The notes: generated by a model not told the origin, from the letters alone. A stretch of 54,183 bases of DNA from Thermoplasmatota archaeon (GCA_023484805.1 JAMDAM010000024.1:1-54183), one strand, 5' to 3'. Shown: positions 1 to 54,183, numbered from the stretch's first letter. Numbers and translations: made by a program.

Positions 1-3000
1 TAACTTCCCGCCGGGAGGTAAACAGGGCTTGAGGACAGATTGGCTGGAGTGCCGTTGACGGTTATCTCATAGTGACCACCGTTCACGCCCAGGGAATTCT
101 TCAAGGATATCGACCTAGCAGAAACATTCACAGGGGTAACGACCCTGTTCGCGATCAGGGAATACAGGTTCCAGGATGCTTCTGCGTTCCCGGAAACATT
201 TGAGTAGGTATACACCAGATAGTTCCCGAATGGAAGCGGTCCGCTAGCATTGACAGGTTTCCCTGTGGAATTGAATACCATGTAGTTGGTTGCATTTACT
301 TTCAGCGTGGCAAGCGGGGTAGAATTGATGTAGAAATGCTGAACTAATACGTTTGGAATGACAATTACCGGTTCAGAGAACTTCAGTGAGGAGGTTCCAT
401 TGCTTGCAGAGGCAATGTATATGCCAGGTACCACATCGGCAGAAATTGAATTCTCATTGCCTGAAAGATAGTATGTATTGGTTCCAGTCAGGGTCAGGTT
501 GACATTTCCCCTCAGGTCCAAGCTCTGGTTAATCAGTGAAAATGTAGCATTGATAACCAGTGGCGTCATGGTATAATTCAGCGTACTTCCAGTGATCTGG
601 ACGGTGGAGGAAGTATACAGAGCGCTCATTGAATTCATGCTGAGGTCAGACTTGCTCTGGTTTGTATAATAAAGCGTGGCAGTTCCTGAGCTTATGGCTC
701 CAAAATAAACAGGATTGCCTGATGAGTAAAGAACGGAAACGCCAGATCCTATATGAGTGCCCGTGCTTGATGACTCGTGCAGGGAAACCGTTTCCTGGTT
801 AGCGAATGTCAGGGCCGGTGCTATGTTCCTTGTTGAAACAAGATAAATGTTCTGGAATCCCACCTGGAAATTTCCCAGATAAGTCACAGCGGATGATACT
901 CCATAGAAGCCTTCTGGAAGCATTATGGTGTACGGCCCAGGAGATGAATAAGAATACTTGAGAAGAGTAGAGTTGCTCATTATCTCATAGTAGCCGCTGT
1001 AGGCAGAAACTCCTGGCAGGGACGCAGAAACAGTCAATGGATAAGAGAGGCTCATGACTGCGTTCACAGAGGTATCTGACTCAACGTTGATCGTCTTGGC
1101 CACAGAATAATTACCGCTGGATGCATATAATGTGTAAATTCCATATGGTACGTTTATGGAGAATTCATCATTGGTGTTCAGGGATGTCTTATACGCACTG
1201 GATACCTGTCCGTCTGGATAAAGGTATACAGTAGTTCCGGGGTTGGCATTAAAGATGTTTCCTGAGACTGTTCCGCTAAGAGATGCAGACAGGTTTGTGG
1301 TTGAATTCTTTCCCCAGTTTGAGAACGATATACTGGCGATGTTAGTCTGTGAACTCCCCTTGGTGGCGTATACGGAGTAGGTTCCTGGCTGTACCCATAA
1401 AGTAGCATGGCCTGCGGCATCGGTTACGTTTGAATACACTGTCGAACCGTCCACTGCTTTTACAGTATAGCCAGGTGTCAGCCCGGGGGCAGATGATGTG
1501 TTGACGAAGATACTGTCAAAGTAGACGGCGGCATCGTAGACAAAGTTTCCACCTATGGTGATGTTTGCCCGAAGTACATTCGGGTAATATGTTCCGTTCA
1601 CGAGCAGGGATTCCTGATAGTCGTAGGGCTGGATACCATTCAGGATGTAAGCACCATTCACAATAGGTACGGACAGGTTCGTATTGTATGTTGAATTTGT
1701 GAGGAAAACCGTGCCGGTCTGTATCTTCTTTGCGGTAAACTGCCCGGGCTTGGAAGCGTTCGCGAACGGCACATTCTGATATTCCATGAACGCTGTACCG
1801 GATATCTGTGAGCTCTTTATCTGGTAGTTATCCTGAATATAATAGTTAGGCATTCCAGTGGTTGAATTCAGAGACAGCGACAGTCTCTCCGCCTGTTGGT
1901 TCGAAACATAAACGGACTGTTCCTGGAGTATGTTCTTTCCATATAAATAAAGCGGGTTCATGGAACCCGTGCTGAATACAACAGTATCGTTGCCCGGTAC
2001 AGCAGTTATATTGTAATATCCATTGGCGTTAGTCTGTACCACACCGTGTGGTATTCCATACTGGTCGTAAACTGTGACATTGACACCCCCGATAGGCAGG
2101 CCGCCAGGGTTCGTAACTCTGCCAGTGATTATTGCGCCAGGGTAATAGGCTACAATGGGATCGCTGCTTCCAAGCATCTGTGAGGTTGACGGGAAAATCA
2201 CTGCGGTTCCGATGCCCTCCCTCAAGTAGGTGTAAGCCTGCTGCAGTGGGATATCCTGCCACGCACCGGGATGAGCAGCATAATCGGTATATGGATTCCA
2301 TGGGATCAGTTCATAGACGATCTCGAAGTTGCTCATGTCCCAGGCAGGCATTATTGTAAGGTTTGTCGTGCCGCTAACAAGCCCTGGTATTCCATTGGTA
2401 ACACCGACGGCGCTCCCTGGGAATCCTATCTGAAGGCGATATATTGTGGAGTTATAGAAGGCGGAAGTGTACTGAAGGTATTCATTTGTGACTGTGGCCG
2501 AGGTGGGTGTGTTCTGCAGGGTGTAAGTACCATTTGTTGTGTCAACTATGACGTTATAGAAATCGGTCGGAACAACACCGCCTCCTGCGGTTGAGTATGA
2601 GGGTGTATCCGTAAGGTAGGCGGGGGCATAGAAAGTACCGGTATTATTCACAGAAGATGGGAAGAGGGTGTGATCTGCCTGTATATATTTAATTGAATAT
2701 CCTGTCACCTGTTCAAGTGCGGAATAGGCATTAACAAGGGTATTCATGGAATATTTCGAGGCAAGCTGGCCCTTGATTAAGGCAAAATAGGCATTTGTGG
2801 GCCCTATGCTGTTTATATATTGCCCATAGATGGACGGATTTTTTAGTATCAGGGAGCTGTACGCTTCCGGGTTTACGTATATCTTTGCGAGGAATGAAGC
2901 CTCGGCAGGTCCAAAGTAATATGTAAGTACATTGTTGACGCCTGGCGCGAAACCATTCACGGACTTGTCGTACTCAACTTCAATGGTCCTGGCGATGAAA

Positions 3001-4865
3001 AGGGCCAAAATCTGGCTCTGATTTTGCGCCAGCAAGATCTGTCCCGCCACCTGATATCCCTGCTGGAAGTCATCGGCAACTGTAGGATGGAGACCCTGCT
3101 CCAGTTCCTGGAAACCGTAATCCCACCATGAAACGTAAGCAGGTTTGTCATTGATTGGCTGGTTAGTATCCTGGGTGGAAAGCCATGCAAAGGATTGCGC
3201 AAGAGGCTGCGATTTATTGTCTATTAGGCTGCCCGTAGCACCAACGTAGTAAAGGCTGCTAGCGGTGAAGTTAGGCGGCTGCAGTATGCCCGGGATCGCA
3301 TCATAAATTTCCTGGTTATATTTTGCTGCATTGTTAACGGGTATGGAGGAGGATATCACTCCGAGACCGGACGGAACGATGAGAAGTGCCACTATAATGA
3401 ATACAAATACGATGTGGACCCAGCTTATGTTCCCCTTAATGGCCTTTCTGACACTGGCAGAAGGAGCACCGCTTCTTCTTTTCAGATCATAGAGCTTCAC
3501 AAGGTGGGCGAAATACATCAGAAGTCCGGCGCCAAGTATTGCGTATGCCGGTGCAGCAGTTATGTTGAACCTTGCTGCCTCGAAGCTCATGTAAATTGAA
3601 ACAAGGGAAAACACTATGACGAAAAACATCGCGTCCTTTTTTTCCTTGAAGTACATGTATATGGCATAGGCTATCCCTCCCATGCCCAGTACAAACTCGA
3701 AAACACCAAAGCCGGAAATGTACTGACCAAGAGGTAATGAAGCAGCTTCTGCTATTGTCTGATATACCCTGGTCTTTATGAAATAGCCATCACCGCTGAT
3801 CAGGGTATTGAAACTTGACTTGTCGAATACGGCTAGCGCCGCGAGTAGAGCAGCTCCGAGTATGGCAATAACGGGAACGGAAATGATCCACGGTCTGCTC
3901 CTGATGGCCATGAACACAAATCCCATAAGTATGACAAGGATGCTCAGCAAAAGAACCGGCGTAAACCAAGTAGAATAGTTCCCTATTCCAATGTAATAAT
4001 AAGCTCCTAGGAGGAAACCAAGGAATACCGTAATCGCAGTGGCATACACAAGATAGTCGCTTGGTCTCTTGAGGAACAGGTTAATGATATACTGTACAAT
4101 CACATAGAGCAAAAGGATAACCACAGCATAGGCGTAACCCTGCCACGATAGCATCAGAGCCCCAAGCGAGGCCCCTGCAAAGAGAGCGTATATCGTCGCG
4201 AGGCGGTTCTGTTTATAGTAATTGTAGATAGAGGTGAGGACCCTGGTGGGTGGATACAATTTAACCACGATCTTACCCTTGTTCATTGTTACTATCGTTC
4301 GCTCAAAGAAATATATTGCAAAAAGGACAAAGAGAAGTTCAGGCGTGTGTATCCTGCCATCAGAGAGATAACCCGCGCTTATGTTACTCGGCATTAGGGT
4401 ATACAGGAGAGCGGCAACCATCCCACCCTTCTTTCCAAATACCTCCTTTCCAATTAGGTATACCGGTATTATGAGAAGGGCTCCAAAAAATGCATCGAGT
4501 TCCTCAAACGTAAGAAGAGCAGCACTCGTTATGTTCATGAATGGAGACATAACCACAGCTATGAAAACCACAAGCAGATGGAAAAACGGTGTCCTGGGGT
4601 TCACGGTTCCCACAGGGTAGTTTAGCGTCGGGTCGAAGCTCAGCCAGTGTCCGGTTTGTATAACGTGCAGAATACTGATCCAGTTGTAATAGGGATCACT
4701 TCCACCAGAGGTTGTGAAAAATCCACCCTGAAAAGTTACTGACCAAGCGAAATAATTTGCAAGGAATAGGTAAAATCCAACCAGAACTGTGAGTACCACA
4801 ACTTCCGGATATTTCCTGAAAAATCCCTGATTCCCTGCAGAGCTGTCCCTGTAAGATAATTCCAT
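1..4865 (-). CDS. aglB: AglB/STT3-type oligosaccharyltransferase with a very long extracellular C-terminus (partial)
   Basis: This is the membrane enzyme that moves a lipid-linked glycan onto Asn of secreted proteins. The frame is open from an ATG at 4865 to the left edge, at least 1,621 codons, and the C-terminus is outside the window. Residues 1-480 are mostly membrane segments. An acidic loop motif GGSDPYYNW lies near residue 56, and the STT3 signature SWWDYG lies near residue 578. From about residue 913 (ITGRV, then VNVTVYDQYG) a carboxypeptidase-regulatory-like beta domain begins, followed by some 700 residues of Ser/Thr/Asn-rich beta-type sequence with many N-x-S/T sites. Archaeal AglB proteins are usually about 800-1,000 residues, so the tail is unusually long. 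The STT3 assignment is firm; the role of the tail is unknown. It may help to hold substrates or anchor the protein at the surface of a wall-less cell. Confidence 0.9.
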   Translation of the reverse strand, partial: MELSYRDSSAGNQGFFRKYPEVVVLTVLVGFYLFLANYFAWSVTFQGGFFTTSGGSDPYYNWISILHVIQTGHWLSFDPTLNYPVGTVNPRTPFFHLLVVFIAVVMSPFMNITSAALLTFEELDAFFGALLIIPVYLIGKEVFGKKGGMVAALLYTLMPSNISAGYLSDGRIHTPELLFVLFAIYFFERTIVTMNKGKIVVKLYPPTRVLTSIYNYYKQNRLATIYALFAGASLGALMLSWQGYAYAVVILLLYVIVQYIINLFLKRPSDYLVYATAITVFLGFLLGAYYYIGIGNYSTWFTPVLLLSILVILMGFVFMAIRSRPWIISVPVIAILGAALLAALAVFDKSSFNTLISGDGYFIKTRVYQTIAEAASLPLGQYISGFGVFEFVLGMGGIAYAIYMYFKEKKDAMFFVIVFSLVSIYMSFEAARFNITAAPAYAILGAGLLMYFAHLVKLYDLKRRSGAPSASVRKAIKGNISWVHIVFVFIIVALLIVPSGLGVISSSIPVNNAAKYNQEIYDAIPGILQPPNFTASSLYYVGATGSLIDNKSQPLAQSFAWLSTQDTNQPINDKPAYVSWWDYGFQELEQGLHPTVADDFQQGYQVAGQILLAQNQSQILALFIARTIEVEYDKSVNGFAPGVNNVLTYYFGPAEASFLAKIYVNPEAYSSLILKNPSIYGQYINSIGPTNAYFALIKGQLASKYSMNTLVNAYSALEQVTGYSIKYIQADHTLFPSSVNNTGTFYAPAYLTDTPSYSTAGGGVVPTDFYNVIVDTTNGTYTLQNTPTSATVTNEYLQYTSAFYNSTIYRLQIGFPGSAVGVTNGIPGLVSGTTNLTIMPAWDMSNFEIVYELIPWNPYTDYAAHPGAWQDIPLQQAYTYLREGIGTAVIFPSTSQMLGSSDPIVAYYPGAIITGRVTNPGGLPIGGVNVTVYDQYGIPHGVVQTNANGYYNITAVPGNDTVVFSTGSMNPLYLYGKNILQEQSVYVSNQQAERLSLSLNSTTGMPNYYIQDNYQIKSSQISGTAFMEYQNVPFANASKPGQFTAKKIQTGTVFLTNSTYNTNLSVPIVNGAYILNGIQPYDYQESLLVNGTYYPNVLRANITIGGNFVYDAAVYFDSIFVNTSSAPGLTPGYTVKAVDGSTVYSNVTDAAGHATLWVQPGTYSVYATKGSSQTNIASISFSNWGKNSTTNLSASLSGTVSGNIFNANPGTTVYLYPDGQVSSAYKTSLNTNDEFSINVPYGIYTLYASSGNYSVAKTINVESDTSVNAVMSLSYPLTVSASLPGVSAYSGYYEIMSNSTLLKYSYSSPGPYTIMLPEGFYGVSSAVTYLGNFQVGFQNIYLVSTRNIAPALTFANQETVSLHESSSTGTHIGSGVSVLYSSGNPVYFGAISSGTATLYYTNQSKSDLSMNSMSALYTSSTVQITGSTLNYTMTPLVINATFSLINQSLDLRGNVNLTLTGTNTYYLSGNENSISADVVPGIYIASASNGTSSLKFSEPVIVIPNVLVQHFYINSTPLATLKVNATNYMVFNSTGKPVNASGPLPFGNYLVYTYSNVSGNAEASWNLYSLIANRVVTPVNVSARSISLKNSLGVNGGHYEITVNGTPANLSSSPVYLPAGS

Positions 4866-4947
4866 CTAAACGCTACCTAAGGTGCTCTAATGGAATCTTC
4901 ATATAAAAAACTAATCGAGAGTTCATTCTGGCATAATTGCAATGAAA

Positions 4948-5424
4948 TCATCCGAGCAGGATCATCTCTTCGCTATCGCTGTCATATTCAATAAGGCGGG
5001 AGTATCGACCCCAGTTGATGATCAGCCCAAAGGTCTTATCATTGTCATCGGAAGGGAAAACGTTCGATATAAATTCATACAGGTCCTCCCTGGAAATTCT
5101 TCTCTCCCCACTCTTACGGTATAAGTCCATAAGTGAACTGAAAGGTTCAATCTGCTGAAGCTGTTCCCTCAGAATATCTCTCCTCTCATTTATGTCAGAT
5201 TTAAGGAACTTTCTCCCAAGATCAGTGAGTTTAACGTCTCCGCTGGACACATCAATCAACCCCAAGGCTTCTGCGTCTTCAAGCAGGTTCAGGAGAGTGG
5301 TCCGTTCCTCATCAAGTATGTCGTCAAGCTCGGCGATGTCAACCGATCTATCCTCATCTTCCAGTATCTCCAGAAGACCTATAAGGTCCCCTGTATTTTT
5401 TGTTTCAAGGTTATGCATATCCAA
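4948..5424 (-). CDS. Stand-alone AAA_assoc_C (winged-helix-like) protein
   Basis: A 158-residue soluble acidic protein. It resembles the AAA-associated C-terminal domain (PF09821 type) normally attached to ATPase subunits of nitrate/sulfonate/bicarbonate-type ABC transporters. Here there is no ATPase domain. Residues 25-75 read as a winged helix (VDIAELDDILDEERTTLLN, then GLIDVSSGDVKLTDLGRKFL). Residues 85-158 are a second alpha/beta half containing SREDLYEFISNVFP. The first codon is TTG; an ATG two codons later (5418) is an equally good start. It lies 43 bp downstream of the permease on the same strand, so the two are probably co-transcribed. It may act as a small regulatory or DNA-binding partner of the permease; this is inferred from position only. 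Confidence 0.7.
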   Translation of the reverse strand: MDMHNLETKNTGDLIGLLEILEDEDRSVDIAELDDILDEERTTLLNLLEDAEALGLIDVSSGDVKLTDLGRKFLKSDINERRDILREQLQQIEPFSSLMDLYRKSGERRISREDLYEFISNVFPSDDNDKTFGLIINWGRYSRLIEYDSDSEEMILLG

Positions 5425-5467
5425 TATTCCTATGTTAATGGGATGTTAGTTTTAATAATTTCCTTTT

Positions 5468-6814
5468 TTAGCTGACGTTAAACTCAATGGCATTGTAAAA
5501 TTGCTTGCTTGATCTAGCTTGGAAAAGAGCCAGAACAATAAAAAACAGGATAAGAATGTACATGTACACAATATCTGGGAATTGCGACAGGAAGCCACTC
5601 ACAGAAACGATGAATACAGTGACGAGGAATATCAGGGATGCAACTGGCAGTATCATTGCGAAAAGTATGCTGCCTTTCTGCCTTATCAGGGCGGCATTGG
5701 AAAACGAATGAACCGTTATGAAAAATAGCCCTGCAAGGCTTGACATATAAACAAAGGAAACATAGGAACCATATATCACACTCAGAATGCCTGTAGTTAA
5801 AAGAACTGTGAGCAAGACCGCCAGGAATCTCATACCGCCTTTCTCCGGTCCTGACCAGCGAAAGATGTGATCAGAAAACATCTTCCTCAGGGATCGCAGA
5901 AGCGCATTCAGGTAAGAGACAGAAAGGTTCATGGCGCTCAGTACGAGGAAAACAACGGCTGGAAGGAGCATCACAAAGCCAAATTTCTGCTGTACATACA
6001 AGAGCAATGCTGCGGGGTTCGCAACATATGAAGCAAGTCCGTTTCCGAGGAATGATACTGCGGCAAATGAGGCTATTATCATAACAAGGCCGGCAATAAG
6101 GAATGAAAGCGCAAGTCCAGTGGCAGGAGTTCGCTTAGGGTCCCTGCTGTCCTCGGATAGGAATATGGACGATCCGCTCCCAGAAAAAGCGAGTATACCG
6201 AATATAACGCCTGTGAAAAAATTTCCGTTGGGTATAAAGGTGGGGAAAATCACAGATGATTGCGAAAATGGCTTGAGGATCATAAAGAAGCTGATTAACA
6301 GGATAAATGCAGCCTCGGCTGTACCAGCGATCAAAGTGAATCTTAATGATTTCCTTAGCCCGAGCAAGACTATTCCAAATACAATGGAGATAAACAGCAG
6401 GCTGAAAATCATGGTCACTATCATGCCGGTGGCATTGTCAAAGTCATTCAGGGCAGTGTATATAAAGTACCCTCCAAAACTGCCTATTGCAATGAGTACA
6501 ACCACTGAGTAAGCAAGGTAATTCAAAGCGATGAACAATCCGGGAAGCTTCCCGAGCACCTTTCCAGTATACGAGTAATATCCTCCGTTGGTTGAGTACC
6601 TCCTTGAAAGCTGGTAAGTGGTATTTATGGTTGTGAATGAAATCAGGAAGGAAATTATAACTGCATAGGGGAGGCCATTTCCTGCAAAAAGGGCAATAAG
6701 AGGGAATACAGCAATAAGATCAAGCATTGGACCAATTGATGTGAAGGACTGCATCACGCTATGTCCAAGGCCAATGGGTTTATCTGGCACGGGGGCATGA
6801 TAATTTTCACGCAT
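5468..6814 (-). CDS. APC-superfamily amino acid/polyamine permease
   Basis: A 448-residue integral membrane protein with about 12 hydrophobic segments. The N-terminus carries the APC layout: a short cytoplasmic end, then HSVMQSFTSIGPMLDLIAVFP and a Gly-rich second helix. SRRYSTNGGYYSY after helix 2 matches the conserved loop of APC amino acid permeases. The substrate cannot be read from the sequence. The ATG at 6814 directly follows an A/T-rich stretch, so a leaderless GTG at 6790 is an alternative start. It is divergent, by 44 bp, from a regulator with a substrate-binding-like domain (6859) and is followed by an AAA_assoc_C protein, so it is probably the target of that regulator. Confidence 0.85.
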   Translation of the reverse strand: MRENYHAPVPDKPIGLGHSVMQSFTSIGPMLDLIAVFPLIALFAGNGLPYAVIISFLISFTTINTTYQLSRRYSTNGGYYSYTGKVLGKLPGLFIALNYLAYSVVVLIAIGSFGGYFIYTALNDFDNATGMIVTMIFSLLFISIVFGIVLLGLRKSLRFTLIAGTAEAAFILLISFFMILKPFSQSSVIFPTFIPNGNFFTGVIFGILAFSGSGSSIFLSEDSRDPKRTPATGLALSFLIAGLVMIIASFAAVSFLGNGLASYVANPAALLLYVQQKFGFVMLLPAVVFLVLSAMNLSVSYLNALLRSLRKMFSDHIFRWSGPEKGGMRFLAVLLTVLLTTGILSVIYGSYVSFVYMSSLAGLFFITVHSFSNAALIRQKGSILFAMILPVASLIFLVTVFIVSVSGFLSQFPDIVYMYILILFFIVLALFQARSSKQFYNAIEFNVS

Positions 6815-6841
6815 ATAATTTTAAGCTTGAAAACATAATTG
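6812..6841. promoter_or_regulatory. Divergent promoter with imperfect dyad
   Basis: The 44-bp gap between permease and regulator is A/T rich. It contains an imperfect dyad centred on AAGCTT (6823-6828) flanked by T-tract and A-tract arms. A TATA-like stretch (CATATAATTTTAA, 6812-6824) is placed to serve the rightward regulator. The symmetry is imperfect, so operator function is a guess. Confidence 0.3.
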
Positions 6842-6858
6842 TAACCTGAGGAAATAGA

Positions 6859-7875
6859 ATGGGGGATGTGGATCTCAGAACGATAATATTGGCTGATCTT
6901 CTCAAGCGAAAGGAGGCCGGAATATTGCAGAGCGAGATAGAGTCGGAATTTGGGTTTTCCCGTGCCCATGTCTCAGAGACGCTCTCTTTACTCATGAATG
7001 AAGGCAAGGTTCTGGAGAGGAAGGAGGGAAGGCTGTTGAAGAGGGTGTGGCTGGCAGAATATTTTCCCTACCCGATTGATGGTGTCATCAGGGTTTCAAT
7101 GCTTCCGTCCAGTGAATACGTGCCATTCCTTTCCTCAGCCATCGCTGTCTGCCGTTCCCGGAACATGACGGTGAAGGTGCGAATTCTAAAATCTCCTGCA
7201 GATGTAATGGACAGCCTTCTGTCTGGCAGCAGTGATATAGTACTTGCCCCCTTTTATTCCCAGATTATATATTCAATTGTTACCAGAAAGATCAAGCTGC
7301 TTTCCGCCATCGCTTCCGGTGGGTCTTCCATATTTTCAAGAGGAAGTGATGAGTCAGGTATACTGGGGACGTCGGACACGTCCACCATGATAATTTTGTC
7401 ACGCTACTTCCGGGAATCTCTCGGAAACGATGTGAATATCTACGAAGACCCGAATGATGCGATCAATGCATTTGAAAGCGGAAAATTCACCTACCTCACG
7501 ATTTGGGAACCCTACTGTTCCATACTTAGGCATAGAGGGACATACAGGGAGATACTGAAATACAATCAGGTGCTTGGGGATAACCCATGCTGCGTTTCTT
7601 CCTGCAGGGCTGATTCTTCTGAAAAAGCAAGAATCCTTTACATGGAAATAGCAGAGGATTACGCCAGGCTTATATTGCAGGGCATAAATCACAGCAGGAT
7701 GAGGGAGGCAACCGATCTGCTGGCTTCGGAAACAGGCGTCGGTCCGGAACTGATACTGGAGTCTCTCGAAAATTACAGTTTTGACGCAAGGATGGATGAA
7801 GGCACAGTTTTGAGGTACATGGATATCCTGAAGATTCCCGTTTCAATCAGGAGCATTCAGGATATGATTCCCTAG
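6859..7875 (+). CDS. HTH regulator with NMT1/SsuA-like ligand-binding domain
   Basis: A 338-residue soluble protein with no signal peptide. Residues 1-70 form a winged helix (LADLLKRKEAGILQSEIESEFGF, then SRAHVSETLSLLMNEGKVLE). Residues 77-330 resemble a type 2 periplasmic-binding fold of the NMT1/THI5/SsuA group: VIRVSMLPSSEYVPF, then MDSLLSGSSDIVLAPFY, then AINAFESGKFTYLTIWEPY. Such domains normally sit outside the cell and feed ABC importers; here one is fused to a DNA-binding domain, so it likely senses a small nitrogen, sulfur or pyrimidine-like ligand in the cytoplasm. The ATG is preceded by CTGAGGAAA. It probably controls the divergent permease. The ligand is unknown. Confidence 0.75.
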   Translation: MGDVDLRTIILADLLKRKEAGILQSEIESEFGFSRAHVSETLSLLMNEGKVLERKEGRLLKRVWLAEYFPYPIDGVIRVSMLPSSEYVPFLSSAIAVCRSRNMTVKVRILKSPADVMDSLLSGSSDIVLAPFYSQIIYSIVTRKIKLLSAIASGGSSIFSRGSDESGILGTSDTSTMIILSRYFRESLGNDVNIYEDPNDAINAFESGKFTYLTIWEPYCSILRHRGTYREILKYNQVLGDNPCCVSSCRADSSEKARILYMEIAEDYARLILQGINHSRMREATDLLASETGVGPELILESLENYSFDARMDEGTVLRYMDILKIPVSIRSIQDMIP

Positions 7876-7879
7876 GACA

Positions 7880-9508
7880 TTATTGTGAGACCTGCAGAAG
7901 GGCAGAAATATCAATCTCACCCAGCGAAATTGGGTCCGTTATCCCGAATAACTCCAGCAGGGCCGGATGCATTTCGCCAATGAACCCGATGTTTCTACCA
8001 TCGAGATAGATACTGCCGCAACGCCCGCTAACAAGTCCGTCCTCGTCATTCCTGTTAATGACAGGTCTGCTTGGCGTAAACCTGCCGACAAGATATTCAA
8101 GCACCTGCTTTACTGCGGAGAACGGCGCTTTCGTATCGTGGATCATGAAGCAAAGATGGGTCTTCTGGTTTCCATATTCAATTATGTCCCCTATCTCAAA
8201 GATTTTCTGGGGCATGGCACGCCTCCTGTTCTGTTTTATGATCTCCAGCATGTTCACATACAGCCTGTCCCTAACCACGGAAAAATCAGAGCTTTTGGGG
8301 TTGAAGAGCGTAACATCCCCCCTGTATGCCAGGAATGAGAACGGAAGCTGCGACCCGACGACAAAGCTTTTCACTTCCTGGTAACCGGATCCGATGAGAA
8401 GCTGGCTGGCAGTTTCTATGACATCGTCGTCCTGGTGTGCTATCCCATGGGTCTGCGGCATTATGGGAGTAAATGGAATCTGGTCATATCCCAAGCCCTT
8501 TGCAACATCTTCAATGACATCTACCGCCCCCATGACATCAATCCTGTTACCGGGGATGGTTACGACGTACCCATTATAGGATGGGGTTGCAACATACCCC
8601 ATCTTTCTGAGAGAATCTGAGATGGATTCTTCGTTTGACTCGAAGCCAAGGACGTTCAGTATGTCATCATACGAGAATTTTATTTCCCGGCCATTTTCTG
8701 ACATAAGTTCAGGAATTATTTTCTTCTCCAGACCATGGTGTCTTGGTATGGAAACGGAGTAACCCATTGCCTGCAGTTCATAGGCCATAAGGAAGAATAC
8801 ATGAAAAACAGCCACTCTGTCAGTTCCCTCGATATCAACAAAGAGTCTTGTTGAATTCTCGGTCAACCTTGTGCTGAAGCTATTTGAAATAGGCGGGACT
8901 GACATCACATTTCCGCCAGCGTCCTCAATCACATTCACACGGTCAGCTGATGGAAGCAGGGAACTGTATTTCTTTCCGAGGGGATGCCCGCTGATCAGAT
9001 CAAAAGCAGTACCGTCAAAGTCACCGTCGAAGGTCTTAATTGATACAGATTGGGAGTCCTTGAGTAAATAGGAGACGGAAGTGCAACTGTTACTAATGGA
9101 GTGTATCCCTATTGAGGCAGATTGCCTCTCCCTGCCAATGGTATCGTGCAGCCTCTCCTGGTATTCAATAATGCGCGGCAATTTTTCGCCTAGGGCGCCA
9201 CCAGTAGCCAGGAGAGAAAGAAAGTAAGGTCTGATGCTCAGGGCATCCTTCTCGATGTGTACATCAAAGTCAGATTCCTGAAGATCGATAGTATCGGAAA
9301 TCGAAGCCGAGTCGAAGATTTCCATGGATCGGTTGAGGGAATAAAACGAGTAAAGGTCTGGGCGGTCAGGGTTAAACTCCACCTTGACCGTCCCGTCATC
9401 CATTTCCACAGAGAAGCCGATAACAGACGCAAAACGCTGAAGGCGAGGGATAAAATCATTTCCGAAGGTTCTGTTGAGAAATTCAGTGTTGTCCCTGATG
9501 ACTACCAT
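7880..9508 (-). CDS. pheT: Phenylalanyl-tRNA synthetase beta subunit
   Basis: The beta subunit of the tetrameric enzyme that charges tRNA-Phe. It is 542 residues, the usual length of archaeal PheT. VEFNPDRPDLYSFYSLNRSM near the N-terminus and the B5-type region AVDVIEDVAKGLGYDQIPF are characteristic. The C-terminal core contains VRDRLYVNMLEIIKQN and IFEIGDI. The pheS gene is not in the window. The ATG at 9508 lies about 25 nt from a TATA-like box, so the message is probably leaderless. The C-terminus converges on the regulator gene ending at 7875, 4 bp away. Confidence 0.95.
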   Translation of the reverse strand: MVVIRDNTEFLNRTFGNDFIPRLQRFASVIGFSVEMDDGTVKVEFNPDRPDLYSFYSLNRSMEIFDSASISDTIDLQESDFDVHIEKDALSIRPYFLSLLATGGALGEKLPRIIEYQERLHDTIGRERQSASIGIHSISNSCTSVSYLLKDSQSVSIKTFDGDFDGTAFDLISGHPLGKKYSSLLPSADRVNVIEDAGGNVMSVPPISNSFSTRLTENSTRLFVDIEGTDRVAVFHVFFLMAYELQAMGYSVSIPRHHGLEKKIIPELMSENGREIKFSYDDILNVLGFESNEESISDSLRKMGYVATPSYNGYVVTIPGNRIDVMGAVDVIEDVAKGLGYDQIPFTPIMPQTHGIAHQDDDVIETASQLLIGSGYQEVKSFVVGSQLPFSFLAYRGDVTLFNPKSSDFSVVRDRLYVNMLEIIKQNRRRAMPQKIFEIGDIIEYGNQKTHLCFMIHDTKAPFSAVKQVLEYLVGRFTPSRPVINRNDEDGLVSGRCGSIYLDGRNIGFIGEMHPALLELFGITDPISLGEIDISALLQVSQ

Positions 9509-9528
9509 TCAGTGTGACAGATTGATGA

Positions 9529-9540
9529 TATATATTTAAA
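9529..9540 (-). promoter_or_regulatory. TATA-like box of pheT
   Basis: On the minus strand this reads TTTAAATATATA, centred about 26 nt before the pheT ATG. That is the spacing expected for a leaderless archaeal transcript. Confidence 0.5.
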
Positions 9541-9552
9541 AGTCTTGCAGAT

Positions 9553-9873
9553 TTAACTCTTGCCCGATATCTCGTCTATTTCCTTATTTACCTTTTTCAG
9601 GGTATAATCCCTTAAAACTAGTCGAATTAAATCTTCCAGGGAAATCGCACCGCCTGTATCAACGTCCTTTTCCAGTTCCTCGAGTATCTTCTTCGGCAGG
9701 ACAAGATCTACCTTGCTGGTTCCTCCCTTGCCCTCATTCTTTTCTATGAACTCACTGATTGCGAGCCTTATGATGTCAGATACGCTTTCATACTGGAAAT
9801 TTTCAACCATGTCCTCAAGCTTCTGCATCACCTGTTCGGATATCCTGACCGTTATTCTGTAGGGAACTGACAT
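9553..9873 (-). CDS. Tandem ribbon-helix-helix DNA-binding protein
   Basis: A 106-residue protein with two CopG-like ribbon-helix-helix units in one chain. The first is YRITVRISEQVMQKLEDMV followed by SVSDIIRLAISEFIEK (residues 5-45). The second is KVDLVLPKKILEELEKDV followed by SLEDLIRLVLRDYTL (residues 54-93). One chain could therefore make a pseudo-dimer by itself. It lies between pheT and the carbonic-anhydrase-like gene, with its own upstream region of 149 bp. That region holds a repeated CTGAC motif (about 9906-9934), a possible binding site. No toxin partner is adjacent, so a general transcription factor is more likely than an antitoxin. Confidence 0.75.
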   Translation of the reverse strand: MSVPYRITVRISEQVMQKLEDMVENFQYESVSDIIRLAISEFIEKNEGKGGTSKVDLVLPKKILEELEKDVDTGGAISLEDLIRLVLRDYTLKKVNKEIDEISGKS

Positions 9874-9993
9874 ATTTCCACCGGGTATCTACGGTTCAAT
9901 GTGACTGACCGTATACTTGTCTGACACTTCTTTACAGCTTATAAACCTTTTTAGGACATAGTCCAGATTCACTGAGGCAATTCAGGAAAAACA

Positions 9994-10003
9994 TTCTATA
10001 AAG
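9994..10003 (+). promoter_or_regulatory. TATA-like box of the gamma-CA gene
   Basis: TTCTATAAAG, centred about 25 nt before the ATG at 10023; consistent with a leaderless transcript. Confidence 0.45.
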
Positions 10004-10022
10004 TCAACGCAGATACCTGCAT

Positions 10023-10538
10023 ATGACCATCAAGATAGGGAAGAACGTTTACATTGCTCCGACCGCAGTAATTCTCGGGGAAGTTGAAATATCAGACGGG
10101 GTCTCAATTTTTGACAGCGCTGTGATAAGGGGTGACATGAATTACGTCAGGATAGGGGAGAATTCGAACATACAGGATAATGCCACCATTCACACCGATG
10201 CAGGGAATCCAGCGGTTATAGGGAAAAACGTTTCGGTTGGGCACAACGCCATCGTGCACGGTGCTACGGTGGATGATGATATTATAATAGGCATGGGGGC
10301 AATAATACTGAACGGTGCGCACATCCGTTCCGGTTGCGTGGTCGCGGCAGGTGCGGTTGTAAGGGAAAACTTTGAAACGAAGGAGAATTCTCTTCTTGCG
10401 GGCGTGCCGGCAGAATTGAAGAGGACAGGTGGGTCACAGCATGAATACGCCATTGCCAACGCCAGGTCATATCAGGGGTTGAGGGACATGTACCTTTCTG
10501 GAAAGGTTGAAAGGTACACGCCAAAGCAGGGAAAGTAA
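10023..10538 (+). CDS. Gamma-class carbonic-anhydrase-like hexapeptide-repeat protein
   Basis: A 171-residue left-handed beta-helix protein with hexapeptide repeats from residue 4 to about 130. The three zinc/iron-ligand histidines of the gamma family can be placed: H57 in ATIHTDAG, H74 and H79 in SVGHNAIVHG. The family (Cam/CamH/YrdA) includes true carbonic anhydrases and related proteins of unknown activity. It lacks the N-terminal extension and acidic loop of Methanosarcina Cam, so it is closer to the CamH/YrdA side. It is a single gene with its own promoter. Confidence 0.85.
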   Translation: MTIKIGKNVYIAPTAVILGEVEISDGVSIFDSAVIRGDMNYVRIGENSNIQDNATIHTDAGNPAVIGKNVSVGHNAIVHGATVDDDIIIGMGAIILNGAHIRSGCVVAAGAVVRENFETKENSLLAGVPAELKRTGGSQHEYAIANARSYQGLRDMYLSGKVERYTPKQGK

Positions 10539-10669
10539 AGGCTGGCATTCGTTAAACCTACACAGGCAGATACAGGAACGTGTGCGCCTCTGCAGATTCA
10601 TGAACAAATAGCGTTCTGTGCAAAAAACGGATAATAGAGCACGGCGCCTTGAATCGATGAGGTGTCTAA

Positions 10670-11446
10670 GTGAATAGAACCATAATAAGAGGAGTCAAGG
10701 GACTCAAAAGGGTGTTCAGCCTGAAGGTGAACAGCAAGGCAGACACGGGAATAGGAACACTGATCGTGTTTATCGCGATGGTGCTTGTTGCCGCAGTCGC
10801 TGCAGCGGTTCTCATTAACACGGCCGGACAGTTGCAGACGAGGGCCCAAACAACCGGGTCACAAACCACACAGCAAGTTGCGAGCGGACTGGGGATACAG
10901 TCTATATACGGGCAGGACAGCAACATATCCACGCCTGAAGCTGGCCTAATAGAATACATGGCAATCTACGTAACGCCAAACGCAGGAAGCTCTCCAATAA
11001 ATCTTGGAAACGTTACAGTATCGCTGACGTACCAGGGTTTCAGTGCTTCGCTCACATATGGGCCGGAAAATGGCACAGGAGCTCATGCTAATTCATATAT
11101 CTCATACCACTCTGCACTGGGCGGAACAGCAAACGTCTTTAATCTGACATACTTCAGCTCAATCAACGGGTCAAAGAACGGATCGACACATTTCGCGCTA
11201 CTCGGTGTCTCTAACTCAACAAAGTCTATCACGGGAAAGTATCCAGTAGTGCAGCCCGGCGACGAAATGGCAATACTAATCAACGTTTCAGCAGTGTTTG
11301 GTGGAAAGAGTTCGGGTGCCATTAACACAGGTATAGCTCAGGGTCAGGAAGTCAGCGGTAAAGTATCACCACAGACAGGAGCACCGGCAGCAATATCGTT
11401 CACATCGCCGATAGCGTACACAACGAGAGTGATACAGCTTCAGTGA
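10670..11446 (+). CDS. arlB: Archaellin (archaellum filament protein)
   Basis: The major filament subunit, 258 residues. The class III signal peptide ends at KADTG, with cleavage expected before [18 protein letters not shown] (residues 28 onward), the typical archaellin helix. The body is Ser/Thr/Asn rich with many N-x-S/T sequons, so glycosylation by AglB is likely. The start is GTG, chosen because GAGGTG (10659-10664) is a well-spaced ribosome site. The resulting 27-residue leader is longer than the Thermoplasma one; a downstream GTG at 10712 would give 13 residues but has no good ribosome site. It is first in the operon and is followed by a stem-loop. Confidence 0.95.
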
Positions 11447-11456
11447 GGCTGTATCA
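11430..11456 (+). terminator. Stem-loop between archaellin and arlC
   Basis: TGATACAGC (11430-11438) pairs perfectly with GCTGTATCA (11448-11456), with a 9-nt loop that contains the arlB stop codon. No T-run follows, so this is more likely a processing, stability or partial-termination element that gives more archaellin mRNA than accessory mRNA. The pairing is seen; the role is inferred. Confidence 0.55.
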
Positions 11457-11477
11457 TTTGAGGAGCAGTGATAACAA

Positions 11478-11966
11478 ATGGGTCTTCTTGACAAAGTGAA
11501 GAGGGGGAAAAAGGAGACCACAGCAGCTAACGAAACAATATACAAAAACCAACCCCAGCAAATCCCGGGAATGGATGCGGGAGCCCAGGCACAATCGGAA
11601 AACGACAAATTCGTCGAGAGCGTGAATCAGAGGATCTCTTCGCTTGAAAACGATCTGGGAAAGCTTAATACAACAACCGATGGACTCAAACGGAACATTG
11701 GGGAAATTCGAACCGAGTTGGAGGCCATGAAGGAAAACGTCAAACTGGTCGTCTCGTTGTACGAGATGGTCTCGAAAGACTTTAATCCCTTCATGGATAC
11801 TACACCCGAGGAGATAAAGGCAATCACGGATAAAATGAGGGAAGAGATGGAAGACATGAACAGGAAAATCACGTCGGCAATATCTGATTTGGGTGAACTC
11901 TACGGAACTCCGAACCTGGACGCCATAATTTCAGAAATGGATCGGGAGGATTCAAATGATCAATGA
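11478..11966 (+). CDS. arlC: Archaellum accessory protein ArlC (FlaC)
   Basis: A 162-residue soluble protein. Residues 40-90 are a predicted coiled coil (VESVNQRISSLENDLGKL). The Fla_CE-type core VKLVVSLYEMVSKDFNPFMD is at about 95-115. In other euryarchaea, ArlC/D/E form a cytosolic scaffold that links the motor to the chemotaxis adaptor. A ribosome site is visible in TTGAGGAGCAGTGAT upstream. Its 3' end overlaps the next gene by 11 nt, indicating translational coupling. Confidence 0.85.
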   Translation: MGLLDKVKRGKKETTAANETIYKNQPQQIPGMDAGAQAQSENDKFVESVNQRISSLENDLGKLNTTTDGLKRNIGEIRTELEAMKENVKLVVSLYEMVSKDFNPFMDTTPEEIKAITDKMREEMEDMNRKITSAISDLGELYGTPNLDAIISEMDREDSNDQ

Positions 11967-12651
11967 TGCACTAAAAGGGTACCTGCAGACAAAGATAGAT
12001 ACTGCGGACAAATCCATTCCGCATTTCGTCCTGGAAGAACTGAGACAGAAAATCCTAACATCAGACGCTAAATTCGGCAAGACTGAGATCGATTCGCTAT
12101 TTGACAACCTGAAATCGAAATATGCACAGAGCAAGGAGGGCAGTCTCCTTGGGAAGGTGGACGCAATATTCAAGGAATTGAGCAGCATGGAGAATGCTCT
12201 TTCCAGATCACTCGGCAAGGCACCGGAATCTGGAAGCGATCCCGCGGATGTTGAAAGGAAGCCAAACAAGGAACCTTGGAAAAGAATGAGGACTCCCAAA
12301 GTAGAGAAAATCGGTGACGATATCATATCAATGATGGTGGCCATGAGGTGGCTCGAATTCCTGCTTGACAATTACGGGCAGGAGAATTCCATGGATGTTC
12401 TTGACTATTACGAGAGCATCGGTTGGATTTCCTCTGAGGTGAAGCAGGACATGTTCAAGTACATCAAGATGACCGGCATCATAGCCCCGCCACAGGAATA
12501 CAAGGTGAAGCCAACAATACAGGACCACATCATCAACATGCTTTTCATCGAGAAGCTGAACGGCGAGGAGATAACCAGGGACATGATAGAATCTCTCGAA
12601 AGGGATTTCAGGATGCTGAAGAAAGGGGTCGACGAACTATATGGGATTTAG
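11956..12651 (+). CDS. arlD: Archaellum accessory protein ArlD/E (FlaD/E)
   Basis: 231 residues. The C-terminal half carries the FlaD/E domain: AMRWLEFLLDNYG (about 120-135), YYESIGWISSEVKQDMFKYIKM, then IQDHIINMLFIEKLNG. The N-terminal 90 residues are helical and charged. The protein could be called ArlD or ArlE; only one such gene is present besides arlC. It overlaps arlC at the start and arlF by 11 nt at the end. Confidence 0.8.
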   Translation: MINDALKGYLQTKIDTADKSIPHFVLEELRQKILTSDAKFGKTEIDSLFDNLKSKYAQSKEGSLLGKVDAIFKELSSMENALSRSLGKAPESGSDPADVERKPNKEPWKRMRTPKVEKIGDDIISMMVAMRWLEFLLDNYGQENSMDVLDYYESIGWISSEVKQDMFKYIKMTGIIAPPQEYKVKPTIQDHIINMLFIEKLNGEEITRDMIESLERDFRMLKKGVDELYGI

Positions 12652-13060
12652 TTACGTAGCAGCTGTGGCAATTTTGCTCAGTTCCTCCCTTATTTTTTTT
12701 GGTATGGTATATGGTGAATTTGTGCAGAGCAACTCACAGGTCAGTTCCGCACAGGATAAGATGAACCAGGAAAATTACGACCTGATAAATTCGAAGGTTA
12801 ACATAACCGGATACTACGTTGTACCGGGAACCACGTATAATGTAACGATAAACATGACAAATACAGGAAGCATAACACTCAATCTGGATACTTCCAGTTT
12901 ACTGGTAAATGGTACGATGACGAACTTTACGCCATCGGCGAACTACCTTTTCCCGCTGGGGAACGGTAGCATTACTTTTCATTCAGCTACCTCCGGCCTG
13001 AAGTCGGTCGAGCTGATCTTCAACACAGGATATGAAAAATTCACGGAGGTTGATGCATAA
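12641..13060 (+). CDS. arlF: Archaellum stator component ArlF
   Basis: 139 residues, with one N-terminal membrane helix (residues 4-25, starting MGFSYVAAVAILLSSSLIF) and an extracellular beta-sandwich. The MGFS start and the NTGSITLNLD strand pattern match ArlF, which with ArlG forms the stator bound to the S-layer. This is notable because this group generally lacks a classical S-layer. Its ATG overlaps the previous gene, and its last base is the first base of arlG. Confidence 0.8.
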   Translation: MGFSYVAAVAILLSSSLIFFGMVYGEFVQSNSQVSSAQDKMNQENYDLINSKVNITGYYVVPGTTYNVTINMTNTGSITLNLDTSSLLVNGTMTNFTPSANYLFPLGNGSITFHSATSGLKSVELIFNTGYEKFTEVDA

Positions 13061-13509
13061 TGGCTTCAGCAGCTGCATCGGAAATGATATTCTTCATTGC
13101 CACTATGGTGATAGCGGCATCAGTTGTCGGCGTGCTTGGGGGGCAGACCCTGCATGTGACGCAGAGCATGAGCCAGTCATCACAGGGGCTGTCATCCATG
13201 ATCCAGTCCGACTTTGAGATAATAAATGATCCGTCAAACATACCGTACCACAACGGGTATGTCTTCTACGTGAAAAATACGGGAACCAATGCGTTTTTCT
13301 TCACGAACGGGTCGATTTCAACGGTGATAAACGGAACCCTGCTTTCTGGCGATCTCGTGACTTACATATCACCGGACAATTCCGGCCAGCTGCTTCCGGG
13401 TCAGGTTGGTGAGATAGTAGCAAACATCACGCTTTCTGCCGGATACTATTCAATTGTGGTAACGCTGAATAACGGTCTTTCAAAGACCATGGAATTCCAG
13501 GTAGGATGA
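13060..13509 (+). CDS. arlG: Archaellum stator component ArlG
   Basis: 149 residues. The N-terminus MASAAASEMIFFIATMVIAASVVG is the hallmark of ArlG and resembles a pilin helix. The rest is an extracellular beta-sandwich (YVKNTGTNAFFFTNGS, then GYYSIVVTLNNG). It pairs with ArlF in the stator. Start and stop codons overlap with arlF, and arlH follows after 4 nt. Confidence 0.85.
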   Translation: MASAAASEMIFFIATMVIAASVVGVLGGQTLHVTQSMSQSSQGLSSMIQSDFEIINDPSNIPYHNGYVFYVKNTGTNAFFFTNGSISTVINGTLLSGDLVTYISPDNSGQLLPGQVGEIVANITLSAGYYSIVVTLNNGLSKTMEFQVG

Positions 13510-13513
13510 TTCA

Positions 13514-14185
13514 ATGTATCTTAGTTTCAAGATAGATGGGGATGAACTTGACAGGAGAATGGGCGGCGGCCTGTACGTTGGCCAGATAGTTACCATACTC
13601 GGGGCTAGCGGAGAAGGGAAGACCCTCCTTTCCATACGGCTTGCCTACGGAGTTATAAAGAATGGGTCAAACATCTGCTACGTGTCATCGCAGTTTCCGG
13701 TAAGGGAATTCATATCGGAAGCGGAAACGCTCGGTTACGGCATGTTCAATGAGATCCTTTCGGACAAGGTGTCTTTCATAACTTCCGTGTTTATTCTCAG
13801 GAAGAACAAGAGGGCGGATCTTGATGATCTGCTGAGCCTTGACAAGGTCAAGGAAAAGCAGGTCCTGATAATAGATTCCCTTTCACCGGCTATGTTCAAG
13901 GACTTTGACATTTCATCGTTCCTTGAGCGCCTGAGGAAGTTCTCCGAAGGAAGGATAGTAATAATCACAATGAACCCGGACGAGCTGGATGCAAAGGCAA
14001 TGAGCAAGGTCAACCAGCTTTCAACAACGATTATCCATATGCGATCAAAGGACCTGGCTGGAGAGAGGAAGCACTATATCGACCTGATGAAGTTTCCCAT
14101 GGCCATGAAGAATTTCCAGCAGTCGATACCATTCAGGATCGAGCCTAAACGCGGACTTGTTGTCGAAATATCAAGTGTATCATGA
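13514..14185 (+). CDS. arlH: Archaellum motor regulator ArlH (KaiC-like ATPase)
   Basis: 223 residues, RecA/KaiC fold. The Walker A motif GASGEGKT is at residues 30-37 and the Walker B motif VLIIDS ends at D121. ArlH binds ATP, joins the ArlI hexamer and is thought to control assembly or rotation. The gene is in its standard place before arlI. Confidence 0.92.
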   Translation: MYLSFKIDGDELDRRMGGGLYVGQIVTILGASGEGKTLLSIRLAYGVIKNGSNICYVSSQFPVREFISEAETLGYGMFNEILSDKVSFITSVFILRKNKRADLDDLLSLDKVKEKQVLIIDSLSPAMFKDFDISSFLERLRKFSEGRIVIITMNPDELDAKAMSKVNQLSTTIIHMRSKDLAGERKHYIDLMKFPMAMKNFQQSIPFRIEPKRGLVVEISSVS

Positions 14186-14208
14186 TTAAATTGGTGGGGT
14201 GAAGATAT

Positions 14209-15828
14209 ATGGCGGAAGAGATCACATCGGATACTATACAGGATGCCCTTAACAGGAATCCTCATCTGGCTGATTATATCCTCAACTACAGGAAAACCAC
14301 AGGAAGAACGCCGGAGTTTGTCGCTGTGCCTGACAACTCGCTGAGGGGCAGAACTTCCCTGGATATCATCTACCCTGTAGGTGACCCAATTTTCATACAT
14401 GCGGTAAAGGAGAGGAATGTTATACTTTACAAGCCCATAGAGCCCAATCTCACGCCCGAAGAGCAGGACATAATGGAGAAAGTGATGGCAATCATCCTTG
14501 AACACGCTGCCGATTACCCTCCACCCGAAAGTGCGGACGTACTTGAGGCAAATATTGACAAGATCTATGCAAGGGTCGTAAGCGTAGGGGGAGCGAACAA
14601 GGCAAAGGGCAACTCAGTTACTGTCGTGAAGGGACTTTACGAAAAACTTCTCTACAACATCAAGAGGGAGGTCATAGGGCTCGGCCCGATTGAACCACTC
14701 ATAAGGGATTCGCACATAGAGGATATCAGCTGTATCGGCGCAGATGGCGTTTACATAGTTCACAAGATATTCGGATCCATAACGACAACAGTCTCCTTCG
14801 GAGACAACAACAGGCTTATGCTCTTTGCAAAGAGGATAAGCGAAAGGGTGGGAAGACCGGTGAGCGACAAGGTGCCGATTGTTGATGCCACTCTTCCGGA
14901 CGGGTCAAGGCTTTCTGTGGTGTACAGCATGGATGTGTCTGCTAGAGGACCAAGTTTCACAATAAGGAAATTCTCCGATGTTCCCATAAGCATTGTGCAG
15001 CTGGTGCAGTTCAACACACTCAGCGCGGAAGAAGCTGCATATGTCTGGCTTGCTTTGGAGTACGGGCAGAGTGTATTCGTCTGTGGTGAGACTGCAAGCG
15101 GGAAGACCACCGTGGTCAATGCAATAATACCATTCATAAGGCCGGAACTCAAGGTGTTCAGCGCAGAGGATACGCCTGAAATACGCGCGCCGCAGGAGGC
15201 ATGGCAGCAGCTTGTGACCAGGGAACGCGGAGCCGCCGATAGCAGGGTCAGCCTTTTCGACCTCCTCAGGACAGCATTAAGATCAAGGCCCAACTACATA
15301 ATTGTGGGGGAGATAAGGGGCGCAGAAGGATCTATGGCTTTCCAGGCCATGCAGACAGGGCATCCGGTCATATCGACATTTCACGCAGCCTCAGTCAGGA
15401 AGATGATACAAAGGTTCACTGGTGACCCGATAAACATACCGGTAACGTTCATGGATAACCTGAACATAGCCATGATCCAGCAGGCAGTATATGTTAACGG
15501 AAGATTCCTGAGGAGAACCACCAGCATAAACGAGATAGAAGGATACTACGAGGAGCTAGGGGGCGTGTCGACCAAACAGGTTTTCCAGTGGGATCCCACA
15601 ACCGATCAGCATACATTCAGGGGAATGAACAACAGTTATGTGCTGGAGAAGAGGATAGCGGTTACATCCGGACTCGAGGACCCCAAGCTGATCTATGATG
15701 AACTGTTCAAGAGGGCGAGGATAATTGAGTATCTCGCCAAGAACAACCTGAATTCGTACTTCCAGGTGTTCGATCTTATCAAGAAATTCTACCAGACCGG
15801 CGATATTGGGCTGCCGGTATATGGGTGA
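14209..15828 (+). CDS. arlI: Archaellum motor and assembly ATPase ArlI
   Basis: 539 residues, type II/IV secretion ATPase. The Walker A motif GETASGKT is at 293-300, followed by the Asp-box region VFSAEDTPEIRAP and the Walker B region NYIIVGEIRGAEG; the His-box region is GHPVISTFHA. It powers both filament assembly and rotation. GGTGGGGTGA just upstream of the ATG is a possible ribosome site. The stop is followed by arlJ after 5 nt. Confidence 0.95.
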   Translation: MAEEITSDTIQDALNRNPHLADYILNYRKTTGRTPEFVAVPDNSLRGRTSLDIIYPVGDPIFIHAVKERNVILYKPIEPNLTPEEQDIMEKVMAIILEHAADYPPPESADVLEANIDKIYARVVSVGGANKAKGNSVTVVKGLYEKLLYNIKREVIGLGPIEPLIRDSHIEDISCIGADGVYIVHKIFGSITTTVSFGDNNRLMLFAKRISERVGRPVSDKVPIVDATLPDGSRLSVVYSMDVSARGPSFTIRKFSDVPISIVQLVQFNTLSAEEAAYVWLALEYGQSVFVCGETASGKTTVVNAIIPFIRPELKVFSAEDTPEIRAPQEAWQQLVTRERGAADSRVSLFDLLRTALRSRPNYIIVGEIRGAEGSMAFQAMQTGHPVISTFHAASVRKMIQRFTGDPINIPVTFMDNLNIAMIQQAVYVNGRFLRRTTSINEIEGYYEELGGVSTKQVFQWDPTTDQHTFRGMNNSYVLEKRIAVTSGLEDPKLIYDELFKRARIIEYLAKNNLNSYFQVFDLIKKFYQTGDIGLPVYG

Positions 15829-15833
15829 TCTAA

Positions 15834-17489
15834 ATGGATGACGTAATCAGGCTGGGGAAGTTTTCAAACATCGAATTCAAGAAGAATGACGTCTTCATGA
15901 TACTGGCAGCTTCGGCCATGGCCGGAGTGTTTCTGGGGCTATACATAATTTTCAATACTCTTTTGACCATCATTCTTACGGTAGTTGCGATACTCGCCAT
16001 GGCGGGGATGGTTCTCAAGCCCATAATAGAGCGGGATTCGAAGCGTGCCAACATAAATGCAAACATACCTTTCTTCGTAACTTCATTGGCAACGCTTTCC
16101 ACAAGCGGAGCTAACAGGATCGACGTGCTCGACATACTTTCCAAGAAAGAGAAAATCGGCATGATCAAGGACGACCTGAAGAAGATTGTGAACCTGGTGA
16201 TGAACTGGAAGAGGGGATTGTCCGAAGCGGCGAATGTCGTTGCCAGAAAGACCCCAAGCGATCTTTTTGCTGACTTCCTGGACAGGTTTGGCCAGGCTCT
16301 CGACAGCGGGCAGGATTTCATAGAGTTCGTGAACCTTGAAACCGATGCGGTCATGAGCAATTTTGAGACAGCCTATATTTCTGCACTGGCCACATTTGAC
16401 ATATACAAGGACATGTACGTATCCCTGCTCCTTGCATTTGCCTTCCTGATAGCATTCATACTGATCATGCCCGTGCTAATACCCATAAACATCATACTGC
16501 TGCTTGTTTTCAGCCTCATCACGGTATCGCTGGGAGAATTCATGCTGCTTTACGGAATAAGGATGGTGCTGCCGAACGACCCGATATGGCACGGCACCGG
16601 CATAAAGACAGAAGTGCAGAAAACCATGGAGAAGAGATTCATGATCGCTGGCATGATGTCAGGGCTAATCCTCATAGTCTTTCTTGTTACAAGGGTTGCA
16701 TACGTTATACCGTTCTACTTCACCGTTACTTCTGTTGTAACACCGCTGGCATGGCCAAGCATTGTCGGTTCCCGCATGGAAAAATCCATAGGGAAGAAGG
16801 ACGACATGTTCGGCAGCTTCATGCGTTCCCTCTCAGGTTCCGCTTCTGCAAGGGGAAACATGATCATCGATGCCATGAAATCCATGATAGTCCACGACTT
16901 TGGAATGATGACCAAGGATGTCAAGAACCTATACAAGCGTCTTGTCTACAGGATCGACAGCATCATTGCCTGGAAGAATTTCAGCGCAGATACCGGTTCA
17001 CATCTTATCGAGCTCTTCACGGAATCGTTTGTGGAGAGCGTGGAGCTGGGTGCTGATGCGGCTGCTGCCGGAAACATAGTAAGCACCAATGTTGACAAGA
17101 TCACGAGACTGCGGAGAAGAAGGAGGCTTTCCGTAAACACTTTCACAGGTGTCATATACGGAATAACCGGGGGTCTGGCGTTTTCTCTTGCAATTTCATT
17201 CGGGATACTGGAGATCATAGACAAGGTGTTCAAGCAGTTCGCAATATCGGGCCTGGCTACATACGGCATATTCTTCAGCCCGCCTTCCGCCACAATACTG
17301 AGCATAGAAATTTTCCTCTTTGCGATCCTGTACATACACGCTGGAATATCCGGAATTTCCATGAAAATAGCTGATGGAGGCAGGAAACTGCACGGCATCC
17401 ACCACATTGTCATAATGATGTGGATCATATCTCTCGTGGTTTACGGAACGCTGCAGATAACAACCATACTGCTCGGCTCCTCATTCTGA
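15834..17489 (+). CDS. arlJ: Archaellum membrane platform protein ArlJ
   Basis: 551 residues with two T2SF-type cytoplasmic domains. One is near 85-175 (FFVTSLATLSTSGANRIDVLDIL) and the other near 320-420 (MFGSFMRSLSGSASARGNM). Groups of membrane helices lie at about 20-65, 190-235, 265-305 and the C-terminus. It anchors ArlI in the membrane. It is the last gene of the operon. No prepilin peptidase gene (arlK) follows, so the archaellin must be processed by an enzyme encoded elsewhere. Confidence 0.93.
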   Translation: MDDVIRLGKFSNIEFKKNDVFMILAASAMAGVFLGLYIIFNTLLTIILTVVAILAMAGMVLKPIIERDSKRANINANIPFFVTSLATLSTSGANRIDVLDILSKKEKIGMIKDDLKKIVNLVMNWKRGLSEAANVVARKTPSDLFADFLDRFGQALDSGQDFIEFVNLETDAVMSNFETAYISALATFDIYKDMYVSLLLAFAFLIAFILIMPVLIPINIILLLVFSLITVSLGEFMLLYGIRMVLPNDPIWHGTGIKTEVQKTMEKRFMIAGMMSGLILIVFLVTRVAYVIPFYFTVTSVVTPLAWPSIVGSRMEKSIGKKDDMFGSFMRSLSGSASARGNMIIDAMKSMIVHDFGMMTKDVKNLYKRLVYRIDSIIAWKNFSADTGSHLIELFTESFVESVELGADAAAAGNIVSTNVDKITRLRRRRRLSVNTFTGVIYGITGGLAFSLAISFGILEIIDKVFKQFAISGLATYGIFFSPPSATILSIEIFLFAILYIHAGISGISMKIADGGRKLHGIHHIVIMMWIISLVVYGTLQITTILLGSSF

Positions 17490-17528
17490 TGATGGAAATA
17501 ATATAAATCCCCTGATAATTATGGCCGG

Positions 17529-19499
17529 ATGTATGAATACAGGCCGTCCATTTCGCTGAACGAGAGGCATTACACAGGGCAGGACGGGTTGAATATAGGA
17601 TCCAGCATATCCGGAATGACTGTCAGGATCCCCGTTTCAGACATACGGGGACATTTGTTCATCACCGGGAAAACGGGATCCGGGAAATCCTCGCTTGTGG
17701 CAGGAATGATGAAAGAGCTATCCGCAACAGACAGTTGCAACATAATGCTTGTAGACCCTCACGGTAAGCTGGCAGAAGATTTTGTCATTTCAAACCAGTC
17801 AAAGGAACTGGTTTACATCTCTCCAAGGACTGTTGAGGCTGATGGACAAAAAATCTCAATCCAGTTGAACGGGATCATTGGCGGTGACGGGGAGAACCCA
17901 GAAAATAGCCTTGGCTGGGTCAGGGAATTATTTTCGAGGGAGTCAGCACTGTCAAACAATACCTGGGGGCCGAGGCTCGAGGTCATATTCAGGACCCTGC
18001 TTTCGGAGATGGTCAGGCAGCGGCCGGATTCAAACCTTTCGGACCTGGCCTCGATCCTGACAGACCAGTCAGATCTCAAGTCCCTTCTCCGACAGTCAGA
18101 AAACCCAGCGATCCGGGAGTTCATGGAAATGCAGATGAAGGACTGGAGAAACTGGAACCAGTATGTCTCCAGCGCCCTTAACAAGCTGCTGCCGATCATA
18201 TCAAGCAACACCGTATCTGCGCTGATTTCATCCAGGCGAGATTCCTTTGATCTGGGGCGCCTGCTTGAGGGGGGTGATCACGCATTCGTGATAGAGGTTT
18301 CAAAGACCACCATGCCCGAGGATACTTCCCGCATCCTGACTTCAATATTTCTCCAGAGATTCTGGGCGGAGCACCTGGTGTCAGGCAAAGACATTGAGAC
18401 CTACGTCATAGTTGATGAGTGCCAGTTTGTGGAATCCTCTTTGCTTGAAAGGCTGCTAAGTGAGGGGAGGAAGTATGGGCTGCACCTGATCCTCATCACA
18501 CAGTCAATAAGCCTGCTGGGACCAGCACGCAGGACTGCAATCCTTTCAAACGTGAGGAATTATGTTTCTTTCCCAGTTTCTGACGAGGATGCTGTTATTC
18601 TCTCGAAGACCATTTCAACTGGAACCAGGGAAAGGGATTTCATATATGCGCTCAAGAACCAGGAACTGCACAGAGCTGTCATCTGGTCGCAGGGAGAGAA
18701 TGGAGTTTCAGGGCCGCTGAGCTTCAGTCCTCATGTCCTGGACAATCACAATCGGGGAAGGAATTTCGCTGAAACAATTGCCAGCAGCATAAGGAAATAT
18801 GGCTTGCCCGTGATAAAGGAAGATAAAGTTCCTGTCGAGATAGGCAGGCACGCAAGGCTCGTCGAGGCAATGGAGAGATACCTTTCCACAAAGAAAATAC
18901 CCCTCATCGTAAATAAGCGGGTCAACGATCTCATTCCTGACGGTTTATTTACCGTGAACGGCACGGAGTACATACTGGAGGTTGAGTGCTCTGACCTTGA
19001 CAATATCCACAGAATCTTCAGGAAGATTAAGGGCTATCCAAGGAGGAAGATCGTGTTCATGGTATATGCCGGGGATGCGGACAGGCTTTACAGCGTGCTC
19101 ACTGGTGCGTTCAAGATACGAAGGAGAGGGTCATCCATTCTGGAGATACCAATTTACAGGGAGAGCGAAACAATTTACTTCAGGGATGTCAGTGATTATC
19201 TGGAGCGCATATTCATAATTGCTTATGACATGGAAAAACTGCAATATCACGCTGGATCGGAAATGAAGAAGTTTTCTCTTTCAAGCCTGGCAACGGATGG
19301 TACATTCATGGAAAAGCTCCGCAGGTTTTCGGATGGGGAATTGCGCACCGCCTTATACAGAATAATTTCCTCATCTGGGTATCCGTACATTGCAGCACCT
19401 GATCCGAGGCTCAAGGCGTTTGATAATTCGAGTGTTCACAACCTGTTCGGTAAGAGGGCGGTACTGGCACTTCCCGATCTTTTTAAGATGGAGACGTGA
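17529..19499 (+). CDS. HerA/TraG-like ATPase with a nuclease-like C-terminal domain
   Basis: 656 residues. A DUF87/HerA-TraG-type ATPase core fills residues 25-380: Walker A GKTGSGKS (47-54), the MLVDPHG strand, Walker B VIVDECQ (293-299) and a sensor strand LILITQSI. Such ATPases pump DNA or act with end-processing nucleases. Residues 420-560 contain PDGLF (D471), then YILEVE (E484, E486) and a downstream Lys/Arg helix. This layout resembles a degenerate PD-(D/E)xK or replication-relaxation-type fold. The archaellum operon ends 39 bp upstream, but a TATA-like AATATAAAT at about 17503-17511 suggests its own promoter. No conjugation or HerA-NurA neighbours are present. The ATPase call is good; the C-terminal call is tentative. 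Confidence 0.75.
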   Translation: MYEYRPSISLNERHYTGQDGLNIGSSISGMTVRIPVSDIRGHLFITGKTGSGKSSLVAGMMKELSATDSCNIMLVDPHGKLAEDFVISNQSKELVYISPRTVEADGQKISIQLNGIIGGDGENPENSLGWVRELFSRESALSNNTWGPRLEVIFRTLLSEMVRQRPDSNLSDLASILTDQSDLKSLLRQSENPAIREFMEMQMKDWRNWNQYVSSALNKLLPIISSNTVSALISSRRDSFDLGRLLEGGDHAFVIEVSKTTMPEDTSRILTSIFLQRFWAEHLVSGKDIETYVIVDECQFVESSLLERLLSEGRKYGLHLILITQSISLLGPARRTAILSNVRNYVSFPVSDEDAVILSKTISTGTRERDFIYALKNQELHRAVIWSQGENGVSGPLSFSPHVLDNHNRGRNFAETIASSIRKYGLPVIKEDKVPVEIGRHARLVEAMERYLSTKKIPLIVNKRVNDLIPDGLFTVNGTEYILEVECSDLDNIHRIFRKIKGYPRRKIVFMVYAGDADRLYSVLTGAFKIRRRGSSILEIPIYRESETIYFRDVSDYLERIFIIAYDMEKLQYHAGSEMKKFSLSSLATDGTFMEKLRRFSDGELRTALYRIISSSGYPYIAAPDPRLKAFDNSSVHNLFGKRAVLALPDLFKMET

Positions 19500-19533
19500 G
19501 AACTTTCGGAAAAATCTGGGATCACCATTAACA

Positions 19534-20319
19534 CTATTTTTTTCCGCTCTTAAGCTTCAATGCCGAATCCGATATCTCAGCCAGAACACTTTTCACAATT
19601 TCTGCGCAATCGGTCCTTTCTGATCCGTAGGAGGAGACTTCAACCTCTATCTTTGGGAGGATGTTTTCAGAATTCAGCGGATGTGTCTTGATATAGACTT
19701 TCCCATCCCGCTCCTTCATTATTCTCGTTATCTCGGGGGCAATGGTGCTCTCCATCATGTTTTCTATCACTATGGACTTCTCACAGTATACTCCACCAAA
19801 TGCATACTGATCCCTTGCCAGTCCCAGAAGAGCCTCCATTTCTGATGGGACACCCGGGAGGACTATGACCTTGCAAGCCCCAACATCGATTATGACACCA
19901 GGAGCTATCCCAACAGGGTTTTCAATGAAATGTGATCCAATCGGGAGATATGCCATCTTCTCCCTTTCTTTGGTAAGGGGAAGGTTCAGGGAAGTGTAAT
20001 GATTCCGCAATATCGCCATTATATGATCATTCTTGACGAGTTTCATGGAGAAAGCCTTTGCTACGGATTCGACAGTGATATCGTCGAAAGTTGGCCCCAG
20101 TCCTCCAGAAGAAACCACGAGATCGCTGTGCTTCACAGCCTCCTTGAAGGTCTCTGCAATCCCTTCCGGAGTATCTTCGCACACATACCCGTACTTTACG
20201 CGGTAACCCGCAAACGTGAGCATGCGTCCTATGTGGGCAAAATTTGTATTTACAGTCTTCCCCTTAAGCAATTCATTTCCCACAGAAATTATAGATGCTA
20301 TTCTTTCCACGCTGGACAC
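19534..20319 (-). CDS. CinA-like molybdopterin-binding-fold protein
   Basis: 261 residues, matching the N-terminal half of CinA (COG1058 type). The start IISVGNELLKGKTVNTN and the core SSGGLGPTFDDIT are the family signatures, followed by VLPGVPSEMEALL. The C-terminal deamidase domain of bacterial CinA is missing, as is usual in archaea. Members hydrolyse ADP-ribose or related nucleotides. It is the last gene of the leftward metal cassette, 56 nt after the transporter, though its function may be unrelated to metals. Confidence 0.85.
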   Translation of the reverse strand: MSSVERIASIISVGNELLKGKTVNTNFAHIGRMLTFAGYRVKYGYVCEDTPEGIAETFKEAVKHSDLVVSSGGLGPTFDDITVESVAKAFSMKLVKNDHIMAILRNHYTSLNLPLTKEREKMAYLPIGSHFIENPVGIAPGVIIDVGACKVIVLPGVPSEMEALLGLARDQYAFGGVYCEKSIVIENMMESTIAPEITRIMKERDGKVYIKTHPLNSENILPKIEVEVSSYGSERTDCAEIVKSVLAEISDSALKLKSGKK

Positions 20320-20375
20320 CGCACTAACATCGAATTATGGTATTAATGGCTTTTCAAAAAGATAGGGTTCAGGAA

Positions 20376-21380
20376 TCACTCTGCCGGAGGTTCCTGAAGG
20401 TTTATTGTTGACTGTGTCGGTTCCTTATCTTTTGTATATCCAAGTTTGGCGGCTTTCTTCACCGATGTGGAATAGCCGAGAAAACCAATTATTACAACAG
20501 CAAATATGACAAGGAAAAATCCAATTCCGAGATTGTCAAGGTTGTGCACATGCACTCCCGTGGAAATTCCATAGTCAAGCAGTTGAGGGAAAACCAGTAT
20601 ACCAGCTCCCGCTATGACAAATGCGATACCACCATAGGTAAGCACATACCTGCTGATGCTCTTGGCCACAAAGGCTATCCCGTTCTTTGTAAGGTTCTTG
20701 CTTTTTGAGAGCCAGGCGCCAAAGCCCGCTCCGAAGAGTATCTGCATGGTCATGGTTCCAAGCCCAAACAACAGGCCGGGGACAAATCCCCAATAAATTG
20801 ATGGCATGGACGGTGCCAGGACCGTATATATTATTAGGGCAAAGGCTCCAAATCCGAACCCCGCTATCAGGCCGTGGACAAAGGCAAGTTTCAGTGGGAT
20901 AGGCTTGATGTTGTCTCCAAGGAAGACCGGGTTTGCCTCATGCTCCAGCTCGGCGTGTTCTTTCTCAGGATTGTTCTTGTGCAGTCCAACCATCCTGCCG
21001 AGTGTATGCTCCAGATAGTGCCAGTGCAGATATTTTCCTTTGGAAGCTATGTAAAAACCTGCAGCAGCCATGGCAATGCCCACAAATATGTACGTAATCC
21101 CGAATGCAGCCGCTGTCATGAATATCCCTGCCAGTGCAAGGAAGGCAATCTCTGAGAGCAGTGCACGCTGGAAGGTGAAGCCACTCGAAAAAATAAGCCC
21201 CGCCTTCATACCCTTGCGGGTGCTGTAGCTGCCGACTGAATAGGAGAATGTTATTGGCCATGTATGCTCATCGGGAGTTATTCCGTGGACTATGCCAAGG
21301 AGGTACGATATTATGAGTGCAGAAAGCAGGTCAACGTTTGATGGGTTCCATAAGTTGATCACTACCATGATTTCACCCAT
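20376..21380 (-). CDS. NicO/UreH-like membrane transporter, probable metal transporter
   Basis: 334 residues with about seven membrane segments. The first helix carries HGITPDEHTW, reminiscent of the His/Asp motif of NicO/RcnA-type nickel/cobalt transporters and UreH-like proteins. A cytoplasmic or external loop at 120-150 is His-rich (YLHWHYLEHTLGRMVGLH, then EKEHAELEHE), fitting metal binding. The gene overlaps the DtxR-type regulator by 8 nt, strong evidence for a shared role in metal homeostasis. Import or export, and the metal, cannot be told. Confidence 0.65.
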   Translation of the reverse strand: MGEIMVVINLWNPSNVDLLSALIISYLLGIVHGITPDEHTWPITFSYSVGSYSTRKGMKAGLIFSSGFTFQRALLSEIAFLALAGIFMTAAAFGITYIFVGIAMAAAGFYIASKGKYLHWHYLEHTLGRMVGLHKNNPEKEHAELEHEANPVFLGDNIKPIPLKLAFVHGLIAGFGFGAFALIIYTVLAPSMPSIYWGFVPGLLFGLGTMTMQILFGAGFGAWLSKSKNLTKNGIAFVAKSISRYVLTYGGIAFVIAGAGILVFPQLLDYGISTGVHVHNLDNLGIGFFLVIFAVVIIGFLGYSTSVKKAAKLGYTKDKEPTQSTINLQEPPAE

Positions 21381-21783
21381 AGATTATTGGCTTTCCATGC
21401 GGGCACGCAGTTGGCTTTCCGACAAATGCAGATAGTTTCATTGCCGAATCTGAGTCGATCATGTAATCAAATGCGCTGACTTCCCTGCATGCTTCGTCTA
21501 GGTCAATACCACTGTCGACAAAGATAGTTTCAAGGATGCGGTGGCAGTTCACGATAAAGTTGTAGCTTTCCTTCCCGGAATCGGTAAGAACAACCATGCC
21601 CTTTTCCCTCGTAACCAGCCCTTTGGACTCAAGCCTCTTCAGTATTTCAATCACCGTTGGAGGCTTCAGGGCCATTACTTTTGCTATTTCTGATAACCTG
21701 ATGGGGAATTCGTTAGAACCATTCTCACGGATTGTGACTACGCAGTCCCTTTCTCTCCGCGTGAGGGTTAATTGTTCTTTCAT
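21373..21783 (-). CDS. DtxR/MntR-family metal-dependent repressor
   Basis: 136 residues. The N-terminal winged helix is seen in IRLSEIAKVMALKPPTVIEI, then RLESKGLVTREKG (about 28-62). The dimerisation and metal-binding domain follows and ends with TACPHGKPI, the Cys-Pro-His-Gly motif of DtxR/IdeR. There is no SH3 domain. The gene overlaps the downstream transporter. An inverted repeat directly before the ATG suggests autoregulation. The metal is probably Fe or Mn. Confidence 0.9.
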   Translation of the reverse strand: MKEQLTLTRRERDCVVTIRENGSNEFPIRLSEIAKVMALKPPTVIEILKRLESKGLVTREKGMVVLTDSGKESYNFIVNCHRILETIFVDSGIDLDEACREVSAFDYMIDSDSAMKLSAFVGKPTACPHGKPIIYG

Positions 21784-21786
21784 GGT

Positions 21787-21812
21787 GTTAGTATACCACT
21801 AACATATTTAAA
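21787..21812 (-). promoter_or_regulatory. Promoter and inverted-repeat operator of the DtxR-type gene
   Basis: GTTAGT and ACTAAC form a perfect 6-bp inverted repeat with a 5-nt spacer (21787-21803), directly before the ATG. On the minus strand a TATA-like TTTAAATAT (21804-21812) lies next to it. A repressor bound here would cover the start of transcription. Confidence 0.55.
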
Positions 21813-21842
21813 CATATCTAACTAAATAACATTCTGTAAATT

Positions 21843-22367
21843 TCAGTGGACAATTGAGACAAAATTTCCTACTGTAGTTACTATCAATCCTAGTAATATA
21901 AGTGCAGCCATCCACTTGTATTTGTTTCCGGATGATATATTGCCAATTGCCAGACCCATGGCGGCTAGCACGAAATAAGCTGAAAGTATAGCTATCAGGC
22001 CAAACGCGGGCTCGATGACATCAACTGAAAGTGGAATCAGGGCGCCTACAAACCCGAAGGACCCCGATAAAAGGGTACCGGCGAGAGATTCCATGAAAAT
22101 TTTCATTCCGAGGTCGCTCCTTATAAGCGATTCAGGCGAATGCATGGTCAATTGCCTCGATGCCCTGATTAGCTGGAACCGCAATCGTGAATACTCAGCT
22201 ATGAAGAAACTCAGGGTTCCGACAAAAGCAGAACCAAAGGCTATCCGTAGAGCGAGATCGACAGTCATGACACTGGGTCCCAGGAAATCGGCAGATGCGA
22301 GCATTAATACGGTTATAACCCCATCAGTAAGACCCATGGTTATGGGGAAAACGAGATTTTCTTTCAA
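21843..22367 (-). CDS. VIT/CCC1-like iron or manganese transporter
   Basis: 174 residues, five hydrophobic segments. GLTDGVITVLMLASADFLG in the first helix matches the GL-x-DG motif of VIT1/CCC1 transporters. FFIAEYSRLRFQL after helix 2 is compatible with the family, although the long metal-binding loop of plant VIT is absent. It overlaps the DUF211 gene by 4 nt (ATGA), showing coupled translation. Likely moves Fe2+ or Mn2+ out of the cytoplasm. Confidence 0.7.
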   Translation of the reverse strand: MKENLVFPITMGLTDGVITVLMLASADFLGPSVMTVDLALRIAFGSAFVGTLSFFIAEYSRLRFQLIRASRQLTMHSPESLIRSDLGMKIFMESLAGTLLSGSFGFVGALIPLSVDVIEPAFGLIAILSAYFVLAAMGLAIGNISSGNKYKWMAALILLGLIVTTVGNFVSIVH

Positions 22368-22648
22368 ATATTTCCTCGTATATTTTCTATGAGCTTTTTT
22401 CCTACAGCTATCTGGTCGACAGAGTGCACTGCCGAACCGGTTTTTTCAATCCTATCAATCAGTTCATCGTAATCAATATTACTGCCTTCCACGGTAATGC
22501 TGATACCCATGGTTTCCATGTCCATTTCCGTAACGCTGGCATTGACTGCTTCAACTCCAGGGACGGTATCTATTGCGTTTAGCAATTCTACAAAGGTTGG
22601 TCGTGCCAGAGATTTTCCAACGTCTAATATTACTCGCCTCACGTTCAT
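22364..22648 (-). CDS. DUF211 protein
   Basis: 94 residues, ferredoxin-like fold of the archaeal DUF211 family (MNVRRVILDVGKSL, then GVEAVNASVTEMDMETMGISITVEG). The acidic strand and its usual presence near membrane transporters suggest a small sensor or cation-binding partner. Here it is directly coupled to the VIT-like transporter. Biochemical function is unknown. Confidence 0.8.
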   Translation of the reverse strand: MNVRRVILDVGKSLARPTFVELLNAIDTVPGVEAVNASVTEMDMETMGISITVEGSNIDYDELIDRIEKTGSAVHSVDQIAVGKKLIENIRGNI

Positions 22649-22845
22649 TTTATTAACATCCTAATTTTCAAGGTTATATGATTCCTCTTTAAGTGATATA
22701 ACTTATCTCTTTAATATTTTTTTGAATTCTCTTAAACCCTTAGAAAAGTACCTTTGTGCTATTCCTTCTCACTGTTTGACTATTATTCCACGATTTTTGG
22801 ACGGTATTACGAATTTCGTACATACATATATATCGATCGGAACCA

Positions 22846-22856
22846 TTATATAATAT
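22846..22856 (+). promoter_or_regulatory. TATA-like box of the APC permease
   Basis: TTATATAATAT, centred about 25 nt before the ATG at 22876. It supports that ATG, rather than the GTG at 22861, as the start of a leaderless message. Confidence 0.5.
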
Positions 22857-22875
22857 CAGAGTGATAAGGTCTATC

Positions 22876-24804
22876 ATGGCTGTTGATCCGAAAGGAAATT
22901 TAATCAATGAAGTCGAGACTACAGACAAGAAATTAAGAAAAGAGCTGTCATTTGTTGGGCTGCTTTTCCTGTCTGTCGGTGGGATAATCGGGTCTGGCTG
23001 GCTATTCGCTGTCTTAGACGCTGACAGCATAGCTGGGCCGGCAGTTATAATTGCATGGCTGGTAGGGGGTATCCTTGTGCTTTTCATAGCTCTAAACTAT
23101 GCAGAAGTATCTGGAATGATTCCACGATCAGGTGCAATTGTAAGATATCCGCACTATAGTCACGGAAGTTATACTGGTTCTATACTTGGATGGGCATACC
23201 TGCTTTCTGCAGTTACTGTTCCAACGATAGAGGCTGAGGCTGTTGTTCAGTATGCAGCGAACTACATTCCCAATCTGTACACTGCGCAGACAACTATCCT
23301 CGGAACTGCTAATGTACTTACAGGATACGGAATTGCGTTTGCAGCTGCTTTGATGGTAGGGTTTTTCTTCATAAATTTCGTTGGGATAAAGTTTCTCGGG
23401 CAGTTCAATAAGTACATAACAATATGGAAAATAGTCATACCTACACTTACTTTCCTGATACTATTTACCGTATTCAGGGCTAGCAATTTCACTGCTTATG
23501 GTGGATTTGCTCCTACGGCAGGTGGGTATTCCGATGTTTTCATAGCAATCCCGACTGCTGGAATAGTATTCTCATTCTTGGGGTTCAGGCAAGCACTTGA
23601 GTATGGTGGGGAAGCGAAGAATCCCCAAAGAGATATTCCAAGGGCTACAATCCTTTCGGTGATTATTGGTATCGTTGTGTATGTGTTTTTGCAGATTGCT
23701 TTCACTGGAGCAATTAACTTTAACCTCGCTGAGCCTGGAGTTACCGGAAGCGCTGTATGGGCAGGTCTTACATCTAGTGCATGGGCAAGTGGACCGTTTC
23801 TGAGTGCTCTGGATGCTGCGGGAATTTCTGCGCTCGTTGCTTGGGGATATTTCGTAATTGTGGATGCCTGGGTTTCGCCGTCAGGAACCGGGTGGGTATA
23901 CCTTGGAACGAGCACCCGTGTACTGTACGGTATGTCTACCGATGGCTATTATCCAAAGCATTTTCTTCGTTTGAATAATGCGAAGATACCGTGGGTAGCT
24001 CTTCTCGGATCCTTGGTTATCGGTATGTTGTTCCTCCTGCCGTTCCCAAGTTGGTATGAGTTGGTAGGCTTTATTTCAAGCGCCACTGTTTTCACTTACA
24101 TCATGGGTGGAATAGGTTTGCAGGTTTTCAGGAGAACTGCGAAGTCTTTGCATAGGCCGTTTAAGCTTCCATTTGCTTCAATCCTTTCCCCAATTGGTTT
24201 CGTAGCTGCTGCGCTGATAGTCTATTGGTCAGGATACACACTGGAAACGTTCCTTGTTTACGCAATATTCATAGGTTTGCCAATATACCTGATCTTCTAT
24301 GCCCCTAAGAATCTGGGTGTTCCGAAGCAGATGTTTACGGCACTTGGAATAGCATTTGAGGTTATACTTATAGCACTCCTGCTGGCAAATTACTATTATG
24401 TGCTCGTTCCGGCTATTACAAATATCAGTAGCGGTGTAGCTGCGCCAGCATCTGTGTTCCTAATGTTCCCGTTGCTGTGGCTATTGCTCGCCATACTGGT
24501 CATAGGTACTACCTTTTTGCTCCACCGCTATGCTTTGGCTGACAAGAAGCAAGACGTCTCTGCTGGCTTCTGGCTTATTGGATTCATCTTGGTCTTGATG
24601 CCATTGTCGTTCTACGGTGCCTTTGGTCCATATCTCTCCACGACTAGCGCTACCATTCCCTTCCCATGGGACAACGTAGTAGCTATAGTTGTGGCTTTGA
24701 TATTCTACTTCCTTGCAGTAAGGGCTGGATACGAGACAGAAGACATGACAGAAATAATAAGACTTGGCGGTGTAGTGGGAACAGCTCCTGAAACAAAAGA
24801 GTAA
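22876..24804 (+). CDS. APC-superfamily amino acid permease
   Basis: 642 residues with about 14 hydrophobic segments. LSVGGIIGSGWLFA in the first helix is the consensus motif of APC amino acid permeases, and ALNYAEVSGMIPRSGAIVRYP follows in the right place. The long C-terminal membrane part is typical of archaeal members often found beside other transport genes. The substrate is unknown. The start was chosen from the TATA spacing. The message ends at T-runs just after the stop. Confidence 0.88.
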   Translation: MAVDPKGNLINEVETTDKKLRKELSFVGLLFLSVGGIIGSGWLFAVLDADSIAGPAVIIAWLVGGILVLFIALNYAEVSGMIPRSGAIVRYPHYSHGSYTGSILGWAYLLSAVTVPTIEAEAVVQYAANYIPNLYTAQTTILGTANVLTGYGIAFAAALMVGFFFINFVGIKFLGQFNKYITIWKIVIPTLTFLILFTVFRASNFTAYGGFAPTAGGYSDVFIAIPTAGIVFSFLGFRQALEYGGEAKNPQRDIPRATILSVIIGIVVYVFLQIAFTGAINFNLAEPGVTGSAVWAGLTSSAWASGPFLSALDAAGISALVAWGYFVIVDAWVSPSGTGWVYLGTSTRVLYGMSTDGYYPKHFLRLNNAKIPWVALLGSLVIGMLFLLPFPSWYELVGFISSATVFTYIMGGIGLQVFRRTAKSLHRPFKLPFASILSPIGFVAAALIVYWSGYTLETFLVYAIFIGLPIYLIFYAPKNLGVPKQMFTALGIAFEVILIALLLANYYYVLVPAITNISSGVAAPASVFLMFPLLWLLLAILVIGTTFLLHRYALADKKQDVSAGFWLIGFILVLMPLSFYGAFGPYLSTTSATIPFPWDNVVAIVVALIFYFLAVRAGYETEDMTEIIRLGGVVGTAPETKE

Positions 24805-24825
24805 TTTTTTACACCACCTTTTTTT
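24805..24825 (+). terminator. T-rich terminator of the APC permease
   Basis: Two T-runs (six and seven T) separated by ACACCACC follow the stop codon directly, as expected for archaeal termination. The rest of the gap to 25006 shows no gene. Confidence 0.55.
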
Positions 24826-25006
24826 AATAATTTAAGTTTTTTTGAACTATTCAACACATTTTTTCTATTCACATCTTTCTACGGCATTAGAGCGCTTTTG
24901 GTGGTAGTGGAAAGCTTTTCGGCACTTAGTAAGCCTATAATAATCTCAATTCGCGGAACAGGCAGAAAATGTGCTACTTTAATTTGTGTTAGAATTGGAC
25001 CTTAGC

Positions 25007-25396
25007 TTAGATATAATCCCACAACTTGTCCTGCCAGAGGTTGTATTCTTCTTTCTTTTCCTGGATTGGTTGGGAAATAAAATTACCTTTCTTCTTGATA
25101 GCCTTGTACTGGTTCATCACTTCCTCGTAACTCTTGTGCGATAATTCATCAAATCTCTCCTTTATCCGCTTTTTGTTCACAGGATGAAGTTTTCCAAGGC
25201 GAGGACCGGCATAGAGAACACGAAAATACTTATTTTCCCCAAGTGTAACATGAAATATTCTCCAATCAATTTCCATCTCGCTGCTGAACTCGTTCCCAAC
25301 AATGTTTGCCATGGCGGAGACCAATTCCCGGTCCTCCGTTCCATTTGAAAGCTGAAAAGCTATCTCAACCCCTTTTTCCATTCTTGAAAAAGCCAT
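25007..25396 (-). CDS. Hypothetical protein
   Basis: 129 residues, not recognised. The N-terminal 80 residues look alpha/beta (VEIAFQLSNGTEDRELVSAMANIV, then WRIFHVTLGENKYFRVLYAG). The C-terminal part is a charged helix rich in Lys and Glu ending KLWDYI. No membrane segment or metal motif. ATG start at 25396 with normal codon use. Confidence 0.65.
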   Translation of the reverse strand: MAFSRMEKGVEIAFQLSNGTEDRELVSAMANIVGNEFSSEMEIDWRIFHVTLGENKYFRVLYAGPRLGKLHPVNKKRIKERFDELSHKSYEEVMNQYKAIKKKGNFISQPIQEKKEEYNLWQDKLWDYI

Positions 25397-25466
25397 GATG
25401 TTATATTACCATTTGCGAAACTTGTCCACTCTTGCCAGGGAAGGTATCATTACGTTTGAACCTTGG

Positions 25467-25832
25467 CTATATAGAAAGGTTATTTCCACTACCCCGGAAA
25501 GATATCCAGAGTACGTATAGTATGTACCCCCCAACTGAAACAGAATGACCCACAATGAGTATGATTATGAACGCTGTGAGTGAAAAGTGATATGTAAAAT
25601 CGCTCAATATGAAAATCAGGTAGTATAGAAGCATTGCAATAACAAGTATGTAAGTGGCCGTGACCAGAGGTTTCCTTGTCTTCAGCCGCTTAGCAAATTC
25701 CCTCTTCTGTTCTTCTGTCTCTTCGACCTTTATGGTTCCTAGGCCAAGGCAGCTGGGGCATATGTCAATGTGGCCGGAACTATCCCTGACTTTTCCCGTT
25801 CCGCTGCATGCTTCACAAGTGGTTTCCAACAA
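25467..25832 (-). CDS. Small membrane protein with a DnaJ-type zinc finger
   Basis: 121 residues. Two CxxCxGxG-type repeats are present: CEACSGTGKV (C6, C9) and CPSCLGLGTI (C25, C28), which together can bind one zinc as in DnaJ. Two membrane helices follow (about 55-75 and 82-108). The start is TTG; two TTG codons in tandem are possible starts. It lies 44 bp downstream of the TRASH-domain regulator and may belong to the same leftward transcript. Function unknown; a membrane-bound redox or folding role is possible. Confidence 0.7.
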   Translation of the reverse strand: MLETTCEACSGTGKVRDSSGHIDICPSCLGLGTIKVEETEEQKREFAKRLKTRKPLVTATYILVIAMLLYYLIFILSDFTYHFSLTAFIIILIVGHSVSVGGYILYVLWISFRGSGNNLSI

Positions 25833-25876
25833 TATATCAATACATTTTTAGTATCTAAATTCTCGTTCGCGCGCAA

Positions 25877-26416
25877 TTACCGCTTTTCAATTTTCGTTTC
25901 TTCTAATCTGGATACCCTTTTCCTGAGGCTACCTTCACAGTTTGTGCAACAGGCGTAATATGTGTGATTGTTCAGCTTAACCCTGATGGGTGAGTCTGTG
26001 ATCAGCTTGCCGCAGTAATCGCAATGTACATGTGAAAGCCTGATGTTCGCATCGAAAAAATTCCTCTTCTTGACTATTTTCAGGTCCTTAATCTCCATGT
26101 CTCCAATCTTGGGGATGTCCTCGTAATGCAGAACAGACATGTGGCTACCATCCATCAGCTCATAGTCCTCAAGTAACAGATCAGAAGGCAAATCCACACC
26201 CTTTTCAAACTGCACTATAGCAAGGTTCTCATCCTCTATGGACAATTTTAGCGTAAAGCCAGAGATCACGCCAGAATCGACAAGTTCATCAATTCTGTGC
26301 TTGGCTGTAACCCTGCTGATCCCAATTTCCTTTGCTATGTCTGCAAGCGGCATCCTGGAATTACTCTTTAGTATGGAGATTAACCTCTGATCTATTTCCG
26401 TCCTGTCATTGATCAT
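25877..26416 (-). CDS. copT: CopT-type regulator: Lrp-like HTH with TRASH metal-binding domain
   Basis: 179 residues. Residues 5-55 are an AsnC/Lrp-type helix-turn-helix (DQRLISILKSNSRMPLADIA, then GISRVTAKHRIDELVDSGVI). Residues 131-162 are a TRASH domain with C132, C135, C156/C157 and C160 (HCDYCGKLI, then YYACCTNC). In Sulfolobus such proteins sense copper and control a CopA-type ATPase. The gene is divergent from the YHS and CopA genes, which supports the same role here. The ATG is about 26 nt from a TATA-like box, with a palindrome between them. Confidence 0.88.
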   Translation of the reverse strand: MINDRTEIDQRLISILKSNSRMPLADIAKEIGISRVTAKHRIDELVDSGVISGFTLKLSIEDENLAIVQFEKGVDLPSDLLLEDYELMDGSHMSVLHYEDIPKIGDMEIKDLKIVKKRNFFDANIRLSHVHCDYCGKLITDSPIRVKLNNHTYYACCTNCEGSLRKRVSRLEETKIEKR

Positions 26417-26419
26417 ATT

Positions 26420-26449
26420 GTAATCATTACACCACTATATTTTACATTT
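26420..26449 (-). promoter_or_regulatory. copT promoter with palindromic operator candidate
   Basis: GTAATCATTAC (26420-26430) is a perfect 5-bp inverted repeat around one C. On the minus strand a TATA-like AAAATATAG lies at about 26438-26446, centred 26 nt before the copT ATG. The palindrome sits between TATA and start, where a repressor would block transcription. Confidence 0.45.
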
Positions 26450-26461
26450 TGCAAAGAATCG

Positions 26462-26471
26462 TCTTTAATAG
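26462..26471 (+). promoter_or_regulatory. TATA-like box of the YHS-copA operon
   Basis: TCTTTAATAG, centred about 25 nt before the ATG at 26491; consistent with a leaderless transcript. Confidence 0.4.
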
Positions 26472-26490
26472 TTGACTGCAATCTACAAAC

Positions 26491-26634
26491 ATGGCAAAAA
26501 ATATAGACCCTGTGTGTGGAATGAAGGTATCAGATGCAAGTTTTACCAGTAACTATGCGGGAAAGACCTACTATTTCTGTTGCGAACACTGCAAACAGAC
26601 ATTTGACCAGAATCCAATTAAGTACACCAGGTAA
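26491..26634 (+). CDS. YHS-domain mini-protein, putative metallochaperone
   Basis: A 47-residue protein that consists of one YHS domain: DPVCGMKV with C9, then YYFCCEHC with C30, C31 and C34. YHS domains bind heavy metals. It ends 6 nt before the copper ATPase, whose own N-terminus is a second YHS domain, so the two are surely co-transcribed. It may hand metal to the ATPase in place of the usual CopZ (HMA-type) chaperone. ATG start placed 25 nt after a TATA-like box. Confidence 0.85.
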   Translation: MAKNIDPVCGMKVSDASFTSNYAGKTYYFCCEHCKQTFDQNPIKYTR

Positions 26635-26640
26635 TGCTGA

Positions 26641-28725
26641 ATGCCGACAGATCCAGTATGTGGCATGTACGTACCCGAGGATAGCAGCATCTTTACTGTG
26701 GTAGATGGCGAAAAAGTCTATTTCTGCTCAAAATCCTGCATGCAGGAGTACACATCTCCGGATGAAAGGGAGAAGAGTCTTCGCTACAGGCTTGCGGTTG
26801 CGTGGATTTTTTCCTTACCCATCCTGATCATAACATATCTCTTTCAGTTTGCGTACAGGGATTACGTTCTTCTACTGTTGGCTCTTCCTGTCCAGGTCTA
26901 TTCAGGATACGTTTTCTACCAGGGGGCTTACATGGCCATAAAGTCAAGGTCCGGAAACATGGATCTTCTGATAACCATCGGAACTGTAACAGCATTTGTC
27001 TTCTCCCTGTTCATCACTATTTTCCCCAAGGCGATAATCTCCGCAAGCATCTATTACGACGCTTCAGCATTCATTATCACTCTTATACTGACGGGGAACT
27101 ACGTGGAGAACAGCACGAAAAAGAGGGCAAATAGATCTGCTTCCAGGCTGGTGGACATGATCCCAGCTACGAGCCATTTCATAAATGATTCTGGAGTAGT
27201 AGTGGACAGGAAAACTAGTGAAATCTCTTTGGGAGACAAGATTCTTGTCAAGCCGGGCGAAATGTTTCCCTGCGACGGGAAGATATATGAGGGTGTGACT
27301 GAAGTCGATCAGTCAATACTGACAGGAGAACAGGAGCCCGTGGTTAAGCGGGTTGGCGATGTGGTTTTTTCTGGGACTTCAAACCTTAACGGTTCAGTGA
27401 GGATGGAGGTATCAAAAACGGGAAAGAATACCACTGTTGGCCAGGTATATGACATGATACGGAAAGCATCCACTGGAAGAGCCAAGGTGCAAAAAATCGC
27501 GGACAGATTCTCGGCAATCTTTATACCCATTGTTCTGACTGTAGCCGTGGCTTCGGCTATTTTCTGGGTGATCTTTCTGAGTTACGTCGGCAGCCCCTAT
27601 TCCGTGGAAATAGCTGTACTCTCCTTCGTATCGGTTGTAGTTATTGCCTGCCCATGCGCGATCGGCCTGGCTGGGCCCATAACAATGCTGATTTCGTCAA
27701 GCATATCATCGGAAAATGGAATCGTGGTAAAGAATGCAGGGTCGCTGGATCGGCTGGCGAAAGCAACAAGGGTTGTATTTGACAAGACCGGCACCTTAAC
27801 GGCTTCAGACCCTGAAATATCTTCCATTACAGTGAACAGTGGCATGACAGAAGATGATCTTCTTGCCCTGGGTGCGGCTCTTGAAATGAACTCTAATCAT
27901 CCCGTTGCGAGGGCAATAACCGGTGAGGCTAAGCGCAGGAATTTGATTTTGCATAAATCCACTGAAATCAAGGAAACTCCTGGAACGGGGATAGAGGGGG
28001 TAGTGGACGGGAATAAAATAGGCCTTGTAAGGTCTATGCAACAGTCCGGATCAGCAGTGGACATTCTTGTTAATGGCGTCAAAATGGGCTCAATAGGTCT
28101 GGAATACCCCTTGAGAGAAGGAGCCAAGGAAGCGATTAATCAACTGCAATCCATGGGTCTTTCGGTATCGGTGCTGTCCGGCGACTCAGAGGCAGCGGTA
28201 AAGGGCATTGCCCAGAATCTGGGTCTGAATGACTTTCATTCCGGCATATTTCCTGGACAGAAGGCAGATATTGTAAAGGAATACCAGCAGAAGGGAGATT
28301 ACGTCATTTTTGTGGGAGACGGGATCAATGATACCGTAGCCCTGGAGACTGCTGATGTAGGGATCGCGATGGGGTCTGGTTCGGATATAGCCAGGGATAG
28401 CGGAGACCTGATAATACTGAGCAACGATCTTAACAGCATCCCGAAGGCCATAGTGATTGCAGGGAAAACAATATCGAAGATAAGGCAGAACATTTTCTGG
28501 GCAATAGGCTATAACTCTGCCCTTATACCCGTTGCAGCAGGAATTCTTGTGCCGGCTTTCGGACTGGCGGTCTATTCTGTCCTTCCCATGCTTGCCGCAC
28601 TTGCCATGGGGTTCAGTTCCACCACGGTTGTGACCAACTCAATACTAATGAAGGGCAGAACTGAGAAGATTCTCAGAGATATAAGGAAAACTGGAGTGAA
28701 TATGCCGGTTTCCGGGAGCACCTGA
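26641..28725 (+). CDS. copA: P1B-type copper-transporting ATPase with N-terminal YHS domain
   Basis: 694 residues. A YHS domain at 4-37 (C7, C29, C33) replaces the common HMA domain. The ion-channel motif CPC is at 337-339, the phosphorylated Asp of DKTGT at 381, the HP motif at H420-P421, and the hinge GDGIND at 559-564. Eight membrane helices fit the P1B layout. The CPC motif and the copT neighbour indicate export of Cu+ (or Ag+). The next small gene starts 4 nt after the stop. Confidence 0.93.
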   Translation: MPTDPVCGMYVPEDSSIFTVVDGEKVYFCSKSCMQEYTSPDEREKSLRYRLAVAWIFSLPILIITYLFQFAYRDYVLLLLALPVQVYSGYVFYQGAYMAIKSRSGNMDLLITIGTVTAFVFSLFITIFPKAIISASIYYDASAFIITLILTGNYVENSTKKRANRSASRLVDMIPATSHFINDSGVVVDRKTSEISLGDKILVKPGEMFPCDGKIYEGVTEVDQSILTGEQEPVVKRVGDVVFSGTSNLNGSVRMEVSKTGKNTTVGQVYDMIRKASTGRAKVQKIADRFSAIFIPIVLTVAVASAIFWVIFLSYVGSPYSVEIAVLSFVSVVVIACPCAIGLAGPITMLISSSISSENGIVVKNAGSLDRLAKATRVVFDKTGTLTASDPEISSITVNSGMTEDDLLALGAALEMNSNHPVARAITGEAKRRNLILHKSTEIKETPGTGIEGVVDGNKIGLVRSMQQSGSAVDILVNGVKMGSIGLEYPLREGAKEAINQLQSMGLSVSVLSGDSEAAVKGIAQNLGLNDFHSGIFPGQKADIVKEYQQKGDYVIFVGDGINDTVALETADVGIAMGSGSDIARDSGDLIILSNDLNSIPKAIVIAGKTISKIRQNIFWAIGYNSALIPVAAGILVPAFGLAVYSVLPMLAALAMGFSSTTVVTNSILMKGRTEKILRDIRKTGVNMPVSGST

Positions 28726-28729
28726 GGGA

Positions 28730-29047
28730 ATGGAGATACAGGTTGGCAAGGGTTCGATTACAATTGACGGCTCTCTGCTGGACAGGATTGGAAAAAATTA
28801 TCTTGTGCTGAAACTCATTACTGAAGCTGGGCCCTGTACCGATGCAATGTGCCAGGTCATCATCACCATCCAGGCCACCATTGAAGAGAGCCTGAATCCA
28901 GAATTTATAACTTATCCCGCGGGCGGAGCTTACGTTGCAATGGAACCCGCAGTTTACAGGTCAATTGATCGTGGAAGGCAGGCAGTTTATGTGAAGGAAA
29001 CCAGGCATGCTGGCCTGGTAGTGAAGGGATTCGCTCCCGTACAGTGA
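28730..29047 (+). CDS. Hypothetical protein of the copper operon
   Basis: 105 residues, not recognised. It looks like a small all-beta or alpha/beta soluble protein. C46 and C51 in GPCTDAMCQ form a C-x4-C pair that could bind a metal, and a Tyr/Gly-rich stretch (YPAGGAYVAMEPAVY) follows. The ATG overlaps the end region of copA with only 4 nt between genes, so it is part of the copper operon. A role as a copper-binding or redox partner is inferred from position. Confidence 0.7.
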   Translation: MEIQVGKGSITIDGSLLDRIGKNYLVLKLITEAGPCTDAMCQVIITIQATIEESLNPEFITYPAGGAYVAMEPAVYRSIDRGRQAVYVKETRHAGLVVKGFAPVQ

Positions 29048-29056
29048 AATACGATC

Positions 29057-29482
29057 CTAGATATTTCCCCTGTTAAGAACTGCCCACTGGAAATCGAGTA
29101 TGTGCCTGTATTCCCTTTCTGGAGTCACCGTGATGTTGTTCTTGAAAAACTGCAGTTCCGTTCCACGGTTGTCTGCCAATCCTGAAACATTGAAAGTCAT
29201 GCTAATGACATCCTTTCTCTGGGACATTCCTGGAATTTCGGTAAAGACACCAACCTTGCCATCCGGCATCTTTACTTCTGCATAACCGAATGCTACGCTG
29301 TACACGTGATCTTTTGATTTGTATTCGACGGGGTTGTCCTGGCTCACAGATGCATTATGCCACAGGACGTCTAGGACTTCGGTAGAATTAACCGGGATCT
29401 CGCTTCTAGGGATGTCCATGTCTTCCTTGTTAGCTGCGCCCTTCAGTTTTTGTTCAATTTTCTCAATCTCACCCATTGCCAT
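29057..29482 (-). CDS. Hypothetical protein
   Basis: 141 residues, not recognised. The middle (HVYSVAFGYAEVKMPDGKVG, then KDVISMTFNVSGL) looks like a beta-sheet protein. No signal peptide, metal motif or membrane helix. ATG start at 29482. It converges on the copper operon with a 9-bp gap. Codon use matches the neighbours, so the gene is probably real. Confidence 0.65.
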   Translation of the reverse strand: MAMGEIEKIEQKLKGAANKEDMDIPRSEIPVNSTEVLDVLWHNASVSQDNPVEYKSKDHVYSVAFGYAEVKMPDGKVGVFTEIPGMSQRKDVISMTFNVSGLADNRGTELQFFKNNITVTPEREYRHILDFQWAVLNRGNI

Positions 29483-29594
29483 TTCACTTCCTTATCCTAG
29501 CAGGTCACGGAAAATAATTCCACCCATCCTTGAATACAGCAACCTAATTTAATGATCTCTTTTCCAGCCGCATAGGGTTGATCGTGCTGAAAGC

Positions 29595-29993
29595 CTATCT
29601 GCCCACGGTGGAGGCAGTGTTGACCATTTCCTTGGCTGCCTTTGTATAGCGCATTATTTTCATCATGGGTCCGTCAAGCTTGAATTTTCCTGTCAGGATC
29701 CCCTGGATCGGGTCTATCTGCTTGTCTAGTAACTTTACCCAGTTTGAATATTTTCCGATATACTTGAACTCTGTCTTCGGCAGGTTGTCACCGGAGTCTA
29801 TATATCTTGCTGACCTGCATTTTCCATGGTAAAGGTCAAGATACACATACTCGTCCTTGGGATGAGTATCGTCCTTCTGCACGACAAATAGTATGTCACC
29901 TTCCCAGGTTTTGCCAGCATCCTCGTAGGCCTTGCTTCCATTCAACTTTTCCATATATTCCTTAACCCAGTTTTCGCTGGGAAATTCTGCCAT
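29595..29993 (-). CDS. SCP2-like sterol-carrier/lipid-binding domain protein
   Basis: 132 residues. The C-terminal half carries the SCP2 pattern: DPIQGILTGKFKLDGPMMKI followed by a terminal amphipathic helix (AAKEMVNTAS). Members bind lipids or fatty-acyl chains in a hydrophobic tunnel. It is divergent from the alkyl-DHAP-synthase-like gene, 221 bp apart, which gives a possible link to lipid metabolism. In archaea the ligand is unknown. Confidence 0.75.
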   Translation of the reverse strand: MAEFPSENWVKEYMEKLNGSKAYEDAGKTWEGDILFVVQKDDTHPKDEYVYLDLYHGKCRSARYIDSGDNLPKTEFKYIGKYSNWVKLLDKQIDPIQGILTGKFKLDGPMMKIMRYTKAAKEMVNTASTVGR

Positions 29994-30214
29994 ATTTGTA
30001 AACGCCTAGTTTTTATATAAGGTTTAGCATCAAAAGCAGTGATCCACTTTTGTCCATCTTCCGAAAGAATTCAAGGTTATGCTACCAGGGCGATTCAAGT
30101 CTGGACATGCGAACCATCATGAATTATAGCCAAGGTATGCTTGCCAATATTGGTACCAAATGAACAGAGCCTGAAAAAGCGAAGAAATTTGTATTCGCTA
30201 ACGCTGTTGAATGC

Positions 30215-31723
30215 ATGCCGGGAGTAAGGGTACTGTATGGAAGCAAGGATGGATATGAACTTCAAATCCCAGCAATAAACGAGATAGAATCTATTTTTGG
30301 GATCAAGTGGGCTGAAAAGATCTGGGATGGGCTTGCAAACCCTCCGGAAGTTCCTGGGAACATTGAACTTGGAAAGGAACTGTCTGAGATTGTAGGCAAC
30401 GATAATGTTTTCCTTGACGCTTCCACTCGCCTTAAGCACTCCCTTGGGATGTCATCTCCAGAGATTCTTGGCATCAGGAATGGAAAGTTTCCCGTGATCG
30501 TTGATGCAGTAGTCGCTCCAGGTTATGAGGATATCATTCCACTGCTTGCTTTTCTGGAATCCAGGAAAATGCACGGTATCATATATGGAGGGGGAACAAG
30601 CGTCAATGGATCCCTTCAGTCGCAGAAAGGTGCAGCAACTGTTTCCATATCTACTGAACGGCTCAGGAAGTTCCAGATCTCAGACAGCTATGCAGTAATT
30701 GGTACCGGCTGGAAAGGCATGGAACTTGAGAAAAAGCTCAATTCCTCAGGCTACACCATGGGGCATTTTCCGGAATCCATGGAGGGCTCGACTCTGGGCG
30801 GTTGGATTGCCACAAAGGCTGCTGGGCAGGAATCCAATTATTATGGGTCCATTGAGGATCGGCTGCTCGCAGTCAGGATTATCAGATCAGATGGTGACCT
30901 GGCTGATACCATAAGCCCGCGTGAATCTGCCGGCCTGATGGCAAAGGACATCGCAACGGGTTCAGAAGGGAAGTTTGGCATCATCACGGAAGCCGCAGTA
31001 AAGCTGGACAGCTTGCCGCTGAAGAGATACTACAGATCTTTCATCGTCGAAAATTTTGAGACGGGCATTGCATTTCTGAAAAATATGAAGGCAATCCCAG
31101 CAATATCCAGGTTATCTGATGGGATGGAAACGGAATTCTCTATGAAGAACAGCCGGGACTCGATTGGCCTGAAATATGTGCGCAAAATGGTCAAGATTAG
31201 GAAATTCAGCAATCCCTCCCTACTTATTACGATAGACAACAAACAGGACAGGATCACTAAGCCTCCCGGATCAATCTCGATCGGTTCATCACCCGCAAAG
31301 ATATGGGAAAGGGATCGTTACGATCGCCCGTATCTCGGCAATGAACTCTGGATGCGTGGAATCGTTCCAGATACACTGGAAACGTCAGCAAGATGGGAAA
31401 ACCTGGTCGAGCTTTACCATTCAACCATTTCACTGTTCAAAACATTGCAGGGTGAAAGAAAATTCCACGGCTTTATCATGTCACATATTTCCCACGTTTA
31501 CCCGCAGGGGGCATGCATATATTTTACCTTTGCCATAAAGTCTAATAAGGAACCTGATGATTTGATTGCAATAAGGGATGCAATGCTTAGTAACTTCATC
31601 AGGATGGGGTCACCTGTGACGCATCATCACGGTCCGGGAAATTTGATGCGGAAGTTCGTCGACAGCAGGAAGCTTCAAATGCAATCCCTCCTGGGGGACC
31701 CGGTATTTTCAGAGGTTGGATAA
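30215..31723 (+). CDS. FAD-linked oxidase of the alkyl-DHAP synthase type
   Basis: 502 residues. The PCMH-type FAD domain spans about 90-270, with GIIYGGGTSVNG as the pyrophosphate loop and TMGHFPESMEGSTLGGWIAT plus AAGQESNYYGSIED. These match alkyl-dihydroxyacetonephosphate synthase (AGPS) better than glycolate oxidase. Near the C-terminus HHHGPGNLMRKF gives the active-site His motif. AGPS replaces the acyl chain of acyl-DHAP by a fatty alcohol, forming an ether lipid precursor. The C-terminus is a little shorter than usual. It is 1 nt from glpD. True substrate in an archaeon is uncertain. Confidence 0.78.
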   Translation: MPGVRVLYGSKDGYELQIPAINEIESIFGIKWAEKIWDGLANPPEVPGNIELGKELSEIVGNDNVFLDASTRLKHSLGMSSPEILGIRNGKFPVIVDAVVAPGYEDIIPLLAFLESRKMHGIIYGGGTSVNGSLQSQKGAATVSISTERLRKFQISDSYAVIGTGWKGMELEKKLNSSGYTMGHFPESMEGSTLGGWIATKAAGQESNYYGSIEDRLLAVRIIRSDGDLADTISPRESAGLMAKDIATGSEGKFGIITEAAVKLDSLPLKRYYRSFIVENFETGIAFLKNMKAIPAISRLSDGMETEFSMKNSRDSIGLKYVRKMVKIRKFSNPSLLITIDNKQDRITKPPGSISIGSSPAKIWERDRYDRPYLGNELWMRGIVPDTLETSARWENLVELYHSTISLFKTLQGERKFHGFIMSHISHVYPQGACIYFTFAIKSNKEPDDLIAIRDAMLSNFIRMGSPVTHHHGPGNLMRKFVDSRKLQMQSLLGDPVFSEVG

Positions 31724-31724
31724 A

Positions 31725-33062
31725 ATGAAAGAATTTTCGTTCAGAACAAGGAAAAAAGACATTGGTGAACTTGACGGCAGACATTTCCAGGTCGCGATCA
31801 TAGGGGGCGGCATTACCGGTGCAGGGATTGTGAATATTCTTGCGGAGAACGGGATCAAGACCGTCCTGTTTGAAAGAAATGACTTCGCGGCGGGTACAAG
31901 TTCCGGGTCTTCCAAACTTATACATGGCGGGCTGAGGTATCTGCAGCAGGGCAAACTGAGACTGACACGGGAGCTGCTGAAGGAGAGGGAATACCTCCTG
32001 GAAAACACCGACATTGTTTATAAGCAGGATTTTCGGGTCATAATTGATGACTATTCATGGGGGAAGGGAGAGCTGACCCTTGGCATATTCCTGTACAATA
32101 TACTTGCCGGCCATTTCAGGGTTCAAAGAATGATCAGGGACGACCTAGGGTTACCGGGCGTGAAAGGGTATTTCCCTTATTACGACGGAGTGACCGAGGA
32201 TACCGAGATGGTGATGTACAACATTGCCTATGCACAGCAGAATGGGGCATCGTGCTTCAATTACACTGAAGTCAAGGCCATTTCCCGTACCGATAATGGT
32301 ATCTCCATCCAGTACAATGACAAGGTGGACAACAGAGCGGGAACCGTATCGGCCGATCTCGTGGTGAACTGCGGCGGACCATGGGCGAAGGAAATCAGGG
32401 AACTGTATGACAGGAACAACCCCGGCAAGCTGAGCTTGAGCAAAGGCATCCACATTGTGGTTGATCGAGCGGATCTGAATATAAACTATGCCCTTGTCTT
32501 CAGATCGCACGTTGACGGAAGGCAGCTGTTCATCATACCACGTGAGAAGATCACGCTCATTGGCACAACCGACAAGTTTGTAAAATCTCCTGACGATTTT
32601 TCTATCCCTGACGAAGACGTGGACTACCTGGTAGAAAGTGCAAAGCGCCTCTTCCCAAAGTTGAGCAGGAGCATGGTCGTTTATGCCTTCGCGGGCATAA
32701 GGCCCCTGTTCGGATCGGGTGACGATCCTGGGAAGATATCCAGGGACTTCCACATTGAAAGGGACAGTAGCATGATCGATATTTATGGGGGAAAGCTGAC
32801 CAGCTACAGGGCCATCTCAAGGAAGGTTGCAAAGCTGGTAGCCTCCGAACTCAGGGTAAACATTCGTACCAGGGGGTTGCCTGTGTTAGATTACAGCAGA
32901 CCCAAGGGAGAAGATAGAATCAAGTTTGAAGCAATGTATGAATGCCCGGTGTATCCAGATGACGTAAAGCTCAGGAGAGAGGCAGCACAGATATACAACC
33001 CCAAGGGGCAGGATCAGGTTAGGAAGGAAGCTGAGAGTGTACTGAAATCAATGGAACAGTGA
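31725..33062 (+). CDS. glpD: Glycerol-3-phosphate dehydrogenase (FAD, GlpD type)
   Basis: 445 residues. The Rossmann FAD motif is GGGITGAG at about residues 27-34. The GlpD signature SSGSSKLIHGGLRYLQQGK follows, and GRQLFIIPREKITLIGTTD lies in the substrate domain. It oxidises sn-glycerol 3-phosphate to DHAP at the membrane. The ATG at 31725 was chosen over a TTG at 31716 because it falls 1 nt after the upstream stop and has AGAGGT just before it. The C-terminal domain of bacterial GlpD is short here. The lipid kinase follows after 1 nt. Confidence 0.92.
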   Translation: MKEFSFRTRKKDIGELDGRHFQVAIIGGGITGAGIVNILAENGIKTVLFERNDFAAGTSSGSSKLIHGGLRYLQQGKLRLTRELLKEREYLLENTDIVYKQDFRVIIDDYSWGKGELTLGIFLYNILAGHFRVQRMIRDDLGLPGVKGYFPYYDGVTEDTEMVMYNIAYAQQNGASCFNYTEVKAISRTDNGISIQYNDKVDNRAGTVSADLVVNCGGPWAKEIRELYDRNNPGKLSLSKGIHIVVDRADLNINYALVFRSHVDGRQLFIIPREKITLIGTTDKFVKSPDDFSIPDEDVDYLVESAKRLFPKLSRSMVVYAFAGIRPLFGSGDDPGKISRDFHIERDSSMIDIYGGKLTSYRAISRKVAKLVASELRVNIRTRGLPVLDYSRPKGEDRIKFEAMYECPVYPDDVKLRREAAQIYNPKGQDQVRKEAESVLKSMEQ

Positions 33063-33063
33063 A

Positions 33064-33933
33064 ATGAAAATAGGAGCTATAGTGAATCCCATATCCGGGG
33101 ATGGGTCTGCAGTCAATTTCATTCCGGAAATAGAAAAACAGGCCAATGGTATAAGCGAACTCGTGATTACAAGGAAGGGAGGTGAGGCCATGTCCGCTGC
33201 TGAAAGGTTCTCAAAAAACGGTTTTGATCTTATCATAGTTGCAGGAGGTGACGGTACCCTGAATGAAGCTTCGCAGGGGATAATTGGTACGGAGACTGCA
33301 ATGGTTCCGCTTGTATTCGGCAATGGATCGGATTTCACCAGAAGCGCCGGTAGAATTGAGATGTCCAGATTGTCAGATGCAATTAAGGCAGGCAGGACAA
33401 GGAAGGTTGACACTATAATGGTAGAATATGCAGGCAGTAGAATCCATTTCATCAACATAATGGAACTCGGATTCGGAGCACTTGTGATGAAGCGCTTCAA
33501 CGACAGACGGAAAATCAGAAGAAATACCTCTTTTACCAGACACATATTGGCGGAGGCCACCAGGCTCAAGTCCTTTCCGATAGACATGTCAGGCGATTCA
33601 TTCTCATATTCGGATGACATTGTTGAATGCATAATAGCGAATGGCAGGTATTTTGGAAGGGGATTGCTTGCCTCTCCCGGGTCCAGCATAGATGACGGAA
33701 TCATTGACGTACACATAATTGAAAAGATGGGAAAGGGAGAATTCTTCATGAAGCTTTCCAAAATAAAGGATGGGAGTTATATCCAAGACCGTAAGGTGAA
33801 GAATTACACCGCCGGAAGCATAGAAGTAACTAATCCCGGAATCCCATTCGAGGTTGACGGCGAGTTTTTGGGCTTCAGTCCACTGAGAGCAACAATCAGG
33901 CCACTGTCGCTGAAAATCCTGCAGCTTCCATAG
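33064..33933 (+). CDS. Diacylglycerol-kinase-family lipid kinase
   Basis: 289 residues. DAGK catalytic domain at 1-130: VNPISGDGSA, then IIVAGGDGTLNEA (the nucleotide-binding GGDGT motif) and PLVFGNGSDFTRS. The C-terminal beta domain ends with IPFEVDGEFLG, also typical. Members phosphorylate diacylglycerol, sphingosine or archaeal diether lipids. Being third in a tight operon with the AGPS-like and GlpD genes, it probably phosphorylates a glycerolipid intermediate. Confidence 0.87.
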   Translation: MKIGAIVNPISGDGSAVNFIPEIEKQANGISELVITRKGGEAMSAAERFSKNGFDLIIVAGGDGTLNEASQGIIGTETAMVPLVFGNGSDFTRSAGRIEMSRLSDAIKAGRTRKVDTIMVEYAGSRIHFINIMELGFGALVMKRFNDRRKIRRNTSFTRHILAEATRLKSFPIDMSGDSFSYSDDIVECIIANGRYFGRGLLASPGSSIDDGIIDVHIIEKMGKGEFFMKLSKIKDGSYIQDRKVKNYTAGSIEVTNPGIPFEVDGEFLGFSPLRATIRPLSLKILQLP

Positions 33934-34085
33934 CTGCGAAGTTTATCTGCGACCTGTGGGAGTTTTCTTTAATTAAGTGGGCTCTGTTCGTTCGATTAAG
34001 ACACATTACCGTTGCATTTCAGGACCAGCATTCTTCGGTATGTGGGTAAACCTAATGATATTGGTGCTTACATTTTTAACATGCC

Positions 34086-34589
34086 ATGGGAATTGTTTTA
34101 ATGGCTTGGTTCATTACTTCTCATGAAATGGGAAAGATGGCGCACGGAAACAGGGCTCTGTTTATTGATCGGGATGGCACTATCAACAGGGACTGCCCAT
34201 ACTGTTTTAAGCCGGAAGATTTGGTGCTTTATCCAGATACCCTGAACGTGATGAGAGAATACCAGGAACAGGGTTATCTCATAATCATCATCACAAACCA
34301 ATCAGGTATTGGGAGGAAATATTTTACTGTTGAACAGATGAACAGGTTCAATAACACTATGCTACTGGAATTGCGGAAAAGTGGAGTTCTGGTAAACGCA
34401 ATATATTATTGCCCCCATCTGCCTGAAGATGGATGCAATTGCAGAAAGCCAAAAACGGCAATGATTGAGCTGGCTGCGCAGGATTTCAAGGTCAACCTCA
34501 GCGAATCTTTCGTTATTGGCGACAGGGACGACATGGAAGGTGTCATGGCAAGAAAACTTGGAATTCCTTACCGAATAATCATTCACTGA
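34086..34589 (+). CDS. HAD phosphatase, GmhB type (heptose bisphosphate phosphatase-like)
   Basis: About 150-167 residues. The HAD motif I is FIDRDGTINRD, motif II IIIITNQSG, and the zinc-binding insert CPHLPEDGCNCRKP matches GmhB. Motif IV is VIGDRDDMEG. GmhB removes phosphate from D-glycero-D-manno-heptose 1,7-bisphosphate in nucleotide-heptose synthesis; histidinol-phosphate phosphatases are related. Several ATG codons compete for the start (34086, 34101, 34128); MGKMAHGNRALFIDRDG from 34128 would also be a full domain. A GmhA-like isomerase occurs at 51665, supporting a heptose route. Confidence 0.8.
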   Translation: MGIVLMAWFITSHEMGKMAHGNRALFIDRDGTINRDCPYCFKPEDLVLYPDTLNVMREYQEQGYLIIIITNQSGIGRKYFTVEQMNRFNNTMLLELRKSGVLVNAIYYCPHLPEDGCNCRKPKTAMIELAAQDFKVNLSESFVIGDRDDMEGVMARKLGIPYRIIIH

Positions 34590-35027
34590 CATGTAAACCG
34601 CTTTTCATTGCCATAAAGCCCCAGGATTTAACTTTAGTCGGTACCATATATTGTTGTAAAGTCGCGCAGAATCTAGCTGGAGACAAAAAACTTCTCCCTG
34701 TACAACAGCCATATTCATTATCCGTCCCACATTTAACAGGTCTTATCGAATCTTATATTTATTTGGTTCTTAGCAACAAAACAATACCACTGCCTTGCTA
34801 TTACACTGATTTAATATCCAGACACTAATTACACACAGGCGACCTTCAAGATTTGACAATATATGTAAAATATCGAATACATGTACCTATATCATGAAGG
34901 GGGCCTATGAAAGTGTACTTCATTTAATAGGTTATGTCTTAATATTACAATTTATTTAATCATTCGTACTACAATATTTTCTGTAACATATATGCAGTTG
35001 GCATCCTTAATTATTCAAGGTGAAAAC
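34590..35027. other. A/T-rich intergenic region
   Basis: About 440 bp with no convincing gene. Base composition is clearly lower in GC than the neighbours. It carries several TATA-like stretches before the secreted-protein gene, such as TTTATTTAAT near 34950-34960. No tRNA or repeat seen. Confidence 0.5.
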
Positions 35028-35624
35028 ATGAACAAAAAATTGTTTGCCTTGATGATGGTACCGATAATTGTTGTTATGGGTGTTACATTTGCATTTTTAG
35101 CTTGGGCCGGAAGCTCAAATGCTTTCTTTGTACAGACGGTTGCGACCGTCGGCTATTCAGAAACTTTGAGTTTCAGCGGAACCAATGCCAACCTGAACCC
35201 ACTAACAATATCAGATGGGCACTCAAGCGAATCAGTTTCCATGAATACACTGGATCACACTATTTCCGCATCCTCTGGATCGGCGACTTCATCCTTAAAT
35301 GTATACGCTAACGTTACATACCTCGTGCCCGGACAATACATCAATTTCACTGTCGTAATTAAAAACACAGGGAATGTAATATTGAACGCCAGCATGGTGA
35401 CAGTAACAGGGGGCAATACATTTAATGGGCTCGGACAGCAAGTCAGTGGACCACAGACTACCATGTCATTTTTGCAGCCATCGATTACATATTCTTTCTT
35501 GGAGAATGTTGTTCAGAATGGATTATCCGTTCCTAATGGAGATGGTACGATATATTTAGAGAATGCGACGTCGAACAAGTTCAACTCCACCATATCTTAC
35601 ACCTGGTGCAACACTTACCTATGA
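35028..35624 (+). CDS. Secreted TasA/camelysin-like surface protein (3' end apparently frameshifted)
   Basis: 198 residues in this frame. The start is the ATG after CAAGGTGAAAAC. The signal peptide KKLFALMMVPIIVVMGVTFAFLAWA is followed by Ala/Ser-rich sequence. LVPGQYINFTVVIKNTGNVI is the beta-strand pattern common in TasA/CalY-type filament proteins. There are several N-x-S/T sequons. The frame stops at 35624 after an odd tail (SYTWCNTYL). One frame over, a normal beta-rich tail continues to 35718, just before a terminator. The gene may thus be broken, use a frameshift, or contain a sequence error. The TasA relation is tentative. Confidence 0.7.
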   Translation: MNKKLFALMMVPIIVVMGVTFAFLAWAGSSNAFFVQTVATVGYSETLSFSGTNANLNPLTISDGHSSESVSMNTLDHTISASSGSATSSLNVYANVTYLVPGQYINFTVVIKNTGNVILNASMVTVTGGNTFNGLGQQVSGPQTTMSFLQPSITYSFLENVVQNGLSVPNGDGTIYLENATSNKFNSTISYTWCNTYL

Positions 35625-35718
35625 CGTGATAGCTATCTTACCAACTGTCGCAACAACGAACTGGCAGGGATACACTTTATATGTTGAGTTGTCTATTCCG
35701 ATAAGCACGGTGGTATGA
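35602..35718 (+). other. Out-of-frame C-terminal continuation of the secreted protein
   Basis: In the +1 frame the sequence reads PGATLTYDVIAILPTVATTN, then WQGYTLYVELSIPISTVV and a stop at 35716-35718. It has the alternating pattern of beta strands, starts where the main frame becomes implausible, and ends about 20 nt before a T-run. It is probably the original C-terminus. Confidence 0.6.
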
Positions 35719-35738
35719 TCTTGAAACACACCCAAACC

Positions 35739-35747
35739 TTTTTTTTT
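35739..35747 (+). terminator. T-run terminator after the secreted protein
   Basis: Nine consecutive T in an otherwise mixed sequence, 20 nt after the out-of-frame stop at 35718. Confidence 0.5.
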
Positions 35748-35840
35748 AAAATGTTCCTGACAAAGTTCGTGGAATGTGAGATATCCTGTCTGGGTAAAAT
35801 TATATATACAACAATGATAACATATTGACTAAGAAGAAAT

Positions 35841-37400
35841 ATGCAGGCATGGGAATTAGTGGCTATAATCTCGATTATCTTTACCATACCAGTTCTTATG
35901 GTATCATATTTTCAGCTTGTCCTGTTCTTCTATTCATTAAGATACCCGCGTGATCTTGAAAAAGAACCTCCGGTGCTAACGGAGTTTCCCAAGGTTTCAG
36001 TATTAATAGCCAGCTACAACGAAAAATATGTTATTGATAGAAGCGTTGATTCGGTAATAGCAACTAACTACCCAAAAGACAAGCTGCAGATAGTGTTTGC
36101 AGATGACTCAACAGATGAGACCATAGCAATAGTTGACGCTGCCGCTCAGAAAGCTAAAAATGCAGGAATAGAAGCTGTTGTGTTCAGGAGACCTGACCGG
36201 GACAACTTCAAATCTGGTGCAATGACTCTGGCAATGAGTCTCGTGACAGGTGAGTACGTGCTGCAGCTTGATTCCGATTCCCGTATTCTTGAAGACACCA
36301 TTCTGAAAGGTGTGCATGCATTCCAGACTCACCCAAACACTTCATTTGTTTCATTTCGTGTAGGGCACTACAATAGGCACTTCAACATGATAACTTCCCT
36401 TTTTGCAGTTTCCCAGGATCAAGGCGATACTATTTCCAAAATGGGGTCGTATCTGTCAAGTTTTCCATTTTCAGGGCAAGGCGGCTACATAATGTACAGA
36501 TGCTCTGATATAAGGAAAGTAGGTTTATGGTCAGAGCACATAGAGATAGATGATGCAAAAATTTCGTGGAAACTATATGCAGCCGGTACCAGGGGCATTT
36601 ATCTCAGCAATGCCAGGATCATGAGCGAGGACCCTGAAACCCTAGAAATATGGAAAAAAAGGGCATATCAGATTCAGAAAGGCTGGACAAAAATTGCATC
36701 TGTATATTTCAAGAAGACTTTTCATTCAAAAGATCTTTCTGCGAGGGACAAGTTTGTTTTGTTCCTGACATATCTTTCGCCTTTCACTAACCTGAGTTGG
36801 ATAATAACAAGTTTTCTTTCTGGATTTTCCTTGGTCTTTGGTTGGCAGGCCCCGGGTACTTCTGTGTTCAGCAGCCCATTTTACGTTGTGATAGTTACTG
36901 TACCGACTGCGTTGTTCTATCTCTCGGCATTTTATGCCCTTAAGGTCCAGAATATAGTTACGCCAAGAAACCTCATTATGATCCCGATACTCACATATGC
37001 AAGCGCCTGCATGATCATTCTCGGAGCTATAGCCTTCATACAGGGAATTTTCCGGAAGAGTACGCCATACTTCAAGACTCCCAAAACCGGTGATAAGAAA
37101 TTCACAAAGGAGGTAGATTATAACCGGGAACTCAAACTATGGAAAGTATCCTATCTTGAACTGGCGTTTTCACTGGTCGGCATATTCCTCGGTGCCTATT
37201 CCCTATATGTTGGAGTATGGGTCCTGGGCCTATCCATGTTCGGGTTTTCTATACTTACAATAAAATCCCTTAACCTTTCACGCCTTTTCAGGAGCAGGGG
37301 AAGCGGTAAGGGAGGCTACTGGTCAGCAAGGAAGACAAAGAAAGGGCTGCAGGTTTATGAATCGCTTGATTCTAGTGGTTCTGGAATGAGTGAAGACTGA
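35841..37400 (+). CDS. Membrane glycosyltransferase, family 2 (cellulose-synthase-like)
   Basis: 519 residues. One N-terminal helix, then a GT-A domain: SVLIASYNEKYVIDRSVDS, D88-D89 in FADDSTDE, and the DxD motif D144-S-D146. EIDDAKISWKLYAAG and QIQKGW are at the places of the TED and Q(Q/R)xRW motifs of processive GT2 enzymes, although the Arg of the last one is Gly here. Four or five C-terminal helices could form a secretion channel. It probably makes or exports a surface polysaccharide or a lipid-linked sugar. Own upstream region with TTATATATAC near 35800. Confidence 0.85.
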   Translation: MQAWELVAIISIIFTIPVLMVSYFQLVLFFYSLRYPRDLEKEPPVLTEFPKVSVLIASYNEKYVIDRSVDSVIATNYPKDKLQIVFADDSTDETIAIVDAAAQKAKNAGIEAVVFRRPDRDNFKSGAMTLAMSLVTGEYVLQLDSDSRILEDTILKGVHAFQTHPNTSFVSFRVGHYNRHFNMITSLFAVSQDQGDTISKMGSYLSSFPFSGQGGYIMYRCSDIRKVGLWSEHIEIDDAKISWKLYAAGTRGIYLSNARIMSEDPETLEIWKKRAYQIQKGWTKIASVYFKKTFHSKDLSARDKFVLFLTYLSPFTNLSWIITSFLSGFSLVFGWQAPGTSVFSSPFYVVIVTVPTALFYLSAFYALKVQNIVTPRNLIMIPILTYASACMIILGAIAFIQGIFRKSTPYFKTPKTGDKKFTKEVDYNRELKLWKVSYLELAFSLVGIFLGAYSLYVGVWVLGLSMFGFSILTIKSLNLSRLFRSRGSGKGGYWSARKTKKGLQVYESLDSSGSGMSED

Positions 37401-37727
37401 CAATATTTCTCAACTTTTTATCTGATTTTGAGTCAACTGGACCATCTTAAGTAAATTGACGAAAAATATAGCCTGGAGTGCACAAAAATAAGAAGGACCA
37501 GAAGTCATCTATTGAGACAGTTACAAAGATTTTGATTCTGTAAATTGGCTTCTCATTAAAAGTCAGTTTCCATTCTCCGCTTCTTACACGGCAATATCAG
37601 ATGTAATTGTAGTACAGCTATTTTGACAGTAATAGACTGACTGAGCATAATCAAATTGCCTCGATAAACTATGCGTCGGTTTGTTTCAAAATTCGTTTAA
37701 CCAATAAGAAAACTCATTGATTTCCAA
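37401..37727. other. Intergenic region without gene
   Basis: 327 bp between two convergent genes. No frame with start, length and composition of a gene; no RNA structure or repeat noticed. Confidence 0.5.
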
Positions 37728-39515
37728 TCAAGACAAGCCCTTGCTTCTCAAGTAAGAGAAACTGTATCCATAATATTCCATTATTTCAAAGGAGGTGTTG
37801 GAAGGGATAAGATCATAATTAAAATCTGGCCGGATAGTTATTGTGTTGTTACCCGGTGTAATATTGGAGTCGGAACTCCACAGGAGCGGGTACAGTACGC
37901 CTGAGAAAATCGAGGAAGAGTTGCTGGGGGTGTAAATGGCAAACAAACTGGGTATACTCTGGTCATTGCCCTCTCCGGGTTGATAATAAACTGCTACAGT
38001 CATGGATGAAATGAACTTCTCGCCAGAGGCTTGAACTGTATAATTTACTATAGATGTTATGGTGAATGGGGTAGTACCCGCCTGTTTCGCGGAAAGATAT
38101 GATCCAGCTGAAGCAGCTGATGCAACAATTGCAACAGTCAACAGTATAGTTGCTGCGACGCGGAAATTTTTGTGAAGAAAGTGATTTTTTATATGGGCAT
38201 TCATATCAGACCCCTCAACGGCTGTTTTTGTGGAGTATTTACCAATACCTATCTCTCCAATGGCAGGTAAGAGAAGAAGGGGCCAGACATTGAGGTAGTC
38301 CGTCTCTACCCTGAAATTGAAGATAAGTATAACAATGGGAAAAACAAAGAACGCATATTTTAATCTATCAAAATGTATGATATATATACCAATCAGAAAC
38401 AGGAAAATCAAGATCATCATGAAGGTGAAGAAAAGAGGAGGAATTCTTGTATATCCCATAAAAGCCAGAGCTGATGGGCCGAAACCCACTCCCATCAACG
38501 GTGTTGTGACAATTGATGTGACTCCCTTAAGCCAATCCATAGGCGAGGCAATCAAAAAAGGCAGGTTTGGAACCAAGAATGCGCCAAAAGCAGCTATCAG
38601 GAATTCTGCTGGCCTCTTCAACCTTTTTCCGCTTTCGAAGTAAAAAAGGATGAGGAAGAATGGAAGAAGTATTATTGGAAGCTGTTTCAGTGCAATAGCG
38701 ATCCCGAAGAACACTCCGGATAAAATGGGTTTCTTTCTGGTGATATAGGAGAAAATTGCAAAGAATACCCAGATGGAATCCATGGTCCCTCCAGTTGCGA
38801 TATACGAATAATACACACTCAGGGATGCAAGCAAAGCTATGATCGCGGTCTTGCCATGACTCTTGCTCCTGCCCAGGGATAGGTAGACCAAAAGAAAGGT
38901 GCCAGCGGAAAAAAAGAGCGGTATTGAGGCAGGCTGCAAGTCAAATGCAGCGGCCGGAACCATAATGATGGCCGCCAGGGCCGGGTAGCCTAAGGATGTA
39001 ACATAACCCCCGGTCAAAATCGGCGTAGTGAGATACAGGGGGAATCCAGTAAAAGCGAACACACCCCTCATATTGGCTGCAACGTAGGGATTTATCCCAT
39101 GCAGTATTAGATATCCAGCATAGTAGTCTATATTGATCTCATCGGTTCCCGGTAATCGTACAAAACTCTGGAGTGCATACATGCTGCCGAACAGGACTAT
39201 TGAAAAGGCGACAGGAATTATGTACTTTGATGATCGCGTGTCTTTATTTTGTAAGTTAGACGCTTCAACTCGCTTTTCATCATCACGTGTATTTGCAGAA
39301 CTCGATTTAGTGATAGCAGAAAGCACCAGTAGTATGAAGGCCGATATGATAAGCATCCACGTAAGCACAAGGGAGATTGGGTAATTATACGCAAAGACAA
39401 AAAATACAAGGAAAGCAAGATTCAGAAGTAGAAAACCAATCGAGAACAGTATCACTCTGGACACAATGGTCATGTCACGATGCAAAAATTCCTTCCAGAT
39501 TGCCAAAATCTTCAT
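37728..39515 (-). CDS. GT-C membrane glycosyltransferase (GT87/DUF2029-like)
   Basis: 595 residues with about 12 hydrophobic segments. The first large external loop has DEINIDYYAGYLILHGINPY, the acidic D...Y...G-x-NPY pattern of GT87/PIG-M-like enzymes that use polyprenyl-phosphate sugars. GIAIALKQLPIILLPFFLIL is the second typical motif. A Ser/Thr/Asn-rich external domain (about 470-595) follows. It likely adds a sugar on the outer face of the membrane to a lipid-linked glycan. Confidence 0.8.
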   Translation of the reverse strand: MKILAIWKEFLHRDMTIVSRVILFSIGFLLLNLAFLVFFVFAYNYPISLVLTWMLIISAFILLVLSAITKSSSANTRDDEKRVEASNLQNKDTRSSKYIIPVAFSIVLFGSMYALQSFVRLPGTDEINIDYYAGYLILHGINPYVAANMRGVFAFTGFPLYLTTPILTGGYVTSLGYPALAAIIMVPAAAFDLQPASIPLFFSAGTFLLVYLSLGRSKSHGKTAIIALLASLSVYYSYIATGGTMDSIWVFFAIFSYITRKKPILSGVFFGIAIALKQLPIILLPFFLILFYFESGKRLKRPAEFLIAAFGAFLVPNLPFLIASPMDWLKGVTSIVTTPLMGVGFGPSALAFMGYTRIPPLFFTFMMILIFLFLIGIYIIHFDRLKYAFFVFPIVILIFNFRVETDYLNVWPLLLLPAIGEIGIGKYSTKTAVEGSDMNAHIKNHFLHKNFRVAATILLTVAIVASAASAGSYLSAKQAGTTPFTITSIVNYTVQASGEKFISSMTVAVYYQPGEGNDQSIPSLFAIYTPSNSSSIFSGVLYPLLWSSDSNITPGNNTITIRPDFNYDLIPSNTSFEIMEYYGYSFSYLRSKGLS

Positions 39516-39630
39516 AATATTCTTCCTTTCTTCAGGGCTCTACGTCTCGAAGCGGTATTGCCTTCAATCTTTTCTTAAGATTTTAGGCTTTTGGCTTGAA
39601 TTTTGATATCTTTGTCATTTGCGCCAGTGG

Positions 39631-41373
39631 TTAAGGTACGTCATATGTCCTGGCTGTGCCCCTGTAGTCAAGTTTGTATAGCGTAATGTTACCAGGGTAA
39701 TCCAGCGGGGTTACCACCTTAGCATAAACGCCGTAAATAGAAGAATTGTCAATCGATTGAATTATGGAAATCGGCAGGTCTACTATCTGGCTTTGATCGA
39801 CAAAAATATATTGGAAGTGATCCGGATTGGAGAAGTTATAATACCCGCCCCTGCCGAGATCATTGACGGGAAGCCAGTAGAAGGAAAGTGCATTGGCATC
39901 TGTTGCCACGAGCGGAAACAGGTTGTCTGATACTGCTACCGAGGCGTTTCCCGGGATCAAGGCTGCGATCGCTTCTGCTGATCTGAACTCAGGATTCAGG
40001 GTATACGAGAAAGCGTAACCAGAGTCAATATTATGGTTATCATTGTTTACATTAAGTGGGCCAGCAAGAAAGCTGAACACCAGTATCAGCACAGATAGGG
40101 CAGCGATAAAATACCTGGAATCAAGGTGAGCTATTTTTTTTCGAAGCAAAGGAATTATTCCATGCCTGGTAAGCAGAAATGCGACGATAATTGCTGCTAA
40201 AAGCACGCTTAAGATCAGAATTATGTTGGAAACGTCAGTTCTAACAGCAGAAAACGAATTAACAGAAATCACGATAACTGAAATGGCTGGAACCGCAAGG
40301 ATGGCATACTTCCCCCTGTTCGTCAGGTTTCCCTGTTCAATTCGCTTGAGGCCGAATGCAACGCCTATTATGACGGAGGACATGGCGATAAAGTTGTACT
40401 GTTCAGATACGTTTGCGTATGAGGGAGAAAGGAAAAAAGTCTCATAAAGCCAGGGCAAACTGAGGATTAACAGCTTGGGCCTGAGGAGCGGAATGAAGCA
40501 TACAGACGCAAGTAGAATTATCCAGTAAGAAAGTGGCAGGGTTTCCAGGCCAATGTCAATATGGGCAGGGAACAGAGCGGGCAGACCGTATTTTTCAAGA
40601 TTAACTATTCCCGACATATTGTTCAGGTAGGACGGCAGAAGATCAAGCTGTAGGTACCGTCCAAGCAGGAAAGCAGAGATGGATATTGAAACCAGTGCAT
40701 ATAGTGCAAGATACTCCCTCTTGAACAAACCCCTCGGGTGAAGCATCGAAATAAGTCCCTTTCTATCTATGAAAAAATAAAGGGCAATGCCAAGTGCCAG
40801 GAGTGGAAAGACTTCGTTTATGCAGGAGCCCAGTGCAATAGTAAGGGCTGCATACACATACCTGTCAGTCCATACGAGATAGAACAATGACAGAAATAGG
40901 GCAGGCATGAAGGAAAGCCAGTGGTAATCGTACATCAATGATGCAATAATCGGAAAATTGCAAAGGTACAGAAGAACCAGGAATACGAAATAATTCCTGC
41001 GTAGATCCAGTTTCCTAGAAATTAAATAAAGGGGTATGACTCCCGCTGAGACAATCAGTGCCTGCAAAGCGAATAATGCAGTTGGCGATCCAATCAGGTT
41101 ATAAAGGTATGAGAACGGGATCGCAACATAAGTGGAATGTATTTCCAGGTGTGACAGAACTCCATATCCCTGAAAATCTGCGGCTTCATAGAGCAGGAAC
41201 CCTTTTGATTCGCTGGAAAGCATCTGGATGTTTATGCCCAGATCCCAGTTAGAGGTGAAGAAGTCGACATATCTCATATACGATAATGCGGTGACAATGG
41301 CTGTGAATGAAGATATGCAGATTATTATGAAAAGGTATGAATTTTTTACAACAGCACCTTTTGAGTCTTCCAA
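39631..41373 (-). CDS. DUF2079 membrane protein, GT-C-like (copy 1)
   Basis: 580 residues. SYMRYVDFFTSNWDLGINIQM after helix 1 is the DUF2079 signature, and MYDYHWLSFMPALFLSLFY is the second family motif. About 11 helices precede an external C-terminal domain (ALIPGNASVAVSDNLFPLVA). The family is predicted to be glycosyltransferases of the GT-C type, but no member has a firm substrate to my knowledge. Start is TTG about 30 nt after a TATA-like TTTAAATTTT (minus strand, 41399-41412). Divergent from copy 2. Confidence 0.8.
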   Translation of the reverse strand: MEDSKGAVVKNSYLFIIICISSFTAIVTALSYMRYVDFFTSNWDLGINIQMLSSESKGFLLYEAADFQGYGVLSHLEIHSTYVAIPFSYLYNLIGSPTALFALQALIVSAGVIPLYLISRKLDLRRNYFVFLVLLYLCNFPIIASLMYDYHWLSFMPALFLSLFYLVWTDRYVYAALTIALGSCINEVFPLLALGIALYFFIDRKGLISMLHPRGLFKREYLALYALVSISISAFLLGRYLQLDLLPSYLNNMSGIVNLEKYGLPALFPAHIDIGLETLPLSYWIILLASVCFIPLLRPKLLILSLPWLYETFFLSPSYANVSEQYNFIAMSSVIIGVAFGLKRIEQGNLTNRGKYAILAVPAISVIVISVNSFSAVRTDVSNIILILSVLLAAIIVAFLLTRHGIIPLLRKKIAHLDSRYFIAALSVLILVFSFLAGPLNVNNDNHNIDSGYAFSYTLNPEFRSAEAIAALIPGNASVAVSDNLFPLVATDANALSFYWLPVNDLGRGGYYNFSNPDHFQYIFVDQSQIVDLPISIIQSIDNSSIYGVYAKVVTPLDYPGNITLYKLDYRGTARTYDVP

Positions 41374-41529
41374 AACTCTTCGATTGCATATAAGGCTACA
41401 AAATTTAAAAATGTTGGCGAGACACCATAGGATCTAATAAAATTCCATAAATAACCCGTTTTACGCATGTGTCTCGCATTCAGGACCGATTCTCGTGGTA
41501 ATTATTTTACCGTGAATTGTTATACGCTG

Positions 41530-43323
41530 ATGATGGATAGTTCCCCGAAAGCTATACCAAAAAATTGGGAAGTCATGATTATTGCTGCTGCAATTACGGC
41601 CTATGCTGCACTCTACTCAACCCTTTCTGTCATACGCTTTCTGACATATAATGCCTATGTCTACGACCTGGGACTCAGCTCTTCCCTTCTGTATGGCGCG
41701 GTACACGATGGAACTTATTTCTTCATTCAGAACCCCGGAAATATCACTGCAAATAAGATGATATACATACCGCTTGCTGTAATCTTTCAATTCTACCCTA
41801 ACTTTATCCCACTTCTAGTCTTCCAGTCGATTTGGATAGCTGTCGGGGCATACCCTCTATACAGGATCTCAAAAAGAGTGATAGCTGATCCGTTTCTATC
41901 CATCCTCCCTTCACTGCTTTATCTCCTGTACTACCCGCTTGCAGGAGTCAGCTGGTATGACTTTCACTTCATGGCGCTCTTTCCGACGTTTTTCTTCCTT
42001 GGTTTCTGGTTGTATCTTTGCGACAGGAAAGTTGCATCCGGACTGGTTCTATTTCTTGCAGCGATGACAAATTATCTTGCGGCAGTAATCGTGTTGCTGT
42101 TTGGGCTTGTTGCCATATTCAGCAAGCGGGATAACAGCTCGCGAACCTGGGATAAAATATATGGGATATCCCTTGTCGTATTTCCTTCAATTTTGTTTCT
42201 GATCATAAACATGCACTTTGGTGTGTCTTACACAACCTCTGTCTCCAATGCCAGCGGTTTTCCCATGAGTCTGTTTGCATATCTCCCGCTTAAGCTTTTC
42301 CTTGTCTTTTCACTGTTTTTCCCTCTATTCTTCATATCACTGTATTCACCAAAGTATCTTCTACTGGCGCTGCCATATTTCGCCTTTGTGTTTTTCCAGG
42401 GGAGTCACCTTGCGTATTTCAGCCCGATCAATTTCCAGTACCCATCCCTTGTGATTCCTGGACTCTTCATTTCCTTTGTATACGGATTCAGGAGATTGAT
42501 CGACATTTCAAGGAAAGCCGGGAATTCCAGGAGAGTGGGGAGGGTTGTCAAGGCAATAGTGGCAGTGAACATCTGCATGGCAGTGATACTAACCCCTGTG
42601 GGAAGCATCATTTCTGGGAACAGTACCTTTTATGACGGGTCAGCGGCCATGACTTATACCGTACAGGATTCTGCGATAAATGCAATGATAGCACAGATTC
42701 CCCCTGGATCAACGGTTATGATCCAGGCAAACATGCCTCAGCTGACTGCCGGGTATGACTGGATGGTCGCGTACGAGTTCAATGGGAGCAACTACCCCAA
42801 GTACGCAATTGACGATCCATATGATCACCTGTTCAACGATACGCAGCAGGTGTACCTTTCAAATACATCCCAGGAGGTCCGGGTTTTCAATTATTTCCTC
42901 AATTCCGGCCAGTATGGCATTGTTGAGGAGCAGTATGGCATCATTCTTTTAGAGAGAAACTGGTCAGGCCCTGCAAAATTCACTCCACTGGAGTTCAACC
43001 ATTCGCTGACAATGAACAGCGATGGTAGTTTGGCAATGAATATGAGCGAAAGCTTCATTGCCCCAGGAATATACAATGTTACGGTCTATCAGGGCAAATG
43101 GAGCACTTCGAATATCCATTTCTCAGCTATTTTTGCCAACAGGACTATCCAAGGGTACGAGTTTAAAGGATGGAGCATCGGGAACGCAAATTACGTCTCT
43201 TGCCTTATTTCTGTTGGAACATCGTATTATCTGGCACCACAGTTCAGCCTGGTGCTACATACCAATGCTTCCATGGCTTCAACGGGATGGGTTAGAATCA
43301 CACAGGATAGCCCTTCTTTATGA
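41530..43323 (+). CDS. DUF2079 membrane protein, GT-C-like (copy 2)
   Basis: 597 residues from this ATG. The upstream start at 41467 would add 21 residues that do not look like the paralogues. VIRFLTYNAYVYDLGLSSSL and WYDFHFMALFPTFFFLGFW are the family motifs. The external C-terminal part holds IAQIPPGSTVMIQANMPQL, as in the other two copies, and then an extra beta-rich extension of about 130 residues. Probably acts at the outer face in glycan assembly. Confidence 0.8.
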   Translation: MMDSSPKAIPKNWEVMIIAAAITAYAALYSTLSVIRFLTYNAYVYDLGLSSSLLYGAVHDGTYFFIQNPGNITANKMIYIPLAVIFQFYPNFIPLLVFQSIWIAVGAYPLYRISKRVIADPFLSILPSLLYLLYYPLAGVSWYDFHFMALFPTFFFLGFWLYLCDRKVASGLVLFLAAMTNYLAAVIVLLFGLVAIFSKRDNSSRTWDKIYGISLVVFPSILFLIINMHFGVSYTTSVSNASGFPMSLFAYLPLKLFLVFSLFFPLFFISLYSPKYLLLALPYFAFVFFQGSHLAYFSPINFQYPSLVIPGLFISFVYGFRRLIDISRKAGNSRRVGRVVKAIVAVNICMAVILTPVGSIISGNSTFYDGSAAMTYTVQDSAINAMIAQIPPGSTVMIQANMPQLTAGYDWMVAYEFNGSNYPKYAIDDPYDHLFNDTQQVYLSNTSQEVRVFNYFLNSGQYGIVEEQYGIILLERNWSGPAKFTPLEFNHSLTMNSDGSLAMNMSESFIAPGIYNVTVYQGKWSTSNIHFSAIFANRTIQGYEFKGWSIGNANYVSCLISVGTSYYLAPQFSLVLHTNASMASTGWVRITQDSPSL

Positions 43324-43418
43324 GGTTCGACGCGCGGAATTCTCATTTGCTTTATTTCTGTTATCGTGTGTATCCTTGTATGTAATACGGAGTATTATTT
43401 CGCATTTTACAAAGAAAC

Positions 43419-43425
43419 TTTAAAT
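43419..43425 (+). promoter_or_regulatory. TATA-like box of the GT4-GT4-DUF2079 operon
   Basis: TTTAAAT, centred about 28 nt before the ATG at 43450. It supports that ATG over an upstream GTG at 43366. Confidence 0.4.
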
Positions 43426-43449
43426 GCTCGAATTTCCATAACGTGGGCA

Positions 43450-44676
43450 ATGAACAAAATTAGTGCGTCTCCCGATTTAGAAATCAGATCAGGGGAACCG
43501 CCCATGAAATATCGGCGTTTATCATCATATTCATATAATAATTTTGTAATAATAAACTGGCGGGATATACTTAATCCAAAGGCAGGGGGGGCCGAAAGGT
43601 ACTGTTATGAAATGGCAAGGAGACTTGCCGCAGACGGTCTCAAGGTCACCTGGATTGCTTCAGGGTTTTCCGGTGGTGCATCAACTGAATTCCATGAAGG
43701 AATCGAGATAGTGAGGAAGGGAAACATTTTCACGGTTTACATGGCCATGCTTGGAAAATTTATGAAACTCAGGAAAAACGCCTATATTCTCGAGTCAGTC
43801 AACGCAATCCCCTTCCTTTCGGCATTCATGAGCAGGAAGAGGAAGACTGTCATGATTCACCATCTCATTCCCTATTCTGTTTTCAGGGAGAAACTTGGCC
43901 TGCTTGCACCATTCGCATATTTCTTGCAGAACGTGCTTAATCCTGTTCTATACAGGAAAGCAAGGGTGATAACAAACAGCGAATCCACAAAGAAGGACCT
44001 GATAAGACAGGGATACAGGGACGTAAATATCGTCAAGACCGGAGTTGATCCTGGTTTTTACAAACCGTCAATCAAGATGGACTACCTGGTTGCCCCCGGA
44101 CCGCTGAGACCGTGGAAGAACCACTGGGATATACTTCAGGCACACTCAAATCTCCCGGATAATTTTCACCTATTCATTTTTGGGACAGCAGAGACAGAAG
44201 AGTATGAAAAGACCCTCAAACTAGAGGCGACAAACCTCGGAATCAGGGAAAGAGTCCACTTCCTCGGGAGAATTTCCGACGAAGAGAAGTCGAAGCTCTA
44301 TTCCATTGCGAAGCTGTCCTTCAGCGCCTCAGTGAAGGAGGGATGGGGACTGAGCAACATGGAGTCGCAGTCATACGGGTGCCCCGTCGTTGGCTACGAT
44401 GTTCCCGGGGTGAGGGATTCAGTCAGGAACTATGTAACTGGAAGGCTTGTCGAGTACGGGAATCCGTCCGCTCTTGCATCATCTGCAAATGAACTGCTAG
44501 CCAACAGGGAACTTCTAAATCAGTACTCGGAACGCGCGGTTATCTGGTCAAGAAACTTCCTCTGGCAGGAATGCTACAAGGAGTTTCTCAACGCCACAGT
44601 AGCATACAACAGGAAAGTCGATCTTGAACAGCATCACAACCTGTTTGAGTACCTTTCCTGGATTAGGACACGTTAA
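43450..44676 (+). CDS. Glycosyltransferase family 4 (copy 1)
   Basis: 408 residues, GT-B fold. NPKAGGAERYCYEMARRLA at the N-terminus is the acceptor-side Gly loop. VKTGVDPGFYKP links the two domains. The donor-side EX7E motif is in KEGWGLSNMESQSYG, followed by CPVVGYDVPGVRDSV. It adds a sugar from a nucleotide-sugar donor on the cytoplasmic side. First gene of a likely operon with the second GT4 and the third DUF2079 protein. Confidence 0.88.
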   Translation: MNKISASPDLEIRSGEPPMKYRRLSSYSYNNFVIINWRDILNPKAGGAERYCYEMARRLAADGLKVTWIASGFSGGASTEFHEGIEIVRKGNIFTVYMAMLGKFMKLRKNAYILESVNAIPFLSAFMSRKRKTVMIHHLIPYSVFREKLGLLAPFAYFLQNVLNPVLYRKARVITNSESTKKDLIRQGYRDVNIVKTGVDPGFYKPSIKMDYLVAPGPLRPWKNHWDILQAHSNLPDNFHLFIFGTAETEEYEKTLKLEATNLGIRERVHFLGRISDEEKSKLYSIAKLSFSASVKEGWGLSNMESQSYGCPVVGYDVPGVRDSVRNYVTGRLVEYGNPSALASSANELLANRELLNQYSERAVIWSRNFLWQECYKEFLNATVAYNRKVDLEQHHNLFEYLSWIRTR

Positions 44677-44709
44677 TAAACCCAAATCTATTCAGCAGCT
44701 AAGGATCCA

Positions 44710-45801
44710 ATGTCAGAGATCAATTCACGGCATTCAAGACTAGGAAATAATTCCGCAGTGATATCCTGTTCGCCTATGAACACCGGGCTTGGGGCTTATT
44801 CCAGGCTGCTTTACGACCTTGATCTCTTTGAGAGCCTTGTCTTTTTCAGGAAATCGTCCAGAAGCGAGGAATCAGGGTATGAAAATGTTGTAAAGCCTAG
44901 ACACGGCCTTTACAACCTCCGGGCTTTCCTATCTGTTTACGGAATCTCCTTCTGGAAGAAGTATATCCAGCGTTACGGATTCTCGCACCTAACCTCGCCT
45001 GAGTTTTTCCACCTGGTCAGGTACAATCATAACATGACTGGGACTGTCCACGATCTCCAGCCCATTGATGATAGCGTGTCCAGTAGTGCTTATTCATATG
45101 CTTTCATACAGTACATGAAAAGGAATTACGATGCAATGGGCGATCTGAAGGGTGTGGTGGCAATTTCCAGCGTAACTGCTGAAGTAATCGGGGAGAAGTT
45201 CCCCGATGTAAGCCCGGTCGTGATTCACCAATGGACAGACGACAGGTTCATTTTCAGGGACAGGGATTCAGCAAAAAGGAAACTTGGGCTCAATGAAGAT
45301 GCCAGGTACATACTCAACGTGAGTTCTCCGGAGCCCAGAAAGAACCTCGACCTGCTGCCGGGAGTTATTGCATCGCTCCCGGAGAATTTCTGGCTTATAA
45401 GGATAGGAAAAATGACACCGGCCCTGGAGAGGATAAATGACAGGCGGTTTGTTAACATAGATTCAGTGCCGGATGAGGATTACCCACTATATTTCAACGC
45501 CGCGGATGTATATTTCAGCCCCAGCATCAGGGAGGGGTTCGGGAGGCCTACAATCGAGGCAATCAACTCCTCGCTACCCGTCGTCCTGTCAGATATCCCC
45601 ATAAACCGGGAAATTCTCGGGGACGGCAAATTCCTGGTCAACCCTGAGAATCCGGAAAATTTTACGGATAAAATCTTGCAGGCGGCAGATATGGATGCAG
45701 CCAGGAGGAACTCGCTATATTCCCGTATAGGAGCATACTACCGGAAGAACAGGGCTCTCAAGCAGTATCAGGAATTTTATGAAAGGCTAGGGGTAGCGTA
45801 G
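44710..45801 (+). CDS. Glycosyltransferase family 4 (copy 2)
   Basis: 363 residues, GT-B fold. SCSPMNTGLGAYSRLLYDL is the N-terminal Gly loop. LNVSSPEPRKNLDLLPGVI opens the donor domain and the EX7E motif is REGFGRPTIEAINSS. The sequence differs strongly from the neighbouring GT4, so it likely adds a different sugar. Its stop codon is directly followed by the ATG of the DUF2079 gene. Confidence 0.88.
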   Translation: MSEINSRHSRLGNNSAVISCSPMNTGLGAYSRLLYDLDLFESLVFFRKSSRSEESGYENVVKPRHGLYNLRAFLSVYGISFWKKYIQRYGFSHLTSPEFFHLVRYNHNMTGTVHDLQPIDDSVSSSAYSYAFIQYMKRNYDAMGDLKGVVAISSVTAEVIGEKFPDVSPVVIHQWTDDRFIFRDRDSAKRKLGLNEDARYILNVSSPEPRKNLDLLPGVIASLPENFWLIRIGKMTPALERINDRRFVNIDSVPDEDYPLYFNAADVYFSPSIREGFGRPTIEAINSSLPVVLSDIPINREILGDGKFLVNPENPENFTDKILQAADMDAARRNSLYSRIGAYYRKNRALKQYQEFYERLGVA

Positions 45802-47400
45802 ATGGTTCAGGATTCTGGAGATGGTGGTAAGGTTAAGACATTGGAAAAGCGCACCTACATCTTATTGCTAGCCGCAGCCCTGCTGCTGTACAATGCAGCC
45901 TGGATATACGTGAGCTACATCAGGTACACTTCTCTCAACTATTCCGTGTGGGATCTGGGTGTTAATTACGAGCGTGCCTGGCAGGTGCTGAATGGGTCAC
46001 TCACCACCATTCCTGATTTCATTGGATTCTTTTCCACTGATTTCATTGTGGTCATACTTTCTCCATTATCATTGATCAACCAGTTGTCTTCGCTGCTTGT
46101 TGCACAGCTAGTTGCCCTTGACATTTCATGCATACTAATTTACAAAATTTCCATGATTCTCCTGAAGGACCGATGGAAATCAGCAGCAATATCCACAGCA
46201 TTTCTCTTCTATCCGCCCCTTGCGGGAATAACATGGTTTGATTTTCATTACCAGGTGTTCTTCATACCATTTTTCCTTGCAGGATACTTTTTCTACCTGA
46301 GAGGAAACTATGTTGTATCGGGCATTATGATGGTGCTGAGCGGCACTGTCAGGTTTCCGTACGTGGTATTTCCGCTGTTATTTTCTCTCGGCATAATTTT
46401 ATCACAGTTTGTAACACGTAGTGATGAGAGATCCAGTACAAGGATGTTATATTCAATGCTCCTACTGTTTGCAGCTTCAATCCTCCTGGTTACAGGCTAC
46501 ATGGAGAGCAACGGGATGGAGTACGTGTCATTTCTCACTTCCTCATTCGGCGGGACCACGCCCTTTGAGCATACGCCGTTTACAATATTGATCACTCTGT
46601 TCATTATCTTTGCCTTCCTGTTGTTCCAGCCCATGGTTTCTAAGAAATGGCTTCCGTTCCTTCTGCCGTATGCTGTGCTCATAATAATCTCATCGAATAC
46701 CTTTTTTTTATATCCGCAGTTCTTCCACAGGCAGTATGGGGGACTTTACATCCCGTTCATGTTTCTCGGATTTATAGACTCTGTCATCGTGCTGGAAAGA
46801 TACCTGAGGAGTCATAAATTCAAGAGCAAGCGTATACTGAGAAAGGTCGTGTGGCTGTCCAAGCATTCAGTCACGGCTGTTCTTGTCCTTATGCTTGTTG
46901 CTATCCCTTTCTTCCAGCCCTATGGGCCGCTAAATTTCGCGAGCCCAAACAATTTCTACTTTGAGAGGGAAATTGCCGGATCAAACATCTCCCAGGTCAA
47001 TGGACTGAACACAGTGATTGCACTCATACCCCGTAATGCAACTGAAATACTTGTACAGAACAACCTCCCTGAATACTTCCCGAAGCCACTGTACAACAAT
47101 ACTGTTCTGGCACCGCCCATAGTCAGTTTCGAGAATTTTTCGCTTTATTCCATACAGAAGGACAGGTTCAATGTTACTGGGCTAGGCGGAGTAATGGTCT
47201 CGTTTCCCATCCAGTATGTTCTGCTGGATTACGAATCGAGCCAGTTCACCGCTGGAAACCCAAGCATGAAGAACATGTCGGAAATTATGTTTGAATCAGG
47301 ATATTACGGCGTGTACGCACAGGATGGCCTCATTGTGTTATTGGAACGGGGCTACTCTGGGCCTCCCGCAATAATGGTGGGAAATCCATTCTTTACGTGA
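45802..47400 (+). CDS. DUF2079 membrane protein, GT-C-like (copy 3)
   Basis: 532 residues. YIRYTSLNYSVWDLGVNYERA and TWFDFHYQVFFIPFFLAGYF are the family motifs. The external domain has IALIPRNATEILVQNNLPEY, shared with the two other copies. No gap separates it from the GT4 gene upstream, so it is in the same operon. The pairing of cytoplasmic GT4 enzymes and a membrane GT-C-like protein suggests two-sided assembly of a lipid-linked glycan. Confidence 0.8.
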   Translation: MVQDSGDGGKVKTLEKRTYILLLAAALLLYNAAWIYVSYIRYTSLNYSVWDLGVNYERAWQVLNGSLTTIPDFIGFFSTDFIVVILSPLSLINQLSSLLVAQLVALDISCILIYKISMILLKDRWKSAAISTAFLFYPPLAGITWFDFHYQVFFIPFFLAGYFFYLRGNYVVSGIMMVLSGTVRFPYVVFPLLFSLGIILSQFVTRSDERSSTRMLYSMLLLFAASILLVTGYMESNGMEYVSFLTSSFGGTTPFEHTPFTILITLFIIFAFLLFQPMVSKKWLPFLLPYAVLIIISSNTFFLYPQFFHRQYGGLYIPFMFLGFIDSVIVLERYLRSHKFKSKRILRKVVWLSKHSVTAVLVLMLVAIPFFQPYGPLNFASPNNFYFEREIAGSNISQVNGLNTVIALIPRNATEILVQNNLPEYFPKPLYNNTVLAPPIVSFENFSLYSIQKDRFNVTGLGGVMVSFPIQYVLLDYESSQFTAGNPSMKNMSEIMFESGYYGVYAQDGLIVLLERGYSGPPAIMVGNPFFT

Positions 47401-47557
47401 TTTGGTGGTTCCCCCTCTGATATACGATTAGGATGCGATCTCATTATCGGTGCTGGGTTCGTCGCACTTTAATCGTTGCTACTTGACAGGACCCAAAATC
47501 GCTAAAAACATTTTAGATAGGAACAAAGTTCATAATTGCTATCGAGTTAACCAACAA

Positions 47558-47962
47558 ATGTTACCTCTGGATGAGGATGAATTCGCGCGGTGGTTCAAAT
47601 CAGCCGAGATTACTTTAAGGTCGGCCGCATCGGATCATAGTTCAGGGTTCTTCAACTGGTCGTGCTTCAAGTCGCAGCAAGCTGCTGAATTCGCAATAAA
47701 GGCATACCTTCGCGGGATAGGTTCACCCTCCTATGGTCACTCGATATCACACCTGCTCAAGGAAGGAGGATTTTCATCGAACCTGGTTGATCTGGGAAAG
47801 GTGCTTGATAAATACTATATTCCCACAAGGTACACAGATTCATGGTCTGAAGGTGTACCGGAAGATTATTACACCGTGAATGAGTCAAATGAATCAATGA
47901 AAATTTCAAGAAAGATCATCGAGGCAGTGATGAAAAAATGGACATTGTTGAAAAAAGGGTAA
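47558..47962 (+). CDS. HEPN-domain protein (putative toxin, pair 1)
   Basis: 134 residues from this ATG; an in-frame start at 47450 would add sequence unlike the family. FARWFKSAEITLRSA and NWSCFKSQQAAEFAIKAYLRG are the two HEPN helices, and SYGHSISHLL holds the conserved His region. HEPN proteins of this type pair with MNT nucleotidyltransferases; several are RNases neutralised by AMPylation. The 3' end overlaps the MNT gene by 25 nt. Confidence 0.85.
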   Translation: MLPLDEDEFARWFKSAEITLRSAASDHSSGFFNWSCFKSQQAAEFAIKAYLRGIGSPSYGHSISHLLKEGGFSSNLVDLGKVLDKYYIPTRYTDSWSEGVPEDYYTVNESNESMKISRKIIEAVMKKWTLLKKG

Positions 47963-48294
47963 TTCATAGGGAAGCCATCATAGCAGAGGCTTCCGCTTTT
48001 GCCAGCAGCTTGGACTTCAAGGTTAGCGCGTTTCTTATCGGTTCCTATTCCAGGGGTGATTTCAACCTTTGGAGCGATATAGACGTAGTTTTGATCTCAG
48101 ATTTTACTGGAAATATATTAGAGAGGCTGAAGAAACTGGATTTTCCATCCGGGTATGAAGTAATACCTCTGACCTTTGACGAGTTCCGTCATATGCTTTC
48201 CAAGAAAAACCCGATTTGCATGGAACTGAAATCTTCTGGTGTAACACTGAGGGATGACCTAGGGGTTACTGAATACATCACTAAACTCAAATGA
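47938..48294 (+). CDS. MNT nucleotidyltransferase (putative antitoxin, pair 1)
   Basis: 118 residues. The nucleotidyltransferase motif GSYSRGDFNLWSDIDVVL (GS followed by DxD) is complete, so the enzyme should be active. It overlaps the HEPN gene and forms a HEPN-MNT unit. The ATG lies within the end of the HEPN gene. Confidence 0.85.
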   Translation: MDIVEKRVIHREAIIAEASAFASSLDFKVSAFLIGSYSRGDFNLWSDIDVVLISDFTGNILERLKKLDFPSGYEVIPLTFDEFRHMLSKKNPICMELKSSGVTLRDDLGVTEYITKLK

Positions 48295-48565
48295 CTGCGG
48301 TGCAGGAGTGTTCAAGCCGGTTTTTGTCAGGCTGGCTCTCAAAGAGTGAGACGGTTAAGGTAGGCTATTTGTATTGACATCGATTCAGCGCATATGCTCA
48401 GGAGGATACGGGATGAATGTACCAAGCGCTTTGTTGAGGCTAGGTTGGTTGGGGTCAAATTGCTAATGCCCTCGGGGACCAACAGCCTAAGTCAACCAGC
48501 TGACAATTGTCCAACTATCCACAGACTTGACTCCGCCAAGCCAGTATTTTTCAGCCGCCGACAGT
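48295..48565. other. Gap between HEPN-MNT pair 1 and the ComA fusion gene
   Basis: 271 bp, GC content similar to coding DNA, but no frame resembles a known gene. A short open frame from 48394 overlaps the end of the ComA gene and looks accidental. It could be decayed coding DNA; nothing is recognised. Confidence 0.35.
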
Positions 48566-49540
48566 TTACTGGCGTTTCTCACTTGAATAAATCCGGTGGC
48601 GCATATCACGTGGATCACTGGTGACCCTAATCAGGTGCTGCGAAACAAGGGTATCTATGGCAATCTGTACAGTCCTCCGGTTGAGGCCCGTAATGCTGCC
48701 AATCTGTCCCTGATCCAGGGAAAGGTGTGAGGAAATTACATGATATACAAATTTTGTCGCCGGACTGCCAGAAACTTTCCCCGTTCCCGTAAAACCCCCA
48801 AAGTTATCTCCCCTGAAACCCGATCTCTGGCTTTGCAGTGGGAGAACACTTAGCAGGGAAACGTTTCCGAGATTTACACCTGGACCAAGCTTGGTTATGA
48901 GTTGCGCCTGCTGCTCTTCAAGGGGGGCTTCAAACATTATCTTTGATTGTCCAAAGCTCTCTATTATCCTCGAAACCCAGTCCCATTTGATGCGCCCATC
49001 ATTATCATATATCTCCACGCTCCTTCCGGTCTCCCGCCCCTCGATAATGACAAGATCTGGATCGAAGTCGAGCGCAGCGCTGATTCCATCTATGGTGTCC
49101 TCAAGAGACAGCTGGTTCCCTGCATTCTTCCTGCCGACCTCTATGTGCAGTTTCATGCCATGATCCCTGGCGAATTCAGCTGCCATTTTCTTCTCCCTTT
49201 TCGGTATGTCAATGATGCCTTCACTGAGCTCAATTACAGTAAAGCCAGCGTCAAGAATATGTTCCAGGGCTTTACTTGTCTTGTTCTTTGATGAAGCTAT
49301 TTCCAGCATTGTACCGCCATTGGACACGTCAATGCCATACTGCCGGTACATCTGCACTCGCTTCCTTACATCAGACTCCTCCAGGAGAAGAGGCAGTCCC
49401 CAGCCTATCTTTGCCACGGTAAAAAAGCTGTTTGACCATTCGAGGCTTTCCTGTATTCCCGGCAGCATGCGATCTATGACCATTGTTTTTGGTTTGGGAT
49501 CCAGATTATTCCTCTTAAGTTCATCAAAAAATAGTGCCAT
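48566..49540 (-). CDS. ComA-like phosphosulfolactate synthase fused to a winged-helix domain
   Basis: 324 residues from the ATG at 49540, which lies about 30 nt from a TATA-like box. Residues 1-250 match ComA, a TIM-barrel enzyme that joins sulfite and phosphoenolpyruvate: MVIDRMLPGIQESLEWSNSF, then FTVAKIGWGLPLL, VIIEGRETGRSVEIYD and IMFEAPLEEQQAQLI. Residues 255-324 are a MarR-like winged helix (LSLDQGQIGSITGLNRRTVQ, then RVTSDPRDMRHRIYS). ComA is the first step of coenzyme M synthesis, but no other CoM gene is here. The gene is divergent from cysH-sat, so it may be a regulator that senses sulfite, PEP or sulfolactate through the old enzyme domain. Confidence 0.82.
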   Translation of the reverse strand: MALFFDELKRNNLDPKPKTMVIDRMLPGIQESLEWSNSFFTVAKIGWGLPLLLEESDVRKRVQMYRQYGIDVSNGGTMLEIASSKNKTSKALEHILDAGFTVIELSEGIIDIPKREKKMAAEFARDHGMKLHIEVGRKNAGNQLSLEDTIDGISAALDFDPDLVIIEGRETGRSVEIYDNDGRIKWDWVSRIIESFGQSKIMFEAPLEEQQAQLITKLGPGVNLGNVSLLSVLPLQSQRSGFRGDNFGGFTGTGKVSGSPATKFVYHVISSHLSLDQGQIGSITGLNRRTVQIAIDTLVSQHLIRVTSDPRDMRHRIYSSEKRQ

Positions 49541-49563
49541 ATTTAAGATACGATAAATCAATA

Positions 49564-49602
49564 TGTAAATTTTGCTATAATATATTTACAAAACGTTGTA
49601 AA
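49564..49602. promoter_or_regulatory. Operator candidate between the ComA-HTH gene and cysH
   Basis: TTTACAAAACGTTGTAAA (49585-49602) is a perfect inverted repeat with 7-bp arms and a 4-nt spacer. A third half-site TGTAAAT at 49564-49570 is in inverted relation to ATTTACA (49584-49590). The block lies between TATA-like boxes for both directions (about 49563-49575 and 49641-49650), where one regulator could control both genes. Confidence 0.55.
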
Positions 49603-49667
49603 CTACATATAACATTCCTATATTACATGCTTGAAAATTCACATATATACCAGGCAAATAATGGACT

Positions 49668-50378
49668 ATGTTGGATGAAAAAATTGAGGAGTCTGTTGAT
49701 ATACTGGTCCGTGCATACAAAACACACGGTGATAGTGTGGTCTTCCTCACAAGCTTCAGCATGGAGGATAATGTAATCTCAGACCTTATGAGCAGGGCTG
49801 GTACGGGCATAAAGCATTTCACACTGGATACTGGCCGTATGCCCCAGGAGACATATGACATAATGGAGATAATTTCCAACAGGTATGGCATAATGCCCGA
49901 AATTGTCTTCCCGAGTACTGATGAAGTAGAGAACATGGTGAGGGCACATGGAATCAATCTCTTCAGGTCTTCTACATCCATGAGGGAACTGTGTTGTGAG
50001 ACTAGGAAAATAAGGCCATTGAATCGCATTCTATCCGATAAGAGGGCTTGGATTTCCGGCATAAGATCGGACCAGACAGGGTTTCGAGGGCAAAGCGAAA
50101 TAGTTGAGTCAGATCCCCTGCGCCCAGGGATAATGAAATACAATCCGTTACTGAACTGGAATTCAGATCATGTGAAGGAATACACGGGAAAATTCATGCT
50201 TCCGATCAATGCCCTGTATTCCAGGGGATACAGGAGCATAGGCTGCGCTCCCTGCACAAGAGCAGTCCTGCCGCATGAAAGTGAACGGAGCGGGAGGTGG
50301 TGGTGGGAGGACGGAATAAAAGAGTGTGGCATCCACGCGCCAGTCCGATTCAAGCCTGTCATGCGGGAAGAAGAGTAA
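49668..50378 (+). CDS. cysH: Assimilatory APS/PAPS reductase, Fe-S type
   Basis: 236 residues. The 4Fe-4S cysteine pattern of APS reductases is complete: C109-C110 in ELCCETRK and C193-x-x-C196 in GCAPCTR. The catalytic Cys is C220 in KECGIH near the C-terminus. It reduces activated sulfate to sulfite with thioredoxin or a similar donor. The Fe-S cluster suggests that APS, made by the next gene, is the direct substrate. ATG about 22-25 nt after a TATA-like box. Confidence 0.93.
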   Translation: MLDEKIEESVDILVRAYKTHGDSVVFLTSFSMEDNVISDLMSRAGTGIKHFTLDTGRMPQETYDIMEIISNRYGIMPEIVFPSTDEVENMVRAHGINLFRSSTSMRELCCETRKIRPLNRILSDKRAWISGIRSDQTGFRGQSEIVESDPLRPGIMKYNPLLNWNSDHVKEYTGKFMLPINALYSRGYRSIGCAPCTRAVLPHESERSGRWWWEDGIKECGIHAPVRFKPVMREEE

Positions 50379-50379
50379 A

Positions 50380-51510
50380 ATGGTTTCAAAACCGCATGGG
50401 GGGAAGCTTGTCAATGTAGGGAAGCTGAGCCCAGAATCATTTGGGCAGAAGGGCCTGTCCATAGAAGTTGATTCAAGGACTTCTATTAACCTCTTACTGA
50501 TAAAAACTGGCGTATTCAGTCCCCTGGTGTCATTCAACACACGGGAGGATTATGATAGCATCCTGAGGGAACAGAGAATGGGGAATGGCATACCATGGTC
50601 AATACCCATAATCCTTGACGTTGATCCAGAGAAATTCAGGGTCTCGGAGGGAGATACAATCATATTGAGGCGCGACGGCCATTATCTTGCTGAAATGTAC
50701 GTTGATGATATGTGGGAATTCAATAAGGGGGAATTCAGTGACAGGATATTTGGAACAGGGGACATTAGGCATCCGGGTGTAGCAAAAATGCAGGAGATGG
50801 GGTCGATGATTTTATCAGGGAAAGTTATGGGCATATCAGATCAGGACATGCCCTTCAAAGAATATTTCCTGCCTCCGGAACAGACAAGAAAGCTGTTCCA
50901 GAGCAGGTCATGGAAAACAATAGCTGCCTTCCAGACCAGAAATATACCACATCTTGGTCATGAGTACCTGCAGAAGTCCGCGCTGAATATGGTAGACGGC
51001 CTTTTCATCAATCCTGTAATAGGAAGGAAAAAGGCAGGCGATTTCAGTGATAAAATAATAGTGGGCGCTTATGATCGTGTCCTTAAATCCTATTACCCTG
51101 CTGAAAGGGTACTGTTTTCCGTACTGCATTACGAGATGTATTATGCCGGCCCGAGGGAGGCAGTGATGCACGCAATAATGAGGAAGAATTTCGGCTGCAC
51201 ACATTTGATAATAGGCAGAGATCACGCAGGTGTTGGTGATTACTACCCTCCATACGCAGCGTGGAAGAATCTGGAAGCATTTGACGACCTGGGCATCGAA
51301 ATCATCCCATTTGAGGAGGCCGTTTACTGCACGGCATGCAAATGGATCACGACAGTCAAATGCTGCCCCCACGGAGAGGACATGAGAATCAGGTTCAGTG
51401 CCTCGATGATAAGGGAGAAATTGCAGAAAAGGCTGGACATTCCGATAGAGATAATGCGGGGTGACGAGGTAGAATGGATCAGGGGGCAGGAGGATATCTT
51501 TGTAACCTGA
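50380..51510 (+). CDS. sat: ATP sulfurylase (sulfate adenylyltransferase)
   Basis: 376 residues. The two ATP-binding motifs are present: QTRNIPHLGHEY from Q185 and GRDHAGVGDYY from G279. It makes APS from ATP and sulfate. The ATG at 50380 follows the cysH stop by 1 nt and is preceded by GAAGAAGAG, so it was preferred to an upstream in-frame start. cysH and sat form an operon for sulfate activation and reduction. Confidence 0.95.
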   Translation: MVSKPHGGKLVNVGKLSPESFGQKGLSIEVDSRTSINLLLIKTGVFSPLVSFNTREDYDSILREQRMGNGIPWSIPIILDVDPEKFRVSEGDTIILRRDGHYLAEMYVDDMWEFNKGEFSDRIFGTGDIRHPGVAKMQEMGSMILSGKVMGISDQDMPFKEYFLPPEQTRKLFQSRSWKTIAAFQTRNIPHLGHEYLQKSALNMVDGLFINPVIGRKKAGDFSDKIIVGAYDRVLKSYYPAERVLFSVLHYEMYYAGPREAVMHAIMRKNFGCTHLIIGRDHAGVGDYYPPYAAWKNLEAFDDLGIEIIPFEEAVYCTACKWITTVKCCPHGEDMRIRFSASMIREKLQKRLDIPIEIMRGDEVEWIRGQEDIFVT

Positions 51511-51615
51511 TTGTTCCGTTCGGCTACGGTGGTGTGCCGTAAATTTCTGAATGTGCAGGCAGATGTTTTATATATCCGTCATAGAAGCTGGAGTTAATTT
51601 CATGAATATCAGTTA

Positions 51616-51660
51616 ATGCGCATGGAAATATTTATTTCAGCTTCACCACTTATTAGCTGA
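51616..51660 (+). other. Possible short upstream reading frames before gmhA
   Basis: ATG at 51602 opens a 4-codon frame whose stop overlaps an ATG at 51616, which opens a 14-codon frame (MRMEIFISASPLIS) ending 4 nt before the gmhA ATG. A TATA-like TTTATATAT at about 51567 is spaced to start transcription near 51600. They may affect translation of gmhA, or be chance. Confidence 0.2.
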
Positions 51661-51664
51661 TAAA

Positions 51665-52222
51665 ATGAATCTGAACGAAGTTACAAGTTACATTGACTCA
51701 GGAGCGGAAGCAAGAAAGGCGCTGGATCCTTCTGCAATTCTGGAAACGGGGAATGTCATTTCAAAAGCTTTCAGCCAGGGAGGCAAGTTGATAATTTTTG
51801 GCAATGGTGGGAGTGCGGCCGATGCCCAGCATATAGCAGCAGAATTTGTAGGTCGTTTTGAGAAGGAACGCAGGCCTCTTCCCGCCCTTGCTCTCAACAC
51901 AAACACATCCTCCCTTACTGCCATAGGAAACGACTATAGCTTTGACAGTATTTTCTCCAGGCAGGTAGAGGCATTTGCCCGCAAGGGTGACGTGGTGGTA
52001 GGGATATCTACAAGCGGAAACTCAAAGAACGTAAACATGGCACTGGAAAAGGCAAATGCCATGGGATGCGTCACAATCGCGCTTACTGGACGGGATGGTG
52101 GTTTAATGATACGGATAGCCAAGTACCCCCTAATTGTCAAGAGCAGCAGGACATCCATAATACAGGAGGTTCACATAGCTGTTGGCCACATGTGGTCCAA
52201 GATCGTTGAAGATTCTATGTAG
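51665..52222 (+). CDS. gmhA: Phosphoheptose isomerase-like SIS protein
   Basis: 185 residues. IIFGNGGSAADAQHIAAEFVG is the phosphosugar-binding loop of GmhA and HTS sequence ALNTNTSSLTAIGNDY follows. VVVGISTSGNSKNV is the second SIS motif. GmhA turns sedoheptulose 7-phosphate into heptose 7-phosphate; DiaA is a close relative with another role. With the GmhB-like phosphatase at 34086, a nucleotide-heptose route for surface glycans is likely. The middle HldA/HldE-type steps are not in the window. Confidence 0.88.
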   Translation: MNLNEVTSYIDSGAEARKALDPSAILETGNVISKAFSQGGKLIIFGNGGSAADAQHIAAEFVGRFEKERRPLPALALNTNTSSLTAIGNDYSFDSIFSRQVEAFARKGDVVVGISTSGNSKNVNMALEKANAMGCVTIALTGRDGGLMIRIAKYPLIVKSSRTSIIQEVHIAVGHMWSKIVEDSM

Positions 52223-52280
52223 GTTCGACGACAAGGGAAAAGGAATGCAAACGCAGAATTATTATACGCACAGAAATTGA

Positions 52281-52688
52281 GTGTATGAATTGACCGCCAT
52301 AGATGAGTACCAGATCCTGAAGTCCAGGTCTGAAGAATTCCTGGACTCAGCGGAATATCAGTTTGATAAGGGTTATTTTACCATTGCAGCGTTCAGTTTC
52401 CACCAGTCACTGGAACTCTTTCTCAAGAGCAGGCTGCTTATTCGCGGCGTAGAATATCCGCGTACACATTCCCTAAAAAGCTTAATTGAGATCATTTCGA
52501 ATGTTACAGAAAAAAAGTGTTCTGTAGCCGCCAGGGAATTGCTAAACACATACATTCTAGAACTGGCACTGTTAGAGGATGCGTACATCACATCCAGATA
52601 CTTTTCAAGAGAGTATTCAAGGGAGGAGATTATCAAGCTTCAAACGGTTGCAAGGGAGGTTGTAAAAGCAATTGGAAACAGCTGTTGA
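52281..52688 (+). CDS. HEPN-domain protein (putative toxin, pair 2)
   Basis: 135 residues, GTG start. RSEEFLDSAEYQFDKGYFTI and AAFSFHQSLELFLKSRLLIRG are the HEPN helices, and VEYPRTHSLKSLIEI holds the conserved His. It overlaps the following MNT gene by 17 nt. Its sequence differs much from pair 1, so the two pairs are not recent copies. Confidence 0.83.
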   Translation: MYELTAIDEYQILKSRSEEFLDSAEYQFDKGYFTIAAFSFHQSLELFLKSRLLIRGVEYPRTHSLKSLIEIISNVTEKKCSVAARELLNTYILELALLEDAYITSRYFSREYSREEIIKLQTVAREVVKAIGNSC

Positions 52689-52983
52689 AGCCGCTAACAG
52701 AAGAAAGCAGATATTCAGTCACCTTTCTGAAAATCTCATAGGAATACGAGATGCTGTGCTGAAACTGGACAAAGATGCCAGATTCTACTTGTTTGGCTCC
52801 GTACCTGCTGGAACTTCCATCCTCTCTAGTGACATAGACATTTTGATAATAACTGATCTTCCTGTCGAGGTCGTGATCAGTAATCTATGGAAAAGTGGAT
52901 TCTCCGACCCATTTGAGTTTCATGTGAGGAGTCAGGACAACTTCGTAATGTATAGAAATGTCAAAAATTTGACACCTTTCTGA
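52672..52983 (+). CDS. MNT nucleotidyltransferase (putative antitoxin, pair 2)
   Basis: 103 residues, TTG start inside the end of the HEPN gene. FGSVPAGTSILSSDIDILI contains the GS and DxD motifs. The Arg usually found after GS is Ala-Gly here. The second half matches the usual MNT size. Confidence 0.8.
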   Translation: METAVEAANRRKQIFSHLSENLIGIRDAVLKLDKDARFYLFGSVPAGTSILSSDIDILIITDLPVEVVISNLWKSGFSDPFEFHVRSQDNFVMYRNVKNLTPF

Positions 52984-53332
52984 AGCAAACTATTTAAGTG
53001 GAACAGTGACTGCTGGTAATACCACTTCTGGATTCAAAATAGACACAATTGAATTCTAGGTTAGTTTTCATTAGTGCAAATCCGGCAAACTTGCATGCCC
53101 CGGGAAATCGCGGCTGAGACTATTTTTATGAAATAATTATTTGGATTACAAGGAACTTACAAAATGAGGAATGGGTAAAACAAAAGGATGGGTTGGTTAT
53201 TTTGATGCTAATAATTTTGTTTCGAATGGAAGTCATTGAAATTCAGATTCATTTGGGAATATGTGAATGCTACAGTCAGAGTTTATGCTGTTCTTCCGTG
53301 AAACGAGCCAGAAACACCAATTTGGATAGTGC
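52984..53332. other. Intergenic region without gene
   Basis: 349 bp, A/T rich toward the right. It holds only a 22-codon frame from about 53170 that does not look like a gene. No RNA or repeat was recognised. Confidence 0.45.
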
Positions 53333-53656
53333 CTAAATTTCCCTGTAAACATCGATAAATCTCAAATACCAATTCTTGAACTCATCCTCAGTGGCGAAAT
53401 GAATCTCGACAGGAGCTTCCACAGTTCTCCAGATGTCAATTGTGATTTTATCCTTCGCACCAGGCGATTTAAGTATAATTAAAAGGTCTATGTCACTGTT
53501 TCCAGTCCAGTTTCCACGCAGAACAGATCCAAAAAGTATCACTCGCGAATTCCGGTCATGCCTCAGGCATATCTTCTTTACGGACTTGGCAACCTCAGTG
53601 TAATTCTTCAGGTAATTCAACCTTTTCTTATCATTTTCAAGAAATACGTCTATCAA
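53333..53656 (-). CDS. Lone MNT nucleotidyltransferase
   Basis: 107 residues, TTG start. FGSVLRGNWTGNSDIDLLI has the GS-xxR-G and DxD motifs, and VEAPVEIHFATEDEFKNWYL is the usual C-terminal part. No HEPN partner gene is found on either side, so the partner was lost or the protein works alone or with the HEPN of pair 2. It faces pair 2. Confidence 0.78.
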   Translation of the reverse strand: MIDVFLENDKKRLNYLKNYTEVAKSVKKICLRHDRNSRVILFGSVLRGNWTGNSDIDLLIILKSPGAKDKITIDIWRTVEAPVEIHFATEDEFKNWYLRFIDVYREI

Positions 53657-54080
53657 AAAATACCTCCCCGGATTTCCAAAATGGTATTACGGCTTCTTCT
53701 TTTTACTTTCGGGGTAATATTTAGTGCAGATATATTTTTCTTACATTATTGAAAATCTCGAGAAGTTTTTTGATCAATAAGAAGGGGAATATCTTTGGAA
53801 TAATAATGGTTGATAAAATAATCATTCTTTTCGGCCGACGCGTTATGGGTGAGTCAATGCTATTTTCAACTTCCCGAACTATAATAATAGGCCATCACAA
53901 AGATAAAGGAAGGAAAAAGCTGTACTGCATTCTCACTCGACCGTTGACTTTTGACTCTTCTAAATGTTCTGAGTTCATCTGTACTGGAATTGCTTTCTAA
54001 GCCAGAGATATGTATCAAGCATTCCATTGGTCACTTCGATAAAATTTATATAAAAATAAAATAATAAACATGAGAGGGAA
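53657..54080. other. A/T-rich intergenic region
   Basis: 424 bp with low GC. An 83-codon open frame at 53749-54000 begins with TTG and has no family features, so it is not called. TATA-like AATTTATATAAAAATAA (about 54041-54058) precedes the next gene. Confidence 0.45.
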
Positions 54081-54183
54081 ATGAAGGTTAGCTCTCTTGT
54101 TGCAATAACTATAGTAATTCTTGCTGGTATTTTCTCCTTTACATTCACAAATTCAAAATCAATTGCGACTCCTCTTGCCAATT
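54081..54183 (+). CDS. Secreted protein, N-terminus only (partial)
   Basis: The first 34 codons are in the window. The start ATG follows GAGAGGGAA, a likely ribosome site, after a strong TATA-like region. MKVSSLVAITIVILAGIFSF is a typical signal peptide or membrane anchor, followed by TFTNSKSIATPLAN. The rest is outside the window, so the family is unknown. Confidence 0.6.
   Translation, partial: MKVSSLVAITIVILAGIFSFTFTNSKSIATPLAN

What the first reader, a model, noticed from the sequence alone, without database searches (positions are those of the whole stretch)
48566..51510. ComA-winged-helix fusion controlling sulfate assimilation?
A coenzyme M enzyme domain (phosphosulfolactate synthase) is fused to a MarR-like winged helix. 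It is divergent from cysH-sat and shares a 127-bp control region that contains a clear palindrome. No other coenzyme M gene is nearby. The natural reading is a one-protein switch in which a sulfite- and PEP-binding barrel senses the end product of sulfate reduction and controls cysH-sat. I do not know of a described regulator of this kind.
Basis: partly seen in the sequence, partly recalled or inferred. Interest (0 to 1): 0.78.

Follow-up and report, generated by a model that had tools for sequence, protein, structure and literature searches.

The report
Enzyme-derived sulfur regulator in archaea
An archaeal protein that joins a sulfite-using enzyme domain to a DNA-binding domain appears to be an undescribed gene switch for sulfur uptake and sulfate reduction, found with nearly the same DNA signature in two distantly related groups of archaea.

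Summary
Window 48566-49540 (-) encodes a 324-aa protein: a phosphosulfolactate-synthase (ComA) barrel plus a MarR-like winged helix, divergent from cysH-sat. In its family (77 genomes) no genome has cysH without this fusion (36 have both, 2 the fusion alone, 39 neither; p = 6e-20), and 35 of the 36 keep the divergent pair. The fusion is one clade spanning Thermoplasmatota and Nitrososphaerota. De novo search of the fusion-cysH intergenic regions gives the palindrome ATATGnAAAwTTTnCATAT. That model, trained only on Thermoplasmata, finds sites before the fusion in 17 of 28 Nitrososphaerota loci; an independent search there gives TATATGCAAAATTTGCATATA. In Nitrososphaerota the sites also precede sulfonate-type ABC transporter genes and a gene for a 20%-cysteine protein. 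There the barrel has lost catalytic residues while the DNA-contacting helix is invariant. The best reading is a one-component sulfur-acquisition regulator with an enzyme-derived sensor. Most cysH genomes lack a siroheme sulfite reductase but have a sulfosugar synthase, so sulfite itself may be the product.

The parts
48566..49540 (-). ComA-winged-helix fusion protein, 324 aa, ATG at 49540
   Evidence: orthologues start at the same place
48797..49486 (-). ComA-like (beta/alpha)8 barrel, aa 19-248; catalytic residues retained
   Evidence: PF02679 3.8e-60; 34% identity to 1QWG over the barrel, TM 0.88; residue table
48578..48769 (-). C-terminal MarR-like winged helix, aa 258-321; invariant R288, T290, Q292, R314, Y318 in the recognition helix and wing
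49541..49667 (.). shared divergent control region between the fusion gene and cysH
   Evidence: spacer length is conserved, about 103-144 bp in most orthologous loci
49561..49579 (.). best match of the family operator in this window (ATATGTAAATTTTGCTATA), overlapping the probable TATA box of the fusion gene; ATATGTAAATWTTGC is the same in all four genus members, including one that lost cysH-sat
   Evidence: weak on its own (6.2 bits held out, 40 of 200 shuffles as good)
   Evidence: 57 of 300 shuffles; absent in L025
49598..49606 (.). GTAAACTAC, aligned with GCAAATTGC in the closest relative (paired changes), at the position the operator holds in other clades
   Evidence: inference from two sequences only
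49668..50378 (+). cysH, assimilatory APS/PAPS reductase with CC...CxxC cluster motif and C-terminal ECGIH
50380..51510 (+). sat, ATP sulfurylase

Best explanation
The protein is a one-component transcription factor. Its ComA-derived barrel is the sensor and its C-terminal MarR-like winged helix is the DNA-binding part. It binds, presumably as a dimer, the palindrome ATATGnAAAwTTTnCATAT in the shared promoter region and sets expression of cysH-sat and of itself according to sulfur status. In Nitrososphaerota the same family controls sulfonate-type transporter genes and a cysteine-rich protein gene. Shown here by comparative genomics: the domain architecture and its single origin, the tight coupling to cysH, a conserved operator in two phyla, sites upstream of several target genes, and loss of catalytic residues in one branch while the recognition helix stays invariant. 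Inferred: actual DNA binding; dimerisation; autorepression from sites 17-35 bp before the fusion start and activation from sites 55-77 bp before target starts; and the ligand (sulfite, PEP, phosphosulfolactate or a related sulfonate in Thermoplasmata; unknown and probably changed in Nitrososphaerota). In the window's own genus the cysH-side operator is not clearly recognisable, so control of cysH here rests on orthologues.
For: Co-occurrence in the family: fusion and cysH 36, fusion alone 2, cysH alone 0, neither 39; Fisher p = 6e-20. 35 of 36 keep a divergent fusion/cysH pair. cysH or sat is also next to the fusion in a second Thermoplasmata clade (L135, L136, L141, L138). Fusions form one clade apart from stand-alone ComA, support 100/100. 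Palindromic motif search on 28 spacers: log-likelihood 128 against a shuffled mean of 38, max 47. Leave-clade-out sites: at most 8 of 200 shuffles as good in 23 of 36 loci. The Thermoplasmata model finds sites in Nitrososphaerota in 17 of 28 loci (at most 1 of 60 shuffles), and an independent search gives the same palindrome, 158 against about 40. Sites also precede ssuB and ssuA. A blind genome pattern search led to a cysteine-rich DUF326 gene; eight homologues of it carry sites at -41 to -140, 14-24 bits, against 0 of 138 background regions. In 33 Nitrososphaerota fusions E134->K, R169->N and N226->E are fixed while R288, T290, Q292, R314 are invariant. TIGR01728 SsuA above cut-off for the transporter.
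Against: In the window itself the family operator is weak (6.2 bits held out, 40 of 200 shuffles) and sits on the fusion's own promoter; clades g11, E and g17 are also weak or lack it. In G034, where cysH lies away from the fusion, no site precedes cysH. G003 kept the fusion after losing cysH-sat, so cysH is not its only role. The GC-rich Thermoplasmata clade shows no site with these models. The SQD1-like sulfosugar synthase gene has no site in the 10 upstream regions tested. Second fusion paralogues (L078, L081, L083) lie by unrelated genes without clear sites. More distant DUF326 homologues (L264, L266-L268, L270) also lack sites. The active site is intact in Thermoplasmata, so catalysis is not excluded. 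No binding or expression data exist.
Confidence: 0.74

Rival explanations
1. Enzyme first: the protein is a working phosphosulfolactate synthase that captures sulfite made by Sat-CysH onto PEP, and the winged helix only autoregulates its gene or has a structural role.
For: All canonical catalytic positions are retained in nearly all of 48 fusions, most of them from Thermoplasmata; the partner genes make sulfite; NIR_SIR sulfite reductase is missing in 33 of 36 cysH genomes, so sulfite needs a sink; ComB-family genes are present.
Against: ComB-family genes occur in 72 of 77 genomes whether or not the fusion is present, so they do not track it. The fusion misses the TIGR03849 equivalog cut-off (206.7 < 280). 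In Nitrososphaerota the catalytic residues are gone but the winged helix, operator and sulfur-gene linkage remain. An alternative sulfite sink, an SQD1-like enzyme, is in 68 of 77 genomes.
Confidence: 0.13
2. Trigger enzyme: in Thermoplasmata the barrel is both catalytically active and the sensor, so sulfite/PEP turnover and gene control are one act; catalysis was later lost in Nitrososphaerota. (This is a sub-case of the best explanation, not exclusive of it.)
For: Intact active site in Thermoplasmata and in the Nitrososphaerota-labelled pair L110/L111, but a degenerate one in the main Nitrososphaerota clade, all with the same winged helix and a like operator.
Against: No activity data; residue retention could equally preserve ligand binding alone.
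Confidence: 0.3
3. The conserved palindrome is only a promoter element (BRE/TATA) of the divergent promoters, not an operator of this protein.
For: In the window's genus the best match overlaps the probable TATA box; the motif is AT-rich.
Against: Most sites lie 55-66 bp from the start codons, outside the expected TATA positions; unrelated spacers in the same loci score at most 9.1 bits; the motif contains G and C at fixed palindromic positions; it recurs in another phylum before the fusion, ssu genes and one cysteine-rich gene and is absent at Nitrososphaerota fusions that lack the transporter (0 of 8, against 17 of 20 with it; tally).
Confidence: 0.08
4. In Nitrososphaerota the regulon is about copper or thiol stress, not sulfur, since the cysteine-rich target resembles copper-storage proteins.
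For: Target is a 24-Cys, 118-aa DUF326 protein; ammonia oxidisers have a high copper demand (general knowledge).
Against: The transporter is of the sulfonate (SsuA) family above the curated cut-off, and the Thermoplasmata relatives sit on sulfate assimilation genes; a protein with 20% cysteine is itself a sulfur-budget item.
Confidence: 0.15

Closest known systems
ComA, (2R)-phospho-3-sulfolactate synthase (Methanocaldococcus jannaschii, 1QWG; Bacillus YitD, 1U83)
   Same: Barrel fold, 34% identity to 1QWG and nearly all conserved active-site residues in Thermoplasmata
   Different: Extra winged helix, separate clade, not with coenzyme M genes, below the TIGR03849 cut-off; catalytic residues lost in Nitrososphaerota
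MarR/SlyA-type winged-helix regulators
   Same: Topology and weak profile match of the 75-aa C-domain; palindromic operator
   Different: Window domain is below Pfam gathering cut-offs; lacks MarR's own dimerisation helices; the barrel replaces the sensor
MocR regulators (GntR winged helix fused to an aminotransferase-like sensor; PMC5320631)
   Same: Enzyme fold reused as sensor of a one-component regulator; some MocR proteins control taurine metabolism
   Different: Unrelated enzyme, unrelated winged helix, opposite domain order (from general knowledge), bacterial
CysB/Cbl of enteric bacteria (general knowledge)
   Same: Regulation of sulfate assimilation and sulfonate uptake, with autorepression
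   Different: LysR family with a periplasmic-binding-like sensor; no sequence relation

Membership tests
ComA phosphosulfolactate synthase | PF02679 match over cut-off | tested here: met
   203.8 bits, cut-off 25.2
ComA phosphosulfolactate synthase | NCBI equivalog TIGR03849 over its cut-off | tested here: not met
   206.7 bits, cut-off 280
ComA phosphosulfolactate synthase | conserved active-site residues | tested here: met
   K44, W47, E80, E104, E134, K138, E167, R169, E204, Q211, N226, R239, R243, D245 in the window; not met in 33 Nitrososphaerota members
ComA phosphosulfolactate synthase | synthesis of phosphosulfolactate | not testable with these tools
   needs assay
ComA phosphosulfolactate synthase | context of coenzyme M or sulfolactate genes | tested here: inconclusive
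   ComB family in 72 of 77 genomes regardless of the fusion; none adjacent
MarR family | winged-helix fold | tested here: met
   AlphaFold2 and Foldseek
MarR family | Pfam MarR/MarR_2 over gathering cut-off | tested here: not met
   22.0 bits for the window's domain alone, cut-off 27
MarR family | terminal helices forming the MarR dimer interface | tested here: not met
   model holds three helices and a two-strand wing only
MocR-type enzyme-regulator fusions | GntR-type winged helix plus aminotransferase domain | tested here: not met
   domains are ComA and MarR-like
one-component regulator (functional class) | specific DNA operator linked to own and target genes | tested here: met
   by comparative genomics only
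one-component regulator (functional class) | ligand-dependent DNA binding | not testable with these tools
   needs purified protein

The most novel reading that the evidence does not exclude
A widespread archaeal sulfur regulator arose by fusing phosphosulfolactate synthase to a winged helix. In Thermoplasmata it is still a working enzyme whose turnover of sulfite and PEP gates transcription (a trigger enzyme); in ammonia-oxidising archaea it lost catalysis and became a pure sensor controlling sulfonate-type uptake and a cysteine-rich protein.
Probability: 0.3. Interest if true: 0.9.

Novelty: new variant of a known kind. Interest (0 to 1): 0.8.

Why it matters
I found no described regulator of sulfate assimilation in Thermoplasmatota or of sulfonate-type uptake in ammonia-oxidising archaea in the papers held, and no mention of this fusion. 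The protein offers a defined operator and a defined set of targets, so archaeal sulfur control becomes directly testable. It is also a clean case of an enzyme turning into a transcriptional sensor, with both the catalytically intact and the degenerate stages preserved in living lineages.

Tried and rejected
SQD1 gene as a further target: no site in 10 usable upstream regions; 20 others lacked the sequence tag used to place the gene. Site before the unlinked cysH of G034: none. Site in the GC-rich Thermoplasmata clade: none with either model. Other genome-wide pattern hits in Nitrososphaerota: mostly inside ORFs or unrelated, at rates near the reversed-pattern control in several genomes; only fusion, ssu and cysteine-rich loci recur. 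The K209->E change as a fusion signature: rejected, because stand-alone Sulfobacillus ComAs recovered also carry E, and one search's search pattern itself selects for E. Literature searches for a described ComA-winged-helix regulator gave nothing.

Full report
Observation. The window lies in a 1.09-Mb, 71%-complete Thermoplasmata-type MAG. The ORF at 48566-49540 (-) is ComA by Pfam (3.8e-60) with a sub-threshold MarR_2 match at aa 269-314. AlphaFold2 on an alignment of 30 relatives gives mean pLDDT 91, with a barrel to about residue 245, a short low-confidence linker (249-253) and then a three-helix, two-strand winged helix. The whole model matches M. jannaschii ComA 1QWG (TM 0.88 by target), and the C-domain folded alone matches MarR proteins. 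cysH and sat are standard. The claimed palindrome is the weak point: 57 of 300 shuffles have arms as long, and the closest relative (94% protein identity) does not keep it.

Linkage. Among 77 genomes of the family, 38 have the fusion and 36 have an assimilatory cysH (weak matches with E > 1e-6 not counted). All 36 cysH genomes have the fusion. The two with fusion only are G003, a 96%-complete genus member that lost cysH-sat but kept the surrounding genes, and G355, where the fusion lies at a contig end. Fisher p = 6e-20; genomes are related, so this is a descriptive number. In 35 of 36 the genes are divergent neighbours, with a spacer of about 103-144 bp in most loci. Only G034 has them apart.

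Wider family. A scan of named genomes found the fusion in GC-rich soil and acid Thermoplasmata and in Nitrososphaerota: Nitrososphaera, Nitrosocosmicus, Nitrosopolaris and groundwater lineages (the scan pattern FEAP[LI]ExQQ limits what it could see). In the second Thermoplasmata clade cysH or sat is again next to the fusion in four loci. In Nitrososphaerota about two thirds of the fusion loci (24 of 35 by my count) have genes of an ABC transporter whose binding protein passes the aliphatic-sulfonate family cut-off. The ComA-domain tree puts all fusions in one branch, 100/100, apart from stand-alone ComA.

Sensor domain. In Thermoplasmata the catalytic positions of ComA are kept. In 33 Nitrososphaerota fusions E134 is K, R169 is N and N226 is E in every case, and W47, G108, R243 and D245 are replaced in nearly all, while the winged-helix residues R288, T290, Q292 and R314 are invariant and D312 and Y318 differ in only one sequence each. 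The two groundwater loci L110/L111, next to the same transporter type, still have the intact active site. So the DNA-binding part is under stronger constraint than catalysis, which favours a regulator over a plain enzyme.

Operator. A palindromic EM search on 28 non-redundant fusion-cysH spacers gives ATATGnAAAwTTTnCATAT, log-likelihood 128 against a shuffled mean of 38 and maximum 47. With each clade held out, 23 of 36 loci score 9.5 bits or more and have at most 8 of 200 shuffles as good, mostly at 55-66 bp from the start codons. Unrelated spacers in the same loci reach at most 9.1 bits (the model was trained on the scored sites there). The strongest test is across phyla: this model scores at the level of at most 1 of 60 shuffles upstream of 17 of 28 Nitrososphaerota fusions, and a fresh search there gives TATATGCAAAATTTGCATATA, 158 against about 40. 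By my tally, 17 of the 20 loci with the transporter have the site and 0 of 8 without it do.

Regulon in Nitrososphaerota. Sites also lie about 50-117 bp upstream of ssuB and ssuA in many loci. A genome-wide pattern search led, without prior expectation, to a 118-aa protein with 24 cysteines (DUF326). A follow-up search found its homologues in 7 of 24 genomes. Eight of them carry one to three sites at -41 to -140, often 50-53 bp apart (about five helical turns), at 14-24 bits. None of 138 background upstream regions reaches 14. Five more distant homologues lack sites. One of the eight (L262) comes from a genome not used to build the site model from its own fusion, and scores 24.2 bits.

Window-specific caveat. 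In the window's genus the best match is ATATGTAAATTTTGCTATA at 49561-49579, over the probable TATA box of the fusion gene. Its first 15 bases (with one A/T difference) are the same in all four genus members, including G003, where the site is fuller (15.4 bits). On its own the window match is not significant (40 of 200 shuffles). Control of cysH in this genome is therefore inferred from orthologues.

What the pathway makes. NIR_SIR sulfite reductase domains are found in only 3 of the 36 cysH genomes, although the same search finds them in 10 family genomes and 11 of 14 controls. A UDP-sulfoquinovose synthase (SQD1) homologue at about 40-57% identity to the plant enzyme is in 68 of 77 genomes, including the window's own (C28:4597-5328; the query was checked against 1QRR). 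Thermoplasma acidophilum carries 6-C-sulfofucose in its N-glycan (Vinogradov 2012, cited in PMC12448462). So the sulfite from Sat-CysH probably serves sulfosugars, and other sulfite reductases were not sought. This fits a sulfite-binding sensor but does not prove one.

Mechanism. Most likely the dimeric protein binds the palindrome through its C-domain and changes affinity or geometry when the barrel binds its ligand. Sites close to the fusion start suggest autorepression, and sites 55-77 bp before target starts suggest activation; both are inferences from position. The ligand is unknown; sulfite, PEP, phosphosulfolactate and sulfolactate are the first candidates in Thermoplasmata.

Known or new. 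The two domains are known; this combination, its operator and its targets are not described in the library searched. It works like other regulators with enzyme-derived sensors such as MocR (PMC5320631) and fills the role CysB has in enteric bacteria, without being a member of either family.

Noticed in passing
window 6859-7875 (+): 338-aa ORF with an N-terminal winged helix (DUF7343, 4.5e-6, just under cut-off) followed by a region that by eye resembles SsuA/NMT1 binding proteins: possibly another sensor-regulator fusion.
   Followed up: partly
G003:C6:36219-37945, G018:C4:108211-109931, G023:C142, G343:C10, G349:C72 and others: Pairs of adjacent NIR_SIR ORFs that look like dissimilatory sulfite reductase DsrAB in Thermoplasmataceae-type MAGs.
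   Followed up: no
G000:C28:4597-5328 and 67 other family genomes: SQD1-like UDP-sulfoquinovose synthase nearly universal in the family.
   Followed up: partly
L240:3329-3685, L258-L263, L265: 118-aa, 24-cysteine DUF326 protein of Nitrososphaerota with operators upstream, often in tandem 50-53 bp apart.
   Followed up: yes
L047:7641-7868 and L093:5011-5244: Stand-alone 75-77-aa winged helix related to the fusion's C-domain, next to peroxiredoxin and AhpD-like genes in G020/G326.
   Followed up: partly
L078, L081, L083, L104: Second fusion paralogue beside a conserved housekeeping cluster, without cysH and without a clear operator.
   Followed up: partly
window 47450-48294 and 52281-52983: Two small gene pairs next to the locus: the first is a HEPN protein with a nucleotidyltransferase; the second looks alike by eye.
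   Followed up: no
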